Origin: Alphaproteobacteria bacterium
Lineage (GTDB): Bacteria; Pseudomonadota; Alphaproteobacteria; Ferrovibrionales; Ferrovibrionaceae
Assembly (NCBI GenBank): GCA_017307375.1
Contig: JAFKFH010000005.1
Location: 124,001 to 188,000 of the forward strand
Length of the DNA: 64,000 bases
Direction of reading: 5' to 3'
Positions within the stretch are counted from its first letter, which is position 1. Every line of letters starts with the position of its first letter. The position numbers and the translations under genes are program-made. Under the pieces are notes generated by a model. The model worked only from the letters and a program-made list of their open reading frames with translations. It had not been told where the DNA came from and ran no database searches. Of the stretch, positions 1-64,000 are shown in pieces.

Positions 1-881
1 TCTACCTGCAGCGCCGCATGCTGCGCGGCACCGAGCGTTATGTCGCGGTCAAGGGCAAGGGGGCGAGGCTGCGGCCGCTCAAGCTCGGCGCCTGGCGCTG
101 GGTCGCGTTCGTCGTGGTCATGGCCTGGCTGATCGGCTCGGTCGGCATGCCGCTCGTCGGAATCACGCTCCGTTCCTTCGTCTCGACCTGGGGCATCGGC
201 GTCGAGCTGATGGAGGTGCTGACGCTGGACCACTATGTCGAGGTCTTCGACTACGAACCGCTGATCCACGGTATCGTCAACACGCTGCTGGTCGGCACGA
301 TCGGCGGGGCGATCGCGGTGGCGGTCTACACCGTGATCTGCCTGGCCGCCCATCGCTGGCCGTCGGGCTGGTCGCGGTTCCTCGACTATCTCGTGCTGAT
401 CCCGCGCGCCATGCCGGGCCTGGTCGCGGGCCTCGCGATCTTCTGGGTCTTCCTGTTCGTCAAGCCGCTGACCCCGCTGAAATCGACCCTGTTCTCAATC
501 TGGCTGGCCTATTCGGTGGTCTGGCTCGCCTACGGCATGCGCATGATCTCGTCGGCGCTGTTGCAGGTCGGGCGCGAACTGGAGGAGGCGGCGCGCGTCG
601 CCGGTGCCTCGCTGCTGCGCGTCAATTGGCAGATCACCGTGCCGCTGATCCGCTTCGGCCTGGTGTCGTCGTGGATGCTGGTCTTCATGATCTTCGTGCG
701 GGAATACTCGACCGGCATCTACCTGCTCGGCCCCGGCACCGAGGTCATCGGCGCCCAGCTCGTCTCGCTCTGGGGTACCGGCGCGGTCGACGTCGTCGCT
801 GCCCTTTCCGTCATCAATGTCGCAATCGTCGGCCTCGGCATGACGCTTGCGCTGCGCTTTGGGGTGAAACTCCGTGACTAA
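1..881 (+). CDS. ABC transporter inner-membrane permease, Fe3+/phosphonate (FbpB/PhnV-like) type, 5' truncated
   Basis: This is the C-terminal half of an inner-membrane permease of an importer. The frame is already open at base 3 (Y-L-Q-R-R before the first Met at 18), so the start lies left of the window. About six hydrophobic segments are visible, with the cytoplasmic EAA loop at LEEAARVAGASLLRVNWQ (bases about 580-635) that docks on the ATPase. The family is the FbpB/PotB/PhnV permease group, in which two permease halves are often fused. Its stop overlaps the next gene, an ATPase, by 8 nt, so the two form one transporter. The substrate cannot be read from this part: iron(III), a polyamine or a phosphonate are all possible. 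The binding protein must lie outside the window. Confidence 0.85.
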   Translation, partial: YLQRRMLRGTERYVAVKGKGARLRPLKLGAWRWVAFVVVMAWLIGSVGMPLVGITLRSFVSTWGIGVELMEVLTLDHYVEVFDYEPLIHGIVNTLLVGTIGGAIAVAVYTVICLAAHRWPSGWSRFLDYLVLIPRAMPGLVAGLAIFWVFLFVKPLTPLKSTLFSIWLAYSVVWLAYGMRMISSALLQVGRELEEAARVAGASLLRVNWQITVPLIRFGLVSSWMLVFMIFVREYSTGIYLLGPGTEVIGAQLVSLWGTGAVDVVAALSVINVAIVGLGMTLALRFGVKLRD

Positions 882-1935
882 GCTGTCGGTCGACAATCTC
901 CGCCTGCGCTATGGCGACGTCGAAGTCCTGAAAGGCGTCTCGATGACGCTGGCCCCCGGCGAGGTCGTGGCGCTGCTCGGCGCCTCCGGCTCGGGCAAGA
1001 CCACGCTGCTGCGCGCCATCGCCGGGCTGGAGGAACCCCATGACGGCCGCATCGACATCGCCGGGCGGACCGTGTTCGACGGCGCCGCAGGCATCGACCT
1101 GGCGGTCGAGGAACGCAACCTGGGGCTGGTGTTCCAGTCCTATGCGCTGTGGCCGCATCGCACGGTGGCGCAGAACGTGGCCTTCCCGCTGACCCTGCGC
1201 CATCGGCCGGCCGGCGAGGTGAAGGAGAAGGTGCAGGCGGCGCTCGACCAGCTCGGCCTCGGCCATCTCGGCGAACGCTTCCCCCATCAGCTCTCCGGCG
1301 GTCAGCAGCAGCGTGTCGCCATCGCCCGGGCGCTGGTCTACAACCCGCCGGTCGTGCTGCTCGACGAACCGCTGTCGAACCTCGATGCCAAACTGCGCGA
1401 GGAAGCGCGACTGTGGCTGCGGCGGCTGATCACCTCGCTCGGCCTGTCCGCGATCTGCGTCACCCACGATCAGGTCGAGGCGATGGCCATCGCCGACCGC
1501 ATCCTGCTGCTCGATCAGGGCCGCATCGAACAGGAGGGCAGCCCGCAGGAGATGTACGGCGCGCCGCGCACGTTGATCGCGGCCGAATTCATGGGCTCGA
1601 ACAACCGCCTGGCCGGGCGGCTGGTCCGCCGCGACGGCGAGCGCGGCTGGCTCGATCTCGGCGACGGACGGGTGGTCGAGGGGGTCGTGCGCGACGCCGC
1701 GCGGCGCGAGGGCGACGATGCCGTGGGGCTGATCCGGCTGGAACAGGTGGGGGTGGCGGCGGAACCCGGCGGCAACAGCCTCGCCCTGTCGCTGGCCGCC
1801 CAGCTCTATCTCGGCGATCGCTGGGAACTGGCCTTCGAGACCGGCGGACAGCCGCTGCGCGCCTTCACCGCCGGCCCGGCGCCGGCGGGCGTGCTGCATG
1901 TCGACTTCCCGCCACGAGCGCTGTGGATCTTCTGA
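874..1935 (+). CDS. ABC transporter ATP-binding protein, FbpC/PotA/PhnT-like
   Basis: This is the ATPase partner of the preceding permease, 353 aa, the usual length for this group. Walker A GASGSGKTT is at 36-44, signature LSGGQQQ at 140-146, Walker B VVLLDEP at 160-166 and the switch His at 198. Residues about 240-353 form the C-terminal regulatory (TOBE-like) part typical of the Fe3+/polyamine/phosphonate class. Translation starts at a GTG that overlaps the permease stop by 8 nt, which suggests translational coupling. The gene ends 116 nt before a secreted alkaline phosphatase. That context makes a phosphorus compound a reasonable substrate guess, but the sequence alone does not separate it from iron(III). 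Confidence 0.9.
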   Translation: MTKLSVDNLRLRYGDVEVLKGVSMTLAPGEVVALLGASGSGKTTLLRAIAGLEEPHDGRIDIAGRTVFDGAAGIDLAVEERNLGLVFQSYALWPHRTVAQNVAFPLTLRHRPAGEVKEKVQAALDQLGLGHLGERFPHQLSGGQQQRVAIARALVYNPPVVLLDEPLSNLDAKLREEARLWLRRLITSLGLSAICVTHDQVEAMAIADRILLLDQGRIEQEGSPQEMYGAPRTLIAAEFMGSNNRLAGRLVRRDGERGWLDLGDGRVVEGVVRDAARREGDDAVGLIRLEQVGVAAEPGGNSLALSLAAQLYLGDRWELAFETGGQPLRAFTAGPAPAGVLHVDFPPRALWIF

Positions 1936-1953
1936 ACAAGGGCCGCAACATCT

Positions 1954-1983
1954 CTGTCACATAACGGAAAGGAGTCCGTCACA
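1954..1983 (+). promoter_or_regulatory. Possible Pho-box-like direct repeat upstream of the phosphatase
   Basis: CTGTCAC begins at 1954 and GTCACA recurs at 1956-1961 and 1978-1983, exactly 22 bp apart. PhoB sites are tandem 11-bp units built on CTGTCAT/C, so two units two periods apart fit, but the middle unit is missing. It lies about 70 nt before the alkaline phosphatase start. This is an inference from pattern only. Confidence 0.25.
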
Positions 1984-2051
1984 CCGCGGTCCTAGTGTTC
2001 CCCGGCACGCTACCGGCCTTGCGCCACGCCGTGCTTTCCAGGGGGACGACA

Positions 2052-3806
2052 ATGCGGATACGGACAGCCCTTTTCGGCCTGGCCACGGCCGGCATCCTTT
2101 TTGCCGGTCATTCGGCGCATGCCCAGACCATCTATCCGATCGACCGGGCCAGCTTCCTGGCCGGCACGCGCTTTGACTTCAAGGTCGAATTCACCGGCGT
2201 GGTCGACCAGTCGGCTACGAAGGTCACCATCAACGGTCGCGATGCCGCCGCCGTGCTGGGGGGCACGGTCGACTACATCGCCCGCGAGGATGGCCAGGAC
2301 GCCTCCAGCCTGTTGATCCGCGGCGCCACCCTGCCGCAGCCGGGCAGCTACACCATTGCCGCCGAAGGCCCCGGACAGAGCCGCACGGTAACCTGGGACG
2401 TCTACGGGACGCCGTCGACCCCGCGGGTCAAGAACGTCATCCTGTTCATCGGCGATGGGATGTCGGTCGCCCATGTCACGGCGGCGCGCATCCTGTCGCG
2501 GCAACTGGTCGAGGGCAAGTATCGCGGCCGGCTCGCCATCGACGATTTCCCCTACAATTCGATGGTCGGCACCTCCGGCGTCGATTCCGTCGCCACCGAT
2601 TCGGCGAATTCGGCCCATGCCTACACGACCGGCCACAAGTCGTCGGTCAACGCGCTGGGCGTCTATGCCAGCCGCGCCAAGGACAACCTGGCGCATCCGC
2701 GGGTCGAGACCATTGCCGAACTGCTGAAGCGCACGACGACGAAATCGGTCGGCGTCGTCACCAATACCGAGATCGAGGACGCGACGCCGGCCTCGATGGT
2801 CGCCCACACCCGGCGCCGTTCCGACTACAATGTGATCGTCGACCAGTTTCTGGCCCTGAAGCCCGACGTGATGATGGGCGGCGGCGCGTCGAACTTCGTG
2901 CCGAAGTCGGCGCCCGGTTCGCGCCGGACCGACGAGGAAGACTATCTCGCCAAGTTCCGCGAGGCCGGCTATGCGGTGGCGGCGACCGCCGAAGAACTGA
3001 ACGCGGCGGCAGCCAGGCCCGAAACCCGCAGGCTGCTGGGGCTGTTCCATCCGCGCAACATGGACGGCGCGCTGGATCGCAAGATCCTGAAGGGGTCGAC
3101 GGTCAAGCAGTACCCGAACCAGCCCGACCTGACCGAGCAGGTCAAGGCCGGCATCGACGTGCTGAGCCGGAACCCGGAAGGGTTCTTCATGATGGTGGAA
3201 TCAGGCCTGATCGACAAGGCGACCCATCCGCTGGACTGGGAACGTGCCGTCTATGACACGATCATGCTCGACAACGCCGTCAAGGTCGCGGTCGACTGGG
3301 CCGGCAACCGCGAGGACACGCTGATCATCGTCATCCCCGATCATGCCCACGGCATCTCGATCATCGGCACGATCGACGACGACCTGCCGGGCACCGAGAT
3401 GCGCGAGAAGGTCGGCGTCTACGACAAGGCGCGCTTCCCGAACTATCCGGCGCCGAATGCCGAGGGGTACCCCGAGAAGGTCGACGTCTCGCGCCGCCTG
3501 GCGGTTTTCGTGAACAATTATCCCGACTACTACGAGACCTTCCGCCCCAAGCTCGACGCGACCAACGTGCCGGCGATCCAGGGCCCGGACAAGAAGTACG
3601 TCGCCAACGAGAAGTACAAGTCGGTGGCGGGGGCGATGTTCCGCGAGGGGATCCTGCCGCGCGACGCCGATCAGGGCGTGCACTCGGCAGACGACGTCGT
3701 CGCCCGCGGCTGGGGCCCGGGATCCGAGATGCTACGCGGTTTCATCGACAACACCTACGTGTTCCGCATCATCGCCACCAACCTGGCGCTGGGTCCGGCC
3801 AAGTGA
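2052..3806 (+). CDS. Secreted alkaline phosphatase (PhoA superfamily, N-terminal Ig-like domain)
   Basis: Hydrolyses phosphomonoesters in the periplasm or outside the cell. The start at 2052 is chosen because it gives a clean signal peptide (residues 1-24, ending AHA) after a GGGGG ribosome site; an in-frame ATG at 1995 lacks this. Residues about 28-120 look like the beta-sandwich N-terminal domain of some alkaline phosphatases. The catalytic domain starts at about 127 with NVILFIGDGM (metal Asp135) and carries the nucleophile motif TDSANSA (Ser184). Further metal motifs are MVESGLIDKATH, IPDHAHG and a late HSADDV/GPGSE. All key residues seem present, 584 aa. Its stop overlaps the start of the next gene, so it likely heads an operon with a DUF3299-like protein and an ABC exporter. 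Confidence 0.92.
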   Translation: MRIRTALFGLATAGILFAGHSAHAQTIYPIDRASFLAGTRFDFKVEFTGVVDQSATKVTINGRDAAAVLGGTVDYIAREDGQDASSLLIRGATLPQPGSYTIAAEGPGQSRTVTWDVYGTPSTPRVKNVILFIGDGMSVAHVTAARILSRQLVEGKYRGRLAIDDFPYNSMVGTSGVDSVATDSANSAHAYTTGHKSSVNALGVYASRAKDNLAHPRVETIAELLKRTTTKSVGVVTNTEIEDATPASMVAHTRRRSDYNVIVDQFLALKPDVMMGGGASNFVPKSAPGSRRTDEEDYLAKFREAGYAVAATAEELNAAAARPETRRLLGLFHPRNMDGALDRKILKGSTVKQYPNQPDLTEQVKAGIDVLSRNPEGFFMMVESGLIDKATHPLDWERAVYDTIMLDNAVKVAVDWAGNREDTLIIVIPDHAHGISIIGTIDDDLPGTEMREKVGVYDKARFPNYPAPNAEGYPEKVDVSRRLAVFVNNYPDYYETFRPKLDATNVPAIQGPDKKYVANEKYKSVAGAMFREGILPRDADQGVHSADDVVARGWGPGSEMLRGFIDNTYVFRIIATNLALGPAK

Positions 3807-4252
3807 TGCCCTGGGCCAGGATCGCCGCGGCGGCGTTCCTGGCCGCAATCTGCCTGCTCGCGATGCCGGCGGGGGCGGCGACGCCGCCTCGGCTCGGCTT
3901 TTCCGAGCTCTACGTCACCCGATCGGCCATCGACATCGGCTTTTCCGACAAGGTGAAGGCGCTGGCGGGGCATGACGTGGCGATCAAGGGCTACATGGCC
4001 CCGCCGCTGAAGGCCGAGGCTCGCTTCTTCGTCCTGACCCGCGAGCCGATGGCGGTCTGCCCGTTCTGTTCAAGCGATGCCGACTGGCCGATGGACATCA
4101 TCGTCGTCTACCTCGCCGACAGCGCCGCGCCGACCGACCCGAACCGCCCGATCGTCGCCCGCGGCCGCCTGGAAACCGGCTCCTGGATCGATCCCGATAC
4201 CGGCTTCGTCAGCCAGTTGCGCCTTCGCGATGCTTCATTCACCGCAGAGTGA
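3806..4252 (+). CDS. Secreted DUF3299-like protein
   Basis: A 148-aa protein with a signal peptide (about residues 1-24, ending GAA) and one compact domain. Visible marks are AGHDVAIKGYMAPP, FFVLTREP, the cysteine pair in CPFCSS followed by DWP, and LETGSWIDPDTGF. These fit the DUF3299 group of small periplasmic proteins often encoded beside LolD/MacB-type ABC genes; the biochemical role is unknown. The CxxC could bind metal or form a disulfide. Start ATG 3806 shares a base with the phosphatase stop (TGATG); GTG 3803 is an alternative. Its 3' end overlaps the next ATPase gene by 23 nt, so the three downstream genes are tightly coupled. Confidence 0.75.
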   Translation: MPWARIAAAAFLAAICLLAMPAGAATPPRLGFSELYVTRSAIDIGFSDKVKALAGHDVAIKGYMAPPLKAEARFFVLTREPMAVCPFCSSDADWPMDIIVVYLADSAAPTDPNRPIVARGRLETGSWIDPDTGFVSQLRLRDASFTAE

Positions 4253-4943
4253 CGACGGGCGCGGCCTGGCGCTGCAGGTCGAAGGCCTGCGCCTGTCCTA
4301 TCCGATGGCCGACGGGCGCGAGCTTGCGGTTCTCGATATCCCAGCATGGCGGCTGCCGGCCGGCGCCGCGATCGGCATCGCCGGCGCGTCGGGTTCGGGC
4401 AAGACGTCGCTGCTGCATCTGCTGGCCGGAATCGAGAGACCCACGGCAGGCCGCGTCCGCTGGGGCGGTACCGACATCACCGCCCTGTCCGAAAGCGCGC
4501 GCGACCGGTGGCGTCGATTGCATGTCGGCCTGGTGTTCCAGGATTTTCATCTCATCCCGGGCATGAGCGCCGAGGAAAATGTCCTGATGCCCGCCTGGCT
4601 CGATCACGTGCGGGCGCCGGGCAGATTGACGGCGCGGGCGGCCGAGCTGATCGCGCAGGTCGGACTAAACGATCAGCGCCGCCAGCCGGTCGCGCGGATG
4701 TCGCGCGGGCAGCAGCAACGGGTGGCGCTGGCCCGGGCGCTGCTGCGCGACCCGGCCATCATTCTCGCCGACGAACCCACCGCTTCGCTCGATCGCGACG
4801 GCGCGGGGCGGGTCGGCAACCTGCTGCTCGATCTCGCCGGCCGCTCGGGCGCCACGCTGATCGTGATCAGTCACGACCAGGATCTGCTGGCGCGCCTGCC
4901 ACGCCAGGTGAAGCTGGAAGCCGGCCGATCGCTGGCGCCATGA
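4230..4943 (+). CDS. ABC exporter ATP-binding protein, LolD/MacB type
   Basis: ATPase of 237 aa belonging to the type VII (MacB/LolCDE/FtsE) ABC class. Walker A GASGSGKTS is at 52-60, Walker B ends in ILADEPT and the switch region reads VISHDQD. The signature is MSRGQQQ rather than LSGGQ; an Arg at the third position is seen in other LolD-like proteins. The start at 4230 lies inside the preceding gene; longer in-frame starts exist but read as low-complexity out-of-frame sequence. It overlaps the permease start by 4 nt (ATGA). It should power mechanical work in the periplasm by the next gene's permease rather than transport through a channel. Confidence 0.88.
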   Translation: MLHSPQSDDGRGLALQVEGLRLSYPMADGRELAVLDIPAWRLPAGAAIGIAGASGSGKTSLLHLLAGIERPTAGRVRWGGTDITALSESARDRWRRLHVGLVFQDFHLIPGMSAEENVLMPAWLDHVRAPGRLTARAAELIAQVGLNDQRRQPVARMSRGQQQRVALARALLRDPAIILADEPTASLDRDGAGRVGNLLLDLAGRSGATLIVISHDQDLLARLPRQVKLEAGRSLAP

Positions 4944-6190
4944 ATCCGTTGCCGCTGATCCGGGCCGAGGGACGCAGCGCCCTGCCCTTTGCCGCCGTCT
5001 TCATCCTGGTCCTGGCGCTGGCGATCGCGCTGGGCGTTGCCGCCGCCGCGCTGGAACGCTCGGTCCGCAAGGGCTCGGCCGCCGCGGCCGACGATTTCGA
5101 TCTGGTTGTCGGGGCGCCGGGATCCAGCGCCGACCTGGTGCTGGCCTCGGTCTATCTGCGGCCCGCAGCCCTGCCGCTGCTGCCGGGCAGCCTGCTGGCC
5201 CGGCTTCCCGGCGATGCCGGCGTCGCCTGGGCGGCGCCAATCGGCTTTGGCGACAACTGGCGCGGGCGACCGATCGTCGGCACGACCGCCGATCTGGTCA
5301 CGCTGGGCGGACGCCGCACGCTGGCCGAGGGCCGCGCCTTCGCGGCGCGGACCGAGGCCGTGGTGGGCGCGAAAGTGCCGCTCGCCATCGGCGCGACGTT
5401 GAAACCGCAGCACGGCGCCGGTCATGGCAATCCGATCATTCCGCGGCACCAGGATCATGATGACGAGGACGACGATGCCGATCATGCCCACGGCGATGCG
5501 GCCTATACGGTCGTCGGCCGCCTGCCCCCCCAGAACAATCCCTGGGATCACGCCATCCTCGTGCCGATCGAGATGGTCTGGGCCCTGCACGGCCTGACCG
5601 ACGGCCACGCCGCCGACGACGGCCGCATCGGCCCGCCGTTCGACGGCGCGGCGGTGGCGGGCGTGCCGGCGATCCTGATCAAGCCGCGCGCCGTCGCCGA
5701 CGCCTATGGCTTGCGGGCGCGGCTGCGATCGGAAGGCCAGCTGGCGCTTTTCCCCGCCGAATTGCTGGTCGAGCTGCACCGGCTGCTCGGCGGTATCGGG
5801 ACGCTCGTCGGCGCCATCACGCTTGCAACGCAGGTGCTGGTCTTCGTCTCGGTCCTGCTCGCGGTCGTCGTCGCACTCGCCGCGCGCCGCCGCAGGCTGG
5901 CGCTGCTGCGCGCGCTCGGCGCCTCGCGCGGCTTCATCTTCCTGCTGATCTGGGGCGAGTTGCTGGGCCTGCTCGGCTTCGCCGGGCTGCTGGGCCTGGG
6001 TCTGGGCGCGCTGCTCGCCTGGGGGCTTGCGACGATCGGCAGCGCGTCAAGCGGCGTCGGCCTGCCGGTTGCGGTCGGCTGGCCCGAGATTCTGCGCGTC
6101 GCCGTGCTCGTGGCGCTGGGCGCCGCGCTCGCGATCGTTCCCGGCTGGCTCGGTTTCCGGCGGCCTGTCGCCGCCGACCTCAGGGGTTGA
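4940..6190 (+). CDS. FtsX/MacB-type ABC permease with His/Asp-rich periplasmic loop
   Basis: A 416-aa permease with one N-terminal membrane segment (about 15-38), a large periplasmic domain (about 40-275) and three C-terminal segments (about 280-405), the FtsX/MacB layout. The periplasmic domain contains a stretch rich in His and Asp/Glu at residues 158-184 (bases 5411-5491), with motifs QHGAGHGN, RHQDHDDEDDD and DHAHGD. Such a loop usually binds Zn, Cu or Ni; this is inference. Together with the DUF3299-like protein and ATPase it resembles a cluster I recall as zinc-repressor controlled in Pseudomonas aeruginosa (PA4063-PA4066 region). Its 3' end overlaps the convergent esterase gene by 11 nt. 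Confidence 0.88.
   Translation: MNPLPLIRAEGRSALPFAAVFILVLALAIALGVAAAALERSVRKGSAAAADDFDLVVGAPGSSADLVLASVYLRPAALPLLPGSLLARLPGDAGVAWAAPIGFGDNWRGRPIVGTTADLVTLGGRRTLAEGRAFAARTEAVVGAKVPLAIGATLKPQHGAGHGNPIIPRHQDHDDEDDDADHAHGDAAYTVVGRLPPQNNPWDHAILVPIEMVWALHGLTDGHAADDGRIGPPFDGAAVAGVPAILIKPRAVADAYGLRARLRSEGQLALFPAELLVELHRLLGGIGTLVGAITLATQVLVFVSVLLAVVVALAARRRRLALLRALGASRGFIFLLIWGELLGLLGFAGLLGLGLGALLAWGLATIGSASSGVGLPVAVGWPEILRVAVLVALGAALAIVPGWLGFRRPVAADLRG
5411..5491 (+). other. Segment coding the His/Asp/Glu-rich metal-binding-like loop
   Basis: These bases encode residues 158-184 of the FtsX-like permease. Seven of the 27 residues are His and nine are Asp or Glu. The flanking periplasmic sequence is of ordinary composition, so the loop looks like an insertion between two beta strands. 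Confidence 0.8.
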
Positions 6191-7124
6191 AGGCAGCCCT
6201 GACGGCCGCGCCGCAGGCGGCGATCGCCGGCTGCGCCTCGGGAATCGCCCGGGTCATGTTGAAGAAGCCGTGCAGCGCACCGGGATAGTTGCGGTAGGCG
6301 ACGGCGACACCCTCGTCGATCAGGCGCTTGGCATAGGCCGCGCCCTCGTCCCTCAACGGATCGCAGCCGGCCGTAACCACCATTGCCGGGCAGACGCCGG
6401 CCAGATGCTCGGCCTTCAGCGGCGAGGCGCGCCAGTCGCGGTAGTCGGCCGGGGCGGTCAGATAGCAGGACTGGAAGAAATCCATCGCCGCGCGGGTCAG
6501 CAGGCGGTCCTCGCCATAGGCCTTCATCGACCCCGCCGTGGCGGTCTGGTCGGTCGCGGGGTAGATCAGCACCTGCAGGCGCAGCGCCGCGAGCCCGGCA
6601 TCGCGGGCCATCAGCGCCACCACCGCCGACAGGTTGCCGCCGGCCGAATCGCCGGCGACGGCAAGCCGTTCGGGATCGAAACCGAGCGTGCCGGCCTTCG
6701 CCGCGGCCCAGGCCAGCGCGGCCCAGGCATCGTCGACCGCGGCGGGAAACTTCGCCTCCGGCGCCAGGCGATAGTCGACCGACAGCACGGCCGCCCCGGA
6801 CGAGGCTGCGAGGAAGCGGCACAGCACGTCGTGGGTATCGATGTCGCCGATCACCCAGCCGCCGCCGTGATAATAGACGATCACGCCGGGACGCTCTGAC
6901 CCGGCCGGCACCAGCAGCCGGGCGGGAATGTCGCCGCCCGGGCCGGGAATGACGATGTCGCGCACCTCGCCCATCGCGGGTGGATCCGCCTCGAAGAACT
7001 TGCGGGTGGCACGATAGGCGGCGCGGGCCTCGTCCGGCCCCAATGTCTCCATCGGAGGCCGGCCTGAACTGGCGATCAGGTCGAGGACCGCCTGCGCGGC
7101 GGCGTTCGGCTGGTCGACGATCAC
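6180..7124 (-). CDS. Alpha/beta hydrolase, hormone-sensitive-lipase family esterase
   Basis: A 314-aa cytoplasmic carboxylesterase of the HSL (bacterial family IV) group. The oxyanion-hole motif HGGGW is at 86-90, the nucleophile elbow GDSAGG has Ser160, and the late CDPLRDEG and ALHGFF supply the Asp and His of the triad. Natural substrates are unknown; short-chain acyl esters are typical. The start is a GTG at 7124, 15 nt after the aspS stop, so it probably rides on the aspS transcript. An internal ATG (residue 25) would remove the cap helix seen in the family, so the longer form is preferred. The 3' end overlaps the convergent ABC permease gene by 11 nt. Confidence 0.9.
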   Translation of the reverse strand: MIVDQPNAAAQAVLDLIASSGRPPMETLGPDEARAAYRATRKFFEADPPAMGEVRDIVIPGPGGDIPARLLVPAGSERPGVIVYYHGGGWVIGDIDTHDVLCRFLAASSGAAVLSVDYRLAPEAKFPAAVDDAWAALAWAAAKAGTLGFDPERLAVAGDSAGGNLSAVVALMARDAGLAALRLQVLIYPATDQTATAGSMKAYGEDRLLTRAAMDFFQSCYLTAPADYRDWRASPLKAEHLAGVCPAMVVTAGCDPLRDEGAAYAKRLIDEGVAVAYRNYPGALHGFFNMTRAIPEAQPAIAACGAAVRAAFNP

Positions 7125-7139
7125 CCGCGCCTCCGTCCG

Positions 7140-8921
7140 CTACTTCTTCGGCTCGGGCGCGACCACGCGGATATTCAGTTCGCGCAGCTGCTTCAGCGCC
7201 ACTTCCGACGGCGCCCCCATCATCAGGTCCTGGGCCTGCTGGTTCATCGGGAACAGGATGACCTCGCGGATATTGGGCTCGTCGGCCAGCAGCATGACGA
7301 TGCGGTCGACGCCCGGGGCGATGCCGCCATGCGGCGGGGCGCCGAAGCGGAAGGCGTTCAGCATGCCGCCGAAACGCTTCTCGACCTCTTCGGCCGGATA
7401 GCCGGCGATCCGGAAGGCCTCGAGCATGATATCGGGACGATGGTTGCGGATGGCGCCGGACGACAGCTCGATGCCATTGCAGACGATGTCGTACTGGTAG
7501 GCCAGGATATCCAGCGGATCCTTGGTCTGCAGCGCCTCGAGCCCGCCCTGCGGCATCGAGAACGGGTTGTGGCTGAAGTCGACCTTCTTGTCGTCCTCGT
7601 TCCACTCGAACATCGGGAAATCGACGATCCAGCAGAAGCGGAAGATGTTCTTCTCGCAGATGTCGAGCTCGTCACCGATGCGGATGCGCGCCTGGCCGGC
7701 CAGCTTGGTGGCGCCGTCGACCTTGTCGCAGGCAAAGAAGACCGCGTCGCCGTCCTTCAGGCCGCAGGTGGTGCGGATCAGTTCGACCCGCTCGGCATCG
7801 AGGTTCTTGGCGATCGGGCCCTTGGCTCCGCCTTCGGCGAACTGGATGTAGCCGAGGCCGGCGGCCCCTTCCGACCGCGCCCAGTCGTTCAGCTTATCGA
7901 AGAAGCTGCGCGGATGGGCGGCGGCGCCCGGCGCCGGGATGGCGCGCACCACCGCGCCGTTGGCGATCGCCTTGGCGAAGATACCGAAGCCGGAATCGCG
8001 GAACGCCTCGGTCACGTCGGCGATGATGATCGGATTGCGCAGGTCGGGCTTGTCCGACCCGTATTTGAGCATCGCCTCGCGATAAGGAATGCGCGGGAAC
8101 GGATAGGGCGAGACGACGCGGTCGCCGGCCATCTCGGTGAAGACTTCGTGCAGCACCGGGCCGACCGCGTCGAACACGTCGTCCTGGGTCACGAAGCTCA
8201 TCTCGACGTCGAGCTGGTAGAATTCGCCGGGCGAGCGGTCCTTGCGGGCATCCTCGTCGCGGAAGCAGGGGGCGATCTGGAAATAGCGGTCGAAGCCCGA
8301 CACCATGATCAGCTGCTTGAACTGCTGCGGCGCCTGCGGCAGGGCGTAGAACTTGCCGGGGTGGATGCGCGAGGGCACCAGGAAGTCGCGGGCACCTTCC
8401 GGGCTCGACGCGGTCAGGATCGGCGTCTGGAACTCGGTGAAGTTGCGGGCGTGCATCTTCTCGCGCAGCAGGCGGATGACCTTCGAGCGCAGCAGGATGT
8501 TCTGGTGCAGACGGTCGCGCCGCAGGTCGAGGAAGCGATAGCGCAGGCGGGTCTCTTCCGGATAGTCATTCTCGCCGAATACCGGCAGCGGCAGTTCCTC
8601 GGCCGCCGACTGGACGGTCGCTTCCGAGGCGTAGAGCTCGATGCCGCCGGTGGGCAGATCCTTGTTCAGCGTTTCCGGCGACCGGGCGACGACCTTGCCG
8701 ACCAGGGTCACGACGCTTTCGGCTCGCAGCCGCTCCAGCACCGCGAAGGCAGGCTGCTCCGGCTCCACCACCACCTGGGTCAACCCGTAATGGTCGCGCA
8801 GGTCGACGAACAGCAACTGGCCGTGATCGCGCTTGCGATGGATCCAGCCGGACAGCCTGACGGTCTGGCCGACATGCTCGGGGCGCAGTTCGCCGCAGGT
8901 GTGGGAGCGGTAGGCGTGCAT
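7140..8921 (-). CDS. aspS: Aspartyl-tRNA synthetase (probably non-discriminating)
   Basis: Charges tRNA-Asp with aspartate; 593 aa, the normal bacterial length. It has an N-terminal OB-fold anticodon domain (about 1-105), class II core with motif 2 around [16 protein letters not shown], a GAD insertion and motif 3 around [13 protein letters not shown]. The anticodon domain reads RKRDHG with His33, where the Asp-specific E. coli enzyme has Leu. A His here marks non-discriminating enzymes that also charge tRNA-Asn and then need GatCAB amidation. The start at ATG 8921 is the one matching family N-termini ([12 protein letters not shown]); an in-frame start at 8948 adds nine unlikely residues. The downstream esterase is probably cotranscribed. 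Confidence 0.97.
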
Positions 8922-8956
8922 GGGCGACTTCCAAGGTACAGGGGTCAAGGACGCTG

Positions 8957-8985
8957 AAACCTGCCCATTCCCGGGCGGATGTCAA
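8957..8985 (-). promoter_or_regulatory. Possible aspS promoter
   Basis: On the minus strand a perfect -35 TTGACA (8980-8985) is followed after 17 nt by a poor -10 AGGTTT (8957-8962), about 36 nt from the aspS ATG. The -35 and spacing fit, the -10 does not, so this is tentative. Confidence 0.3.
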
Positions 8986-9020
8986 CGGATTTACCGGGTT
9001 TAAGGGGGCCGAGAGCGGCT

Positions 9021-9049
9021 TTTTCGCCCGGCGGCGCTTGTCCTATAAT
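9021..9049 (+). promoter_or_regulatory. Sigma70-like promoter for the histidine-phosphatase-like gene
   Basis: A perfect -10 TATAAT at 9044-9049 lies 36 nt before the ATG at 9086. The -35 region at 17-nt spacing (9021-9026, TTTTCG) is weak. A good ribosome site (GAGGAAAG) follows at about 9069. Confidence 0.5.
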
Positions 9050-9085
9050 GCCTCAGTGCGTCGGACAGAGGAAAGAAGCGAAAAC

Positions 9086-9820
9086 ATGGGGTGGACCATC
9101 GGCCGCAGGGTGGCGGTACTGCTGTTCGGGACCGCCGCCGCCATCGCGCCGGTCGCTGCCTCGGCCGTACCGGCGAAGATAATTGTGCTGCGTCACGGCG
9201 AAAAGCAGCGCGGGTTCGACCTGTGCGGCGTCGGCATCATCCGCGCCCAGGGCCTCGCCCAGCACCAACTCGGGCGGGGCACACCCGACTCGCTGTTTGC
9301 GCCGGGCGAAGCCCCGGCCGCCTTCTTTGCCGTCACCCCCCATACCATCGAATTGGCGGCACCTGCCGCCAACGCCTGGCGCCTGCCAGTCACCACCTAT
9401 GCCGCGATGCCATGGCCGCAACTGCCGGCGCCGGCATTGAACCGGCTGCTCAACCGACAAACGCAGGCGGCGGCGCGCGATATCCTGGAAAATCCGAACT
9501 GGGCCGGAAAGACCGTCGTCATGGTCTGGGAGCACGACCATATCGCAAATGCAGAGGTCGAGGCTGCCGCACGGGACGAACGCGTGACCCTGCGCCAGTT
9601 GCTGAATCTGGACCTCCTGCCCGATGCGGAGAGGCAGGTGCCCAGGACCTGGCCCGACAATACCTACAATTATTTCTGGCTGATCGAATACGATCCGGGA
9701 TCGGATGTGCCCAGGCGCTTCCGCAGCGTCAAGCAGGTCTTCACCGGGTCCTATGCCGATCTGCCCGACAACGATTGGGGCATGCCCGACGGCCTGCGGC
9801 CGATCTCGGGCTGCCTGTAG
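9086..9820 (+). CDS. Secreted histidine-phosphatase-like protein
   Basis: A 244-aa exported protein. Starting at 9086 gives a signal peptide (about 1-27, ending ASA) and a ribosome site GAGGAAAG 10 nt upstream; the in-frame ATG at 9038 has neither. The mature part opens with IIVLRHGEK, the RHG motif of the histidine phosphatase (phosphoglycerate mutase-like) fold, in which the His is phosphorylated. A later VMVWEHDHI could provide the second catalytic His. The usual GxxQA/xxR ending of the active-site loop is diverged, so catalytic activity and substrate are uncertain. It stands alone, divergent from aspS, with its own TATAAT promoter. Confidence 0.65.
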   Translation: MGWTIGRRVAVLLFGTAAAIAPVAASAVPAKIIVLRHGEKQRGFDLCGVGIIRAQGLAQHQLGRGTPDSLFAPGEAPAAFFAVTPHTIELAAPAANAWRLPVTTYAAMPWPQLPAPALNRLLNRQTQAAARDILENPNWAGKTVVMVWEHDHIANAEVEAAARDERVTLRQLLNLDLLPDAERQVPRTWPDNTYNYFWLIEYDPGSDVPRRFRSVKQVFTGSYADLPDNDWGMPDGLRPISGCL

Positions 9821-9836
9821 CGCGATGGGCGGGTGG

Positions 9837-10691
9837 ATGATGAAGATTGTCGGCGTGCTGCTCATCCTGCTGGCGCTTGCCGTCCCGGCCCGGGCGCAAG
9901 GCTACCAGCTGACCCAGCTCGCCACCGCCGCCGCCTGCCCGCTGAACAACTTCACCGGCCTCGACCTGCCGCATCTGACCACCGCCAAGGATGCCACCGG
10001 CCAGACCTGGATCGACGCGCTGGTGCTGGCCAACACCATGCCAACCACCCAGAGCGTCACGCTCTGCGCCTTTGGCGACGACGGCGTGTTCTACGGCGGC
10101 TCGACCATCGCGATCGTGCCGAACCGCCGGCTGATGTTCGTCTCGAACTCCACCGATGCCGCCACCAACCTGTCGACCATCCTACTGGCGGCCCAGCAGA
10201 CCTCGGCGATCCCCGGTTCGGGTGCCGGGCTGGGCGGCACGATTCCGGCCAACGCCGCCTATCACCTGGCCCTCACGAACAATGCGAACGTCAAGATCCA
10301 GGGCGGCTTCGTCGGCAACTGGAGCCAGTATTTCATATTCTACGACCCTGCCACCTACTATAGCGGCGAGGGCAACAAGTCGTCGGGCATCATCCCCCAT
10401 TTCGGCAGCGGCGGCGGGTATTACGGCTACTGCTTCTTCTCGAACGTGTTCACGAGCCCCGCCGGCGTGACGGTGTCGCTGCGCGACGACGCGGGCCTGG
10501 TGATCCGCTCGGTCGCGCTGACCGTGCCGCCGCAGGGCCGCTTCGTGCTGTCGATGGCCGATTACGGCTTTCGCCAGTTCGGCCGCGTCGACATCGATAC
10601 GACCCATCCCGGCACGCGCACCTTGTGCACCTATCTGACGACGACCAGTGCCGTGGGAAATTTCGCGGTGTCGCCGATCGCACCGCAATGA
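9837..10691 (+). CDS. Secreted protein of unknown function
   Basis: I do not recognise this 284-aa protein. It has a clear signal peptide (MKIVGVLL to ARAQG, about 22 residues) and a mature part rich in Thr, Ser, Ala and Asn with alternating hydrophobic residues, suggesting a beta-sandwich. Cysteines occur near ACPLNN, VTLCAFG, YGYCFF and RTLCTY, perhaps two disulfides. The start may be ATG 9837 or 9840; an ATG at 9825 gives a less natural signal peptide. It begins 16 nt after the previous secreted protein and its stop overlaps the next acetyltransferase gene in an ATGA, so the three could be one operon. Confidence 0.6.
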   Translation: MMKIVGVLLILLALAVPARAQGYQLTQLATAAACPLNNFTGLDLPHLTTAKDATGQTWIDALVLANTMPTTQSVTLCAFGDDGVFYGGSTIAIVPNRRLMFVSNSTDAATNLSTILLAAQQTSAIPGSGAGLGGTIPANAAYHLALTNNANVKIQGGFVGNWSQYFIFYDPATYYSGEGNKSSGIIPHFGSGGGYYGYCFFSNVFTSPAGVTVSLRDDAGLVIRSVALTVPPQGRFVLSMADYGFRQFGRVDIDTTHPGTRTLCTYLTTTSAVGNFAVSPIAPQ

Positions 10692-11263
10692 CCGTCAATT
10701 TTCCCCGGCTGCTCAGCCCACGCCTGGCTCTGCGGCCAATCGAGGTCTCCGACCTGCGGGACCTGCAGGCACTGCTGGCGATCCCGGAGACCACCCGCCA
10801 TTCGAACTGGCCCGACGCGCCGGGGCAGGAAGACTGCAGGCAGTTCATCGACAATTGGATCGAGATGGCGGCCTCGGCAAAGGGATGCGCCTGGGCGATC
10901 GAGCAGCGAGACGAGCCCGGCCTGATCGGCTGCATCCGCTTCAACTACATCGCCCGACCGTCCAATGTCGGCGGCATCGGCTACGAACTGCATCCCGGGT
11001 TCTGGGGCCGGGGCCTGATGACCGAGGCCCTGCGGGCCGTCGCGATGCTGGGTCATGACCGGCTGCAGCTCAACCGCATCGAAGCCTGGACCCTGCCCGG
11101 CAACCCGGCTTCGGACCGCGTGCTGGAGAAGGCCGGTTTCCGGTTCGAGGGCACGCTGCGCCAGAGCCGGTGGTTCAAAGGCGCCTGTCACGACCTGCGC
11201 TGGTTCGGCCGCCTTGCCGGGGACGCCAGATCGGAAGAACAGGCGGTCGGATCAGGGAGCTAG
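10688..11263 (+). CDS. GNAT N-acetyltransferase, RimJ/RimL-like
   Basis: A 191-aa acetyl-CoA dependent acetyltransferase. It starts with the RimJ/RimL-type opening (SPRLALRPIEVSDL), then carries GYELHPGFWGRGLMTEAL, the acetyl-CoA pyrophosphate loop (motif A), and NPASDRVLEKAGFRFEG near the end. Members acetylate the N-terminus of ribosomal proteins or small amines; the target here cannot be told. The ATG at 10688 overlaps the preceding stop (ATGA). Its last bases overlap the convergent holC gene by 4 nt. Confidence 0.85.
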   Translation: MTVNFPRLLSPRLALRPIEVSDLRDLQALLAIPETTRHSNWPDAPGQEDCRQFIDNWIEMAASAKGCAWAIEQRDEPGLIGCIRFNYIARPSNVGGIGYELHPGFWGRGLMTEALRAVAMLGHDRLQLNRIEAWTLPGNPASDRVLEKAGFRFEGTLRQSRWFKGACHDLRWFGRLAGDARSEEQAVGSGS

Positions 11264-11715
11264 CCCGCCTTCTCCCACCCCCCACTCCCCGTCTGGCGCC
11301 AGTAGACCGGCGTCAGGCCGCCGGCCTTGAGGCGCTTCCAGCGTTCGCGGGCCGCGGTCACGGCCTCGGGGTCGTTGCCGTCGAACAGGTCGCAGACCCG
11401 CTCGAACGGCGCGATCGCCTCGGGGTCGGCCGCGGCGCCGTCGACCAGGAACAGCACCTGGGCACCGTTCGGATTGTCGAGATAGGGGGTCAGCCAGACC
11501 GGCTGGCGGGCATCGTTGCCCTCGCCGCGGGCGCCGTGCGGCAGGAAGCCGTCGCGGCTGTAGGTCCACAGGAATGAATTCAGCGCCTGGACGCGTTCGT
11601 CCGACGAGGCCAGCACCACGGCACGCCATTGGCGCGCCAGGGTGCGCTCGAGCAGGTCGGGCAATGCCTCCTCGAGCGTGCGGCGGGTCAGATGGTAGAA
11701 GAAGACTTCGGTCAC
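11260..11715 (-). CDS. holC: DNA polymerase III chi subunit
   Basis: A 151-aa chi subunit, which links the clamp-loader complex to single-stranded DNA-binding protein at the replication fork. The family pattern is clear: FYHLTRRTLEEALPDLLERTL at the N-terminus, the Walker-like strand AVVLASSDERVQALNSFLWTY, then FLPHG and WLT, and the late LFDGNDPEAV. The length is normal. It starts 21 nt after the pepA stop, the usual pepA-holC pairing in proteobacteria, and probably shares its transcript. Its stop overlaps the convergent acetyltransferase gene. Confidence 0.92.
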   Translation of the reverse strand: MTEVFFYHLTRRTLEEALPDLLERTLARQWRAVVLASSDERVQALNSFLWTYSRDGFLPHGARGEGNDARQPVWLTPYLDNPNGAQVLFLVDGAAADPEAIAPFERVCDLFDGNDPEAVTAARERWKRLKAGGLTPVYWRQTGSGGWEKAG

Positions 11716-11736
11716 CTGGCCCGCCGCCCGATCAGG

Positions 11737-13239
11737 TCACTTGCCTTCGTAGTTGTCGGCGATCAGCCGGTCGAGCACGCGCACGCCGTAGCCGGTCGCG
11801 CCCTTCGGCACCGTCGGCTTGTCGGCCTTCGACCAGGCCACGCCGGCGATGTCGATATGCGCCCACTTGGTATCCTTGACGAAGCGCTTCAGGAACTGCG
11901 CGGCAACGATCGACCCGGCGCCGACAGCGGGGCCGGCGATGTTCTGCATGTCGGCGACCGGCGAATTCAGCCCCTTGTCGTAGGCGTCCGACAGGGGCAT
12001 CCGCCACAGCGGCTCGCCCTCGGCCTTGCCGGCGGCGAGGATACGGTCGGCCAGCACGTCGTCATTGGCAAACAGCCCGGCATGCTCATGGCCCAGCGAG
12101 ATGATGATCGCGCCGGTCAGCGTCGCCAGGTCGATCATCGCCTGCGGCTTGAACCGCTCCTGCGCGTACCACATGACATCGGCCAGCACGAGGCGGCCTT
12201 CGGCATCGGTGTTGATCACGTCGATGGTCTGGCCCGACATCGAGGTGACGATGTCGCCCGGGCGCTGCGCGTTGCCGTCGGGCATGTTCTCGACCAGCCC
12301 GACCAGGCCGACGACGTTCGCCTTCGCCTTGCGGCCGGCCAGCGCCTTCATCGCCCCGATCACGGTGCCGGCGCCGCCCATGTCCCACTTCATCTCTTCC
12401 ATGCCCGCCGCGGGCTTGAGCGAGATGCCGCCGGTGTCGAAGCAGACACCCTTGCCGACGAAGGCGACCGGCGCGTCCTTCTTCTTGCCGCCCTCCCACG
12501 TCATGACGACGAGCTGCGATTCGCGCACCGACCCCTGGCCGACGCCGAGCAGCGCGCCCATGCCGAGCTTCTTCATCTGGGCCTCGCCCAGCACCTCGAC
12601 CTTGACGCCGAGCTTGGACAGCGTCTTGCACTCGGCGGCCAGTGCCGCCGGGAACAGGATATTGGCCGGCTCGGAGACCAGGTCGCGGGTGAAGTTGACG
12701 CCGGCGGCGATGGCGTCGAGATCGGCGAAGGCCTTGCGCGCCAGATCCGGCTTCTCGACGCCAAGCGAAATCGCGGCGAGCGCCGGCTTGTCCTCGGGCT
12801 TGAGCCGGGTGCGGTACTTGTCGAAGCGGTAGCTGCCCAGCCGGGCGCCGAAGGCGATGCGGGCTGCGGCATCGGCCAGGCCGGTCTTGACGCCGGCATG
12901 AGCCTCGACGGCGACGGCAAGCGTGGTATCGCCGGTGGCGCCGAGCCGCCGCGCGACCTCGCCGCCGACGGCCTCATAGGTCAGCGCGTCGACCTTGTCG
13001 GCGGCGCCGAGACCGGCGACCAGCAGGCGGCCGATGGTGGTGCCGGCGGGGGCCGCGATCTCGAGCCACTGCCCCTTCTCGCCCTTGAAGCGCGGCGCCG
13101 CGGCCAGCGCCCGGGCGATCTGGCCGCCCGACAGGCGGTCGAGGTCGCGGCCGACGGCGCCGAGCTTGCGTTCGGCGGTCAGGGTCAGCAGCGCGGCGCC
13201 ATCCTTCGGCGCCTTCCACTCGGTGAACGCAATCTTCAT
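11737..13239 (-). CDS. pepA: Leucyl aminopeptidase (cytosol aminopeptidase, M17)
   Basis: A 500-aa two-zinc aminopeptidase that removes N-terminal residues from peptides in the cytosol. The C-terminal catalytic half has the M17 signature NTDAEGRL with metal and catalytic residues, preceded by GKGVCFDTGGISLKP and the conserved KWDMGGAG. The N-terminal third is the regulatory/DNA-binding-type domain, here poorly conserved as is usual. In E. coli the protein also helps XerCD recombination; whether it does so here is unknown. It is first in a two-gene unit with holC. The 79-nt gap to the upstream MFS gene (same strand) shows no strong promoter. Confidence 0.96.
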   Translation of the reverse strand: MKIAFTEWKAPKDGAALLTLTAERKLGAVGRDLDRLSGGQIARALAAAPRFKGEKGQWLEIAAPAGTTIGRLLVAGLGAADKVDALTYEAVGGEVARRLGATGDTTLAVAVEAHAGVKTGLADAAARIAFGARLGSYRFDKYRTRLKPEDKPALAAISLGVEKPDLARKAFADLDAIAAGVNFTRDLVSEPANILFPAALAAECKTLSKLGVKVEVLGEAQMKKLGMGALLGVGQGSVRESQLVVMTWEGGKKKDAPVAFVGKGVCFDTGGISLKPAAGMEEMKWDMGGAGTVIGAMKALAGRKAKANVVGLVGLVENMPDGNAQRPGDIVTSMSGQTIDVINTDAEGRLVLADVMWYAQERFKPQAMIDLATLTGAIIISLGHEHAGLFANDDVLADRILAAGKAEGEPLWRMPLSDAYDKGLNSPVADMQNIAGPAVGAGSIVAAQFLKRFVKDTKWAHIDIAGVAWSKADKPTVPKGATGYGVRVLDRLIADNYEGK

Positions 13240-13318
13240 GATGCGGGAATCCTTCGGGGATGTGGTTCTCGGGCCGAAACGGCGTGCGGCGATCTTAAGG
13301 AGGGCGGCGGGCCGGCTG

Positions 13319-14716
13319 TCAACCCTGGCGCGGCATCACGCGCCAGGACGCACCGAAGGCGCCCAGGCCGAACAGCGATGCCACGCCGAACACCACGACG
13401 ACGGCGCCGGCCAGGACGGACGGTTCGACGCTGCGGCCAAGCCCCATGATCGCTGCGACGAGGCCGGCCAGCGCCGCGCCCAGCGCATAGCCGCCGGTCA
13501 GCACCGTCGGCAACAGGCCGGAGGCGCGGTCGCGCTCGTCCGCCGGGGCAGCCTCCATCACCGCCTGGCTGATATAGGCCCAGGAGATGCCGAAGCCGGT
13601 GCCGATGCCGATCTGCGACGCCATCACCAGCCACAACGCATCGGCCGCCACCCCCGCCGCGCTGCCGCCGACACCGGCCGAGACCAGCAGCGGGCCCAGC
13701 CGCACCATCGCCCGTGGCCAGACCGGCGCGCGGAAACTGGCGATACCGAGCGCCACCACACTCCAGGAAATCGCCATCAGCGCCGAGATCGCCGCGGCAA
13801 TCGTCGGGCCGTAGCCCCACAGCCGCTGGATCGTCAGGTTCAGGTAGACTGCCGTCGAGGCCTGGGCGACCGGCATCAGCAGGATCACCCAAAGGCCCGC
13901 GCCCACGGTGCCGGACAGGGTAAAGGCCTCGCGTGGGAACAGCCGGTCGGTGGCGCGGCGATCGCGCCAGAAGACGGCGGCCAGCAAGGCCAGTGCTGCG
14001 GCGACCGCCGCGGCGCGGGCGATCGTGCCGGGCAGGATCCCGGCGATGGCAACCAGCATGATGCCGGCGCCGCAGCCGGCGAGGCGGGCGAAGGGCACGC
14101 GCACGGCGGCGCCTCCGCCGACCTCGGCCGGCACCACCAGCGGGACCATGACGACGAACAGCACGATCAACGGCACGTTGAACAGGAACGAGGCGCGCCA
14201 GGAAATGAACTCGGTGATCAGCCCGGCGACCAGCGGCCCGCCGAACGCCGCGACAGCCCAGATCGCTGCCTCGACCCCGAACACCTTCGGCACCAGCCGC
14301 GAGGGGAACAGGGCCGGGATCAGCACGTAGCACAGCGCGAAGATGACACCATCGCCTGCCCCCTGCGCAGTCCGCCCGAGCAGCAGCACCGGCATCGACG
14401 GCGCCAGGCCGGCCGCCAGCGTGCCGGCCAGGAATACCAGCGCGGCCCAGAAGAAGGTCGCCCTTACACCGAAGCGGCCCTTGAGCAGGGCGGCAAGTGC
14501 CCCGCCGAGGATCGAGGCGACGAGATAGACGGTGAAGGCCCAGCTGATCCACTCGACGCCGTCGATCTCGATCACCGCATTCGGCAACGCGGTCGAAACC
14601 AGGAAGCCGTTCAGCGCGTGCAGGGTGATCCCGAGCGACAGGGTGGCAAGCGCCGCGGCGTGGCGCCGCTGGAACAATTCGGCCCAACTGCCCTGGTTTG
14701 CATCGATCTCGGCCAT
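13319..14716 (-). CDS. MFS drug-efflux-type transporter
   Basis: A 465-aa major facilitator protein with about 12-14 membrane segments. The first segment region has LHALNGFLVSTALPNAVIEIDG, matching the start of the 14-segment DHA2/EmrB group, and motif A-like sequence follows segment 2 (ASILGGALAALLKGRFG). It probably exports a toxic organic compound by proton antiport. The ATG at 14716 is set by the family N-terminus and by the AT-rich divergent promoter region just upstream. A Cys-rich regulator is transcribed divergently, with two matching palindromes between, so the pair forms a regulator-exporter divergon. Confidence 0.88.
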   Translation of the reverse strand: MAEIDANQGSWAELFQRRHAAALATLSLGITLHALNGFLVSTALPNAVIEIDGVEWISWAFTVYLVASILGGALAALLKGRFGVRATFFWAALVFLAGTLAAGLAPSMPVLLLGRTAQGAGDGVIFALCYVLIPALFPSRLVPKVFGVEAAIWAVAAFGGPLVAGLITEFISWRASFLFNVPLIVLFVVMVPLVVPAEVGGGAAVRVPFARLAGCGAGIMLVAIAGILPGTIARAAAVAAALALLAAVFWRDRRATDRLFPREAFTLSGTVGAGLWVILLMPVAQASTAVYLNLTIQRLWGYGPTIAAAISALMAISWSVVALGIASFRAPVWPRAMVRLGPLLVSAGVGGSAAGVAADALWLVMASQIGIGTGFGISWAYISQAVMEAAPADERDRASGLLPTVLTGGYALGAALAGLVAAIMGLGRSVEPSVLAGAVVVVFGVASLFGLGAFGASWRVMPRQG

Positions 14717-14727
14717 CGCAAATCCTA

Positions 14728-14751
14728 TTAGATAAGAAAAAACTTTCCTAA
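14728..14751. promoter_or_regulatory. Operator-like palindrome 1 in the MFS/regulator divergon
   Basis: TTAGATAAG (14728-14736) faces CTTTCCTAA (14743-14751), an inverted repeat with 7 of 9 arm matches. It aligns over 24 positions with a second copy 39 bp away at 14767-14790; both end in CTAA and have CTTT in the right arm. It lies just upstream of the MFS start and is likely bound by the divergent regulator. Confidence 0.6.
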
Positions 14752-14766
14752 CTGTGATCCGAAAAA

Positions 14767-14790
14767 TTTGAAAAGCAACAGCTTTTCTAA
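14767..14790. promoter_or_regulatory. Operator-like palindrome 2 in the MFS/regulator divergon
   Basis: GAAAAGC (14770-14776) and GCTTTTC (14781-14787) are a perfect 7-bp inverted repeat around AACA. The site is 14 nt before the regulator start, so binding would block its expression. It resembles palindrome 1. Confidence 0.65.
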
Positions 14791-14803
14791 TAATCTTGGA
14801 GCC

Positions 14804-15499
14804 ATGGTCCGCTCTATCCCCACGGCCGATGCCGGGCAAGAGGCGTCGCAGGCGGCGACGCCAATGGACTCGTCGCGCACTGCCGACCGGCTGCTGCAAC
14901 GGCTGAAGGCGGTGGGGCCGCAGACGGCCGCCATGCTCGCTGCAAGGCTCGATGTCACCGCGGTCGCGGTGCGCCAGCATCTCGACCGGCTGGCCGAGGA
15001 AGGGTTGGTCGCCCCGGAAGATCGGCGGGAAAGCGTCGGCCGGCCGAAACGCTATTGGCAGTTGACGCCGGCGGGCCATGGCCGGTTTCCCGACAACCAT
15101 GCCGGGCTGACGCTGGAACTGATCGAGGCGGCCGGTGCGGTATTCGGCACCGACGGCCTCGACCGACTGCTTGCCCATCGCGAGGCCGCGACCCGCGAGG
15201 CCTACGGCCGGCAGCTTGCCCAGTCCGGCGACCTGGCCGGCAAGGTCGCCGCGCTGGCGGCGCTACGCGAGGCCGAAGGCTACATGGCCGCCTGGTCGGC
15301 CGAGGCCGATGGCAGCTTCCTGCTGCTCGAAAACCACTGCCCGATCTGCGCGGCCGCCATGCACTGCCAGGCCCTGTGCCGCTCGGAACTGGCGATCTTC
15401 GCCGAGTTGCTCGGCCCCCAAGCCCGGGTCGAACGCATCGAGCACATGATCGCCGGCGCCCGCCGCTGCGCCTACCGGATCAGCCCGACAGGGCTGTAA
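14804..15499 (+). CDS. Winged-helix transcriptional regulator with C-terminal cysteine cluster (SufR/ArsR-like)
   Basis: A 231-aa DNA-binding protein. The winged helix-turn-helix spans about 28-95 (LLQRLKAVGPQTAAMLA, then AVRQHLDRLAEEGLV and a wing ending RPKRYWQLT). The C-terminal half carries Cys179, Cys182, Cys188, Cys192 and Cys222 in CPIC-x5-C-x3-C plus one more, as in SufR-type sensors that bind an Fe-S cluster. This suggests redox, NO or iron sensing; metal or thiol sensing is the alternative. ATG 14804 follows TTGGAG; a TTG at 14768 would start within an operator and is less likely. It is divergent from an MFS exporter and probably controls both genes. Confidence 0.82.
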   Translation: MVRSIPTADAGQEASQAATPMDSSRTADRLLQRLKAVGPQTAAMLAARLDVTAVAVRQHLDRLAEEGLVAPEDRRESVGRPKRYWQLTPAGHGRFPDNHAGLTLELIEAAGAVFGTDGLDRLLAHREAATREAYGRQLAQSGDLAGKVAALAALREAEGYMAAWSAEADGSFLLLENHCPICAAAMHCQALCRSELAIFAELLGPQARVERIEHMIAGARRCAYRISPTGL

Positions 15500-15626
15500 G
15501 CCGCGCCCGATCTCGCCTTGCCCTGCCGGCCGCCCCCGCCTATTGTCGCCGCTCGACCAGGGCTTGGGGGGATCCGTTTGCGCTCGCGCAAGAAAACTCT
15601 AGGGGAGACAGAGGGTTAGCGTTTAG

Positions 15627-16757
15627 ATGTCGATCCTGTCCCGTTACCTCATCCGCCAAATGGTCGGCCCCATGGTGTTCGCCACCCTGGCGCTGACCGG
15701 CGTGATCTGGCTGACCCAATCGCTGCGCGTGATCGACCGCATCGTCAATCAGGGCCTGCCGTTCGGGTCGTTCCTGTACATGACGATCCTGCTGCTGCCG
15801 AACATCCTGACGATGATCCTGCCGATCGCGATGTTCGGCGCGCTCCTGTTCGCCTACAACCGGCTCTTCTCCGATTCGGAACTGGTGGTGATGCGCGCCG
15901 TGGGCTGGAACGACTGGGCGCTGGCCCGGCCGGCACTGATCGTCGCCGGTGCGATCACCGCGATCGTGGCGGCGCTGGCGCTGTGGCTGGGTCCCTGGGG
16001 CCTGTCGGAACTGCGCGCCACCCAGTACGAGTTCCGCACCAATCTGTCGGCGATCCTGCTGCAGGAAGGCGTATTCAACAACCCGTCCAGCGGCTTGACG
16101 GTCTATGTCCGCCAGCGCGATCCCGGCGGCGAACTGCACGGCATCCTGGTCCACGACAACCGCGATCCGCAGAAGCCCGTGACGATCATGGCCGAGAGCG
16201 GCGCGCTGGTGCGCACGCCGGAAGGGCCGCGATTCGTGATGGTCAACGGCAACCGCCAGCAGATCGAACAGTCGCGGCACGATATCGGGCTGCTTTATTT
16301 CGACAGCTATACGCTGGACCTCAAGCCCTATCTGCAGGACGAAGGTGCCGGCTGGCGCGATCCGGGCGAACGGCCGCTGGGCGAACTGCTCGCCGGCGAT
16401 TTCACGACCCCGGACGACCGCGCCAATGCCAGCCGCCTGACCAAGGAAGCGCATCGCCGGCTGGCGGCGCCGCTGATGGTGCCGGCCCTGACGCTGATCG
16501 CCCTGGCCGCGGTCCTCGGCGGCGAGTTCAGCCGGCGCGGCCAGAACCTGCGGCTGATCGTCGCCGCGCTGGGCGCGCTGGCGGTCGAGGTCACGGCGCT
16601 GGCCGCGAACTATCTCGCCGGCAAGACGCTGGCGCTGGTCCCGCTGCTCTATCTTGCGCCGATCGCCTTCATCGCCGGCGCCGCCTTCCTCCTGTTCCGG
16701 CCGGTGCGGCCGCGTCGGCGCGCCAATGCCCCGTCAGCCCCGGCGGAGGCGGCCTGA
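15627..16757 (+). CDS. lptF: LPS export ABC permease LptF
   Basis: A 376-aa YjgP/YjgQ family permease of the LptB2FG complex that extracts lipopolysaccharide from the inner membrane. The N-terminus reads ILSRYLIRQMVGPMVF, typical of LptF, and there are three membrane segments, a periplasmic beta-jellyroll (about 125-265) and three more segments. The C-terminal tail is Arg/Pro/Ala-rich. It is first in a chain of six genes joined by stop/start overlaps (lptF-lptG-lptD-surA-pdxA-rsmA). The 127 nt upstream hold a perfect inverted repeat TTGCGC-TC-GCGCAA (15578-15591), possibly part of a promoter or operator. Confidence 0.93.
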   Translation: MSILSRYLIRQMVGPMVFATLALTGVIWLTQSLRVIDRIVNQGLPFGSFLYMTILLLPNILTMILPIAMFGALLFAYNRLFSDSELVVMRAVGWNDWALARPALIVAGAITAIVAALALWLGPWGLSELRATQYEFRTNLSAILLQEGVFNNPSSGLTVYVRQRDPGGELHGILVHDNRDPQKPVTIMAESGALVRTPEGPRFVMVNGNRQQIEQSRHDIGLLYFDSYTLDLKPYLQDEGAGWRDPGERPLGELLAGDFTTPDDRANASRLTKEAHRRLAAPLMVPALTLIALAAVLGGEFSRRGQNLRLIVAALGALAVEVTALAANYLAGKTLALVPLLYLAPIAFIAGAAFLLFRPVRPRRRANAPSAPAEAA

Positions 16758-17851
16758 TGCGGCTGTCGCCCACGCTGTCCTTCTATTTCGCCAGGCGTTT
16801 CCTGGTCGGCGTCGTGATCATCTTCCTGGCCTTCGCCGCGCTCGGCTTCGTCATCGACACGGTCGAACTGCTGCGCCGGGCCGCCGGCCGGCCGGAAGCG
16901 ACCTTCGGCGTCGTCGTCTCGATGGCGCTGCTGCGCCAGCCGGTCCTGCAGGCGCAATTGCTGCCCTTCGCCTTCCTGTTCGGCGGCATGCTGTCGCTGT
17001 CGCGGCTCAACCGCGCCAACGAACTGACGGTGGCGCGGGCGGCCGGCATCTCGGTATGGCAATTCCTTGCCCCCGCCGTGATCACTGCCTTCCTGCTCGG
17101 CGTCTTCGTCGTGACCGTCTACAACCCGCTCGGCTCGGCCATGGTGTCGCGCTACGAGCAGGTCGAAGCCCGCTTCCTCAAGGGCCGGACCAGCCTGCTC
17201 GCCGTCTCGGGGTCGGGTCTGTGGCTGCGTGATTCCTCGGGCGACGACCAGATCGTCGTCCATGCCCTGCGCGTCGCCCAGAACGGCCTGGAGTTGAACG
17301 ACGTGATTTTGTTCTTCTACCAGGGCTCGGATCGTTTCGTGCGCCGCATCGATGCCGCCCATGCCGTCCTCGATGACGGACGCTGGCAACTCGACGACGT
17401 GCTGATCACCTCGCTCGACCGGCCGGCCGAATTCCTGCCGCACTACACGGTCGAGACCACCCTGACCCTCAGCCGCATCCAGAACTCGTTTGCCTCGCCC
17501 GAAACCCTGTCGTTCTGGACCCTGCCCGGCTTCATCGACACGCTGGAGCGTGCGGGCTTCTCGGCGACGCGCCATCGCCTGTATTTCTACAGCCTGCTGG
17601 CCGACCCCTTCCTTTATTGTGCCAACGTGCTGATCGCGGCGCTGTTCTCGCTCCGGCTGACACGGCGGGGCGGCGGCGGCTGGCTGGTATCGGGCGGCAT
17701 CGTCGCCGGCTTCGTCCTGTACGTGATGTCCGACCTGATCCACGCCCTTGGCCTATCAGGCAACATCCCGGTCGCACTGGCTGCGTCCAGCCCGGCCGTG
17801 ATCGGCCTGATGCTCGGCACCGCCGGGCTGTTTCACCTCGAGGACGGCTGA
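16757..17851 (+). CDS. lptG: LPS export ABC permease LptG
   Basis: A 364-aa partner of LptF in the same complex. The start MRLSPTLSFYFARRFL is typical of LptG in alphaproteobacteria. It has six membrane segments and a central periplasmic jellyroll (about 130-265) that hands LPS to the LptC/LptA bridge. The ATG shares a base with the lptF stop (TGATG), and its own stop overlaps the lptD start the same way. The ATPase lptB and lptA/lptC are not in this window and are normally encoded elsewhere in this class. Confidence 0.93.
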   Translation: MRLSPTLSFYFARRFLVGVVIIFLAFAALGFVIDTVELLRRAAGRPEATFGVVVSMALLRQPVLQAQLLPFAFLFGGMLSLSRLNRANELTVARAAGISVWQFLAPAVITAFLLGVFVVTVYNPLGSAMVSRYEQVEARFLKGRTSLLAVSGSGLWLRDSSGDDQIVVHALRVAQNGLELNDVILFFYQGSDRFVRRIDAAHAVLDDGRWQLDDVLITSLDRPAEFLPHYTVETTLTLSRIQNSFASPETLSFWTLPGFIDTLERAGFSATRHRLYFYSLLADPFLYCANVLIAALFSLRLTRRGGGGWLVSGGIVAGFVLYVMSDLIHALGLSGNIPVALAASSPAVIGLMLGTAGLFHLEDG

Positions 17852-20046
17852 TGCCCCGGCACCGCATCGCAACTGTCGCGCTCACCCTGGCCCTGGCCGC
17901 AGGCTGGATCGGCGATGCCGCCGCGCAGCAGCCGGCCAACCGGCTGAAGGTGTTCTCGGGCGCGCAAAACCAGAAGAATACGCGCGACACGCCCGCGCTG
18001 CTCGAAGCCGACCACATGACCTACGACCAGGAACTTGGGGTCGTCACCGCCGAGGGGCGGGTCGAGATCACCCAGGGCGAGCGCATGCTGACCGCCGACA
18101 AGGTCAGCTGGTACGAACGCGACGGCAGGGTCACCGCGACCGGCAACGTCGTGCTGGTCGAACCGACGGGCGAGGTCGCCTTCGCCGACTATGCCGAGTT
18201 GCAGGAGGAAATGAAAAACGGCGTCATTCGCCGCCTGCGCATGCTGCTGTCGGACAATTCGCGCCTCGTCGCCTCGGGCGGGCAGCGCAGCGACGGCAAC
18301 CGTACCATCGTCGACAACGTGACGTATACCCCCTGCAACACCTGCCGCGAGGACCGGTCGCGCCCGCCGCTGTGGCAGATCAAGGCCAAGCGTGCGATCC
18401 ACGATCAGGCCAACAAGATCGTGGAGTACGAGGATGCGACGATGGAACTGTGGGGGGTGCCGGTCGCCTATGCCCCGCGGTTCAGCCATCCCGACCCCTC
18501 GGTCAAGCGCCAGGAAGGCCTGCTGCCGCCGTCGCCGACCCATTCGACCTATTTCGGGATGAGTTACCAGCAGGGCTACTACGTCCCGATCGACGAATCG
18601 ACCGACGTGACGGTGACCCCGCGCATCACCACCAAGCGCGGCGCGCAGATGGCCGCCGAGTTCCGCCAGCGGACGCAGACCGGCGAATACTGGATGGATG
18701 GTTCGGCCACCTTCGTCGAGAAATACGACGACAACAACAACGACACCGGCGACAAATACTGGCGCGGCCATATCCGCGGCGCCGGCCGGTTCGAGCTGGA
18801 CGACAAGACCCGCTACGGCTTCAACGTCTTCCGCGCGACCGATTCGACCTATGCCAACCTCTACGGCATCTCGACGCTGAACACCCTGACCAGCCGCGCC
18901 TTCGTCGAGCGCCAGGACGGCCGGTCGTTCGGGTCGATCAATGCCTATTCGTTCCAGAACCTGCGGCCCAATGCCGACCAGGGCATTTCGCCGATCATCG
19001 GCCCGTTTGCCGCCTACAACTATGTCGGCGAGCCCGACAAGTTCGGCGGCCAGATCGGTGCCGACGTCTCCTACCTGTCGCTCTACCGCACCCGCGGCAC
19101 CCAGACCCAGCGCGCCTCGGTCAACCCGTATTGGAAACTGCCCTATTACGGCCCGATGGGCGACGTCTACACCCTGCAGGTGCAGATGCGCGGCGACGGC
19201 TACTGGTCGGACCAGACGGTGGGCGGCGGCACGCCGACGACCGTCAATACCTACGGGTTCGCCGGCCGCGCCATGCCGCTGGCCATGCTCGACTGGCGCT
19301 GGCCGTTCGTTCGCCCCGGCACCGACGTCAACCTGCTGGTCGAGCCGATCGTCAACTTTATCGCCACCCCGAACGGCGGCAATTCGTCGAAGATCCCGAA
19401 CGAGGATTCGCAGACCTACGAATTCGACGAAACCAATCTGTTCTCGGTCAGCCGCTTCCCCGGCCTCGACCGCTACGATGGCAGTCCGCGGGTGAACTAC
19501 GGCGTGCGCGCCGGCGCCTACTCGGTCGGGGGCGGCTTCACCGAGCTGATCGTCGGCCAGTCGGCCCGTACGGTCGAAAATACCGCCTTTGCCCCGGGAT
19601 CGGGCCTGCGCGACCAGATCTCCGACATCGTCGGGCGAATCACCGTCGCCCCGACCCCCTACCTGAATATCTCCAACCGCATCCGCTACAACCCGCATCA
19701 GCGGACGATGGAACGTTACGAGGTCATGGCCTCGGCGGGCACCGCGGCGCTGAACGGCGGCGTGACCTATGCACGGCTGAACAAGTCGCTGTTCACCTCG
19801 CTCACCGGCGACCAGGAGGCCATCGGCCTGACCGGTTCGGCCCGTCTGACGCGTAACTGGACGGTCAACGGCACCTACCTGACCGACCTGACCGGCGGCG
19901 GCACGTTGCGCACCTTCGGCGGCCTGCGCTATACCGACGAGTGTTTCGACATCATGTTCTTCGTCGACCGCAACAATACGGTCGACCGCGACATCCGGCC
20001 GTCGACCACCTATGGCGTGCGCTTCATCATGGTAAACCTGGGATAG
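17851..20046 (+). CDS. lptD: LPS-assembly outer-membrane protein LptD
   Basis: A 731-aa outer-membrane protein that inserts LPS into the outer leaflet. It has a signal peptide (1-25, ending DAAA), an OstA/LptA-like periplasmic jellyroll (about 45-180, LEADHMTYDQELGVVTAEG onward) and a C-terminal 26-strand barrel of alternating residues. Cysteines in TPCNTCRED sit between the two domains and another is near the C-terminus (DECFDIMFF), as expected for the inter-domain disulfides. It starts on the lptG stop and is followed 9 nt later by the chaperone surA, whose client it is. Confidence 0.95.
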   Translation: MPRHRIATVALTLALAAGWIGDAAAQQPANRLKVFSGAQNQKNTRDTPALLEADHMTYDQELGVVTAEGRVEITQGERMLTADKVSWYERDGRVTATGNVVLVEPTGEVAFADYAELQEEMKNGVIRRLRMLLSDNSRLVASGGQRSDGNRTIVDNVTYTPCNTCREDRSRPPLWQIKAKRAIHDQANKIVEYEDATMELWGVPVAYAPRFSHPDPSVKRQEGLLPPSPTHSTYFGMSYQQGYYVPIDESTDVTVTPRITTKRGAQMAAEFRQRTQTGEYWMDGSATFVEKYDDNNNDTGDKYWRGHIRGAGRFELDDKTRYGFNVFRATDSTYANLYGISTLNTLTSRAFVERQDGRSFGSINAYSFQNLRPNADQGISPIIGPFAAYNYVGEPDKFGGQIGADVSYLSLYRTRGTQTQRASVNPYWKLPYYGPMGDVYTLQVQMRGDGYWSDQTVGGGTPTTVNTYGFAGRAMPLAMLDWRWPFVRPGTDVNLLVEPIVNFIATPNGGNSSKIPNEDSQTYEFDETNLFSVSRFPGLDRYDGSPRVNYGVRAGAYSVGGGFTELIVGQSARTVENTAFAPGSGLRDQISDIVGRITVAPTPYLNISNRIRYNPHQRTMERYEVMASAGTAALNGGVTYARLNKSLFTSLTGDQEAIGLTGSARLTRNWTVNGTYLTDLTGGGTLRTFGGLRYTDECFDIMFFVDRNNTVDRDIRPSTTYGVRFIMVNLG

Positions 20047-20055
20047 TCTGAGACC

Positions 20056-21327
20056 ATGCGTCTTTCTGCCGTCATCGTTCTCGCGATCGCCGTCTGCGGC
20101 CTGTTGGCCCCGGGCCGGGCGTCGGCGCAGGCGCTGCAGTCGATCACCGCGATCGTCAACGATGACATCGTGACCAGCCGCGATCTCGATACCCGGATGC
20201 GGCTCGTGCTGGTCTCGACCGGCCAGCAGCCGAGCCCGGAGAACATGCGCCGGGTGCGCGACCAGGCGCTGCGCACGCTGATCGACGAACAGCTGCAGAT
20301 CCAGGAAGCCAAGCGCCAGGGCATCACCGTCGGCCAGGCCGACCTGCAGCGCGCCTATGACATCATCAGCCGCGAAAACAACGTGCCGCAGGGCCAGTTC
20401 GACAATTTCCTGTCGCAGGTCGGCATCGACAAGGAAAGCCTGGCCCAGCAGATCCGGGCGGAAATCGCCTGGCAGAAACTGCTGCGCCAGCGCATCAGCC
20501 CGACGATCCAGGTCGCCGACGAGGATGTCGAGCAGGCGATCGCCAAGGCGAAGGCGAGCGTCGGGCAGCAGGAGATGCTGCTGGCCGAGATTTTCCTGTC
20601 GGTCGACAATCCCGACCAGGAGGAGGAAGTCTTCCGCACGGCCGAGCGGATCGTCGACCAGATCCAGCAGGCCGGCAATTTTGCGGCCTTCCCGAGCCTG
20701 GCCCGCCAGTTCAGCCAGGGCACCTCGGCCGCGTCCGGTGGCGACCTGGGCTGGGTGCAGCCGGGGACGCTGCCCGAGGAACTGGACACGGCGGCGGCCG
20801 GGCTGCAGATCGGCCGGATTTCCAACCCGATCCGCGGGCCGGGCGGCTACTACATCCTCGCCCTGCGCGACCGCCGCGCGATCGCCGGCCCCGACCTCGC
20901 CCAATCGACGGTCACGCTGAGCCAGCTGGTGGTGCCGCTGGCCCGCGATGCCAGCCCCGAAGACGTCGAGAAGCAGACGGCGGAGGCCCGCCGCCTTGCC
21001 ACCGAACTGAAATCGTGCAACGACGTCGACAAGCTGAAGGAGCAGGTCGGCACCAAGGAGAGCGGCAGCCTCGGCACCGTCAAGATCGGCGACCTGCCGC
21101 AGGATTTCGCCAGTGCGGTCAAGGACCTGAAGGTCAACCAGGTCGCCGGCCCGATCCGCAACGACAACGGCATGACGCTGCTGATCGTCTGCGAACGCCA
21201 GGATGCCGCCTCGAACGCCTTCGACCCCGAACAGGTGCGCGAGGCCATCGCCAATCGCCGCATGGGCATGCTGGCCCGGCGCTATCTGCGCGACCTGCGC
21301 CGCGACGCCACCATCGAGATTCGCTGA
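20056..21327 (+). CDS. surA: Periplasmic chaperone/peptidyl-prolyl isomerase SurA
   Basis: A 423-aa chaperone that escorts outer-membrane barrels such as LptD to the BAM complex. A signal peptide covers about 1-27 (ending ASA); the N-terminal chaperone domain begins [16 protein letters not shown] and ends in helices to about 165. A parvulin domain follows, recognisable by [11 protein letters not shown] and [15 protein letters not shown], with a second, weaker one after about 280. The order matches SurA except for some divergence in the second parvulin unit. Placement between lptD and pdxA is the normal proteobacterial order, and its stop overlaps the pdxA start. Confidence 0.94.
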
Positions 21328-22355
21328 TGTCCGTCGCGATCGTGCGGCCACGGCCCGCGGCGCCGCTCGCGCTTACCATGGGCGACCCGGCCGGTATCGG
21401 GGCCGAGATCGCGCTGAAGGCCTGGTCCGACCGCGCCCGGCACGGCCTGCCGCCATTCTTTCTGATCGACGATCCGGCACGGCTGGCGGCCATGGCGCCT
21501 GACACGCCGCTGCGGCAAATCGTCGAACCCGAGGATGCCGCAAACGCTTTTGCCGATGCCCTGCCGGTACTGCCGGTCTCCCTGCCCTGCCCGGCCACGG
21601 CTGGCCAGCCCGATCCGCGCAATGCCCCGGCGGTGATTGCGGCGATCGACCGGGCGACCGACCTGGCGCTGGCCGGGCGGGTCGGGGCGGTGGTGACCAA
21701 CCCGATCGCCAAGGCGGTGCTGTACGAGGCTGGCTTCCGCCATCCCGGTCACACCGAGTACATCGCCGAGCGCTGCGGCGCGATCGGCACGATGATGCTG
21801 ATGGTGCCGGAACTGCGCGTCGTCCTGGTCACGATCCACGAGCCGCTGGCCCGCGCCGTCGCCGGGCTGACGACCGAGGCGATCGTCGCGACCGCCCGGG
21901 TTGCCGCCCATGGCCTGGCCCAGGATTTCGGCCTTGCCCGGCCGCGACTGGCGATCGCCGGGCTCAACCCCCATGCCGGCGAAAATGGCGGCATCGGCCG
22001 CGAAGACATCGAGATCGTCGCCCCGGCCGTGGCCCGGCTGCAGGCCGAGGGGATCGAGGCACGGGGGCCAGTTCCGCCGGATACCATGTTCCATGCGGCC
22101 GCGCGGCAGACCTACGATGCCGCGATCTGCCTCTATCACGACCAGGGGCTGATCCCGCTCAAGACCCTCGATTTCGATCGCGGCGTCAATGTCACGCTGG
22201 GCCTGCCGATCGTGCGCACCTCGCCCGATCACGGCACCGCCTTCGACATCGCCGGCAAGGGCATCGCCCGGCCCGACAGCCTGATCGCCGCGATCAGGGC
22301 GGCGGCGGCGATCGCCGATGTCCGGCGCCGGGCCCGTATCGACGACCGTGACTGA
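21327..22355 (+). CDS. pdxA: 4-hydroxythreonine-4-phosphate dehydrogenase
   Basis: A 342-aa NAD-dependent dehydrogenase of the DXP-dependent vitamin B6 pathway; it oxidises 4-phosphohydroxy-L-threonine. It opens with [15 protein letters not shown] and contains PGHTEYIAE (metal His), the loop [13 protein letters not shown] and the C-terminal [15 protein letters not shown]. All are strong PdxA marks. The ATG shares a base with the surA stop, and its 3' end overlaps the rsmA reading frame. PdxJ, its usual partner, is not in the window. Confidence 0.96.
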
Positions 22356-23214
22356 GACCGACCCGTCCGGCCTGCCGCCGCTGCGCGAGGTCATCAATCG
22401 CCACGGGCTGATGGCGAAGAAGACGCTCGGCCAGAACTTCCTGCTCGACCTGAACCTGACGTTGCGCATCGCCCGCACCGCCGGGCCGCTCGATGACGTC
22501 ACCGTCTTCGAGGTTGGCCCCGGCCCCGGTGGGTTGACCCGCGCCCTGCTGCTGGCCGGCGCCAGGCGGGTCGTGGCGGTCGAGCGCGACAGCCGCTGCC
22601 TTGCCGCGCTGGCCGAGCTGGGCGACGCCTTTCCCGGCCGGCTGCGGGTGATCGAGGGTGATGCACTCGAAATCGACGAGGGCGAGATCCTGGGCGATGG
22701 ACCGGTCAAGCTCTGCGCCAACCTGCCCTACAACATCGCCACCCCGCTGCTGATCAAGTGGCTGCAGCGGCCGCCCGGGCTGTTCGTCGGCTTCACGCTG
22801 ATGTTCCAGAAGGAAGTCGCCCAGCGTATCGTCGCCCCGCCGGGATCGGAACACTACGGCAGGCTGTCGATCCTGGTCCAGTGGCTGTGCGAGGCCAAGT
22901 CGGCCTTCGACATCTCGCCCAAGGCCTTCGTGCCTCCCCCCAAGATCACCTCGACGGTCGTGTCGCTGCGCCCGCGTCCGGCACCGCTGGCGCCCTGTGT
23001 CCGGACCGACCTGGAGGCCGTGACCGCGGCCGCCTTTGGTCAGCGCCGCAAGATGCTGCGCCAGAGCCTGAAGGCGCTGGGCGTTCCGGCCGAAACACTG
23101 ACCGACGCGGCGGGAATCGATCCGACCCGGCGGGCCGAGACACTGACCGTGGCGGAGTTCTGCGCGCTGGCGCGGGCCTTTCAGGCGGCCAAGGCGGCTA
23201 CTGGCCGCCGATAG
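22318..23214 (+). CDS. rsmA: 16S rRNA dimethyladenosine transferase (KsgA)
   Basis: A SAM-dependent enzyme that dimethylates two adenines (A1518/A1519, E. coli numbering) of 16S rRNA late in small-subunit assembly. The marks are [14 protein letters not shown], the SAM loop [15 protein letters not shown], and the catalytic [13 protein letters not shown] helical C-terminal domain contains [13 protein letters not shown]. Length is 298 aa from ATG 22318; a GTG at 22348, overlapping the pdxA stop by 8 nt, would fit the family start better (288 aa). It closes the lptF-rsmA operon, and its end overlaps a convergent acetyltransferase gene by 34 nt. Confidence 0.96.
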
Positions 23215-23675
23215 GCGTACTCGCGCGAGTTGGACAGATCGTTCAGGGTCCGGATACCCGGCTGGCGGACGAACCCGTTCGCCTCGTAGAAGCGGTGCCC
23301 GGCATCGAAGCGGGTATCCGTCCACAGCTTGATCTCGACCGCCCCGCAGGCTGCGGCAAAATCGAGCGCTCGGCCCAGCATCCGCCGGGCGAGGCCCCGG
23401 CCGCGCAGTTCGGGCAGCAGATAAACCTTGTGCAATTCCATCACCCCCGGCTCGTCGGAGACGGCGATGGCAAAACTGCCGACGACGCGCCCGCCAAGCT
23501 CGGCGACCCAGATCCGGCCGCCGCCGGCGGCAAAATGGCTGGCAATGGCGTCCAGCTCCGGAAACTCGGCCGCGCGATCGAAGACGATGCCGGGATAGTC
23601 GGCAAAGCAGCGCGCGATCACGGCTGCCACCGCATCGCCGTCCCGGTCCGTCGCCTCGCGCAGCATGATGTCCAT
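23181..23675 (-). CDS. GNAT-family N-acetyltransferase
   Basis: A 164-aa acetyltransferase. The acetyl-CoA loop reads [17 protein letters not shown], preceded by [21 protein letters not shown] and followed by [11 protein letters not shown], the usual beta5-alpha4 end. The substrate is unknown. The start at 23675 ([15 protein letters not shown]) matches family N-termini; the reading frame is open further upstream but that part is atypical. Its 3' end runs 34 nt into the rsmA gene on the other strand. It is the first accessory gene after the lpt-rsmA operon and is divergent from a LysR-type regulator. Confidence 0.83.
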
Positions 23676-23771
23676 CTCGCAATCCTTCGCCACCGTCGGA
23701 ACCAACGAATACGGCGCCGGTACCCCGGCGCGCCATGACCCGCTGCTCATCGCAGCCTTGACTTCAACTCA

Positions 23772-24668
23772 ATGCTTGTCGCTCAATCCTGCATGGCCCG
23801 CCTGCCGCTGCTCGCGCTCGAATCCTTTGCCGTGCTGGCCCGCTGCGGCAGCGTCACCGCCGCGGCGGCCGAATTGGGTGTGACGCCCGGTGCGATCAGC
23901 CGCCAACTGGCGGGGCTGGAGGCACGGCTCAAGGTGCGGCTGGCCGAACGCGGCGCGCGCGGCATCACCCTGACCGACGCCGGCCAGGACCTGGCCCAGC
24001 GGCTGGCCGATTCGTTCACCCTGATCACCCAGGCGATCCATCGCTTCGACCAGGGCCGCCCGCGGCGCAGCCTCATCGTCGGTGTTCCGCGCACCTATAC
24101 CGCGCGCTTTCTGGCACCGCGCCTGAAGACGTTCCTCGATGCCCAGCCGGGCCTGTCGGTCCTGCTCGACGGCAGCCGGCACGATGCCGACCTGACGCGC
24201 GGCGAGGCCGATCTGTGCCTGCGTTTCGGCCGCGGCGACTGGCCGGATGCGACGGTGGTCGAACGGCTGGGCGACGAACGCTGTTTCCCGGTCTGCGCGC
24301 CGTCGCTGCTGGGATCGCGCGATGCCGAGGCAGCGTTGCGGGAGACGCCCTTGCTGCATTTCGCCGAGTTGGACGACTGGTCCTGGTGGCTGGCGCTGAC
24401 CGGCAGATCCGGGGTCGACGCGACGCGCGGGCCGCGGTTCAGCGAAACGACGATGGTGCTGGAAGCGGCGACTGCCGGGCTGGGCTTCGCCATCGGGCGC
24501 ACCAGCCTGGTGACCGACGCGCTGGCGGCGGGCAGTCTGGTCGCCCCGTTCGGCCAGGATTGGCCCGACCGCTATGGCTACTGGCTTACCGGCGGTACCC
24601 GCAGCCTGCATCGCCCGGCAGCGCGCGCCTTCTGGGATTGGGTCGTGGCGACGGCCACAAGGTCCTAG
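23772..24668 (+). CDS. LysR-type transcriptional regulator (GcvA-like)
   Basis: A 298-aa LysR regulator. The N-terminal helix-turn-helix covers about 10-65 (LALESFAVLARCGSVTAAAAELGV, AISRQLAGLEARL), with the effector-binding domain from about 90. The sequence is close to the GcvA subgroup. ATG 23793 (MARLPLLALES) is an alternative start that fits family lengths. It is divergent from a GNAT acetyltransferase gene with a 96-nt gap, which may be its target. Its stop overlaps the convergent EAL-domain gene by 4 nt. Confidence 0.86.
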   Translation: MLVAQSCMARLPLLALESFAVLARCGSVTAAAAELGVTPGAISRQLAGLEARLKVRLAERGARGITLTDAGQDLAQRLADSFTLITQAIHRFDQGRPRRSLIVGVPRTYTARFLAPRLKTFLDAQPGLSVLLDGSRHDADLTRGEADLCLRFGRGDWPDATVVERLGDERCFPVCAPSLLGSRDAEAALRETPLLHFAELDDWSWWLALTGRSGVDATRGPRFSETTMVLEAATAGLGFAIGRTSLVTDALAAGSLVAPFGQDWPDRYGYWLTGGTRSLHRPAARAFWDWVVATATRS

Positions 24669-26329
24669 TGGATCATCAGCCTCTCCGCCGCCAGGCGCCG
24701 GTCGAGCTGCGCGACCGTATCGACGAAGGTGGCGCCGGTTACCGGCCTTGAGAAATGGAAGCCCTGGAACAGGCGGCAACCCTGGGCCTGCAGCTGGCCG
24801 ACCTCGGCCGCATGCTCCGCCCCCTCGGCCAGGACGGAAATCCCAAGGCCGCGCGTCAGCTCAATCAATGCGCCGCAGATCGCCTGGTTCGACGGGTCGC
24901 GATGGACGTCGGCGACGAACTGCCGATCGATCTTCAGGCGATCGAACGGCAGGTCCTTGAGATAGCTGAGGCTGGAATAGCCGGTACCGAAATCGTCGAT
25001 GGCAACGGCGATGCCGAGCCGGCGCAGTTCGCCGAACACGTCGCGGGTACGCCCGACATCTGCCATCGCCGCCGTCTCGGTCAGCTCGATCTCGATGCGG
25101 CCGGGCGCGATCCCGTTCTCGGCGATCGCCCGGGCCAGCCGGTCGATCAGTGCCGGATCGGCGAACTGGCGACCGGACAGGTTGACTGCAAGACTAAGCC
25201 CGTCAAGCCCACGGTCGGACCAGTGGCGCAACTGACGGCAGGCTGCGTTGAACACCCACAGCCCGATCGGTTCGATCAGACCGCAAGCTTCGGCAACCGG
25301 AATGAAGGCCGCTGGCGGGACCAGGCCACGCTCGGGATGTTGCCAGCGCACCAGTGCCTCGGCACCGACGGTACGGCCGGCGACAAGATCGACGACCGGC
25401 TGGAAATGCAGCGTGAATTCATCGTCCTGCAGCGCGCGCCGCAAGTCCTGCTCGGTGGAAAAGCGCTCACGCGCCACCTCGCGTGCCGTCGGCGAGAAGA
25501 ACATTGTCGGCTGATTGCCGGCCGCGTCGACGGTGGTCAGTGCCGAGAGCGCGTTGTCCAGCAAGGCGGTGGCGTCATCGGCATCGTCCGGATAGATCGC
25601 GACGCCGAAAGTCAGTTCAGGCTTGATATCGAGCGCGCCGACCGCGATGTCGGCCTGCAACGAGGCATGGGTCGCCACGATGCGGCGGGCGATCGCATGC
25701 ACGTCGCCCGGCTGATCGATGACGAAGCCAAGAGTGCCGCCGCCCAGTCGGGAAACCAGCGCATCGACCGGCAAGGCTGCCGTGGCCCGGCGCGCCACGC
25801 CGCGCAGCACCGCCTCGGCGGTGCCGAGGTCGAAAGTGGCGATCAGCCGGTCGAAGTTGCCGATGCGCAGCTTGCACAGTGCGAAGCGCTGGTCCGCGAG
25901 AATGCGATCGCCGATCCCCTTGATCAAGCCTCGCCGATTGTAGAGGCCCGTGACCGGATCGTGATTGGCCATGGTCTCGATCGCCAGATCGAGTTCGCCC
26001 AGGGTCTGCTCGGCATCCTCCATCAGCATGCCGGCTTCGTCGCGATAGCCGACGGGCAGGCCGGGTAGGCGGCGCTCGAGGCGATAGCGCCGCAGGCCGG
26101 CTGCCGTCATCAGCACCGGCTGCAGCAGCAGGTTCAGGACCAGGAGGGTGACACCTGTTCCGATCAGCGTCGCGGCCAGCGCCGCGGCAACGACCTCGAC
26201 GGCGTCACGCCAGTCGGTGGCCGCGATGAAGGCGTAGTACGAGATCACACCCAGCAGGGGGACGTGAACGCCCAGAAACGCCATGACCATGATCTTGCCG
26301 CGATAGCTGAGCCAGCCGGCCCGCGACAT
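24665..26329 (-). CDS. Membrane GGDEF-EAL protein, probable c-di-GMP phosphodiesterase
   Basis: A 554-aa inner-membrane signalling protein. Two membrane segments lie at about 14-36 and 43-70, followed by a coiled linker, a GGDEF-fold domain (about 120-285) and an EAL domain (about 290-545). The cyclase motif is degenerate: position 196-200 reads GGGTL instead of GGDEF, so no cyclase activity is expected. The EAL domain keeps EAL at 324-326, NLSGRQ, the DDFGTGYSS loop and AEGAE, so c-di-GMP hydrolysis is likely. The start is uncertain: ATG 26329 gives a sensible N-terminus but has no clear ribosome site. The gap to the P450 gene upstream is 131 nt. Confidence 0.88.
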   Translation of the reverse strand: MSRAGWLSYRGKIMVMAFLGVHVPLLGVISYYAFIAATDWRDAVEVVAAALAATLIGTGVTLLVLNLLLQPVLMTAAGLRRYRLERRLPGLPVGYRDEAGMLMEDAEQTLGELDLAIETMANHDPVTGLYNRRGLIKGIGDRILADQRFALCKLRIGNFDRLIATFDLGTAEAVLRGVARRATAALPVDALVSRLGGGTLGFVIDQPGDVHAIARRIVATHASLQADIAVGALDIKPELTFGVAIYPDDADDATALLDNALSALTTVDAAGNQPTMFFSPTAREVARERFSTEQDLRRALQDDEFTLHFQPVVDLVAGRTVGAEALVRWQHPERGLVPPAAFIPVAEACGLIEPIGLWVFNAACRQLRHWSDRGLDGLSLAVNLSGRQFADPALIDRLARAIAENGIAPGRIEIELTETAAMADVGRTRDVFGELRRLGIAVAIDDFGTGYSSLSYLKDLPFDRLKIDRQFVADVHRDPSNQAICGALIELTRGLGISVLAEGAEHAAEVGQLQAQGCRLFQGFHFSRPVTGATFVDTVAQLDRRLAAERLMIH

Positions 26330-26460
26330 CAGGTCATAGAACCACAACCTACCCACCCCTGGCCTCACCCTTCTCCGACAGCCCTGTGCCGGGGGCGACC
26401 ATACCGGATCGATGGCAGGCCGATTATGTGGAATTGTAAGCAATTGCCACGGATCTTGGC

Positions 26461-29400
26461 CTATCGGGCAAAGCCGAAGACATCCTGGTGATAGCGGCCG
26501 GCCGCGCGCAGCCCGTCGAGCCAGCGGGAAGACGCGTCGCGATCGGCGTCGGTCCGGTCGCCATGCATCCGCATCAGCGTTTCGCGCACCGCCGGCGCCA
26601 TCCAGCGGCCGTCGCCGCAGACGAAGACTTCCGCGCCTTCGCCCAGCGCCTGCCAGACCGCTTCGCGGGCAGCCCACAACGCATCCTGGACGAAGCGATG
26701 GGCGTGGCCGGCAACCGCCGAGAAGGCGAGATGCAGGTCGACCAGCCCGTCGGCCGCCCAGCGCTCGATCTCCTCCCGGTACAGCCAGTCATGCTCGGGA
26801 TGGCGACAGCCAAAGAACAGCATCGCCGGCGCGACGGCGGTTCCGGCACGCCGCTGCGCCGCGCGTTCGGCCAGAAAGCCGCGATATGGGGCAAGGCCGG
26901 TACCCGGCCCGATCAGGATCATCTTCCTGAGTGGATCGGCTGGCGGCGCGAATGGCGGATTCGGTTTGCGGATCGTGGCGGACACGATATCGCCGGCAAC
27001 CAGATCGCGGATGTAGGTCGAGGCGAAGCCCTGATAGCGGCCCTGCCCCGACCAGGCCGGCGCGTCGATCGTGCCGACCAGCAGATGCACCTCGTCCGGC
27101 GTCGCCAGAGGCGACGATGCGATCGAATAGAGCCGCGGCTGGACCGGCGGACAGAGTTCGACGAAGACCGGCAGCGGCAGTTCGACGGCGGGAAAGCGCA
27201 GCAGCAGGTCGAAAAGGGCGACATGCGTCTCGGTCACGGCGGCATGGAACGCCGACTCGTCGGTCACGAGCGCCTCGATCTGTCCGCGGGTGTGCGGGCA
27301 GCGGACATGGTCGAGCAGGCGCCGTGCAGCGCGCCGCGTCGCCGGTTCGCGCAATTCGACAAAGTCGGTCAGCAGCAGCCGCACCGTGACCGGATGGCCA
27401 AGCGGCAGATGGCCGAACCGGCCGGCATCCCCCTGCGGCCGGACCAGCGCTTCCGCATCGACACCGAGACGGGCGATGACGGCGTCGACGAGGTCGGGCC
27501 GGTTGCGTGCATAGACCGCCAGATGATCGCCGACCGCATAGGTCTCGCCCGGCGGCAGGACGAGGCGGAGATGACGCGTCGGACCGCGCGGCGCCTCGCG
27601 GGCGAAATCCCACAGGCCGTCGGCCGGCCGAACCAGTTCGTCGTTGGCCAGGACGGTGAACCGCAACAGCGGGAGGGCTTCTGCCCGCAGGTCCTGCGTC
27701 GCCACTGCGGCCAGTTCCAGCGGCGCCGTCGGCTGCGCCTCGGCGCCGAGGACAGTCCACAGCGTTTCGATCCAGTCCTCGACCGCGCCGTCGAAATCAC
27801 CGTCGCCGTCGGCAGCCCCGCGCGGCAGCAGGGCAATTGCGCCGGTCGCGGCCAGCGCCGCCTCGACCGCCAGCGGGAAGGCCTGGTAGTTCGGCCATTG
27901 GCTGTTGCCGATCCCCAGCACCCCGTAGCGCAATCCCGGCCTGGACGGCAGGCCGGCGGCAAGCATGGCGGCAAACCGCTGCGCATTGTCGGGCGGCAGG
28001 CCGTTATAGGTCGCGGTCACCACGACCAGCAGACCATCGGCGGGCAGCGCGTCGGCCAGATCGTCCAGCGCCACCGCGCGCGCGGCGAAGCCGGCCCCGA
28101 CGGCCCGGGCAGCCAGCGCCGCGGCGATCTCGCGGGCGGTGCCGAGGCTGGTGCCATGGGCGACGACCAGCGACTGTCCGGCACCGGCCGGCGCGGCGGT
28201 GACCGGCGCCGCCGCCGGGGCCTGGGATATCCCCCGGCCGCGTTCGTGCGCCCGCCGCCGCCGCACCCGCAGGCGGAACGCATCGGGCTTGAGCGTCAGC
28301 GTCTCCTTGACGTCGAGGCGATAGTCGTGCGGGTCGCTGAGATCGAAATGCTGCAGCAATACGGCCAGGGCCAGCTTGGCCTCGGTCAGCGCGAACTGGC
28401 GCCCGATGCAGGCACGGACGCCATTGCCGAACGGCTTGTAGGCGTGCGGATGGCGCGCGGCCTCGGCTTCCGGCAGGAAGCGGTCGATGTCGAAGGTATC
28501 CGGATCGGGCCAGGCCGCCGGATCGCGATGCAACGCCACCATCAGCACGTTGACCGGGCGGTCCTTGGGGATGCGCCAGCAGCCGCCGACGATGGCATCC
28601 TCGTAGGGCGCGACCGAATAGGCCGGCGCCGTCGGCCACAGCCGCAGCGCCTCCTTCAGCACGCGATCGATGACATCGAACTCGGCAATGTCGGCATATT
28701 CGGCCACCCGGTCGCCCGGCAGCACGCGATCGACCTCGGCATAGGCCTGGGCCAGCACCTGCGGATGGCGCTGCAGCAGATAGAGGGCGAAGGTCAGGAG
28801 GCCCGAGGTGGTCTCGTGGCCCGCGACCAGGAAAGTCAGGATCTGGTAGCGGATGTTGACGTCGTCGAGCGTCTCGCCGGTCACCGGATCGACCGCGTCC
28901 AGCATCAGGGCCAGCAGGTCGGAACCGCCACCCGGATTGCGCCGACGGTCGGCGATGATGCGGTCGACCAGCGTATTCATTTCAGCGATATCGGCGGCGA
29001 ACTGACGATCCCGCCGGCCGTTGAAGTGCCGCTGAATCGGCAGTCGGGTCAGCTTGTCCATCGCCTCGCCCAGCGCGCGGACCATCGCCGCGAGAAACGG
29101 ATCGAGCCGTTCGTCGGCGAAGCTGTCGAAGCGATAGCCGAACCCGGCGATCGCGATCGAATCGAGGGTCAGCCGCGTCATGTCGTCGGCGACCAGCACA
29201 TCGCCTCCCTCTGCCGCCGACCACTTGGCGACAAGCTGGTCGACCACCTCGCGCATCAGGCCGAAATAGCCCTTCATCGCCCGCTGGCCGAATGCCGGCA
29301 GCAGGATGCGATGAGCCTTGCCCCAGTTCGGCTCGTCCTGGAAGGCGGTGAACAGCCCGTCGCCCACGGCAGGCCGCAGCGAGCGCAACGCCGGCCCCGG

Positions 29401-29619
29401 CATCTTGCGGAAACGCTTCTCGTCGTTCAGTTCGGCGACGATGTCGGGAGTGGTCGCGAAATAGGCCTCGCGGCCGGCGAAATCGATGGCGAACAGCCCG
29501 GGAAGGTTCCGCGCCGTCTCGACCAGATAGCGCACCAACCGCCCCTTGGGGATGCGATGGAGGTGGCCGATCAGCGGCAGGCGCGGCGGGCTGGGTATCG
29601 GCTGGATCACGCTTGCCAT
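26461..29619 (-). CDS. Self-sufficient fused cytochrome P450-NADPH reductase (CYP102/BM3-like)
   Basis: A 1052-aa single-chain monooxygenase. The P450 part (about 1-455) has the I-helix AGHETTS (266-272), K-helix EALR (323-326) and the heme loop FGNGVRACIG with Cys404 as ligand. A basic linker (RVRRRRAHERGRG) leads to the FMN domain (VAHGTSLGTAREIA), then an FAD domain (RLYSIASSP) and NADPH site (IGPGTGLAPYRGF, VFVCGDGRW). The order is that of P450 BM3, which hydroxylates medium/long-chain fatty acids near the omega end; the exact substrate here is unknown. ATG 29619 is chosen; GTG 29628 is possible. A TetR regulator is divergent, with two operators between them. Confidence 0.95.
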   Translation of the reverse strand: MASVIQPIPSPPRLPLIGHLHRIPKGRLVRYLVETARNLPGLFAIDFAGREAYFATTPDIVAELNDEKRFRKMPGPALRSLRPAVGDGLFTAFQDEPNWGKAHRILLPAFGQRAMKGYFGLMREVVDQLVAKWSAAEGGDVLVADDMTRLTLDSIAIAGFGYRFDSFADERLDPFLAAMVRALGEAMDKLTRLPIQRHFNGRRDRQFAADIAEMNTLVDRIIADRRRNPGGGSDLLALMLDAVDPVTGETLDDVNIRYQILTFLVAGHETTSGLLTFALYLLQRHPQVLAQAYAEVDRVLPGDRVAEYADIAEFDVIDRVLKEALRLWPTAPAYSVAPYEDAIVGGCWRIPKDRPVNVLMVALHRDPAAWPDPDTFDIDRFLPEAEAARHPHAYKPFGNGVRACIGRQFALTEAKLALAVLLQHFDLSDPHDYRLDVKETLTLKPDAFRLRVRRRRAHERGRGISQAPAAAPVTAAPAGAGQSLVVAHGTSLGTAREIAAALAARAVGAGFAARAVALDDLADALPADGLLVVVTATYNGLPPDNAQRFAAMLAAGLPSRPGLRYGVLGIGNSQWPNYQAFPLAVEAALAATGAIALLPRGAADGDGDFDGAVEDWIETLWTVLGAEAQPTAPLELAAVATQDLRAEALPLLRFTVLANDELVRPADGLWDFAREAPRGPTRHLRLVLPPGETYAVGDHLAVYARNRPDLVDAVIARLGVDAEALVRPQGDAGRFGHLPLGHPVTVRLLLTDFVELREPATRRAARRLLDHVRCPHTRGQIEALVTDESAFHAAVTETHVALFDLLLRFPAVELPLPVFVELCPPVQPRLYSIASSPLATPDEVHLLVGTIDAPAWSGQGRYQGFASTYIRDLVAGDIVSATIRKPNPPFAPPADPLRKMILIGPGTGLAPYRGFLAERAAQRRAGTAVAPAMLFFGCRHPEHDWLYREEIERWAADGLVDLHLAFSAVAGHAHRFVQDALWAAREAVWQALGEGAEVFVCGDGRWMAPAVRETLMRMHGDRTDADRDASSRWLDGLRAAGRYHQDVFGFAR

Positions 29620-29639
29620 CGACGGCACCGGTCCCTTTG

Positions 29640-29654
29640 TTCTACAGTGTAGGA
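29640..29654. promoter_or_regulatory. TetR-type operator 1 in the P450/TetR divergon
   Basis: TTCTACAGTGTAGGA is a near-perfect palindrome (one arm mismatch) lying 21-35 nt upstream of the P450 ATG. It matches operator 2 at 13 of 15 positions. TetR dimers bind palindromes of this size. Confidence 0.75.
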
Positions 29655-29664
29655 CAAACGGTAT

Positions 29665-29679
29665 TTCTACGCTGTAGGA
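29665..29679. promoter_or_regulatory. TetR-type operator 2 in the P450/TetR divergon
   Basis: TTCTACGCTGTAGGA repeats operator 1 with a 25-bp centre spacing. It covers the ribosome site of the TetR gene (AGGAAAG, six nt before the ATG at 29686), so binding would repress the regulator itself. Confidence 0.75.
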
Positions 29680-29685
29680 AAGTCA

Positions 29686-30294
29686 ATGGCGGCGCGCAAA
29701 CCAAAGCCCCGGCTGAGCCGAGAGCGCATCGTGGCCGCAGCGCTGGCCCGCCTCGAGACCGAGGGCGCCGAGGCGCTGAGCATGCGCAAGCTCGCGGCCG
29801 AACTGGGCGTCGATCCGATGTCGATCTATTACCACCTGCCCGACAAGCAGGCGCTGCTGCTGGCGGTGTTCGACCTGGTACTGGCCGAACTGCCGCTGCC
29901 CGACCCCGCCCTGCCCTGGCGCGATGCGCTGCGCGCCGTCGGGCGCCAGTTCCACCGTCTGGCCATCGCCCATCCCCGGGTATTCCCGCTGCTGATCGCC
30001 AGCCCCTACGGAACGCCCCGCGAGGCGCAGGTCCATCAGGCGCTGCGCGACCTGCTGCTGCGCGCCGGCTTCCGCGCCGAAGATTGCGCGCGGGTGACCC
30101 AGGCGATCTATACCTACGCCGTCGGCGTCGCCCGCACGGCGGCGCACGGGCTGCGGTTGAAACCGTTCTACGAACCCGGCGCCCCGCCGCCGCCGCCGGG
30201 ACCGCCGATGACCGCGGACGAAGTCGATTTCTCGATCGAACTGATGATCGCCGGCATTGGCGCGGTGCTGGAACGTACTCAGGGCAAGGGCTGA
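29686..30294 (+). CDS. TetR-family repressor, likely controlling the P450
   Basis: A 202-aa TetR regulator. The N-terminal helix-turn-helix is at about 10-55 (SRERIVAAALARLETEG, MRKLAAELGVDPMSIYYHLPDK). The C-terminal ligand domain is of the TetR_C kind, with a Pro-rich loop (GAPPPPPGPPM) before the last helix. In Bacillus megaterium the BM3 P450 is controlled by the TetR-type repressor BM3R1, so the arrangement here is functionally similar, though I cannot say the proteins are orthologous. Its 3' end overlaps the convergent AlgJ-like gene by 16 nt. Confidence 0.9.
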   Translation: MAARKPKPRLSRERIVAAALARLETEGAEALSMRKLAAELGVDPMSIYYHLPDKQALLLAVFDLVLAELPLPDPALPWRDALRAVGRQFHRLAIAHPRVFPLLIASPYGTPREAQVHQALRDLLLRAGFRAEDCARVTQAIYTYAVGVARTAAHGLRLKPFYEPGAPPPPPGPPMTADEVDFSIELMIAGIGAVLERTQGKG

Positions 30295-31406
30295 GGGGCT
30301 GGATACAGGCCGCGAAAATAGCGCTCGGCCCGCTCCTCGATCACGACGTCGGGCTTCAACCGCTCGATCAACGCCTTGTACAGCGGCAGCGGCACTTTCG
30401 CCCAGACGTAGACGACCTCCGAAAAGCTGGTCGACAGATAGGGCATCAGCCCGATCATGAAGGAATCGTGCAGCACCAGCGCACGCCCGGACCCGGCCGC
30501 GCAGGTCGAACGCTGGGTCCGGTGCTCGAAGAACGGCTCGAACGCGCCCAGCGGAAAAGCCTGGGTCGTCCCGCCGCAGGCTTGGCCGAGATCGCGCGGC
30601 AACGGCCCCTGCTCGCTGATCGACACGGCCATCATCCGGGCGAGATCGCCGGCTTCGAACGTCCCTTGCGGAAAATCGGCATAGCCGTAGTCGGTCCGCG
30701 GGGGCAGCGGGCGCCCGAGTTCGGCGAGTCGGGCGGCGATGGCGCGATAGCCGACCCAGGCGCCGTAGGCGTTCCAGTGGGAATCGGTGCGGTAATAGAG
30801 CTGGCCGGTCGGCTTGGCCGCCCGCAATATCGGTTCGAGATCGAGATAGGCCGGCCCGGCGCCGAGCTGGGCGGCCGGCCCCAGCATCTGCAGCCGCGAC
30901 AACGGCGCGGTGACGGTCAGGTCATCCGGCATGAATTCCGGATAGATCGTATGCTTGTCGGGGACCGCGACGAACAGGTAGGTCGTACCCGCCGCCGCCG
31001 CGATCGCCTTGCGCTGTTCAAGCTCGCCGGCCCAGGCCAGCGCATCCTGGCCCGACAACGGCTCGGTCCGCTGATAGCTGACCCGGGAGAACTCGTCGGC
31101 CAGGAACAGCCAGCCGTCGGCGCCGCGCACGACCTGCGACCGGTCCCGCGTCAATCCATAGGTCAGGCGCGCCTGTAGCCGGATCAGCGGTTCGCGCAAA
31201 CCGAAGCGATCGGCGATCCAGGCATCGGCCTGGCGCGGCCAGGCCGCAAGGGCCGCGACACTGCCCGGCCAGCCGGGGGCCGGCGCCAGCACCCGGTTTT
31301 CGGTCGCGGCGATATCGCCACGGCCAAACAGGCCGGCGAAGCCGAGCGCCAAGGCCAGCACGAACAGGCCCGACAGGAGCAGCGCGTAGGATCGCCGACC
31401 CGGCAT
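30279..31406 (-). CDS. AlgJ/AlgX-like periplasmic O-acetyltransferase component
   Basis: A 375-aa SGNH-hydrolase-like protein anchored by one N-terminal membrane segment (about 8-27). The motif TDSHWNAYG supplies the Asp-His pair and LHDSFM the nucleophilic Ser, as in AlgJ/AlgX proteins that move acetyl groups onto exopolysaccharide. It starts 4 nt after the stop of the MBOAT gene, so the two make a two-gene acetylation module. The polysaccharide that is modified is not encoded nearby. ATG 31406 gives the membrane anchor right at the N-terminus; the open frame upstream is not convincing. Confidence 0.83.
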   Translation of the reverse strand: MPGRRSYALLLSGLFVLALALGFAGLFGRGDIAATENRVLAPAPGWPGSVAALAAWPRQADAWIADRFGLREPLIRLQARLTYGLTRDRSQVVRGADGWLFLADEFSRVSYQRTEPLSGQDALAWAGELEQRKAIAAAAGTTYLFVAVPDKHTIYPEFMPDDLTVTAPLSRLQMLGPAAQLGAGPAYLDLEPILRAAKPTGQLYYRTDSHWNAYGAWVGYRAIAARLAELGRPLPPRTDYGYADFPQGTFEAGDLARMMAVSISEQGPLPRDLGQACGGTTQAFPLGAFEPFFEHRTQRSTCAAGSGRALVLHDSFMIGLMPYLSTSFSEVVYVWAKVPLPLYKALIERLKPDVVIEERAERYFRGLYPAPQPLP

Positions 31407-31410
31407 CGCG

Positions 31411-32856
31411 TCAGAACCTGAAATAGATGAAGGGATTGTAGGTGCCGGCTGCGATGAAGGCGGTGGCCAGGACGAACAGCGCGCCAATCGCGACCAGCCG
31501 GACCAGCCGGATCACCGCCCCTTCGTCCGTCTCGACCAGCGCAGCCAGCGCATTGCCGCGCCCGGAATATTGCGCCCGCCGCATCCGCCAGTCCGAGGCG
31601 AGGCGGGCCAGGACCGGCGTGGCGCCGATCGCCGCGGCCGCCAGCGCGATCCAGGTCAGGCCATCGGTGATGTAGGAGACGCCGATCCAGTGCCAGCCCA
31701 GCGCACCGCCCAGGCTCGAGAGATAGCCGAGCGCCGCAGGCAGGCCCTCGGCCCGGAAGAACACCCAGCCCAGCATCACGACGGACATGACATAGAGATG
31801 CCGCAGCGGCCGTGGCAGCCGCATCAGGATGCGGCCGAACCCGGCGCGTTCGACGACCAGGAACCCGCCATGGATCAGCCCCCAGATGACGAAGTTGACG
31901 CTGGCGCCGTGCCATAGCCCGCACAGCAGGAAGACGATGCCGAGATTGGCGTAGACCCGGCCCGGCGCGACGCGGCTGCCGCCGAGCGGAATGTAGAGAT
32001 AGTCGCGAAACCAGTTGGACAGCGAGATATGCCAGCGCCGCCAGAAATCCTGGACGCTCTGCGCCGCATAGGGATAGTTGAAGTTCTCCAGGAAGCGGAA
32101 ACCGACCATCCGGCCCAGGCCGATCGCCATGTCGGAATAGCCGGAGAAATCGAAATAGATCTGGCCGGTATAGCAGATCAGGCCGACCCAGGCCGGCGCG
32201 CCGGGCAGGCCGCCGGGCGGTACCGCGAAGGCCTGGTCGGCAACGAGACCGAGCGGGTTGGCGATCAGCACCTTCTTGGCCAACCCCAGCACGAACCGCT
32301 CGACGCCGCTGGCAAAGAGTTCGGCGTCGACCTTGCGCCGGTCGAGCTGGTCGGCGACGTCATGGTAGCGAATGATCGGCCCAGCGATCAGCTGCGGGAA
32401 AAAGGCGATGTAGAGGGCGAAGCGGCCCAACCCCAGCTGCGGCGGGTTGATGCCGCGATAGACGTCGATCAGGTAGGACAGTGCATGGAAGGTGAAGAAT
32501 GAGATCCCGAGCGGCAGCCGCACGCCCGGCAGCGGCCACGGACCCGCACCGAGCTCGTTGGCGATGCCGACCAGGAAATCGAGATACTTGAAGAAGGCCA
32601 GCACGGCGAGATTGCCGATCACACCGACCGTCAGCGCCAGGCGGCGATGCCCGGTCCGCCCCAGCCACAGGCCGATCGCCCAATTGCCCAGGATCGAGAC
32701 CAGCAGCACCCAGCCGTTCAATGCCTCGCCCCACCCGTAGAAGACGAGGCTGGCGAGGAGCAGCAGGTGGTTGCGCCAAGCCTGCGGCACCATGTGGTGC
32801 AGCGCCAGGACCGCGGGCAGAAAGGCGAAGAGGAAGACAGGTGACGGAAAGACCAT
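31411..32856 (-). CDS. MBOAT O-acyltransferase (AlgI/PatA/DltB-like)
   Basis: A 481-aa membrane-bound acyltransferase with about 10-12 membrane segments. It begins MVFPSPVFLFAFLPAVL, very typical of AlgI-type proteins, contains the conserved ISFFTFHALSYLIDVYRG and WRRWHISLSNWFRDYLYIPLGG, and has the invariant His in LCGLWHGASVNFVIWG. It moves an acyl group from the cytoplasm to the periplasmic partner, the AlgJ-like protein encoded next. Target glycan unknown: an alginate-like or other exopolysaccharide, or peptidoglycan. It is the first gene of the pair. Confidence 0.93.
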   Translation of the reverse strand: MVFPSPVFLFAFLPAVLALHHMVPQAWRNHLLLLASLVFYGWGEALNGWVLLVSILGNWAIGLWLGRTGHRRLALTVGVIGNLAVLAFFKYLDFLVGIANELGAGPWPLPGVRLPLGISFFTFHALSYLIDVYRGINPPQLGLGRFALYIAFFPQLIAGPIIRYHDVADQLDRRKVDAELFASGVERFVLGLAKKVLIANPLGLVADQAFAVPPGGLPGAPAWVGLICYTGQIYFDFSGYSDMAIGLGRMVGFRFLENFNYPYAAQSVQDFWRRWHISLSNWFRDYLYIPLGGSRVAPGRVYANLGIVFLLCGLWHGASVNFVIWGLIHGGFLVVERAGFGRILMRLPRPLRHLYVMSVVMLGWVFFRAEGLPAALGYLSSLGGALGWHWIGVSYITDGLTWIALAAAAIGATPVLARLASDWRMRRAQYSGRGNALAALVETDEGAVIRLVRLVAIGALFVLATAFIAAGTYNPFIYFRF

Positions 32857-33044
32857 GGGCGGCAGGCACGCTAGAGCCTGCCGCCCGGTCAGGCGAGCGC
32901 TATTTCAGCCCGCGGTCGCCGGGGCCAGGCGTTTCGCTGGCTGGCCTGCATGATCCCGTCCTCATGGCCGGGATCGCGGATCAAGCCTAGCCGCCCGCCC
33001 GGCTTGCCGCCATGATGGTCGAAACGCTCAGGGGAATTTCAACG

Positions 33045-34055
33045 ATGCATCTCTCCCGCTTTCCGCGCGTCAGGCTGACCCATGCCCCGACCGCCCTTCA
33101 CCCGATGCCGAACCTGACCCGGCATCTCGGCGGCCCGCGCCTCTGGATCAAGCGCGACGACTGCACCGGCCTCGCCTCCGGCGGCAACAAGACGCGCAAG
33201 CTCGAGTTCCTGATGGGCGAGGCCCAGGCTCAGGGCTGCGACCACGTCATCACGCAAGGTGCCGTCCAGTCGAACCACGTGCGCCAGACCGCCGCCGCCG
33301 CCGCGGTGCTGGGCATGAAATGCACGGGCCTGCTCGAACACCGCATCACGACCAGCGACCGCGACTATCTCGGTTCGGGCAACGTTCTGCTGGACCAGTT
33401 GTTCGGCGCGACGCTGGAACAGCGCCCGGGCGGCACCGACATGCAGGCAGAGATGGAAGCCCTGGCCGGCCGGCTGCGCAGCCGCGGCGAGAAACCCTAC
33501 GTGATTCCCGGCGGCGGCTCGAACCGGGTCGGCGCGCTGGGCTATGTCACCTGCGCGATCGAACTGCTGGCCCAGGCCAACGATCTCGGCCTGCGCATCG
33601 ACCACGTGGTCCATGCGACCGGTTCGACCGGGACCCAGGCCGGATTGGTCGCGGGCCTCGAAGGCCTGAATTCCGGCATCCCGGTGCTGGGCATCTCGAC
33701 CCGTCAGCCGCGCGACGTTCAGGAGGCGAATGTCTACCGGCTGACCCAGGCCACCGCCGACTTCATCGGGGTACGCGGTGGCATCGACCGGGCGGCGATC
33801 AAGGCCAATTCGGACTATGTCGGCGGCGGCTACGGCGTGCCGACGCCTGGCATGATCGAGGCCGTCGAGCTGACCGCGCGGCTCGAAGGCATCCTGCTCG
33901 ACCCGGTCTACTCGGGCAAGGGCATGGCCGGGCTGATCGACCTGGTGCGTCGCGGCCACTTCCGCCCCGACGAGAACGTCGTGTTCCTGCATACCGGCGG
34001 TTCGGTCGGCCTGTTCGGCTATGTCGGCAGCTTTGCGCCGGTGGCCGATGGCTAG
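33045..34055 (+). CDS. PLP-dependent D-cysteine desulfhydrase / L-cysteate sulfo-lyase (CuyA-like)
   Basis: A 336-aa fold-type II PLP enzyme of the ACC deaminase/D-cysteine desulfhydrase family. The PLP lysine is Lys49 in SGGNKTRK, with [16 protein letters not shown] (substrate Ser/Asn loop), the phosphate loop [10 protein letters not shown] and a C-terminal [11 protein letters not shown]. Its opening ([19 protein letters not shown]) resembles the cysteate sulfo-lyase CuyA of marine roseobacters as I remember it. It either releases H2S from D-cysteine or sulfite from L-cysteate, giving pyruvate and ammonia. ATG 33045 follows AGGGGA by 9 nt and fits the family; an ATG at 33015 is less good. 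An aspartate/glutamate-type racemase overlaps its end by 8 nt. Confidence 0.85.
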
Positions 34056-34743
34056 ACTGCTCGGCATCCTCGGCGGGATGGGGCCGCTGGCCTCGGCCGA
34101 CTTCGTCAGCAAGCTGATCGCGGCGACGCCCGCCCGCACCGATCAGGACCATGTCCCGTTCCTGCTGTGGTCGGTACCGCAGATCCCGGATCGCAATCTC
34201 GCTTTGGCCGGCCAGGGCCCCTCGCCGGTGCCGGCGATGCTGCGGGGCCTGCACGCCTTGCGTGGGGCCGGCTGCGACCTCGCGGTCATTCCCTGCAACA
34301 CCGCGCACAACTGGTATGACGAACTCGCGGCCGAGGGCGGCCTGCCCATCCTGCACATGGCCGACGCCGCCTGCGCCGGCATCGCGGCGGGCTGCGTCGG
34401 ACTGATCGGCACCAAGGGCACAATCACGTCAGGCCTCTACCAGCAGCGCCTGGCAGCCCGCGGCATCGACTGTCTGGTGCCGGATCCGGCCGAGATGACC
34501 GAACTGGTGATGCCGGGCATCTACCGGGTCAAGCAGGGCGATCCCGCGGGCGCCGCCCCAGCGTTCGCCAAGTTGGCGAACGCGCTGGCCCGGCGGGGTG
34601 CCGGGACGATCATCCTGGCGTGCAGCGAAGTGCCGCCGGCGCTTGCCCTGCTGCCGCCGGAGAGCCTGCCGCCGGCGGTCGACGCGACGGCTGCGCTGGC
34701 CGCCGCGTGCGTCCGCTGGTGGAACGAGGAGCGGCCGGGCTAG
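34048..34743 (+). CDS. Aspartate/glutamate-family amino acid racemase
   Basis: A 231-aa cofactor-independent racemase with the family opening [15 protein letters not shown]. The two catalytic cysteines are Cys83 in [11 protein letters not shown] and Cys192 in LACSEVPP (usually CTE). It should interconvert L- and D-forms of Asp, Glu or a similar acidic amino acid. The start overlaps the upstream lyase stop by 8 nt, so the two enzymes probably work in one pathway, for example racemising the substrate of a stereospecific lyase. Its stop overlaps the convergent MocR gene by 4 nt. Confidence 0.88.
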
Positions 34744-36065
34744 AATATCGTGTCTTCCGGCGCTTCGATCGCCTGCCTGATCAGGCCAAGGCCTCGGCCC
34801 AGCATCTCGCGACTGGGCGCAGCACCCAGACAGAGGCGCAAGCCGCAGTCGCGCGCGGCATCGACCACCGTGGCGCCCGGCGGCGTGACGATCACCCCCA
34901 GCGCCTGGGCACGGCGCGCGGCACGTTCCGCCGCGGCCTCGGCCAACGGCAACCACAAATGCATCGCCGCAGGCCCGGCGGGCCGCACGCCGGGAAAATA
35001 TTCCGCAGCGATGGCCTGCCGCGCCGATACTTCGCGGCGCAATGCCTCGGCGACCAGCCCGGCCGTGCCGTCCTGCAGCCATTCGGCCATCACGAAGCTG
35101 GTCAGCGGCGATGCGGTCCAGGCGGTCGCCTGCACGGCCGCCGCCGCCCGGTCTTCCCAGCCCGCCGGCACCGCCAGCAGGCCCAGCCGCAACGCGGCGC
35201 TGAGCCCTTTCGACAGGCTGTTGATGTAGAACACCCGCTCCGGCGCCAGTTCGCCAAGCGTCGGCCGGCCGGGATCGTCCAGCACCGAATAGACATCGTC
35301 CTCGATGACCGGCAGGTCATGGCGGCGGGCCAGCGCGGCGATCTCGCGCCGGCGTTCGGCCGTGAGGGTGCGCCCGGTCGGGTTCTGCATCGTCGGCGTG
35401 AGGTAGAGGGCGGCGGGACGGTCCGGGCCCTGCAGGGCGGCGGCCAGCGCCGCCGACATGATCCCCTCGCCGTCCATCTCGATACCGGCCAGGCGCAATC
35501 CCAACAGCCGCGCCGCGGCCTTGGCCCCGGCATAGGTCACCGATTCGACCAGCAGGAGATCGCCGGGCCGGCACACCAGGCCCAGGGCGACCATGATCGC
35601 ATGCTGGGCACCATTGGTCAGCAGCAGGCGCTCGGCCGGCAGGTCGATCCGATGCCCGGCCAGCCAGCGCGCCGCCGCCCGACGATGCTCCAGGCGACCG
35701 GCCGGCGGCGGATAGCGCTGGGTGCTGATCCCCGCGGCGCGTGCCGCCACACGCTGCAGGGCGGCGGCAAACTGTGCCTCGGCCAGGATCGGCGGCGGCA
35801 GGTTCAGGCTGAGATCAATGAAGGCCGCAGCCTCATCGGGAATTGAAGCACTCACGAAAGTGCCCCGGCCGTGTTCGCCGCGAACCAGACCCTGCCGTTC
35901 CAGCAGGGCATAGGCGCGGCCGACGGTGACCACCGACAACTTGAGATCGTCAGCAAGTTGCCGATGCGGTGGCAAACGCGCGCCGGGTCGCAGCCGTTCC
36001 GCCGCGATATCCTCGGCCAGCGCGGCGGCCAGGCGCTCCGGGGCCGGGCCGGGGCCGGGGCTCAT
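34740..36065 (-). CDS. MocR/GntR-type transcriptional regulator with aminotransferase-like domain
   Basis: A 441-aa PLP-dependent regulator: a GntR winged helix (about 5-75, PPHRQLADDLKLSVVTVGRAY) joined to a fold-type I aminotransferase domain with the PLP lysine in NSLSKGLSAALRLG. Family members sense amino acids or PLP derivatives. ATG 36065 is preceded by GGAG; a longer start at 36095 is less good. It is divergent from a LysE-type exporter and convergent with the lyase-racemase pair, so it is the likely regulator of this amino-acid cassette. A palindrome at 36109-36124 overlaps the place expected for its -10. Confidence 0.9.
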   Translation of the reverse strand: MSPGPGPAPERLAAALAEDIAAERLRPGARLPPHRQLADDLKLSVVTVGRAYALLERQGLVRGEHGRGTFVSASIPDEAAAFIDLSLNLPPPILAEAQFAAALQRVAARAAGISTQRYPPPAGRLEHRRAAARWLAGHRIDLPAERLLLTNGAQHAIMVALGLVCRPGDLLLVESVTYAGAKAAARLLGLRLAGIEMDGEGIMSAALAAALQGPDRPAALYLTPTMQNPTGRTLTAERRREIAALARRHDLPVIEDDVYSVLDDPGRPTLGELAPERVFYINSLSKGLSAALRLGLLAVPAGWEDRAAAAVQATAWTASPLTSFVMAEWLQDGTAGLVAEALRREVSARQAIAAEYFPGVRPAGPAAMHLWLPLAEAAAERAARRAQALGVIVTPPGATVVDAARDCGLRLCLGAAPSREMLGRGLGLIRQAIEAPEDTIF

Positions 36066-36108
36066 TCGGGGACTCCAGGCGGCGGGTTGGCGCATCGAGG
36101 CTCCGGCA

Positions 36109-36124
36109 AGTGTTATATGACACT
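36109..36124. promoter_or_regulatory. Palindrome in the MocR/LysE divergent promoter
   Basis: AGTGTTATATGACACT pairs at 7 of 8 positions and lies 44 nt from the MocR ATG and 43 nt from the LysE ATG. TATAAC on the minus strand could be the MocR -10. It is a candidate operator, although MocR proteins often use direct repeats. Confidence 0.5.
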
Positions 36125-36167
36125 ATTAAGTTTGACTCACTACTGCCCCAGATGCAACCTCTGGCGC

Positions 36168-36773
36168 ATGAACCTCGACTTGCTGCCTGCCCTGGCCCTC
36201 TTCGCCGTCTCGTCCTCGATCACCCCGGGACCGAACAACGTCATGGTCACCGCCTCGGGTGCCAATTTCGGCTTCGCCCGGACGCTGCCCCATATCCTCG
36301 GCATCGCGATCGGTTTCCCGGTGATGGTGATCGCAGTCGGGCTGGGGCTGGGCCAGGTGTTCGTCCAGTTCCCGTTGCTGCATACCGTCATGAAATGGGT
36401 CGGGGCCGGCTACCTGCTCTGGCTGGCCTGGAAACTCGCCACCGCACGGCCGGCGGCGATCGACGACGCGGCGCCCGCCCAGGCGCGGCCGATGACGCTG
36501 TTGCAGGCGGCGGCCTTCCAATGGGTCAACCCCAAGGCATGGATCATGGCGGTCGGGGCGATGTCGACCTTCACCACCGTCGGGGGCGACCCGGTGGTCG
36601 AGGCATCGATCGTGGCGGGGATGTTTGCGGCGGCCTGCCTGCCGTCGGTTGCCCTATGGGCGGGATTCGGCGTCGCGCTGCGCCGCTGGCTGTCCTCGGC
36701 CAAGGCGCTGCGCCGCTTCAATCTGTCGATGGCGGCGCTGCTGGTGGTCTCGCTGATCCCGACCCTGGCCTGA
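36168..36773 (+). CDS. LysE/RhtB-family amino acid exporter
   Basis: A 201-aa inner-membrane exporter with about six membrane segments. The family marks are clear: ITPGPNNVMVTASGANFGF, GAGYLLWLAWKLA and FQWVNPKAWIMAVGA. It should export an amino acid or a related amine by proton exchange. It is divergent from the MocR regulator; in other bacteria such pairs remove an excess of the regulator's ligand. A link to the neighbouring cysteate/D-cysteine lyase is plausible but not proven. The ATG at 36168 is the family start. Confidence 0.9.
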   Translation: MNLDLLPALALFAVSSSITPGPNNVMVTASGANFGFARTLPHILGIAIGFPVMVIAVGLGLGQVFVQFPLLHTVMKWVGAGYLLWLAWKLATARPAAIDDAAPAQARPMTLLQAAAFQWVNPKAWIMAVGAMSTFTTVGGDPVVEASIVAGMFAAACLPSVALWAGFGVALRRWLSSAKALRRFNLSMAALLVVSLIPTLA

Positions 36774-36794
36774 CGCGGCCTCGGGCGGGGACGC

Positions 36795-37052
36795 CTAGTT
36801 CAGGACACCGAAATCGCGGCGGAACTGGCCGGCACTGATCGCCGACAGGGCGGCATCGTCGCGACCGTCGAGCGCAGCCTGCAGCGCGGTGGCGTCGCGA
36901 TGCGCCGTCTCGAACTCGACGTTGGTGAAGCTGTAGCCATGCTGACGCCCGGCCTCGACCGGGGTCACGTCCGCCAAGCCCGCGCAGGCCAGCAGGAAAT
37001 CGTCATCCTCGGACAGGCGGCGCAGGAAGGCAGTGGCACTGGTCAGCGACAT
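36795..37052 (-). CDS. Nif11-like small protein
   Basis: An 85-aa acidic cytosolic protein. The first 50 residues fit the Nif11 pattern: MSLTSATAFLRRLSEDDDF, then HGYSFTNVEFETA, where Nif11 domains read LxxFLxRLxxDxxL and GYxFTxxEL. Nif11 domains occur in proteins of unknown role in nitrogen fixers and as leader peptides of some RiPP natural products. No double-Gly cleavage site or Cys/Ser-rich core follows, and no modification enzyme is nearby, so a RiPP precursor is not supported. It has its own promoter in an AT-rich region upstream. The function is unknown. Confidence 0.6.
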   Translation of the reverse strand: MSLTSATAFLRRLSEDDDFLLACAGLADVTPVEAGRQHGYSFTNVEFETAHRDATALQAALDGRDDAALSAISAGQFRRDFGVLN

Positions 37053-37106
37053 CGGCGGCCTCGGCGTCTCTTACGTTTAAGAAAGAACGCATAAAATTCG
37101 CCGAAA

Positions 37107-37135
37107 TAAATAGCAAATGGCAGGCCAATGGACAA
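37107..37135 (-). promoter_or_regulatory. Promoter for the Nif11-like gene
   Basis: On the minus strand TTGTCC (37130-37135) and TATTTA (37107-37112) are separated by 17 nt, in a locally AT-rich stretch about 55 nt before the ATG. Confidence 0.5.
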
Positions 37136-37160
37136 ACCCTTTCACTCAAGCCCGGGTTTG

Positions 37161-37189
37161 CCGGGGCGTAATAAAATGTAACGCCCCGG
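37161..37189. terminator. Strong hairpin after the DUF2218 gene
   Basis: CCGGGGCGT (37161-37169) and ACGCCCCGG (37181-37189) form a perfect 9-bp stem with an 11-nt AT-rich loop. It lies 16 nt past the DUF2218 stop (minus strand). No T-run follows on either strand, so it may end or protect that transcript rather than act as a classic intrinsic terminator. Confidence 0.4.
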
Positions 37190-37204
37190 TACCTGTCGCG
37201 GACC

Positions 37205-37489
37205 TTACTGGATCCAGGCGATCTCGGGCGGTTCCTTCCACGCGAAACGCTTGAGATGCGAGGCGACGACATGCTCGAGTTGCGGCAGTACCTCGTCGTT
37301 CACCGCTTCGACGACGATATGCAATGCCTCGCCATCGGCAGTCATCGTGCAGACACCGCGTTCGGGGAAGACGATGGAACCGGCCGACTCGGCCAGTTCC
37401 GTTTTCAGTTTATGCGAGAAATGCTTGCACAACTGCGCCATGTAGCGCGCGGCGAGCGGGGTCGGCACATCGGCCTGCGAACGGACCAT
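37205..37489 (-). CDS. DUF2218 domain protein
   Basis: A 94-aa cytosolic protein of the DUF2218 group, recognised by VPTPLAARYMAQLCKHFSHK, GSIVFPERGVCTMTADGEAL and the C-terminal HLKRFAWKEPP. The biochemical role of the family is not known; members are often encoded beside siderophore or heme genes in other bacteria, which I do not see here. It is divergent from a MarR-type regulator over 123 nt that contain several short inverted repeats. The start at 37489 is the ATG matching the family. Confidence 0.82.
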   Translation of the reverse strand: MVRSQADVPTPLAARYMAQLCKHFSHKLKTELAESAGSIVFPERGVCTMTADGEALHIVVEAVNDEVLPQLEHVVASHLKRFAWKEPPEIAWIQ

Positions 37490-37568
37490 GGTGATTTCCT
37501 TGCAACGATTCCCCCGGCGCCGCCAAATATGGAATATAAATCTTAAAGAGTCAAACTCCTTATTTTGT

Positions 37569-37597
37569 CGTGCTAGGTCTAGCGCAGCGATAGCACG
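37569..37597. promoter_or_regulatory. Nested inverted repeats upstream of the MarR gene
   Basis: CGTGCTA (37569-37575) pairs with TAGCACG (37591-37597), and within them GCTAG (37572-37576) pairs with CTAGC (37579-37583). The repeats end 15 nt before the MarR start, so autoregulation is likely. Confidence 0.5.
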
Positions 37598-37612
37598 GCA
37601 GCGAGGCAAGCC

Positions 37613-38041
37613 TTGGATACCAGGGACGACGATGGCGCAGGCGAACTGGCCGACCTGTTCATCCGCACGGCCCGTCGCCTGCGCCACGAAGCATCGCAGA
37701 ACCTGGCGCCGTCAGGCGTCACGCCAGCCCAGGCCCGCGCGCTGAAGGTGATCGCGCACGCCCCGGGCGATCTGAAGGTGGTCGAACTGGCCGAAGCGCT
37801 GGGCGTCGTGCCGCGTTCGGCGACCGCCGTCGTCGACGCGCTGGAGGATCGCGGGCTGATCGACCGGCTGGCCGATCCCGACGACCGCCGGGCCGTGCGG
37901 ATCCGCCTGACCGAGGCGGGTCATGCCCGCGTCGCCGAGGTACGCCGCCGCCGCCGCGAGGCCGCGGCCGATCTGCTGCGCCGCCTCGATGCCGGCGACC
38001 GGGCGGCGCTGCGCCGCCTGCTCAGCCGGTTGCAGGACTAG
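37613..38041 (+). CDS. MarR-family transcriptional regulator
   Basis: A 142-aa winged-helix regulator. The DNA-binding region includes VTPAQARALKVIAHAPGD, VVELAEALGVVPRSATAVVDAL and the wing DPDDRRAVRIRLTEAG, all typical MarR marks. It starts at a TTG (37613) after GAGG; I see no in-frame ATG that keeps the first helix. It is divergent from a DUF2218 gene and its stop lies 3 nt before the convergent gmk stop. The inducer is unknown. The inverted repeats upstream are its probable operator. Confidence 0.88.
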   Translation: MDTRDDDGAGELADLFIRTARRLRHEASQNLAPSGVTPAQARALKVIAHAPGDLKVVELAEALGVVPRSATAVVDALEDRGLIDRLADPDDRRAVRIRLTEAGHARVAEVRRRRREAAADLLRRLDAGDRAALRRLLSRLQD

Positions 38042-38044
38042 AGA

Positions 38045-38680
38045 TCAGGATCCTTCGCGCAGGTCGCGCACGAATTCGATCAGGCCGGTCTGGCGCTCGC
38101 GCTTCAGCCGTTCCGCCCGCAGGATTGCCATGACGTTGGCAAGGCAGCGGTCGAAATCGTCGTTGACGACGATGTAGTCGTATTCGGCCCAGTGGCTGAT
38201 CTCGTCGGCCGCCTTGGCCATGCGCTTGGCCACCACCTCGGCCGAATCCTGGGCGCGGGTCTTCAGCCGCCGCTCCAGCTCGGCGGTCGATGGCGGCAGG
38301 ATGAAGACGGAGACGAGGTCGTCGCGCATCTTCTGGCGCAGCTGCTGGGTGCCCTGCCAGTCGATGTCGAACAGCACGTCGTGGCCACGGGCGAGGCGGT
38401 TTGCCACCTCGGTGCGTGGCGTGCCGTAGTGATGGTCGAAGACGCGGGCATGTTCGAGCAACTCGTCATGCGCTGCCATGCGCTGGAATTCGGCGTCGGA
38501 AATGAAGCGATAGTCGACGCCGTCGACCTCGCCCGGCCGGCTTGCGCGGGTGGTCACCGAGATCGACAGGCGCAGATTGTCGTCCTGCGCCATCAGGCGG
38601 CGCGAGATCGTGGTCTTGCCCGCACCGGACGGCGAGGACAGCACCAGCATCAGGCCGCGGCGGCCGACGGCAGCGGTCAT
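38045..38680 (-). CDS. gmk: Guanylate kinase
   Basis: A 211-aa enzyme that phosphorylates GMP to GDP with ATP. The P-loop SPSGAGKTT covers residues 16-24, with the GMP-binding stretch TTRASRPGEVDGVDY and the lid region that follows (ARVFDHHYGTPR), then VLFDIDWQGTQQLR. The length is normal. It lies 4 nt downstream of the yicC-type gene, the standard alphaproteobacterial pairing, and probably depends on its promoter. GDP made here feeds nucleic acid and (p)ppGpp pools. Confidence 0.96.
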   Translation of the reverse strand: MTAAVGRRGLMLVLSSPSGAGKTTISRRLMAQDDNLRLSISVTTRASRPGEVDGVDYRFISDAEFQRMAAHDELLEHARVFDHHYGTPRTEVANRLARGHDVLFDIDWQGTQQLRQKMRDDLVSVFILPPSTAELERRLKTRAQDSAEVVAKRMAKAADEISHWAEYDYIVVNDDFDRCLANVMAILRAERLKRERQTGLIEFVRDLREGS

Positions 38681-38684
38681 CGGA

Positions 38685-39578
38685 TCACTCGACGTTCTGA
38701 ACCTGCTCGCGCAGGCGGTCGATGGCGAGCTTGAGATCGAGACCGATGCGGGTCAGCGCCACGTCGCCCGACTTCGAGCACAGCGTGTTGGCCTCGCGAT
38801 TGAATTCCTGCGCCAGGAAATCGAGACGCCGTCCGGCACCGTTGGCATCGCCCTTGGCGATCAGCTCGTGCGCCTGGGCGACATGCGCCTTGAGCCGGTC
38901 GAGTTCCTCGCGCACGTCGGCCTTGACCGCGAGCAGGGCCAGTTCCTGGGCCAACCGGTCTTCCGACAGCGGGGGTCGCTGCTCCAGCAGTTCGGCCAGC
39001 CCCTGGGACAGGCGCGCCTGGCGGCTGTCGAGCCGGACGGCCGCCGTCTCCTCGGCCGCGGCAATCAGCGCGGTGATGTCATGGAGCAAGGCGTTCAGCA
39101 TGCCGGTGATGCGGGCGCCCTCGGCCGCCCGCCCCTCGCGCAGACGATCCAGCGCGTTGGCCAGATCGACCAGCATGGCGGCTTCCTGCTGGGCACGCTC
39201 GGACTCGTCGAAGCGGACCTCCTCCGGCTCCAGCACGCCGCGCAGGGCCAGCAGGCCGTCCAGCCGCGGCGGCGCGGATTCGACCACGCCCTCGGCCTCG
39301 CGCACGATGTCGCCGAGCTGCTTCAGCAACGCCTGGTTCAACCGGTATCCGGTCACGGCCGGGCCGGTGTCCAGCCGCAGCGCGACGGTGACGGAGCCGC
39401 GCTTCAGCCGCTCGCCCACCAGCACCCGCGCCGGCAATTCGATCGCATCGAGGCCTGGCGGCAGGCGGAACCGCAGTTCCAGGCCGCGGCCGTTGACGCT
39501 TTTGACCTCCCAGGTCCAGCTTTGCCCCGCGCGGGCACCGTCGGCGCGCGCGAAGCCCGTCATGCTGAGCAAACTCAA
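38685..39578 (-). CDS. YicC-family endoribonuclease
   Basis: A 297-aa member of the YicC/YloC family, reported as an endoribonuclease that helps degrade some small RNAs. The N-terminus MSLLSMTGFARADG, the motif WEVKSVNGRGLELRFRLP and the C-terminal LDFLAQEFNREANTLCSKS are typical. The start is a TTG at 39578: it follows AGGAGGGG with ideal spacing and gives the residues before SMTGFARA that other family members have. ATG 39563 would cut them off. gmk follows 4 nt downstream. In related bacteria mltG lies directly upstream, but here 5.5 kb of other genes intervene. Confidence 0.92.
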   Translation of the reverse strand: MSLLSMTGFARADGARAGQSWTWEVKSVNGRGLELRFRLPPGLDAIELPARVLVGERLKRGSVTVALRLDTGPAVTGYRLNQALLKQLGDIVREAEGVVESAPPRLDGLLALRGVLEPEEVRFDESERAQQEAAMLVDLANALDRLREGRAAEGARITGMLNALLHDITALIAAAEETAAVRLDSRQARLSQGLAELLEQRPPLSEDRLAQELALLAVKADVREELDRLKAHVAQAHELIAKGDANGAGRRLDFLAQEFNREANTLCSKSGDVALTRIGLDLKLAIDRLREQVQNVE

Positions 39579-39654
39579 ACTCGTCCCCTCCTGGATGCTG
39601 GCCCGCGACTATAGTGTTCCCTGCCCGCCCCCTCAACCACCGTCCGGTGACCCG

Positions 39655-40422
39655 ATGGCCCTGCCCCCGCCCCGCTCGATCCTGATCACCGGCGCCTCGT
39701 CGGGCATCGGCGAGGCGCTCGCCCGCCGGTACGCCGCCCCCGGGGTCGCCCTGGCGCTGACCGGGCGCGACGCCGCACGGCTGGCGGCGGTCGCCGATGC
39801 CGCCCGGAGTCGGGGCGCCACGGTGCTGGCCGAGACGGTCGATGCGGCCGACCGGGACGCGGTGGCGGCGTTCGTCGCCCGGGCCGATGCCGCAGCGCCG
39901 CTCGACCTCGTGATCGCCAATGCCGGCATCGGCCTCGGCCGGCCCGAGCCCGCAGGGCTCGACGCCCATGTCCGGGCAACCTTCGCGGTCAACGTGGACG
40001 GCGTGTTCAACACGATCCACCCGGCGATCGCGCTGATGGCGGGGCGTCGCCACGGCCAGATCGGCATCGTCGCCTCGATCGCGGGCTATCGCGGGCTTGC
40101 GACCGCCCCGGCCTACGCCGCATCGAAAGCGGCGGTCAAGGCCTATGGTGAAGGCCTTCGGCCGTGGCTGAGCGGCCACGGCATCGCGGTCTCGGTGATC
40201 AACCCGGGGTTCGTGGTCACGCGGATGACTGCCCGCAACGCCTTTCCGATGCCGTTTCTGATGCCGGTCGACAAGGCCGCCGGCATCATCGCGCGCGGCC
40301 TGGCCGGCAACAAGGGGCGCATCGCGTTCCCCTGGCCGATGGCGGTCGTCGGCTGGCTGCTGGCGGCAGCGCCGCAGGGCTTGATGGATTTCGTCGCCGC
40401 GCGGCTGCCCGCCAAGCGGTGA
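39655..40422 (+). CDS. Short-chain dehydrogenase/reductase
   Basis: A 255-aa classical SDR. The NAD(P) loop is TGASSGIGEAL, followed by IANAGIG, the catalytic Ser in VASIAGYRG and the YAASKAA motif, then NPGFVVT. The C-terminus contains an amphipathic or membrane-touching helix (WPMAVVGWLLAAAPQGLMDFV), as in SDRs that act on lipophilic substrates. The substrate is unknown. It is divergent from the yicC-type gene with 76 nt between the starts and ends 7 nt from the convergent histidine-kinase gene. Confidence 0.88.
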   Translation: MALPPPRSILITGASSGIGEALARRYAAPGVALALTGRDAARLAAVADAARSRGATVLAETVDAADRDAVAAFVARADAAAPLDLVIANAGIGLGRPEPAGLDAHVRATFAVNVDGVFNTIHPAIALMAGRRHGQIGIVASIAGYRGLATAPAYAASKAAVKAYGEGLRPWLSGHGIAVSVINPGFVVTRMTARNAFPMPFLMPVDKAAGIIARGLAGNKGRIAFPWPMAVVGWLLAAAPQGLMDFVAARLPAKR

Positions 40423-40429
40423 GCGCCGG

Positions 40430-42220
40430 CTAGAGGCGCGTGGCCTGGGCCGCCAGCAGGCGATGCAGCGACGCCGCCTCGACCGGTTTGGCCAGGAAAT
40501 AGGTCATGCCGGCATCGAGATAGGATTGCCGCTGCGACGGCAGGACATTGGCAGTCAGCGCCACGATCGGAATGTCGCGCACCCGGGTGTTGAGTGCCCG
40601 GATCCGCCGCGCGGCGGCAACGCCGTCCAGCCGGGGCATCTGCACGTCCATCAGGACGATGTCGTAGGGAAACTTCTGGACCATCTCGACGGCCTCGACA
40701 CCGTCGGCGACCAGGTCGCAATAATGCCCGGCACCGTGCAGCAATTCGCGCATCAGGGCCTGGTTGATGATGTTGTCCTCGGCGACCAGGATGCGCAGCG
40801 GCCGGACGGCCGGCACCGGTTCCCCGGTATCACGGTTCTGTGCGGTACCGGGCACGCAGCGCATCGAGAACCAGAACCGTGAACCACGGCCAAGCTGGCT
40901 GGTCACGCCGATCTGGCCGCCGAGGGCCTCGACCAGACGCCGGCAGATCGCCAGCCCCAGCCCGGTTCCGTCATGGGGGCGCGACAGCGACGAATCGACC
41001 TGCGAGAACGGCTGGAACAAGGAGCCGAGCTTGTCCGGCGGGATGCCGGTGCCGGTATCGGTGACCTCGACCTGCAGCATCCGCGAGTCCTCGCCCCCCA
41101 TCCAGGCGAAGCGGATATCGACACGGCCGTCACGGGTGAACTTGATGGCATTGCCGACGACGTTCAGCAGGATCTGCCGCAACCGGCCGTCATCGGCGCG
41201 CAGCCAGGCCGGCAGGCCGGGATCGATGGTCCAATTGAGCCGGTCGCCCTGGGCCGCGGCACGCGGGGCAAACAGTGCCGCCAGCGAATCGACGAGTTCG
41301 CCCAGATGGAAATCGACCGGTTCGATCGACAGGCGGCCGGTCTCGAGCTTCGAGAAGTCGAGGATGTCGTTGACGATGGCGAGCAGGTCGCGCGCCGACC
41401 GGTCGGCAAGTGTCAGCCATTGCAATTGCTGAGGTTCCAGCGGCGTCTTCAGCGCCAGGCCGAGCATGCCGATGACGCCGTTGAGCGGCGTGCGCACCTC
41501 ATGGCTGACCACCGCCAGAAAATCGGATTTGGCCGTGCTCGACGCCTCGGCCTGGGCCAGCAGCGCCACCTTTTCGTCGGCAAGGTCGAGCAGGTAGCGG
41601 AACTGAAGCCAGTTGCCGCGCAGAAACCAGACCTGGCCAACCAGCATCAGCAGCAGCATGAAGGTCACCGGCCACGCCGCCGGGTCGGGCGACAGCAGCG
41701 CGACGCCCAGGCCGGCCAGCATCATCGGCACCGAATAGGCAAGACAGGCCAGCGGCATCGACGACAGCACGGTGACGGCCGCGAGGCAGAGGAAGCCGAC
41801 GGCGGCAAGCAGCAGCGCGGCCAGCCCGAACGGCGCCGACGGCAGGTAGTAGAGGATCAAACCGGCCCACGAGAGGCCCAGGACGGCCGAATAGACGATG
41901 ATCGAGCGGATGCGCCGCTTGGATACCGATATCGGAGCCGGCGCGCCGCGCAGCCGGATCCAGGAGCGGATCAGCGGAATTTGCAGCACCCAGGGAATGA
42001 TCAGCAGCGGCAGCAAATGCTGGAAGGTGAAGATGTCGGCAAAGGCCAGCATGACCACCAGCGCGCCGACACCATTGCCCATGACCAGCATGGGGACATG
42101 CCGCACAACGGCGACCGACTGGGCAACGCGGGTCGCGTTGTCCTCGGGGATCCCGAGCCAGTCCTGCCGCCAGTTGAACAATCCCGCCCTCCGCAGGCTG
42201 CACGCGTGTCTCGAATGCAC
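40430..42220 (-). CDS. Membrane hybrid histidine kinase with receiver domain
   Basis: A 596-aa sensor kinase. The N-terminal 200 residues hold about six membrane segments with almost no periplasmic domain, so it may sense within the membrane. A coiled linker leads to the phospho-acceptor His240 ([13 protein letters not shown]), the ATP-binding domain ([24 protein letters not shown]) and a C-terminal receiver with phospho-acceptor Asp525 ([12 protein letters not shown]). No output regulator or histidine phosphotransferase is encoded beside it. The GTG at 42220 is the start of the open frame; the true start could be a little further in. It is divergent from a methyltransferase gene. Confidence 0.9.
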
Positions 42221-42262
42221 GGCAGTATCGACAAGCTACGCCAAATTGCCGAGAAAATAGTT

Positions 42263-42276
42263 ATGTTCGCTAACAT
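42263..42276. promoter_or_regulatory. Short palindrome between kinase and methyltransferase genes
   Basis: ATGTT-CGCT-AACAT lies in the 92-nt divergent, AT-richer region. It is a possible operator; the arms are only 5 bp, so chance occurrence is possible. Confidence 0.3.
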
Positions 42277-42312
42277 CGATTTCGTCATTTATCGTCACCG
42301 CCGGGCAGCACG

Positions 42313-43101
42313 ATGACCTGCGACAGTTACGGCGATGCCCGCCTGGCAGCCGTCTACGACGCGCTGAACCCGCCCGGGGCCGACACGGACTTCTATCTCG
42401 ACCTCGCCGGGGATACGCCGCTTGCGATTCTCGACATGGGTTGCGGCACCGGGTGGCTGGCCACGGAACTCGCGCGGCGCGGCCATCGGGTCATCGGTGC
42501 CGATCCGGCCGGGGCGATGCTGGATATCGCGCGCGCCCGGCCTGGTGGCGAACGGGTGAACTGGGTGCAGTCGGACGCCGCCCACCTTGATCTCGCCACC
42601 CGTTTCGACCTGATCGTGATGACCGGCCACGTCTTCCAGGTCTTCCTGGACGACGCGACGACGCTGACCAGCCTGCAATCGCTGCGGCGGCACCTGAAGC
42701 CGGGCGGCCGGCTTGCCTTCGAAACCCGCAATCCGGCGGTCCTGGAATGGCAGGATTGGACGGCATCACAAACGCAGACTGAAGTGGTCGTGTCAGGAAA
42801 GCGCGTCAGCGTGCATTACGATGTCGTCGATGTGGCCGAGACTATCGTGACATACGAAACCCATTTCGCGTTCGGCCCGACGGACAGGAATGTCAGTATT
42901 GGACGGGTACGCTTCATCGATGCGGCAAGGCTTGGTCAGCTATTGATCGGGGCGGGCTTCGCCGACCTCACCTGGTTCGGCGACTGGGACCGCTCGGCGC
43001 TCGGTGCCGGCAGCCCCGAGATCATCGTAGTCGCCGGCCAGGCTAGAGGCCGGCCGCAATCCCGACCAGCGCCGCGCCGGCAAGCAGCCAAAGCGGGGTG
43101 A
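42313..43101 (+). CDS. SAM-dependent class I methyltransferase
   Basis: A 262-aa methyltransferase. The SAM loop is ILDMGCGTGWLATELARRG, followed by the acidic strand VIGADPAGAML and motif LKPGGRLAFETRNP. The layout is that of the Methyltransf_25/11 group; the substrate is unknown. The last 25 residues are Arg/Ala/Pro-rich and overlap the convergent chromate-transporter gene by 59 nt, so this tail is probably recent read-through and of little functional weight. It stands alone, divergent from a hybrid histidine kinase. Confidence 0.88.
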   Translation: MTCDSYGDARLAAVYDALNPPGADTDFYLDLAGDTPLAILDMGCGTGWLATELARRGHRVIGADPAGAMLDIARARPGGERVNWVQSDAAHLDLATRFDLIVMTGHVFQVFLDDATTLTSLQSLRRHLKPGGRLAFETRNPAVLEWQDWTASQTQTEVVVSGKRVSVHYDVVDVAETIVTYETHFAFGPTDRNVSIGRVRFIDAARLGQLLIGAGFADLTWFGDWDRSALGAGSPEIIVVAGQARGRPQSRPAPRRQAAKAG

Positions 43102-43564
43102 TCCGGCTCTTCAGCACCACGGCGGCGGTGAAGCCGGCGATGGCGACGCCTGCCCAGGCATTGTCGCCTCCGGTCGCCAGCAGCAGGCCGGTCGAGAACA
43201 GCAGGCCGACGGTGATCGGTGTCAGCCCGGCCTGGATCGCCACCGCCCAGGGGCGCGTGCCATAGCGCGCCCAGCCGCGATAGGCGAGATAAGCGAGCAC
43301 GCAGGACGGGCCGCACATGCCCACCGTGGCGACCAGCGCGCCGGCAAGGCCCGCAACCTCCCAGCCGATCAGGCTGACGACCAGGACGTTCGGGCCCGGC
43401 GCGGCCTGGGCAAGGGCGAAGACCGCGGCGAACTGCTGCGCGCTCAGCCAGTGCTGCACGTCGACGACCTGACGGTGGATCTCGGCGATGATCGAATTCG
43501 CACCGCCGATCGCCATCAGCGACAGGAACGCGAATTGCCAGAACAACTGGGCCAGCACCGGCAT
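43043..43564 (-). CDS. Chromate transporter ChrA-family half protein (second of a pair)
   Basis: A 173-aa membrane protein with about five to six segments and the ChrA marks FLSLMAIGGANSIIAEIHR and QAAPGPNVLVVSLIGW. In short-chain ChrA systems two such halves from adjacent genes make one chromate exporter. It starts right behind the stop of the other half, with one base between them, and it ends inside the convergent methyltransferase gene. Chromate efflux is the known role of the family; sulfate-like anions are an alternative. The motif GPN in both halves is typical of the pair. Confidence 0.88.
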   Translation of the reverse strand: MPVLAQLFWQFAFLSLMAIGGANSIIAEIHRQVVDVQHWLSAQQFAAVFALAQAAPGPNVLVVSLIGWEVAGLAGALVATVGMCGPSCVLAYLAYRGWARYGTRPWAVAIQAGLTPITVGLLFSTGLLLATGGDNAWAGVAIAGFTAAVVLKSRITPLWLLAGAALVGIAAGL

Positions 43565-43565
43565 G

Positions 43566-44120
43566 TCAGCGCCGCCAGGCCAGCAGGACGCCGACAGGCC
43601 CGAGCACGGCCAGCACCGGCAGCAGCGGCAGATGGGCCAGGGCGACGCAGGCGAAGGCCGCGCCGCAGACCGCCCAGGCAGACCAGCGTCGCCGCAACGG
43701 TTGGGCGGTCTTGACCGCCATGGCAAAGACCAGCCCCGCCGCCGCGGCGGTCACCCCGGCGAAGGCATGGCGCAGGATATCCTGGGGTCCGAGCCGGTCG
43801 ATCAGCGCCGCCAGGGCCAGGACGATCGCCAACGGCATCGCCATCAGGCCAGCCAGTGCACTTGCCGCGCCGAACGGCCCCCGATAGCGGGCCCCGACGC
43901 AGACCGACAGGTTGACCACGTTGGGACCGGGCAGCAACTGGCAGAGATTGAGCAGTTCGGCAAATTCCCGGGGTTCGAGCCAGCCGCGATCCTCGACCAG
44001 CATCCGGCGGGCCCAGGGCAACGCCCCGCCGAACGAGGAAATGCCGACGAGGAAAAAGCCCCTGAACAGATCGGGGCAGGTGACGGCCGGGCTGGCGGAG
44101 ATCGCTGGGGCTTGGGTCAT
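43566..44120 (-). CDS. Chromate transporter ChrA-family half protein (first of a pair)
   Basis: A 184-aa membrane protein, homologous to the following half and probably its partner. Marks are FFLVGISSFGGALPWARRMLV, LLNLCQLLPGPNVVNLSVCVG and a C-terminal hydrophobic stretch. The PGPN motif corresponds to the same site in the partner. ATG 44120 is used; a GTG six nt upstream is possible. A LysR-type regulator is divergent, with a perfect inverted repeat in the 77 nt between. Together the three genes look like a chromate or oxyanion resistance unit. Confidence 0.88.
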   Translation of the reverse strand: MTQAPAISASPAVTCPDLFRGFFLVGISSFGGALPWARRMLVEDRGWLEPREFAELLNLCQLLPGPNVVNLSVCVGARYRGPFGAASALAGLMAMPLAIVLALAALIDRLGPQDILRHAFAGVTAAAAGLVFAMAVKTAQPLRRRWSAWAVCGAAFACVALAHLPLLPVLAVLGPVGVLLAWRR

Positions 44121-44176
44121 GGCCACAGCATGATCCCGGCGGGCATGATCGACAAAACGAGTAATACTGGCGAACT

Positions 44177-44195
44177 TTGTGAGTTATCCTCACAA
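44177..44195. promoter_or_regulatory. Operator-like inverted repeat at the LysR start
   Basis: TTGTGAG (44177-44183) and CTCACAA (44189-44195) are a perfect 7-bp inverted repeat around TTATC, ending two nt before the regulator ATG. It has a T-N11-A core typical of LysR sites and should allow autorepression and control of the divergent chrA pair. Confidence 0.65.
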
Positions 44196-44197
44196 GA

Positions 44198-45109
44198 ATG
44201 GAACGCAAGCTGCCACCGCTGAACGCCCTGAAAGCCTTCGAGGCCGCGGCCCGCCATGGCAGCTTTTCCGCCGCGGCCGAGGCATTGGGCGTGACCCATG
44301 GGGCGATAAGCCGTCAGTTGCAGACGCTCGAGGACTGGGTCGGCACCAGGCTCTTCGACCGGCTGGGCCGGCGCGTTCAGTTGAACGACCGGGGCCGCGA
44401 CTATCTCGTCGCCGTGCAACTGGCGCTCGACGGCATCGCGGCGGCGACCCAGCGGCTGGTGGAGACGAGCGGCAACGTCAGGCTGGTGATCGATGCCTTG
44501 CCGACCTTCACGATGCGCTGGCTGCTGCCCCGGCTGAGCCGGTTCCAGCAGCGCCATCCCGGGGTCGAACTGCAACTCGTCACGTCGGAGCGCGCGCTGG
44601 GCCAAGGCGAAGGCTTCGACGTCGCGGTCCGGCGCGAGACCGCCGTGCCGGCAGGCTGGCGGGCGCAAGGTTTCCTGGTCGAACGCGAATTGCCGGTCTG
44701 CAGCCCGGCCCTGCGGACCGCGCTGCGCCACCCGGCCGATCTCGGCAACCACGTCCTGCTGGAATCGCCGCGCCGGCAGCAAAGCTGGGGGCGCTGGCTT
44801 CAGTCGGCCGGGCTGCCGCAGGCGACGGGGCGTCATCGCCAGCGCTTCGATCACTATTACCTCGTGCTCCAGGCCGCGATCGACGGGCTGGGCGTCGCGC
44901 TGGGCGCGCTGCCGATCATTGCCGACGACCTCGCCGCGGGCCGGCTGGTCACGCCGTTCGCGGGGCCGCTAGTCCAGGCGGCGGGCTATAGCTGGATCCT
45001 GCCGCCGCGGCCGGCGCCACTGCCGGTGGCGCTGGCGTTCTGCGACTGGCTGACGCAGGAAGGAGCTATTGCGCCGCCGGCTGCGCCTGGCGCTGGCGCC
45101 AGCGGGTGA
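44198..45109 (+). CDS. LysR-type transcriptional regulator (GcvA-like)
   Basis: A 303-aa LysR regulator. The N-terminal helix-turn-helix is at about 5-62 (LNALKAFEAAARHGSFSAAAEALGV, AISRQLQTLEDWVG) and the ligand domain follows from about 88. It is very similar in layout to the LysR protein at 23.8 kb but the two differ in sequence. It is divergent from the split chromate transporter genes and has a perfect inverted repeat just before its start, so it probably controls them. Its 3' end overlaps the convergent mltG gene by 44 nt. Confidence 0.9.
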   Translation: MERKLPPLNALKAFEAAARHGSFSAAAEALGVTHGAISRQLQTLEDWVGTRLFDRLGRRVQLNDRGRDYLVAVQLALDGIAAATQRLVETSGNVRLVIDALPTFTMRWLLPRLSRFQQRHPGVELQLVTSERALGQGEGFDVAVRRETAVPAGWRAQGFLVERELPVCSPALRTALRHPADLGNHVLLESPRRQQSWGRWLQSAGLPQATGRHRQRFDHYYLVLQAAIDGLGVALGALPIIADDLAAGRLVTPFAGPLVQAAGYSWILPPRPAPLPVALAFCDWLTQEGAIAPPAAPGAGASG

Positions 45110-46052
45110 CGTTGCGATTGTGCTGATCCAGCGTCTCGGCGAAGGCATGGCCGCCATCGCCGTCGGCGACGAAATAGAGCGCCTTCGTCTTCGCCGGATG
45201 CAGCACGGCATCGAGCGAGGCGCGGCCGACATTGGCGATCGGCGTCGGCGGCAGGCCGGCGATGCGATAGGTGTTCCACCGGGAATCGCCGTCGAGGTCG
45301 GCGCGCGTCAGATCCCGGTCGAGGACGCCCAGGCCGTTCGAGACGCCATAGATGACCGTCGGGTCCGACTGCAGCTTCATGCCGCGGGCCAGGCGGTTGT
45401 AGAACACGCCGGCCACCTGCGGCCGCTCGGCCGGCACCGCGGTCTCGCGCTCGACGATCGAGGCCAGGATGATCGCGTCGGCGGGCGTCTTCAGGGGGAG
45501 CCCGTCGTCGCGCTTGCTCCACGCATCTTCCAGTACCAGCGTCATTGCCCGCCGCATGCGGTCGAAGGCCTGGGCACGGGTATCGCCGCGCTGGAAGAAA
45601 TAGGTCTCCGGCAGCAGGCTGCCTTCCGGCGGCGCCAGCGGCACCTCCCCGGTCAGGAAATCGGCCTCGGCGACCAGCCTGGCGATCTGGCGGACGGTGA
45701 GGCCCTCCGGAATGGTCAGGCGATGCTGCACGACCTGGCCCGAGACCAGCAAGGCGAGGATGCCGGCGCCCGAAATACCCGCCGTGAAGCGGTATTCGCC
45801 GGCCTTGATCCGCTTCTCGTCGCCCCGCGACAAGGCCACCGCCGCCAGCACCCAGGGCTGACGGACCACGCCCCGGTTCTGCAGCAGCATCGCGGTATCG
45901 ATGACGTTCGAGCCGCGCGGCACGATGACCGTGCGATCCTCGGTCAGCGGCCCGGGGGCATTGAATTCCGACCAGCCCCAACCCAGAACGGCTGCGGCCG
46001 CCACCCCGAGCAGGATGACGGCCGCGAACAGTCCGGAAAGCACGCTGCCCAT
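45066..46052 (-). CDS. mltG: Endolytic murein transglycosylase MltG
   Basis: A 328-aa inner-membrane enzyme that cuts nascent peptidoglycan strands and so sets their length. One membrane segment lies at about 5-27, then a LysM-like region and the YceG domain with the catalytic Glu in LASIVERETAVPAERP, followed by VFYNRLARGMKLQSDPTVIYG and the closing ATHPADTDALYFV-like stretch (here HPAKTKALYFVADGDGGH). It starts 8 nt after the fabF stop and is the last gene of the fabD-mltG operon. Its end overlaps the convergent LysR gene by 44 nt; in relatives yicC follows here instead. Confidence 0.95.
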   Translation of the reverse strand: MGSVLSGLFAAVILLGVAAAAVLGWGWSEFNAPGPLTEDRTVIVPRGSNVIDTAMLLQNRGVVRQPWVLAAVALSRGDEKRIKAGEYRFTAGISGAGILALLVSGQVVQHRLTIPEGLTVRQIARLVAEADFLTGEVPLAPPEGSLLPETYFFQRGDTRAQAFDRMRRAMTLVLEDAWSKRDDGLPLKTPADAIILASIVERETAVPAERPQVAGVFYNRLARGMKLQSDPTVIYGVSNGLGVLDRDLTRADLDGDSRWNTYRIAGLPPTPIANVGRASLDAVLHPAKTKALYFVADGDGGHAFAETLDQHNRNVTRWRQRQAQPAAQ

Positions 46053-46059
46053 CGGGGCG

Positions 46060-47334
46060 TTACGCCACTTTCTTCATCACCAGCGTCGCATTGGTGCCGC
46101 CGAAGCCGAACGAGTTCGACAAGACGGCCCGCACCTCGCGCTCCTTGGCCTTGTTGGGCACAAGGTCGACACCTTCGGCGGTCGCGCAGGGGTTTTCGAG
46201 GTTCAGCGTCGGCGGGACGATGTTGTCGCGCATCGCCAGCAGCGAGAAGATCGCCTCGACCGCACCGGCGGCACCGAGCAGATGGCCGATCGACGACTTG
46301 GTCGACGACATCGACATCCGGGCCACGGCATTGCCGAAAACGCGCTTGATCGCGCCGAGTTCGATCTCGTCGCCCAGCGGCGTCGACGTGCCGTGGGCGT
46401 TGACGTAGTCAACCTCGTCCGGGCTGATGCCCGCACGCTTCATCGCCATCGACATGCAGCGGAACGCGCCGTCGCCATCCTCCGCCGGGGCGGTGATGTG
46501 ATGGGCATCGCCCGACAGGCCGTAGCCGATGATCTCGCCATAGATCTTGGCGCCGCGCTTCTTGGCGTGCTCGTATTCCTCGAGCACGACGCAGCCGGCC
46601 CCCTCGCCCATGACAAAACCGTCCCGGGCCTCGTCCCACGGCCGCGAGCCTGCTTCCGGCCGGTCGTTGAAACCGGTCGACAGCGCGCGCGCGGCGCAGA
46701 AGCCGGCCATGCCGAGCGGGCTGATCGCCGCCTCGGCCCCGCCGGCCACCATGATGTCGGCATCGTCCCACATGATCAGCCGGGCGGCGTCGCCGATGGC
46801 ATGGGCCCCGGTCGAGCATGCGGTGACCACGGCATGGTTGGGGCCCTTCAGCCCGTGCATGATCGAGGTGTAGCCGGAAATCAGATTGATCAGCCGGCCC
46901 GGCACGAAGAACGGGCTGATCCGCCGCGGCCCCTTCTCCTTCAGCAGGAGCGAGGCTTCCTCGATGCCCGGCAGGCCGCCGATGCCCGAGCCGATCAGCA
47001 CGCCGGTACGGCAGCGCTGCTCTTCGGTCACGGGCGTCCAGCCCGAATCGCGCAACGCCTGGGTGGCGGCCGAAACGCCGAAGACGATGAAATCGTCGAC
47101 ACGCTTCAGTTCCTTGCCTTCCATCCAGTCTTCGGGTCGGAAAGCGTCGTCGGCTGCGCCTTCCCAGGCGGCCAGCTTGACTTCGCCCGCGATCTGCGCC
47201 GGCAGGTTGCTGGCATCAAACCGGCGGATACGACCGAGGCCGGACTCGCCGGCGATCAGACGTTTCCAGGTCGCCTCGACCCCGCACGCCAGCGGCGTTA
47301 CGAGGCCGAGGCCGGTGACGACGACTCGTCGCAT
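46060..47334 (-). CDS. fabF: Beta-ketoacyl-ACP synthase II
   Basis: A 424-aa condensing enzyme that extends acyl-ACP with malonyl-ACP in type II fatty acid synthesis. The catalytic Cys173 is in TACSTGAHAIG, and the two histidines are in NAHGTSTPLGD and KSSIGHLLGAAG. It starts 31 nt after acpP, whose product carries its substrates, and mltG follows at a distance of 7 nt. The order fabD-fabG-acpP-fabF is the conserved proteobacterial arrangement. The length and motifs are complete. Confidence 0.97.
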   Translation of the reverse strand: MRRVVVTGLGLVTPLACGVEATWKRLIAGESGLGRIRRFDASNLPAQIAGEVKLAAWEGAADDAFRPEDWMEGKELKRVDDFIVFGVSAATQALRDSGWTPVTEEQRCRTGVLIGSGIGGLPGIEEASLLLKEKGPRRISPFFVPGRLINLISGYTSIMHGLKGPNHAVVTACSTGAHAIGDAARLIMWDDADIMVAGGAEAAISPLGMAGFCAARALSTGFNDRPEAGSRPWDEARDGFVMGEGAGCVVLEEYEHAKKRGAKIYGEIIGYGLSGDAHHITAPAEDGDGAFRCMSMAMKRAGISPDEVDYVNAHGTSTPLGDEIELGAIKRVFGNAVARMSMSSTKSSIGHLLGAAGAVEAIFSLLAMRDNIVPPTLNLENPCATAEGVDLVPNKAKEREVRAVLSNSFGFGGTNATLVMKKVA

Positions 47335-47365
47335 CCGGTGCTCCCGTACAGGCGGGCGCGGGCTA

Positions 47366-47602
47366 TCAGCCCGCGTGCGCCTTGATGTAGTCGATCGCGT
47401 CCTTGACGGTCAGGATCTTCTCCGCCGCATCGTCCGGGATCTCGACGCCGAACTCTTCCTCGAACGCCATGACCAGCTCGACGGTGTCGAGGCTGTCGGC
47501 GCCCAGATCGTCGATGAAGCTCGCGGCCTCGGTGACCTTGTCTTCCTCGACGCCGAGATGTTCGACGACGATCTTCTTCACCCGATCGGCGATATCGCTC
47601 AT
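47366..47602 (-). CDS. acpP: Acyl carrier protein
   Basis: A 78-aa acidic carrier protein. The phosphopantetheine attachment serine is Ser37 in [10 protein letters not shown], and the four-helix pattern is typical. It carries growing acyl chains between FabD, FabG and FabF and is expected to be very highly expressed. The ribosome site AAGGATC precedes the ATG. The 173-nt leader contains a candidate promoter at 47706-47733 and a 7-bp hairpin (47669-47691), so acpP can be transcribed independently of fabG. Confidence 0.98.
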
Positions 47603-47705
47603 TTGTAAGATCCTTGTCTCGTTTGAGTTTTCAGTCCAACCACGCGCCCGACGGCGACCCTAGTCCCCCCTGAGCCGGGCACGCGCTCAGGCGAAAAGCG
47701 GCGGC

Positions 47706-47733
47706 TAGATACCATAAAGCACCGCGAAAGCAA
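47706..47733 (-). promoter_or_regulatory. Candidate internal promoter for acpP-fabF
   Basis: On the minus strand TTGCTT (47728-47733) and TATCTA (47706-47711) are separated by 16 nt, about 105 nt before the acpP ATG. Independent acpP promoters are common because the protein is so abundant. Confidence 0.4.
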
Positions 47734-47775
47734 AGCTAGGCCCCCAAGGGTTGCCCGCCCCGCCCCGGGGCAGCC

Positions 47776-48513
47776 TCACGGCATCGCCATGCCGCCATTC
47801 ACATGCACGGTATGGCCGGTCACATAGCCCGCCTCGGGCGAGGCAAGATAGACCACGGCCGCCGCGATCTCGTCGGGTGCGCCCATGCGCCCCATCGGAA
47901 TCCGGGCGTTGATGCCCTCTTTCTGCTTGTCGTCGAGAGCGCCGGTCATCGCGGTGGCGATAAAACCCGGGGCGACGCAGTTGACGGTGATATTGCGCGA
48001 GGCGAGCTCGGCAGCCAGCGACTTCGACATGCCAATCAGGCCGGCCTTGGACGCGGCATAGTTCGCCTGGCCGGGATTGCCGGTCACGCCGACGATGGAG
48101 GTTATCGAGATGATGCGGCCCCAGCGGCGCTTCATCATGCCCCGCATCGCCGCCCGGGCCAGCTTGAACGCCGCGCCCAGATTGACGTCCAGAACCGACT
48201 GCCAGTCCTCGTCCTTCATCCGCATCGCCAGCCCGTCGCGGGTAAGCCCGGCATTGTTGACGAGAATGTCGAGCTGGCCCATCGCCTTCTCGGCTTCGCC
48301 CACCAGCGCCTCGACCTGGGCGGCGTCGGCGAGGTTGCAGGGCAGCACATGGGCGCGGGAGCCAAGCTCGGCGGCCAGCGCCTCGAGCGCTTCGCGCCGG
48401 GTGCCGGAAAGGCCGACGGTGGCCCCCTGCGCGTGCAGGGCACGGGCGATGCTGCCGCCGATGCCGCCGGATGCCCCGGTGACGAGCGCGGTCTTGCCGG
48501 TCAGGTCGAACAT
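47776..48513 (-). CDS. fabG: 3-oxoacyl-ACP reductase
   Basis: A 245-aa NADPH-dependent SDR that reduces beta-ketoacyl-ACP, the first reductive step of fatty acid elongation. The cofactor loop is TGASGGIGGSI, and the catalytic residues are Ser139, Tyr152 and Lys156 (NYAASKAG), with NNAGLTRDGLAMRM typical of FabG. It starts 10 nt after fabD and is followed by acpP after 173 nt. Complete and of normal length. Confidence 0.97.
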   Translation of the reverse strand: MFDLTGKTALVTGASGGIGGSIARALHAQGATVGLSGTRREALEALAAELGSRAHVLPCNLADAAQVEALVGEAEKAMGQLDILVNNAGLTRDGLAMRMKDEDWQSVLDVNLGAAFKLARAAMRGMMKRRWGRIISITSIVGVTGNPGQANYAASKAGLIGMSKSLAAELASRNITVNCVAPGFIATAMTGALDDKQKEGINARIPMGRMGAPDEIAAAVVYLASPEAGYVTGHTVHVNGGMAMP

Positions 48514-48523
48514 GGGCCGGGCC

Positions 48524-49465
48524 TCAGATCTGCTTCAGGAGGGTTTCGACTTCGGCCGGGGTGCCGCAGGCAATCCCGGCCATTTCCTTGTCGATGCGCT
48601 TGACTAGGCCGGACAAGACCTTGCCCTGGCCAAGTTCGACCAGCGTCGTGACGCCCTGTTCCTTGAGCCACAGGACGCTTTCGCGCCAGCGTACCAGCCC
48701 CGTCACCTGGCGGATCAGCAGGTCGCGGATCGCTTCGGGATCGGATTCGGCACGTGCAGTGACGTTGGCGACCACCGGCAGGCGCGGCGGCGCGATCGTG
48801 ATCTTGGCCAGCGCCTCCTGCATCTCGTCGGCGGCGGGCTGCATCAGCGGGCAATGAAACGGGGCGGAAACCGACAGCGGCATCACGCGCTTGACGCCGC
48901 GGGCCTTGGCCAGTTCGGGCAGGCGGTCGATCGCCTCCTTGTGGCCCGACAGCACGACCTGCCCCCCGCCATTGTCGTTGGCGGCGGCGCAGACCTGGTC
49001 GCCGGCGGCGGCCGCGGCGAGTTCCTCCGCCAGCGGCAGCTCGGCCCCCAGCAGCGCCGCCATCGCGCCGACGCCGACGGGCACGGCGCGCTGCATGGCG
49101 AGGCCGCGCCGCTTCAGCAAGCGCGCGGCATCCGCCACCGAGAAGGCCCCGGCGGCGGCCAGCGCCGAATATTCGCCCAGCGAATGGCCGGCGACGAACG
49201 CCCCCTTGGCCGCGATATCGAGGCCGCCCTCGGCCTCCAGCACGCGCAGCGTGGCAAGGCTCACGGCCATCAGCGCCGGCTGGGCATTCTCCGTCAGGGT
49301 CAGCTGGTCTTCCGGACCGTCGAACATCAGGGCCGACAGCTTCTGGCTCAGCGCGTCGTCGACTTCCTCGAAGAGATGGCGGGCGACCGGAAACGCCTCG
49401 GCAAGCTCGCGACCCATGCCGACGGCCTGGGCTCCCTGACCCGGAAAGACGAAAGCGTAGGCCAT
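48524..49465 (-). CDS. fabD: Malonyl-CoA-ACP transacylase
   Basis: A 313-aa enzyme that loads malonate onto ACP. It opens AFVFPGQGAQAVGMG, has the nucleophile Ser95 in GHSLGEYSAL, and the later catalytic His in SAPFHCPLMQPA. The start at 49465 matches family N-termini; the open frame continues 13 codons upstream without support. It is the first gene of the fabD-fabG-acpP-fabF-mltG operon, with a TTGACA promoter 35-60 nt upstream. Confidence 0.97.
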   Translation of the reverse strand: MAYAFVFPGQGAQAVGMGRELAEAFPVARHLFEEVDDALSQKLSALMFDGPEDQLTLTENAQPALMAVSLATLRVLEAEGGLDIAAKGAFVAGHSLGEYSALAAAGAFSVADAARLLKRRGLAMQRAVPVGVGAMAALLGAELPLAEELAAAAAGDQVCAAANDNGGGQVVLSGHKEAIDRLPELAKARGVKRVMPLSVSAPFHCPLMQPAADEMQEALAKITIAPPRLPVVANVTARAESDPEAIRDLLIRQVTGLVRWRESVLWLKEQGVTTLVELGQGKVLSGLVKRIDKEMAGIACGTPAEVETLLKQI

Positions 49466-49499
49466 GCGCTGGAATGCTCCCTGAATTGCGGCGCGGCCA

Positions 49500-49527
49500 G
49501 TCATAACGGCGACCCTGGCCCTGTCAA
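49500..49527 (-). promoter_or_regulatory. Promoter of the fabD operon
   Basis: On the minus strand TTGACA (49522-49527) and TATGAC (49500-49505) are separated by 16 nt, 35 nt before the fabD ATG. A second -10-like TATAAT lies just upstream (49537-49542) without a good -35. Confidence 0.6.
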
Positions 49528-49656
49528 GTCCAACCCATTATAAAAGCCACCTTCGGCTAGTCGTCGCGACGACCCGCGCCGTCATGCCCGGCGCCAGCGC
49601 CGGCCGAAGACTGGCGTGCCGCCTGCGGCGATGCCGAATCGGTCAGGCGGTTTTCC

Positions 49657-49684
49657 TTGCGCCGGACGATTGCCTGTGTATAGT
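49657..49684 (+). promoter_or_regulatory. Promoter of the rpsF operon
   Basis: TTGCGC (49657-49662) and TATAGT (49679-49684) are separated by 16 nt, giving a leader of about 100 nt before rpsF. This is the only good promoter-like pair facing right in the 324-nt gene-free region 49466-49789. Confidence 0.5.
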
Positions 49685-49697
49685 GCGCGCGCTCCTT

Positions 49698-49718
49698 GCC
49701 GGCCCCCGAAGGGCCGGC
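49698..49718 (+). promoter_or_regulatory. Hairpin in the rpsF leader (possible S6:S18 autoregulatory element)
   Basis: GCCGGCCC and GGGCCGGC form a perfect 8-bp stem with loop CCGAA, just after the predicted rpsF transcription start. S6:S18 leaders in other bacteria expose a CCG trinucleotide beside a stem to mimic 16S rRNA helix 22. A CCG is in the loop here, so the match is suggestive only. Confidence 0.4.
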
Positions 49719-49789
49719 TAGGCTCGTTCTGCCGTTGTCCGATGGTCGGCCGGCACCGAGCCGCGAAAAGCCAGAAGGAGAGCGAGACG

Positions 49790-50236
49790 ATGGCGTTCTA
49801 CGAGAACGTGTTCATCGCCCGCCAGGACATCTCGGCCCAGCAGGTCGAGAGCCTCGTTGAGCAGTTCAACGAGATCGTCAAGGCGCAAGGCGGCGAAATC
49901 AAGAAAGTCGAGATGTGGGGCCTGCGCAGCCTGGCCTACCGCGTCAAGAAGAACCGCAAGGGTCACTACGTCCTGTTCAACATCGAAGCCCCGGCGGCGG
50001 CGATGCAGGAACTGGAGCGCAACCAGCGCCTCAACGAAGACATCCTGCGCTTCCTCACCGTGCGCGTCGAAGAGCTCGAGGATGGCCCGTCGGCCATGCT
50101 GCAGAGCCGCGCCCGCGACGACCGCGGCGATCGTGGCGACCGCGGTGATCGCGGCCCCCGTGGCGACCGCGGTGATCGTGGCGATCGTGGCCCGCGCCGC
50201 GACCGTGACGCCGGTATTGAAGGAGGGCTCGCCTGA
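49790..50236 (+). CDS. rpsF: 30S ribosomal protein S6
   Basis: A 148-aa small-subunit protein that binds 16S rRNA together with S18. The core (about 1-100) begins [15 protein letters not shown] and contains [31 protein letters not shown]. After it comes an unusual 45-residue tail made of RGD/RGP units (about 105-145), coded by short tandem DNA repeats. Arg/Asp/Gly tails are known in alphaproteobacterial S6 proteins; their role is unclear. The ribosome site AAGGAG is strong. rpsR starts on the rpsF stop. Confidence 0.97.
50117..50206 (+). repeat. Tandem 9-nt coding repeats in rpsF
   Basis: About ten imperfect copies of a 9-nt unit (roughly CGYGGYGAY, coding R-G-D) form the S6 tail. Copies differ mostly at third codon positions, so selection seems to keep the amino acids while the DNA drifts. 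Repeat number is likely to vary between strains. Confidence 0.85.
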
Positions 50237-50496
50237 TGATGCCGCAAGTCGTTTCGCGCTCGGCCACCCCGGCGCGTCGTCCGTTCTTCCGCCGCCGCAA
50301 GACCTGCCCGTTCTCGGGCGCCAACGCGCCGAAGATCAACTACATGGACGTCAAGCTGCTGTCCCGCTTCATCTCGGAGCGCGGCAAGATCGTCCCGAGC
50401 CGCATCACCGCGGTGTCGGCGAAGAAGCAGCGCGAACTGGCGCAGGCGATCAAGCGGGCGCGTCAGCTCGCCCTGCTCCCCTACGTGATCCGCTGA
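50236..50496 (+). CDS. rpsR: 30S ribosomal protein S18
   Basis: An 86-aa small-subunit protein and S6 partner. The marks are [36 protein letters not shown] and the closing [17 protein letters not shown] 50236 shares a base with the rpsF stop; ATG 50239 is one codon further. A short hairpin (50510-50527) follows before the DUF2232 gene, but there is no strong T-run, so the operon probably continues. Confidence 0.97.
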
Positions 50497-50509
50497 ACCC
50501 GCCAGGGCA

Positions 50510-50527
50510 CCGGCGGCCAGCCGCCGG
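50510..50527 (+). terminator. GC-rich hairpin between rpsR and the DUF2232 gene
   Basis: CCGGCGG and CCGCCGG form a 7-bp stem with loop CCAG, 14 nt after the rpsR stop. The nearest T-run (GGTTTT) is about 14 nt further on. It may give partial termination or stabilise the upstream mRNA. Confidence 0.3.
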
Positions 50528-50572
50528 CGCCCGGGGTTCTGGTTTTCACGTAGGCGTACCAGGGGCAGCCGC

Positions 50573-51511
50573 ATGAACCGGGCGTTGGTGTACGGGATCG
50601 TCTGCGGCGGCTTGAGCGCAGCACTGATGCTGCTTCTTGCCCGCACGCCGTTCGGTATCGTCTTCGCCTATGTTACCCCGCTGCCGGTGTTTTTCGCTGG
50701 CCTGACCCATGGGGTCCTGGCCGCGGCGCTGGCAGCCTTGGTCGGGACCGCGCTTGCCGTGGCGGTCGATGGCTGGATGGGCGTGATCTACCTCGCCCTC
50801 TTCGCCGCCGCCCCGGTGATCCTGGTCCGCCAGGCCCTGCTGGCCCGCCCCGTTGCCGGGGACGGGCCGGAAGCGGCCTGGGAATGGTACCCGGCCGGTC
50901 CGCTGGTCGGTTGGCTCGCGGGCATCGCGCTGGCCGCTTTTGCGGTCGCGGTGCTGGCGGCGAGCGGAACCGAAGGCGGGCTGCCCGGCCTGATGGCGCC
51001 GGTGATCGACAAGGTCGTCGGCGCGATGCAGGTCGGACAGCAGAACCAGGCCGAGCTGGTCGCCCTGGCCAGCCGCTGGATGGCGGCGCTGGTCGCGGCG
51101 AGCTGGATGGTGATGATGGCCGTCAACGGTGCGCTGGCCCAGTTCCTGGCGCGCCGCCTCGGCCTCGCCCGCCGTCCGGCACCGGCCTTTGCCGACCTCG
51201 AACTGCCGGGCTGGCTTGCGCCGGCCATGGCGGTGGGTCTGGTGGTCGGCTGGCTCGGCAACTCGACCGGGTATCTCGGCTGGACCGTGGCGCTGGTCTG
51301 CGGCATCGCGTTTTTCCTGCAAGGAATGGCGCTGCTGCACTGGCTGATGCGGAAGGGCAAGCTGCCGGCACCCGTGCTGGGCTTGGTTTATGTGCTTCTC
51401 CTGGTGTTCGGCGGCCTGGCGCCGTTGATCGCCATGTTGGGTTTATTCGAGGAATGGGCTCGCTTCCGCCGGCGGCAGGCTGCCGCACCGGACAACGCCC
51501 CGGAGGACTGA
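50573..51511 (+). CDS. DUF2232 membrane protein
   Basis: A 312-aa inner-membrane protein with about seven to eight membrane segments, typical of the DUF2232 family (YybS-like). The function is unknown; its constant place between rpsR and rplI in alphaproteobacteria suggests a link to growth. It opens with a membrane segment (ALVYGIVCGGLSAALMLL), has an inner-face Arg-rich loop (FLARRLGLARRPAPAF) and ends in a short charged tail. The ribosome site AGGGG precedes the ATG. rplI starts 3 nt after its stop. Confidence 0.88.
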   Translation: MNRALVYGIVCGGLSAALMLLLARTPFGIVFAYVTPLPVFFAGLTHGVLAAALAALVGTALAVAVDGWMGVIYLALFAAAPVILVRQALLARPVAGDGPEAAWEWYPAGPLVGWLAGIALAAFAVAVLAASGTEGGLPGLMAPVIDKVVGAMQVGQQNQAELVALASRWMAALVAASWMVMMAVNGALAQFLARRLGLARRPAPAFADLELPGWLAPAMAVGLVVGWLGNSTGYLGWTVALVCGIAFFLQGMALLHWLMRKGKLPAPVLGLVYVLLLVFGGLAPLIAMLGLFEEWARFRRRQAAAPDNAPED

Positions 51512-51514
51512 CTG

Positions 51515-52078
51515 ATGGAAATCGTTTTGTTGGAGCGCGTCGAGCATCTCGGCCAGATGGGCGACGTCGTCAAGGTCAAGGACGGGTACGCCCGCAACTT
51601 CCTGCTGCCGCGCAAGAAGGCGCTGCGCGCCAGCAAGGAAAATCTCGCCCGCTTCGAGAAGGAGCGCGCGCAGCTCGAGGCCGCGAACCTCACCCGGCGC
51701 AAGGAAGCCGAGGACGTCGCCAAGAAGATGGAAGGCCTGTCGGTCGCGGTGGTCCGCCAGGCCGGCGACACCGGCATCCTGTTCGGCTCGGTTTCGGCGC
51801 GTGACATCGCCGATGCCGTGACCGCGGCGGGCTTCACCCTGGGCCGTGCCCAGGTCGCCCTGCAGCAGCCGATCAAGACCATCGGCATGCACCCGGTGAA
51901 GGTCAACCTGCATCCGGAAGTCTCGCTCAACGTCACCGTCAACGTGGCGCGCAGCGAGGCCGAGGCCGAGCTGCAGGCCAATGGCGGCGCCGCCCAGGAC
52001 CAGCTGTTCGACGAGGACGTCGAGCATATCGACGGCGACTACACCGTCGAGAATGCCGGCGACGAAGAGCAGGTCTGA
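51515..52078 (+). CDS. rplI: 50S ribosomal protein L9
   Basis: A 187-aa large-subunit protein. The N-terminal domain reads [35 protein letters not shown], then a long connecting helix ([23 protein letters not shown]) and the C-terminal RNA-binding domain ([14 protein letters not shown]). A 35-residue acidic tail extends beyond the usual 150 aa, as in many alphaproteobacteria. It is the last gene of the rpsF operon and is followed by a strong terminator. Confidence 0.97.
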
Positions 52079-52113
52079 GCGCTTCTATCGCGGCATCCTT
52101 ACGATCGCTGCAG

Positions 52114-52147
52114 ACGGGCCCGGCATCAGCCGGGCCCGTTTTCTTTT
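52114..52147 (+). terminator. Intrinsic terminator of the rpsF-rplI operon
   Basis: ACGGGCCCGGC (52114-52124) and GCCGGGCCCGT (52129-52139) make a perfect 11-bp stem with loop ATCA, followed by TTTTCTTTT. It lies 36 nt after the rplI stop in the 312-nt gene-free region 52079-52390. The rest of that region is the cfa upstream sequence. Confidence 0.92.
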
Positions 52148-52316
52148 GCGCACAACCGTACGATTATGGCCGTTTGGTGGCGATTTCTGCATGGCAGATC
52201 CGCGCCTGGCGCATCGCGATACCGTCGCGGTCCTTGCCCTTGCTTGCTTTCCCCGGGGATTTTGTCACAGACTGTCACCAGGGCCGTCGAGGAGCGGTCC
52301 TTGGTATTCGCTTGAT

Positions 52317-52331
52317 TTGGAATCGTTCTAA
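52317..52331. promoter_or_regulatory. Irr ICE-like palindrome upstream of cfa
   Basis: TTGGAA-TCG-TTCTAA is an interrupted palindrome with one arm mismatch, about 60 nt before cfa. It resembles the iron control element bound by Irr in alphaproteobacteria (a TTTAGAA-N3-TTCTAA pattern as I remember it). This is an inference; iron control of cfa has not been shown here. Confidence 0.35.
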
Positions 52332-52390
52332 GTTACATCCTCGCTCATCTGTCCTTTTTATAGGACGCGGTTGAAGGGGACGCGACCGCC

Positions 52391-53656
52391 ATGATGTTTG
52401 TGCTCGACCGCGTTTTGCGCGGGATTTTTACCAGGGGCGCGCTGACCATCATCGCGCCATCGGGACGCCGGTACCGCTTTGGCGACGGCCAGGGCAAAGC
52501 GATCGTCGCGCGTTTGCGCGACAACCGCACGGTGATGCGGCTGATGATCGACCCGCGTGTCGCGCTCGGCGAAGCCTACATGGACGAGGGGCTGACGTTC
52601 GAGGAAGGCACGATCTACGACTTCCTTGACCTGGCGACCGCCAATCTAGGCTGGCGCAACGCCACCAACTGGTTCCAGACCGTCTACTACGACTATCTGC
52701 GCCCGGCCCTGCGCCGGCTGGAACAATATAATCCCGTCGGCCGGTCGAAGAGCAACGTGGCGCATCACTACGACCTCTCCGATGCGCTCTACGATCGTTT
52801 CCTCGATGTCGACCGGCAGTATTCCTGCGCCTATTTCGCCGAGCCCGACGATTCGATCGAGACGGCGCAGGCACGCAAGAAGCGGCATATTGCCGCCAAG
52901 CTGTTGCTCAAGCCGGGCCAGCGTATCCTCGATATCGGCTGCGGCTGGGGCGGTCTTGGCCTCTATCTGTCGTCGATCGCCGAGGGCGACGTGACCGGCG
53001 TGACCTTGAGCGAGAACCAGCATGCGGTAGCCAGCCGCCGGGCGATGATCGCGGGCGTTTCCGACCGCGTGCATTTCCTGCTGCGCGACTATCGCCTGGT
53101 CGAATCGAAGTTCGACCGCATCGTCTCGGTCGGCATGTTCGAGCATGTCGGCGTCAATCACTACGCCGAATACTTCCGCAAGGTCGCCGACCTGCTGACC
53201 GAGGACGGCGTGGCGATGATCCATTTCATCGGTCGCGCCGACGGACCGGGCGCGACCAATCCCTGGATCACCAAATACATCTTCCCCGGCGGTTATTCGC
53301 CCGCCCTGTCGGAAGTCCTGCCGCATATCGAGCGAGCCGGGCTCTACGTTACCGACGTCGAGGTGCTGCGCCTGCACTATGCCGAAACGCTGAAGGCTTG
53401 GCGGATGCGGTTCATGGCGCAGGTCGACGAAATCGCCAAGATCTACGACCGCCGCTTCTGCCGGATGTGGGAATTTTATCTCGCCGGCTCGGAAGTGACC
53501 TTCCGGCACTCCGGCCATGTCGTCTTCCAGATCCAATTGGCCCGGCGCCAGGAAGCGGTGCCGCTGACCCGCGACTACATCACCGAGTTCGAGGCGCGCC
53601 ACCCGCTGGCCCCGGTGGTCGCCGAGCCACGCGGGCTGGTCGACGCCGCCGAATAG
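52391..53656 (+). CDS. cfa: Cyclopropane-fatty-acyl-phospholipid synthase
   Basis: A 421-aa SAM-dependent enzyme that adds a methylene bridge across double bonds of membrane phospholipid acyl chains, usually on entry to stationary phase or under acid stress. An N-terminal lipid-binding part (about 1-110) precedes the catalytic domain with SAM loop ILDIGCGWGGLGLYL, and NVAHHYDLSDALYDRFLD and FEHVGVNHYAEYF are family marks. The start is ATG 52391 or 52394. It is monocistronic, after the rpsF-rplI terminator and tail-to-tail (4 nt) with the next gene. Confidence 0.95.
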   Translation: MMFVLDRVLRGIFTRGALTIIAPSGRRYRFGDGQGKAIVARLRDNRTVMRLMIDPRVALGEAYMDEGLTFEEGTIYDFLDLATANLGWRNATNWFQTVYYDYLRPALRRLEQYNPVGRSKSNVAHHYDLSDALYDRFLDVDRQYSCAYFAEPDDSIETAQARKKRHIAAKLLLKPGQRILDIGCGWGGLGLYLSSIAEGDVTGVTLSENQHAVASRRAMIAGVSDRVHFLLRDYRLVESKFDRIVSVGMFEHVGVNHYAEYFRKVADLLTEDGVAMIHFIGRADGPGATNPWITKYIFPGGYSPALSEVLPHIERAGLYVTDVEVLRLHYAETLKAWRMRFMAQVDEIAKIYDRRFCRMWEFYLAGSEVTFRHSGHVVFQIQLARRQEAVPLTRDYITEFEARHPLAPVVAEPRGLVDAAE

Positions 53657-53660
53657 GCCG

Positions 53661-54590
53661 TCAGGTCAGGCTGACCACCACCCCCGCATGGTCCGACGGC
53701 CACAGGCCGCCGGACGTGCGGTCGGCGGGCTGATCGCCGAGGACCATGGCGTCGCGCGCGACCATGCCCCGCGCGAAGATCGCATCGATGCGGTCCGTGA
53801 GGCCGCCCGGTGGATTGCGCAGATCCTCGGCCTGCCCCGAGGTTGCGCCCCCCGGCTGGTCGGTCCATCCATCGACGAAACCGGCCTGGGACAGGCGTTG
53901 CCAGACCGGCGCCCCGGGGCCGGAATTGAGGTCGCCGGCGAGGATGACCGGCCCGGCGACGGCCGCCGGGCCCGCCAGAATCTCGCCAAGCTGCGGCAAT
54001 TGGACCTCCGGCTTGAAGTATTCGAGATGGGTGCAGATCAGCCGGGCGCGCCGGCCACCCCATTCCAGATCCGCCCCCACCCAGCCCCGGTCGATCGGAA
54101 ATATCGCTCCGGCCAACGACACTTCGTGCCGGACGGCAAACCGCCCGGCGCCCGCGCCTGCGGCGGCACAGCGGCCGCGACGCGCCAGGATGACGACGGC
54201 GTCCTGCAGCCAGACGCCTTGCCAGCCCCCGCGTTCGAGGCTCAGCGGCAGCCAGAGCGGCGGGCCGGGCGAACGGGCGGCGATATCGTAGTCGAGCCCC
54301 CTTTCGGCGAGGGCCGAGATCAGCAGGCCGAGGAAATCGATCTCGGCCGCCGGCATCGCCGAAGCCGGCCCCCTCGCCCAGCGGAAGACCTCCTGCAGGG
54401 CGAGCACGTCGGCGTCCGCCCGGGCGATGCAATCGGCCAGCGCCTGGGCGCGCGCCGCGAAATCGGTGGCCCTGACCATCGCCCAGAGGCGGGCGACTCG
54501 GTCGGGCATTTCGCCCAGGGTCGCGCCGAAGATGCGGCTGATATCGGCGCCGAGATAGAGATTCCAGGTCAGCACGCGCAGGTCGGACAT
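53661..54590 (-). CDS. Endonuclease/exonuclease/phosphatase-fold protein
   Basis: A 309-aa enzyme of the EEP superfamily, which includes nucleases, sphingomyelinases and phosphatases. It begins LRVLTWNLYLGAD (metal-binding Asn), has ALQEVFRW (metal Glu), VILAGDLNSGPG (catalytic Asp/Asn) and a C-terminal PSDHAGVVV with the catalytic Asp-His. It has no signal peptide, so it probably acts in the cytosol. The substrate cannot be told. It is convergent with cfa and lies 16 nt from the TspO gene on the same strand. Confidence 0.88.
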   Translation of the reverse strand: MSDLRVLTWNLYLGADISRIFGATLGEMPDRVARLWAMVRATDFAARAQALADCIARADADVLALQEVFRWARGPASAMPAAEIDFLGLLISALAERGLDYDIAARSPGPPLWLPLSLERGGWQGVWLQDAVVILARRGRCAAAGAGAGRFAVRHEVSLAGAIFPIDRGWVGADLEWGGRRARLICTHLEYFKPEVQLPQLGEILAGPAAVAGPVILAGDLNSGPGAPVWQRLSQAGFVDGWTDQPGGATSGQAEDLRNPPGGLTDRIDAIFARGMVARDAMVLGDQPADRTSGGLWPSDHAGVVVSLT

Positions 54591-54606
54591 CGCGTCCGAC
54601 GCTATC

Positions 54607-55095
54607 TCAATTCAGCTGGACGATGGCAAGATTCAGGACCGAGGCAAACATCACCCAGGCCAGGTAAGGCACCATGAGCCAGCCGGCGACACGGTCGCGC
54701 CGCATGAACAGGGCCAGTGTCGCGGCGATGGCCACCAGCAGTGCCAGGACGTCGATCAAGGCGGCGAGCGGCGCGCGCAGGCCGAAGAACAGCACCGACC
54801 AGGCGAGATTGAGCGCCAGTTGCAGCGCGAACATGCCGAGCGGCAGCGAGCCAAGCCGACCGTCCAGCCGCCAGACGCGCCAGGCGGCAACCGCCATCAT
54901 CGCATAAAGCAGTGTCCAGACCGGCGAAAAGACCCAGTTCGGCGGATTGAAGGCCGGCTTCGCCAGGGTGGCGTACCAGCTGCCGACCGAACTTGCGGTG
55001 GCCCACCCGCCCAGCCCGGCCACCGCAAAGCAGGCGACCAGGGCGACGAGCAGGCCGAGATAGGGATGACGAGGCCGTGATTGGTTCATGTCCAT
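54607..55095 (-). CDS. TspO/MBR family protein
   Basis: A 162-aa membrane protein with five segments. The signature reads WYATLAKPAFNPPNWVFSPVWTLLYAMM, followed by LNLAWSVLFFGL. TspO proteins bind tetrapyrroles and carry or break down porphyrins, and in phototrophic relatives they modulate pigment genes in response to oxygen. ATG 55095 or 55089 are both possible starts; further upstream the frame runs into the dnaB promoter region. It is first in a pair with the EEP-fold gene. Confidence 0.93.
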   Translation of the reverse strand: MDMNQSRPRHPYLGLLVALVACFAVAGLGGWATASSVGSWYATLAKPAFNPPNWVFSPVWTLLYAMMAVAAWRVWRLDGRLGSLPLGMFALQLALNLAWSVLFFGLRAPLAALIDVLALLVAIAATLALFMRRDRVAGWLMVPYLAWVMFASVLNLAIVQLN

Positions 55096-55130
55096 GATAC
55101 GCAAACGCGCGACCGCGCGGATTTGCCCCC

Positions 55131-55139
55131 TGTGGATAA
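55131..55139 (-). promoter_or_regulatory. DnaA-box-like site 1 upstream of dnaB
   Basis: TGTGGATAA is the exact complement of TTATCCACA, the strongest DnaA box. It lies 135 nt before the dnaB ATG. Confidence 0.6.
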
Positions 55140-55171
55140 AATCATGCGAAGCCAGCATCGATGCGGCCCAG

Positions 55172-55180
55172 TTGTCCACA
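55172..55180 (+). promoter_or_regulatory. DnaA-box-like site 2 upstream of dnaB
   Basis: TTGTCCACA differs from the TTATCCACA consensus at one base. It faces site 1 across 32 nt. Confidence 0.5.
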
Positions 55181-55212
55181 GAACAAAAGCGGGGGACAAT
55201 GCGAATCGGAGC

Positions 55213-55241
55213 TTGTACCTGGTGGCCGCGCTGTGCATAAA
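55213..55241 (+). promoter_or_regulatory. dnaB promoter
   Basis: TTGTAC (55213-55218) and CATAAA (55236-55241) are separated by 17 nt, 32 nt before the dnaB ATG. The -10 overlaps DnaA-box-like site 3. Confidence 0.55.
55232..55240 (-). promoter_or_regulatory. DnaA-box-like site 3 overlapping the dnaB -10
   Basis: TGTGCATAA is the complement of TTATGCACA, which fits the TTATNCACA consensus. Binding here would cover the -10 element of the predicted dnaB promoter. Confidence 0.55.
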
Positions 55242-55273
55242 GCCCGGCTTCGTCAAATCACCCGGACCCGAGC

Positions 55274-56740
55274 ATGGCCAGCGTCACCCCGCTGAATACC
55301 GACCCGCAGGCGCCTGTCTATCGCAACCAGCCCCACAATGTGGAGGCCGAGCAGGCGTTGCTGGGTGCAATCCTCGTGAACAACGAGGCGGCGTCGCGGG
55401 TTCAGGGGTTCCTGATTGCCGACCACTTCTTCAACCTGGCCCATCAGCGGATCTACCGCGCCGCCGCGACGCTGATCGAGCGCGGCCAGATCGCCAACCC
55501 GGTCACGCTCAAGGGCATGTTCGACCGTGACGAGGCCCTCAAGGAACTGGGCGGCGCCAGCTATCTCGCCCGCCTGGCCGGTGCCGCCATCACCATCATC
55601 AACGTCGAGGAATACGGCCGGCTGATCCACGACCTGGCCGTTCGCCGCGAACTGATCCGCGTCGGCGAGGAAATGGTGAACAACGCCTACGACGCCGCCC
55701 TCGACGTCGCCGCGGTCAAGCAGATCGAGCAGGCCGAGGCCAAGCTGTTCTCGCTGGCCGAGACCGGCCGGTCGGAAAGCGGTTTCGTCAGCTTCAAGGA
55801 TGCGATCCGCGTATCGCTCGAGATGGCCGAGGCCGCGCTGGGCACCGGCGGCGTATCGGGCGTCACCTGCGGCCTGCGCGACGTCGACCGCATGCTCGGC
55901 GGGTTCCACAATTCCGATCTTCTGATCCTCGCCGGCCGTCCGTCGATGGGCAAGACGGCGCTGGCCACGACGATGGCCTTCAATGCCGCGCGCATCTGGC
56001 TCGAGACCAATGGCGAGCGCGGTTCCGGCGTCGCCTTCTTCAGCCTGGAAATGTCGGCCGACCAGCTCGCCACCCGTATCCTGTCGATGCAGGCCGAGAT
56101 CCCGTCGGAAAAGTTCCGCAAGGGCGACATGACCGACGAGGAATTCCAGATGCGCCTGATCCCGTCGGCGCAACTGCTGGAACAGGTGCCCTTCTTCATC
56201 GACGATACCGGCGCGATCCCGATTTCGACGCTGCGCGCCCGGTCGCGCCGGCTCAAGCGCCAGCACCCCGAGATCGGGCTCATCGTCATCGACTACCTCC
56301 AGCTCGTCCGCGGCTCGTCCAGCAAGGCCAACGAGAACCGCGTGCAGGAAGTCTCCGAGGTGACGCAGGGGCTGAAGGCGCTGGCCAAGGAACTCAACGT
56401 GCCGGTCCTGGCGCTGTCGCAGCTGTCACGCCAGGTCGAGGCGCGCGACGACAAGCGGCCGCAGCTGTCCGACCTGCGCGAGTCCGGCTCGATCGAGCAG
56501 GACGCCGACGTCGTCATGTTCGTCTATCGCGAGGAATATTACGAAATGCGCAAGCAGCCGGCGATGGACACGCCGGAGCATTTCGCCTGGCAGGAGAAGA
56601 TGGAGAGCATCCGCGACCAGGCGGAACTCGTGATCGGCAAGCAGCGCCACGGCCCGATCGGCAATGTCATCATGAAATTCGAATCCCAGTTCACCAAGTT
56701 CTCGGACTACTCCGGCGATCGCCGCCCGCATGAGAGCTGA
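55274..56740 (+). CDS. dnaB: Replicative DNA helicase
   Basis: A 488-aa hexameric helicase that unwinds DNA ahead of the replisome. The N-terminal domain begins NVEAEQALLGAILVNNEA; the RecA-like domain has Walker A GRPSMGKTALA, Walker B LIVIDYLQLVRG and DLRESGSIEQDADVVMF. No intein is seen. Between its own promoter and TspO are three DnaA-box-like sites. In related genomes an alanine racemase gene usually follows; here an MlaE/MlaF pair does. Confidence 0.97.
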   Translation: MASVTPLNTDPQAPVYRNQPHNVEAEQALLGAILVNNEAASRVQGFLIADHFFNLAHQRIYRAAATLIERGQIANPVTLKGMFDRDEALKELGGASYLARLAGAAITIINVEEYGRLIHDLAVRRELIRVGEEMVNNAYDAALDVAAVKQIEQAEAKLFSLAETGRSESGFVSFKDAIRVSLEMAEAALGTGGVSGVTCGLRDVDRMLGGFHNSDLLILAGRPSMGKTALATTMAFNAARIWLETNGERGSGVAFFSLEMSADQLATRILSMQAEIPSEKFRKGDMTDEEFQMRLIPSAQLLEQVPFFIDDTGAIPISTLRARSRRLKRQHPEIGLIVIDYLQLVRGSSSKANENRVQEVSEVTQGLKALAKELNVPVLALSQLSRQVEARDDKRPQLSDLRESGSIEQDADVVMFVYREEYYEMRKQPAMDTPEHFAWQEKMESIRDQAELVIGKQRHGPIGNVIMKFESQFTKFSDYSGDRRPHES

Positions 56741-56815
56741 GCGCCCGTTGCCGCAGTGCAACAACCGCTGGGTGCCGAGCGGATTTTCCAAGGATTTCCG
56801 CGCCTCTCGTGGAAT

Positions 56816-56844
56816 TTGACACTAACATGGCGGTTGGCTAAGGT
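56816..56844 (+). promoter_or_regulatory. Sigma70-like promoter for mlaE-mlaF
   Basis: A perfect -35 TTGACA (56816-56821) and a -10 TAAGGT (56839-56844) are separated by 17 nt, 49 nt before the mlaE ATG at 56893. Confidence 0.6.
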
Positions 56845-56892
56845 GCGCCCGCCTTGGCCCGAAGCCCCTGCCCGCTGGGACCCGCACCACGC

Positions 56893-57666
56893 ATGAATCC
56901 GTTTGCCGCCGTCGGTCGCGTCGTCCTCGCGTTTTTCGCCGAGACCGGTCGCATCGCCCTGTTCACCGCCATGGCCCTGCGCCATTGCGTGTCGCCGCCG
57001 CTGTATCTCCGCCTGCTGGCCCGCCAGATTATGGTCGTGGGATACTACTCTCTACCCGTGGTAGGGCTTACCGCCCTGTTTACCGGCATGGTGCTGGCGC
57101 TGCAGATCTATATCGGCTCGTCGCGCTTCAACGCTGAGAGCGCGGTGGCGACCATCGTCGTCATCGGCCTGACGCGCGAACTCGGCCCGGTGCTGTCCGG
57201 GCTGATGGTCGCCGGCCGCGTCGCCTCGGCGATGGCCGCGGAAATCGGCACGATGCGGGTGACAGAGCAGATCGACGCCCTGACCACGCTGTCGACCAAT
57301 CCGTTCAAGTACCTGGTGGTCCCGCGGCTGATCGCGACCACGCTGGCCCTGCCGCTGCTGGTGCTGATCGCCGACATCATCGGCGTGATGGGCGGCTATC
57401 TCGTCGGCATCCACAAGCTCGGCTTCAATGCCGGCAGCTATCTGCACAACACCTTCGAATTCCTCAAGGCGCTCGACGTCGTCTCCGGCCTGGTCAAGGC
57501 AACCGTGTTCGGTTTCCTGATCGCGCTGATGGGTTGCTATCACGGGTTCCATTCGAAGGGCGGCGCGCAGGGCGTCGGCAAGGCCACCACCGATGCGGTC
57601 GTCTCTGCCTCGATCCTCATTCTGGTCGCGAACTATTTCGTGACCGAGCTGTTCTTCGCCCAATGA
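56893..57666 (+). CDS. mlaE: MlaE-type phospholipid ABC permease
   Basis: A 257-aa inner-membrane permease of the MlaFEDB group, which moves phospholipids between inner and outer membranes. It has the family stretches VVGYYSLPVVGLTALFTGMVLALQ, LTRELGPVLSGLMVAGRVASAMAAEIGTM and GGAQGVGKATTDAVV. About five membrane segments. ATG 56893 is used; a TTG at 56854 is an alternative. The ATPase gene overlaps its stop by 4 nt. The substrate-binding MlaD and MlaB are not nearby, so they must be encoded elsewhere if the complex is complete. Confidence 0.92.
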   Translation: MNPFAAVGRVVLAFFAETGRIALFTAMALRHCVSPPLYLRLLARQIMVVGYYSLPVVGLTALFTGMVLALQIYIGSSRFNAESAVATIVVIGLTRELGPVLSGLMVAGRVASAMAAEIGTMRVTEQIDALTTLSTNPFKYLVVPRLIATTLALPLLVLIADIIGVMGGYLVGIHKLGFNAGSYLHNTFEFLKALDVVSGLVKATVFGFLIALMGCYHGFHSKGGAQGVGKATTDAVVSASILILVANYFVTELFFAQ

Positions 57667-58439
57667 GCGCCCCCCCGAAGATCGCCGTCGCCGGCGTCCA
57701 CAAGCGCTTTGGCAAGAAGATCGTGCTGGACGGCGTCGACCTCGAAGTCGCGCGCGGCCAATCGCTGGTCATCATCGGCGGGTCGGGCACCGGCAAGTCG
57801 GTGCTGCTGAAATGCATCCTGGGGCTGATCCGGCCCGATTCCGGCTCGATCAAGGTCGACGGGACCGAGACGGTCGGCATGTCGGCATCGGACCGCGAAC
57901 AGGTGATGCGCAAGTTCGGCATGCTGTTCCAGGGTTCGGCGCTGTTCGATTCGCTCAAGGTCTGGGAAAACGTCGCCTTCGGGCTGATCCAGGGCCGGAA
58001 GATGGAGCGGGCCAGGGCCCGCGACATCGCGATCGAGAAACTGGGGCAGGTCGGGCTGGGACCGGAGGTCGGCGAGCTGTCGCCGGCAGAACTGTCGGGC
58101 GGCATGCAGAAGCGCGTGGCGCTGGCCCGCGCCATCGCCACCGAGCCCGAGATCATCTTCTTCGACGAACCGACGACGGGCCTGGACCCGATCACCGCCG
58201 ACGTCATCAACGATCTGATCGTCGCCTGCGTGAAGCGCCTGGGCGCCACCACGCTGTCGATCACCCACGACATGGCCTCGGCCCGCAAGATCGCCGACCG
58301 GATCGCCATGATCTACAAGGGCCGGATCATCTGGCAGGGACCGGTCGCCGACATCGACCGGTCGGGCAACGACTACGTCGACCAGTTCATCCATGGTCGC
58401 GCCGAGGGCCCGATCAAGATGGACGTGCTGAAACCCTGA
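57663..58439 (+). CDS. mlaF: MlaF-type ABC ATP-binding protein
   Basis: A 258-aa ATPase pairing with the MlaE-type permease. Walker A GGSGTGKSV is near residue 40, the signature LSGGMQKRVALARA is typical of the MlaF group (GGMxKR rather than GGQQQR), and Walker B reads IIFFDEPTTGLDP. It overlaps the permease gene in an ATGA and ends 4 nt before radA, so radA may also be read from this transcript. Confidence 0.93.
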   Translation: MSAPPKIAVAGVHKRFGKKIVLDGVDLEVARGQSLVIIGGSGTGKSVLLKCILGLIRPDSGSIKVDGTETVGMSASDREQVMRKFGMLFQGSALFDSLKVWENVAFGLIQGRKMERARARDIAIEKLGQVGLGPEVGELSPAELSGGMQKRVALARAIATEPEIIFFDEPTTGLDPITADVINDLIVACVKRLGATTLSITHDMASARKIADRIAMIYKGRIIWQGPVADIDRSGNDYVDQFIHGRAEGPIKMDVLKP

Positions 58440-58443
58440 CGGC

Positions 58444-59826
58444 ATGGCCAAGGCCCTGCCCACCTTCGTCTGTCAGGCCTGCGGCGAGGTCTACCGCAAG
58501 TGGCAGGGCCACTGCACGTCGTGCGGCGCCTGGAACTCGATCGTCGAGGAAGCCGCCCGCCAGGCGGTGCCCAAGGGGCTGTCGGCGGCCAAGGGCCGCA
58601 GCCTCGACTTCGTCAGCCTCGACAGTCACGGCGAGGACCCGCCGCGTCTCGTGGTCGGCATGCCCGAACTCGACCGCGTGCTGGGCGGCGGGCTCGTCCC
58701 CGGCTCGGCCATACTGATCGGCGGCGATCCCGGCATCGGCAAGTCGACGATCCTGCTGCAGGCGGTGGCGAAACTGGCGCGGGCCGGTGTGCCCTGCACC
58801 TATATCTCCGGCGAGGAAGCGGTGGCGCAGATCGGGCTGCGCGCCCGGCGGCTGGGGCTGGGCGATGCGCCGGTGCGGCTGGCGGCCGCCAACAACCTGC
58901 GCGACGTCGTCACCAGCCTCGACCATGGCGGCCCGCCCGAGGTGGTGGTCATCGATTCGATCCAGACCCTCTATGCCGACAACATCGAGTCGGCCCCGGG
59001 GACCGTGTCGCAGGTTCGCGCCGTCGCCCAGGAACTGATCCGGCTGGCCAAGCGCAGCGACCACACCGTGCTGCTGGTCGGGCATGTCACCAAGGATGGC
59101 CAGATCGCCGGCCCGCGCGTGGTCGAGCACATGGTCGACACCGTGCTCTATTTCGAGGGCGAACGCGGGCATCAATTCCGCATCCTGCGCGCGGTGAAGA
59201 ACCGCTTCGGCGCCACCGACGAGATCGGCGTCTTCGCGATGACCGACGCCGGGCTGAACGAGGTCGCCAACCCGTCGGCCCTGTTCCTTGGCCAGCGCGA
59301 GGCCCCGGTGGCCGGCGCGGTGGTCTTTGCGGGTATCGAGGGCACGCGGCCGATCCTGGTCGAGATCCAGGCGCTGGTCGCCCGCTCGGCGCTGGCGACG
59401 CCGCGCCGGGCCGTGGTCGGCTGGGATTCCAGCCGGCTGGCCATGGTGCTTGCCGTGCTCGAGGCCCGCTGCGGCGTCGGATTTTCCGGGGCCGACGTCT
59501 ACCTGAACATCGCCGGCGGACTGACGGTGCGCGAGCCCGCCGCCGACCTGGCCGTGGCCGCCGCGCTGATTTCGTCCTTGACCGAGCAGCCGATGCCCCC
59601 GCATAGCGTGGTCTTCGGCGAGATTTCGCTGGCCGCCGAGGTTCGTCCGGTGGCCCAGGCGGAAGCGCGGCTGAAAGAAGCGACCAAGCTGGGGTTCACC
59701 GACGCCGTCGTGCCGGCCGGCATGAAGTCCCGGCCTGCCGGCATCGGGCTCAGCGAACTCGGCCGGCTCGACGAGTTGCTGGCCCTGTTTCCGGGTTCGG
59801 CGCAGTTGTTGCGAGAGAAGGACTAA
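58444..59826 (+). CDS. radA: DNA repair protein RadA
   Basis: A 460-aa RecA-like ATPase that drives branch migration of recombination intermediates. A four-Cys zinc finger (Cys10, Cys13, Cys24, Cys27) opens the protein, then Walker A GGDPGIGKST, the RadA-specific KNRFG in RAVKNRFGATDE, and a C-terminal Lon-like domain (PRRAVVGWDSSRLAMVLAVLEARCG). Length and motifs are complete. Its stop overlaps the cvpA start (TAATG). Confidence 0.96.
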   Translation: MAKALPTFVCQACGEVYRKWQGHCTSCGAWNSIVEEAARQAVPKGLSAAKGRSLDFVSLDSHGEDPPRLVVGMPELDRVLGGGLVPGSAILIGGDPGIGKSTILLQAVAKLARAGVPCTYISGEEAVAQIGLRARRLGLGDAPVRLAAANNLRDVVTSLDHGGPPEVVVIDSIQTLYADNIESAPGTVSQVRAVAQELIRLAKRSDHTVLLVGHVTKDGQIAGPRVVEHMVDTVLYFEGERGHQFRILRAVKNRFGATDEIGVFAMTDAGLNEVANPSALFLGQREAPVAGAVVFAGIEGTRPILVEIQALVARSALATPRRAVVGWDSSRLAMVLAVLEARCGVGFSGADVYLNIAGGLTVREPAADLAVAAALISSLTEQPMPPHSVVFGEISLAAEVRPVAQAEARLKEATKLGFTDAVVPAGMKSRPAGIGLSELGRLDELLALFPGSAQLLREKD

Positions 59827-60551
59827 TGCAGGATCTCGGCATCAATCCGGTCGACATCGTCGTCCTGGTCATCGTCGTCCTCTCGGGCGCCCTCGCCTTC
59901 GTTCGCGGCTTCGTCAAGGAAGTGCTGGCGGTGGTCGGGTGGGTCGGTGCCGCGATCGCGACGCTGCAGCTGTTCCCCTATGTCCGGCCGATCACCCGGC
60001 AGTACATCCAGACCGAGATGCTGGCCGACGGCCTCGCCGGCCTCGGCATCTTCCTGATCACGCTGCTGCTGTTCTCGATCCTCAGCCATTCGATTGCCAA
60101 GGGCGTCCGCAATTCGGCCATTTCCGCAGTCGACCGCTCGCTCGGTTTCCTGTTCGGCCTGGTGCGCGGCGCGGTCGTCGTCTGCCTCGCCTATCTGCTG
60201 GTCGTATCGGTACTGGCGCCGAAGGACCAGCCGGCATGGCTGCGCAACGCGCGGGTGATGCCGCTGCTGGAATGGGGTACCAGCCGCATCATCCTGCTGG
60301 TACCGAACGAATATCGCCCGAACGTCGATCTCGGCGCGAACGCCGCCGACATCCAGGCCCGGCCGCCGACGGCACTGCCGCCGGCGCGCATACCTGCCCC
60401 GCAGCCCGCGCCGGGCGCCGCGCCCGCACCGGCCCCGGGACCGGCCTTGAATCCGCTGCCGACGGCACCAACTGACAAAGCCGGGCAAACCGGCTATAAA
60501 ACCGAAGACCGCCGTGAATTGGAGCAAATCCTGCGCGGCCAGACCCAGTAA
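59826..60551 (+). CDS. CvpA family membrane protein
   Basis: A 241-aa inner-membrane protein with four segments in the first 130 residues (begins NPVDIVVLVIVVLSGALAFVRGFVKEVL). In E. coli the homolog is needed for colicin V production and for tolerance of bile salts; its place beside purF is conserved. The C-terminal 60 residues are Pro/Ala-rich (PAPQPAPGAAPAPAPGPA) and probably unstructured. purF begins 10 nt downstream. Confidence 0.92.
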   Translation: MQDLGINPVDIVVLVIVVLSGALAFVRGFVKEVLAVVGWVGAAIATLQLFPYVRPITRQYIQTEMLADGLAGLGIFLITLLLFSILSHSIAKGVRNSAISAVDRSLGFLFGLVRGAVVVCLAYLLVVSVLAPKDQPAWLRNARVMPLLEWGTSRIILLVPNEYRPNVDLGANAADIQARPPTALPPARIPAPQPAPGAAPAPAPGPALNPLPTAPTDKAGQTGYKTEDRRELEQILRGQTQ

Positions 60552-60561
60552 TTCGAGGATC

Positions 60562-62079
60562 ATGGTAATGAGCGCGACCCCTCGCCGGCTCGCCCATCCC
60601 GCTTTTGCCCATCCCTTCATGCGGGCGGAGGATGACGACGACCATCCGCGCGAGGAATGCGGCATCTTCGGACTCTGGGGCGCGGATCAGGCTGCGGCCC
60701 ATGTGGCCCTCGGCCTGCATGCCCTGCAGCATCGCGGCCAGGAGGCGGCGGGCATCGTCGCCTATGACGGGCGCAGCTTCAACAGCCACCGGGCGCTGGG
60801 CCATGTCGGCCCGAACTTCAGCCAGGCGTCGGTGATCGCCGGCCTGCCCGGCCACGCAGCGATCGGCCACAACCGCTATTCGACCTCGGGCGACACGCTG
60901 CTGCGCAACGTCCAGCCGATCTACGCCGACCTGGCGTTCGGCGGCATCGCGCTGGCCCATAACGGCAACCTGACCAATGCCGTGGCCTTGCGCCGCAACC
61001 TCGTCAACCGCGGCTCGATCTTCCAGTCGACGATGGATACCGAGGTGATCGTCCATCTGATGGCGACCAGCCGGTCGCGCAGCGTGGTCGACCGGCTGAC
61101 CGACGCGCTGGGCCAGATCGAGGGGGCCTATTCGCTGATCGCGCTGACCTCGGAGGCTCTGATCGGCGTGCGCGACCCGCATGGCGTGCGGCCGCTGGTC
61201 CTGGGCAAGCTGCGCGACTCCTACGTGCTGGCCTCCGAGACCGTCGCCCTCGACATCATCGGGGCCGACTATGTCCGCGACGTGGAAGCCGGCGAAATGG
61301 TCGTGATCAACAACGACGGCATCCATTCCCAGCGCCCGTTCCCGAAGACCCGGGCCCGGTTCTGCATCTTCGAATACATCTACTTCGCCCGGCCGGATTC
61401 GATTTCCGAGGGCAAGTCGGTCTATGACGCGCGCAAGCGGATCGGCATGGAGCTGGCGCGCGAATCGCCGGTTGCCGCCGACGTGGTGATCCCGGTTCCC
61501 GATTCCGGCGTGCCCGCCTCGCTCGGCTTCGCGCAGGAATCGGGCATCCCTTATGAGCTCGGCATCATCCGCAACCATTATGTCGGCCGCACCTTCATCG
61601 AGCCGACCGACCAGATCCGCCATCTCGGCGTGCGGCTGAAGCACAATGCCAACCGCGCTCATATCGCGGGCAAGCGGGTCGTGCTGGTCGACGATTCGAT
61701 CGTGCGCGGCACCACCTCGACCAAGATCGTCGAGATGGTGCGCGAGGCCGGTGCGGCCGAGGTGCACATGCGCATCGCCTCGCCGCCGACCAGCTATTCC
61801 TGCTTCTACGGCGTCGATACGCCCGAGCGCTCCAAGCTTTTGGCCGCCACGCACGACGTCGAGGCGATGCGGCAGTTCATCAAGGCCGATTCGCTCGCCT
61901 TCCTGTCGACCGACGGGCTCTATCGTGCGATGGGCGAGGAGTCGCGCAACAACGACCGGCCGCAATATTGCGATGCCTGCTTCACCGGCGACTATCCGAT
62001 CCCGCTGACCGACAACGACGAAGTCGAAGGCGGCGGCCGCACCACCCGACTGACCCTGCTGGCCGAACGCGGCCGCTGA
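60562..62079 (+). CDS. purF: Amidophosphoribosyltransferase
   Basis: A 505-aa enzyme for the first committed step of purine synthesis: it moves the amide of glutamine to PRPP. The N-terminal nucleophile is Cys33 in EECGIFGLWG, so a propeptide of 32 residues should be removed. The glutaminase motifs (LHALQHRGQEAAG, GHNRYST) are followed by the PRTase loop VVLVDDSIVRGTT. ATG 60562 after GAGG is used; ATG 60568 is possible. The cvpA-purF pair is conserved across proteobacteria. Confidence 0.97.
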   Translation: MVMSATPRRLAHPAFAHPFMRAEDDDDHPREECGIFGLWGADQAAAHVALGLHALQHRGQEAAGIVAYDGRSFNSHRALGHVGPNFSQASVIAGLPGHAAIGHNRYSTSGDTLLRNVQPIYADLAFGGIALAHNGNLTNAVALRRNLVNRGSIFQSTMDTEVIVHLMATSRSRSVVDRLTDALGQIEGAYSLIALTSEALIGVRDPHGVRPLVLGKLRDSYVLASETVALDIIGADYVRDVEAGEMVVINNDGIHSQRPFPKTRARFCIFEYIYFARPDSISEGKSVYDARKRIGMELARESPVAADVVIPVPDSGVPASLGFAQESGIPYELGIIRNHYVGRTFIEPTDQIRHLGVRLKHNANRAHIAGKRVVLVDDSIVRGTTSTKIVEMVREAGAAEVHMRIASPPTSYSCFYGVDTPERSKLLAATHDVEAMRQFIKADSLAFLSTDGLYRAMGEESRNNDRPQYCDACFTGDYPIPLTDNDEVEGGGRTTRLTLLAERGR

Positions 62080-62113
62080 TCACCTCCGTCTCCGTTTCCC
62101 AGGATTGCTGCAC

Positions 62114-62845
62114 TTGACCAAGAAGCTTGAAGGCAAGATCGCGCTGGTGACCGGCGCCAGCCGCGGCATCGGCCGCGCCGTCGCCAAGCGGCTGGCCACC
62201 GAAGGCGCCCATGTCATCGCGCTGGCCCGCACCACTGGCGGCCTCGAGGAACTCGACGACGAGATCCAGGCGCTGGGCGGCACCGCGACGCTGGTGCCGA
62301 CCGACCTGACCCAGCCGGCCACGCTGGACGGCTTGGCCATGCCGCTCTATGAGCGCTGGGGACGGCTGGACATCCTGGTGGGCAATGCCGGCATCCTCGG
62401 CCGGCTGATGCCGCTGCCCCAGTTCCCGCCCGACATCTGGGAACAGTGCTTCACCGTCAACGTGCACGCCAACTGGCGGCTGTTGCGCGCCCTCGACCCG
62501 CTGCTGCGCGCCGCCCCTGCGGGCCGCGCGGTCTTCGTGACCTCGGGCGCCGCGCAGAAGGCCCCGGCCTACTGGGGGGCGTATTCGGCGTCCAAGGCGG
62601 CGCTTGAGACCATGGTCCGCACCTATGCCGACGAGGTCGGCGACGTCACCAAGGTGCGCACCAACCTCCTGTCGCCCGGACCGACGCGGACGGCGATGCG
62701 CAGCCAGGCTTTCCCGAGCGAACCGCCGGAGAGCCTCAAGACGCCGGAGGAGCTGACCGACGCCTTCCTGTGGCTCTGCTCGGAGGCCTGCACCCTGAAC
62801 GGCCAAGTGCTCGACGTGCGCGAGTGGTCGCCGCCGGTCCACTGA
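62114..62845 (+). CDS. Short-chain dehydrogenase/reductase
   Basis: A 243-aa classical SDR: cofactor loop TGASRGIGRAVAKRLA, NAGILG and the catalytic tyrosine in GAYSASKAALETM, with the Ser in VTSGAAQKAP. It follows purF by 34 nt, as in several related genomes; the substrate is unknown. The start is a TTG at 62114, 9 nt after AGGA; a TTG at 62105 lies too close to that site. It is probably cotranscribed with purF. Confidence 0.88.
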   Translation: MTKKLEGKIALVTGASRGIGRAVAKRLATEGAHVIALARTTGGLEELDDEIQALGGTATLVPTDLTQPATLDGLAMPLYERWGRLDILVGNAGILGRLMPLPQFPPDIWEQCFTVNVHANWRLLRALDPLLRAAPAGRAVFVTSGAAQKAPAYWGAYSASKAALETMVRTYADEVGDVTKVRTNLLSPGPTRTAMRSQAFPSEPPESLKTPEELTDAFLWLCSEACTLNGQVLDVREWSPPVH

Positions 62846-62873
62846 TCCGGGTCCGGCCGGTGGCGACAGCGTG

Positions 62874-63638
62874 ATGGACGGGGCACTGCAGGTCGCCGCG
62901 ATCAGTTTCGCCTGCATCGTCGCGGGCGCAATCGCCGGCATGGTGTTGCGGCCCCACCTGCCGGGGCATCATCTGTCGAAGGAAAGCCTCGACGTCGTCA
63001 AGGTCTCGGTCGGCATGATCGCGGCGATGTCGTCGCTGGTGCTGGGTCTGATGACCGCATCGGTCAAGGGATCGTTCGACCTGGTCGACCGCCAGCATCG
63101 CCTCTACGCCGCGCGGCTGATGCAACTCGACGACGCCTTGCGCCACTATGGCCCGGAAGCCGGCGATGCGCGGTCGAGGCTGAAACGATATGTCGAGCGG
63201 ATCGTGGCCCAGAGCGCGGCAACCGCCGACAACTATCGCGCCACCATCGAGGACACGACGGCCGGCAACCTCCTCGAAGCGGTGAAGGACGACATCGCTT
63301 CCCTCGAGTTCAAGACCGATGCCCAGCATCGCTTCGGGGCCGAGGCCGCGAGGCTGATCGACGAGATCATCTCGATCCGCTGGAGCCTGGTCGAGCAGGC
63401 CGGCGGCTCGATCGTGCCGGCCTTCCTGATCGTGCTGGTCTGCTGGCTCACGATCATCTTCGTCTCCTTCGGCCTGATGGCCGACACCAACGCGACGATC
63501 ATCGTGGCCCTGGTGCTCTGCGCCGCATCGATCGCCGGCGCCCTGTTCCTGATCATCGAGATGGACATGCCGTTCAACGGCGTGATCTCGGTACCCTTCA
63601 AGCCGCTGGCCGACACCCTGGCCCACATCAACCGTTGA
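62874..63638 (+). CDS. DUF4239-like membrane protein
   Basis: A 254-aa inner-membrane protein with segments at about 5-26, 45-65, 182-203 and 208-229, and a helical region (70-175) rich in charged residues between them. It resembles the DUF4239 (bestrophin-like) group, whose members may form anion channels; the identification is tentative. The ATG at 62874 and a GTG one codon earlier are both possible. It ends 34 nt from a convergent lipoprotein gene. Confidence 0.65.
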   Translation: MDGALQVAAISFACIVAGAIAGMVLRPHLPGHHLSKESLDVVKVSVGMIAAMSSLVLGLMTASVKGSFDLVDRQHRLYAARLMQLDDALRHYGPEAGDARSRLKRYVERIVAQSAATADNYRATIEDTTAGNLLEAVKDDIASLEFKTDAQHRFGAEAARLIDEIISIRWSLVEQAGGSIVPAFLIVLVCWLTIIFVSFGLMADTNATIIVALVLCAASIAGALFLIIEMDMPFNGVISVPFKPLADTLAHINR

Positions 63639-63672
63639 TCTCGCCACCGGACGCGCCGGCAAGATCGCCCGG

Positions 63673-64000
63673 TCATTTGCCGCGCGTATAGTCCGGCTGG
63701 GCCTGCTGATAGCCGCTGTCCTGGCGGACGGGCGGCGGTGCCACCGGCGGCGCCGGCGCGGTAACCGGGGGCGGCGGATTGAACTGGACCGGCTGACGCG
63801 GGGGTGGCGGCGCCGGGCGGCGATAGTCGCTGTCGTCGGCATAGTAGCGGCGCGGCGGCTTGCCGTAGTAGTAGCCGGGCTGGCTGTAGTAGGCCGGCCG
63901 GCCGTAGTAGCTGCCGCCGTAGTACGATGTCGTCGGATAGTAGCCGCCGCTGCCGCCATAAGGCATGCAGGCACCGAGCGGCAGGGCGGCAACCAGCAGC
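63673..64000 (-). CDS. Tyr/Pro-rich lipoprotein, 5' end cut by the window
   Basis: The frame stays open from 63673 to the right edge, so the start lies beyond base 64000. The first visible residues read LLVAALPLGACMPYGG: a hydrophobic stretch ending in the lipobox L-G-A-C, so the protein is lipid-modified at Cys (codon 63967-63969) and exported. The mature part (about 98 residues) is low-complexity: Tyr/Gly-rich (GGYYPTTSYYGGSYYG) then Pro-rich (PPPPRQPVQFNPPPP). The function is unknown. An apparent ATG at 63964-63966 falls right after the lipid Cys and is not the start. Confidence 0.75.
   Translation of the reverse strand, partial: LLVAALPLGACMPYGGSGGYYPTTSYYGGSYYGRPAYYSQPGYYYGKPPRRYYADDSDYRRPAPPPPRQPVQFNPPPPVTAPAPPVAPPPVRQDSGYQQAQPDYTRGK

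What the first reader, a model, noticed from the sequence alone, without database searches (positions are those of the whole stretch)
55131..55241. Three DnaA-box-like sites in the dnaB promoter region
Seen: TTATCCACA (minus), TTGTCCACA (plus) and TTATGCACA (minus) within 110 bp; the third overlaps the -10 of the predicted dnaB promoter. Known: DnaA regulates replication genes by such sites. Inference: DnaA couples dnaB expression to initiation; less likely, the cluster titrates DnaA.
Basis: partly seen in the sequence, partly recalled or inferred. Interest (0 to 1): 0.6.

Follow-up and report, generated by a model that had tools for sequence, protein, structure and literature searches.

The report
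Conserved DnaA boxes upstream of dnaB
The control region in front of the gene for the replication helicase carries a conserved set of likely binding sites for the replication-starting protein DnaA, a known but little-surveyed way to tie helicase supply to the start of DNA copying.

Summary
The third site is misassigned: TTATGCACA at 55232 has no counterpart in relatives, while a degenerate box at 55191-55199 fits a conserved array, box(-) 41 box(+) 19 box(-). That array is also the best of 330 spacings in 6 of 9 sister-genus dnaB loci. In 120 dnaB loci of the same class outside the family, perfect TTATCCACA lies within 200 bp upstream in 22 of 120, against 0-3 of 118 in bins further up and 0-1 of 120 for scrambled words. 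Predicted oriC is elsewhere. The array follows dnaB, not the divergent tspO. Best reading: DnaA is a transcription factor, probably an activator, of dnaB. The kind is known: predicted DnaA boxes and DnaA-dependent dnaB in Caulobacter (PMC8203912), and DnaA binding upstream of dnaB in M. tuberculosis (PMC7738170). No binding or expression was measured here.

The parts
55131..55139 (-). DnaA box 1, TTATCCACA (perfect consensus)
   Evidence: conserved first site of the array in sister-genus loci
55172..55180 (+). DnaA box 2, TTGTCCACA, 41 bp from box 1
   Evidence: conserved second site
   Evidence: fits the conserved third place; the weakest of the three (2 mismatches in the 8-base core)
55232..55240 (-).
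55213..55241 (+). candidate weak promoter TTGTAC-17-CATAAA
   Evidence: 7 of 12 matches, 13 bp after box 3; not reported by the consensus scan
55274..56740 (+). dnaB, replicative helicase, 488 aa
   Evidence: PF03796, PF00772
54607..55089 (-). tspO, divergent neighbour, about 42 bp from box 1
   Evidence: (PF03073)

Best explanation
The stretch is the regulatory region of dnaB and carries an array of DnaA binding sites. DnaA, encoded on contig C16 about 85 kb from the predicted oriC, binds boxes 1 to 3 upstream of a weak promoter, the nearest box about 13 bp before the -35, and most likely helps RNA polymerase to start dnaB transcription, so that helicase supply follows the level or nucleotide state of DnaA. 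Shown: the sites, their excess, their conservation and spacing, and the same box-to-promoter layout at gcrA and dsbA. Inferred: that DnaA binds them, that the effect is activation, and the timing in the cell cycle. The box over the -10, found only here, may add repression when DnaA is high.
For: Array with 41 and 19 bp spacing: in the window none of 329 other spacings scores as well; the same in 6 of 9 sister-genus loci, two of them perfect. In the class, 22 of 120 loci have a perfect box within 200 bp upstream of the DnaB match, against 0, 0, 0 and 3 of 118 in bins further up, 0 of 120 in coding, and 0-1 of 120 for six scrambled words; with one mismatch 52 of 120 against 3, 4, 8, 13 of 118, 1 of 120 in coding, and 2-8 of 120 for scrambled words. 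Array kept where rplI, not tspO, lies upstream (8 of 9 sister-genus loci). The predicted oriC regions of the family use the same variants, TTATCCACC, TTATCCCCA, TTATCCACA. gcrA has a box in 13 of 19 family loci, 13-14 bp before the best -35 in 12 of those 13, and dsbA a box 13-15 bp before it in 13 of 13. Literature; in M. [quoted passage not shown]
Against: No binding or expression data for this organism. Box 3 of the window is degenerate, and three of nine sister-genus loci keep at best two of the three sites; the six loci of the five other genera of the family lack the array. 68 of 120 class loci have no box with at most one mismatch within 200 bp. The promoter is a poor match, and in the sister genus the dnaB core promoter could not be placed consistently. 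The control gene rpsF is not free of boxes: 5 of 30 loci have one with one mismatch, four of them TTTTCCACA at -130 to -132 in sister-genus genomes; 0 of 30 perfect.
Confidence: 0.7

Rival explanations
1. DnaA represses dnaB: bound over the -10 (55232) and upstream, it blocks RNA polymerase when DnaA is high.
For: TTATGCACA overlaps the candidate -10.
Against: That box was not found at this place in relatives; the conserved boxes lie upstream of the -35. In M. tuberculosis weaker binding goes with lower dnaB expression (PMC7738170).
Confidence: 0.13
2. The array is not mainly for dnaB: it titrates DnaA or changes its nucleotide state, like datA or DARS of E. coli.
For: Three boxes with rigid spacing between genes. 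In 7 of 8 sister-genus loci an IHF-like sequence with 0-2 mismatches lies between boxes 1 and 2 at the same offset; PMC5742627 puts the IHF site of datA between DnaA boxes (passages).
Against: The window itself has 5 mismatches at the IHF-like place. Box order differs from the DARS core, where box I opposes boxes II and III; here the middle box opposes the outer two. Boxes go with dnaB across the class, often singly.
Confidence: 0.1
3. The boxes serve the divergent gene tspO.
For: Box 1 lies about 42 bp before the tspO start.
Against: tspO was found only in the window among 16 family loci (about 1.5 kb upstream examined); 8 of 9 sister-genus loci have rplI there and still carry boxes.
Confidence: 0.02
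4. Chance, or sites of another protein with a similar word.
For: Nothing here shows which protein binds.
Against: Controls; the same word variants in the predicted oriC regions and at gcrA, a direct DnaA target in Caulobacter (PMC8203912, PMC3193534, passages).
Confidence: 0.05

Closest known systems
DnaA-dependent dnaB of Caulobacter crescentus (Hottes et al. 2005, not read; seen through the review PMC8203912, section 9)
   Same: Predicted DnaA boxes upstream of dnaB; dnaB in the DnaA regulon; same class, as far as the class can be inferred.
   Different: Here the evidence is sequence and conservation only; box number and spacing were not compared with Caulobacter.
DnaA site upstream of dnaB in Mycobacterium tuberculosis (PMC7738170, passages)
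   Same: DnaA bound upstream of dnaB.
   Different: Distant phylum; shown there by pull-down of genomic DNA, not tested here.
DnaA-activated gcrA promoter of Caulobacter (PMC3193534 and PMC8203912, passages)
   Same: A DnaA box upstream of the promoter; gcrA of this family has one too.
   Different: One box there by the paper; an array of three at dnaB here.
datA and DARS of E. coli (PMC5742627, passages and sections 20-21)
   Same: DnaA-box clusters with fixed spacing and opposed boxes between genes.
   Different: Orientation differs from DARS; no IHF-like site at the relevant place in the window; goes with one gene across many relatives.

Membership tests
DnaA-regulated promoter | DnaA-box words above background near a promoter | tested here: met
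DnaA-regulated promoter | boxes conserved with the gene in relatives | tested here: met
   6 of 9 sister-genus loci with the array; 52 of 120 class loci with a box of at most one mismatch
DnaA-regulated promoter | a recognisable core promoter next to the boxes | tested here: inconclusive
   none in the consensus scan; 7 of 12 matches for the candidate
DnaA-regulated promoter | DnaA binds and alters transcription | not testable with these tools
   needs footprint and reporter
oriC | many boxes in an AT-richer stretch at the locus known for oriC in the class | tested here: not met
   such a stretch lies on C16 before PPSR, not here; that PPSR marks oriC is recalled
DARS | three boxes, box I opposite to II and III | tested here: not met
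   orders compared
datA | IHF site between DnaA boxes | tested here: not met
   5 mismatches in the window; 0-2 in 7 of 8 sister-genus loci

The most novel reading that the evidence does not exclude
DnaA control of dnaB is an old circuit spread over much of the class, and in this family it is one output of a small DnaA regulon (oriC, dnaB, gcrA, dsbA-smc, perhaps uvrC). At oriC and dsbA-smc here, and at gcrA and dsbA in the sister genus, a GANTC (CcrM) site directly abuts the DnaA box, which would make a methylation-gated DnaA switch; the sister-genus dnaB array adds an IHF-like site between boxes, a datA-like complex used at a promoter.
Probability: 0.3. Interest if true: 0.6.

Novelty: new member of a known kind. 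Interest (0 to 1): 0.4.

Why it matters
It extends a link known from Caulobacter, DnaA to dnaB, to a broad sample of the class with controls, and names exact sites for a test. If true, initiator activity and helicase supply rise together. The shared box-to-promoter layout at gcrA and dsbA predicts a small DnaA regulon that one ChIP-seq experiment could confirm or refute.

Tried and rejected
oriC at dnaB: rejected. GC skew in the window was uninformative. Service of tspO: rejected. RNA hairpin from the inverted pair: considered, set aside because many class loci have a single box; not folded. DARS membership: rejected on box order.

Corrected on the way: the first look at relatives was wrong because loci of minus-strand hits are given on the + strand; redone, and counts do not use. 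The first oriC scan failed to find the start in 10 of 17 loci; redone. An earlier count said 12 of 15 dsbA loci; the recount is 13 of 15. A two-box pattern search of the family found only 2 of 18 genomes because it demanded exact words. Paper searches with no hit: DnaA, alphaproteobacteria, upstream of dnaB; DnaA, binding sites, dciA, smc; DnaA box, GANTC, gcrA promoter. The library holds open-access papers only. The window's taxon was not determined.

Rows behind the class counts: one search gave matches in 172 of 182 genomes; 120 of the 172 were read (30 loci from the call, 80 fetched already held), plus 3 genomes alone, 123 in all. Three of the window's own family (own genome included) were dropped, leaving 120. 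The 52 unread are mainly the least similar matches, one of them with stops inside, so the sample leans to closer relatives. Two loci had little upstream DNA and are missing from the distant bins (118).

Full report
What is there. The three 9-mers are in the sequence as stated. dnaB (488 aa) runs 55274-56740 on + and tspO runs away from it on -. The assembly (7.54 Mb, 41 contigs; window = C3:124001-188000) holds 37 TTWTNCACA and 21 TTRTCCACA; the same words read backwards give 40 and 31. So DnaA-like words are not enriched genome-wide; what is unusual is clustering. Of the 37, four pairs lie within 132 bp: dnaB, the predicted oriC, the dciA-dsbA region, and a place beside a resolvase gene.

oriC is elsewhere. 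The PPSR (Kinase-PPPase) and maf genes, recalled as oriC neighbours in Alphaproteobacteria, are at C16:366.7 kb. The 400 bp before PPSR have GC 0.58 (window mostly 0.64-0.73), and the 600 bp before it hold eight boxes with at most two mismatches, five with at most one. The dnaA match is about 85 kb away. In a single-contig relative (G003, 4.3 Mb) PPSR is at 1.306 Mb and dnaB at 3.015 Mb.

Conservation in the family. Nine of the ten sister-genus genomes gave a readable dnaB locus (in the tenth the match is in pieces). Boxes with at most one mismatch lie upstream in all nine (alignment). For box(-) 41 box(+) 19 box(-), scored on the 8-base core, the window has 3 mismatches in all and none of 329 other spacings does as well; the same holds for L051-L056, six of nine, two perfect. 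In L048-L050 two sites at best fit and 2 to 14 other spacings score as well. Six loci of five other genera lack the array. I noticed the spacing in three of these loci before testing it, so the shuffle result (0 of 200 in each of ten loci) overstates independence. The window site that fits the third place is 55191-55199, not 55232.

Which gene it follows. In eight of nine sister-genus loci rplI lies upstream on the dnaB strand; tspO was found only in the window.

Conservation in the class. In 120 dnaB loci outside the family, perfect TTATCCACA is within 200 bp upstream of the DnaB match in 22 of 120, and in 0, 0, 0 and 3 of 118 in the four bins further up and 0 of 120 in coding. With one mismatch: 52 of 120 against 3, 4, 8 and 13 of 118 and 1 of 120. 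Six scrambled words give 0-1 of 120 perfect and 2-8 of 120 with one mismatch. Twenty of the 120 have two or more boxes in 300 bp; the most frequent spacings are 21 bp (+-, 5 pairs), 9 bp (++, 4) and 12 bp (-+, 3). Of 27 loci from a separate scan, 16 have a box with at most one mismatch within 200 bp (these may overlap the 120). Control gene rpsF, 30 loci: 0 perfect; 5 with one mismatch, four in the sister genus (TTTTCCACA, -130 to -132) and one of the 14 loci outside the family.

How it may work. gcrA, a DnaA-activated gene in Caulobacter (passages), has a box in 13 of 19 family loci examined, the own genome included (TTATCCCCA); in 12 of these 13 it ends 13-14 bp before the best -35. The dciA-dsbA region has a perfect box in 13 of 15 family loci and 0 of 15 others, 13-15 bp before the -35 in 13 of 13. 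In the window box 3 ends 13 bp before TTGTAC-17-CATAAA, a poor promoter that the scan does not report. The -35 was chosen as the best in a short range after the box, so the gaps are descriptive. Boxes upstream of a weak promoter suggest activation; that is inference. In the sister genus the dnaB core promoter could not be placed consistently.

IHF-like site. Between boxes 1 and 2 the sister genus matches YAANNNNTTGATW with 0-2 mismatches at one offset in 7 of 8 loci (L050 was not scored); the window has 5. The consensus TAAnnnnTTGATW was read in PMC8682772 (passages); I loosened its first base.

Known or new. The review PMC8203912 (section 9) says that in C. crescentus predicted DnaA boxes lie upstream of dnaB and that dnaB is in the DnaA regulon (Hottes et al. 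2005, not read). PMC7738170 (passages) reports DnaA pull-down of DNA upstream of dnaB in M. tuberculosis. So the kind is known. I did not find the class-wide count or this family's array in the search listings, which cover only the held library and of which few papers were opened.

Noticed in passing
L035:3105-3133; own genome C1:73104-73132: Two perfect TTATCCACA between dciA (helicase loader, PF05258) and dsbA, with smc next; one overlaps the dciA stop. A perfect box is kept there in 13 of 15 family loci and 0 of 15 others.
   Followed up: partly
own genome C1:73106, C1:73126, C16:366376, C16:366497; 18 family genomes: Composite GANTCYTGTGGAT (CcrM site abutting a DnaA box): 33 copies in 14 of 18 family genomes, 0 for the word read backwards. 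Own genome: 2 at dciA-dsbA and 2 at the predicted oriC. By position 10 more lie at dsbA and 6 at gcrA of the sister genus; of the other 13 some are in coding sequence.
   Followed up: partly
L326-L344; own copy L330: gcrA promoters of the family carry a minus-strand DnaA box, 86-90 bp before the start in 12 loci and 102 in one, 13 of 19 examined.
   Followed up: partly
L077:4799-6226; own genome C31:55816: A second dnaB, 88% identical over the compared part, near an HTH repressor-like gene; no box with at most one mismatch in L077:4000-4900. The 86% identical L082 has a similar upstream stretch, by eye. Possibly a mobile copy.
   Followed up: partly
L043:3100-3108; own genome C20:38099: Perfect TTATCCACA 86 bp before uvrC.
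   Followed up: no
L039:3378-3401; own genome C9:3378-3401: Inverted pair of TTGTCCACA, 15 bp apart, before a ParA-like gene near a contig end; perhaps a plasmid replication or partition site.
   Followed up: no
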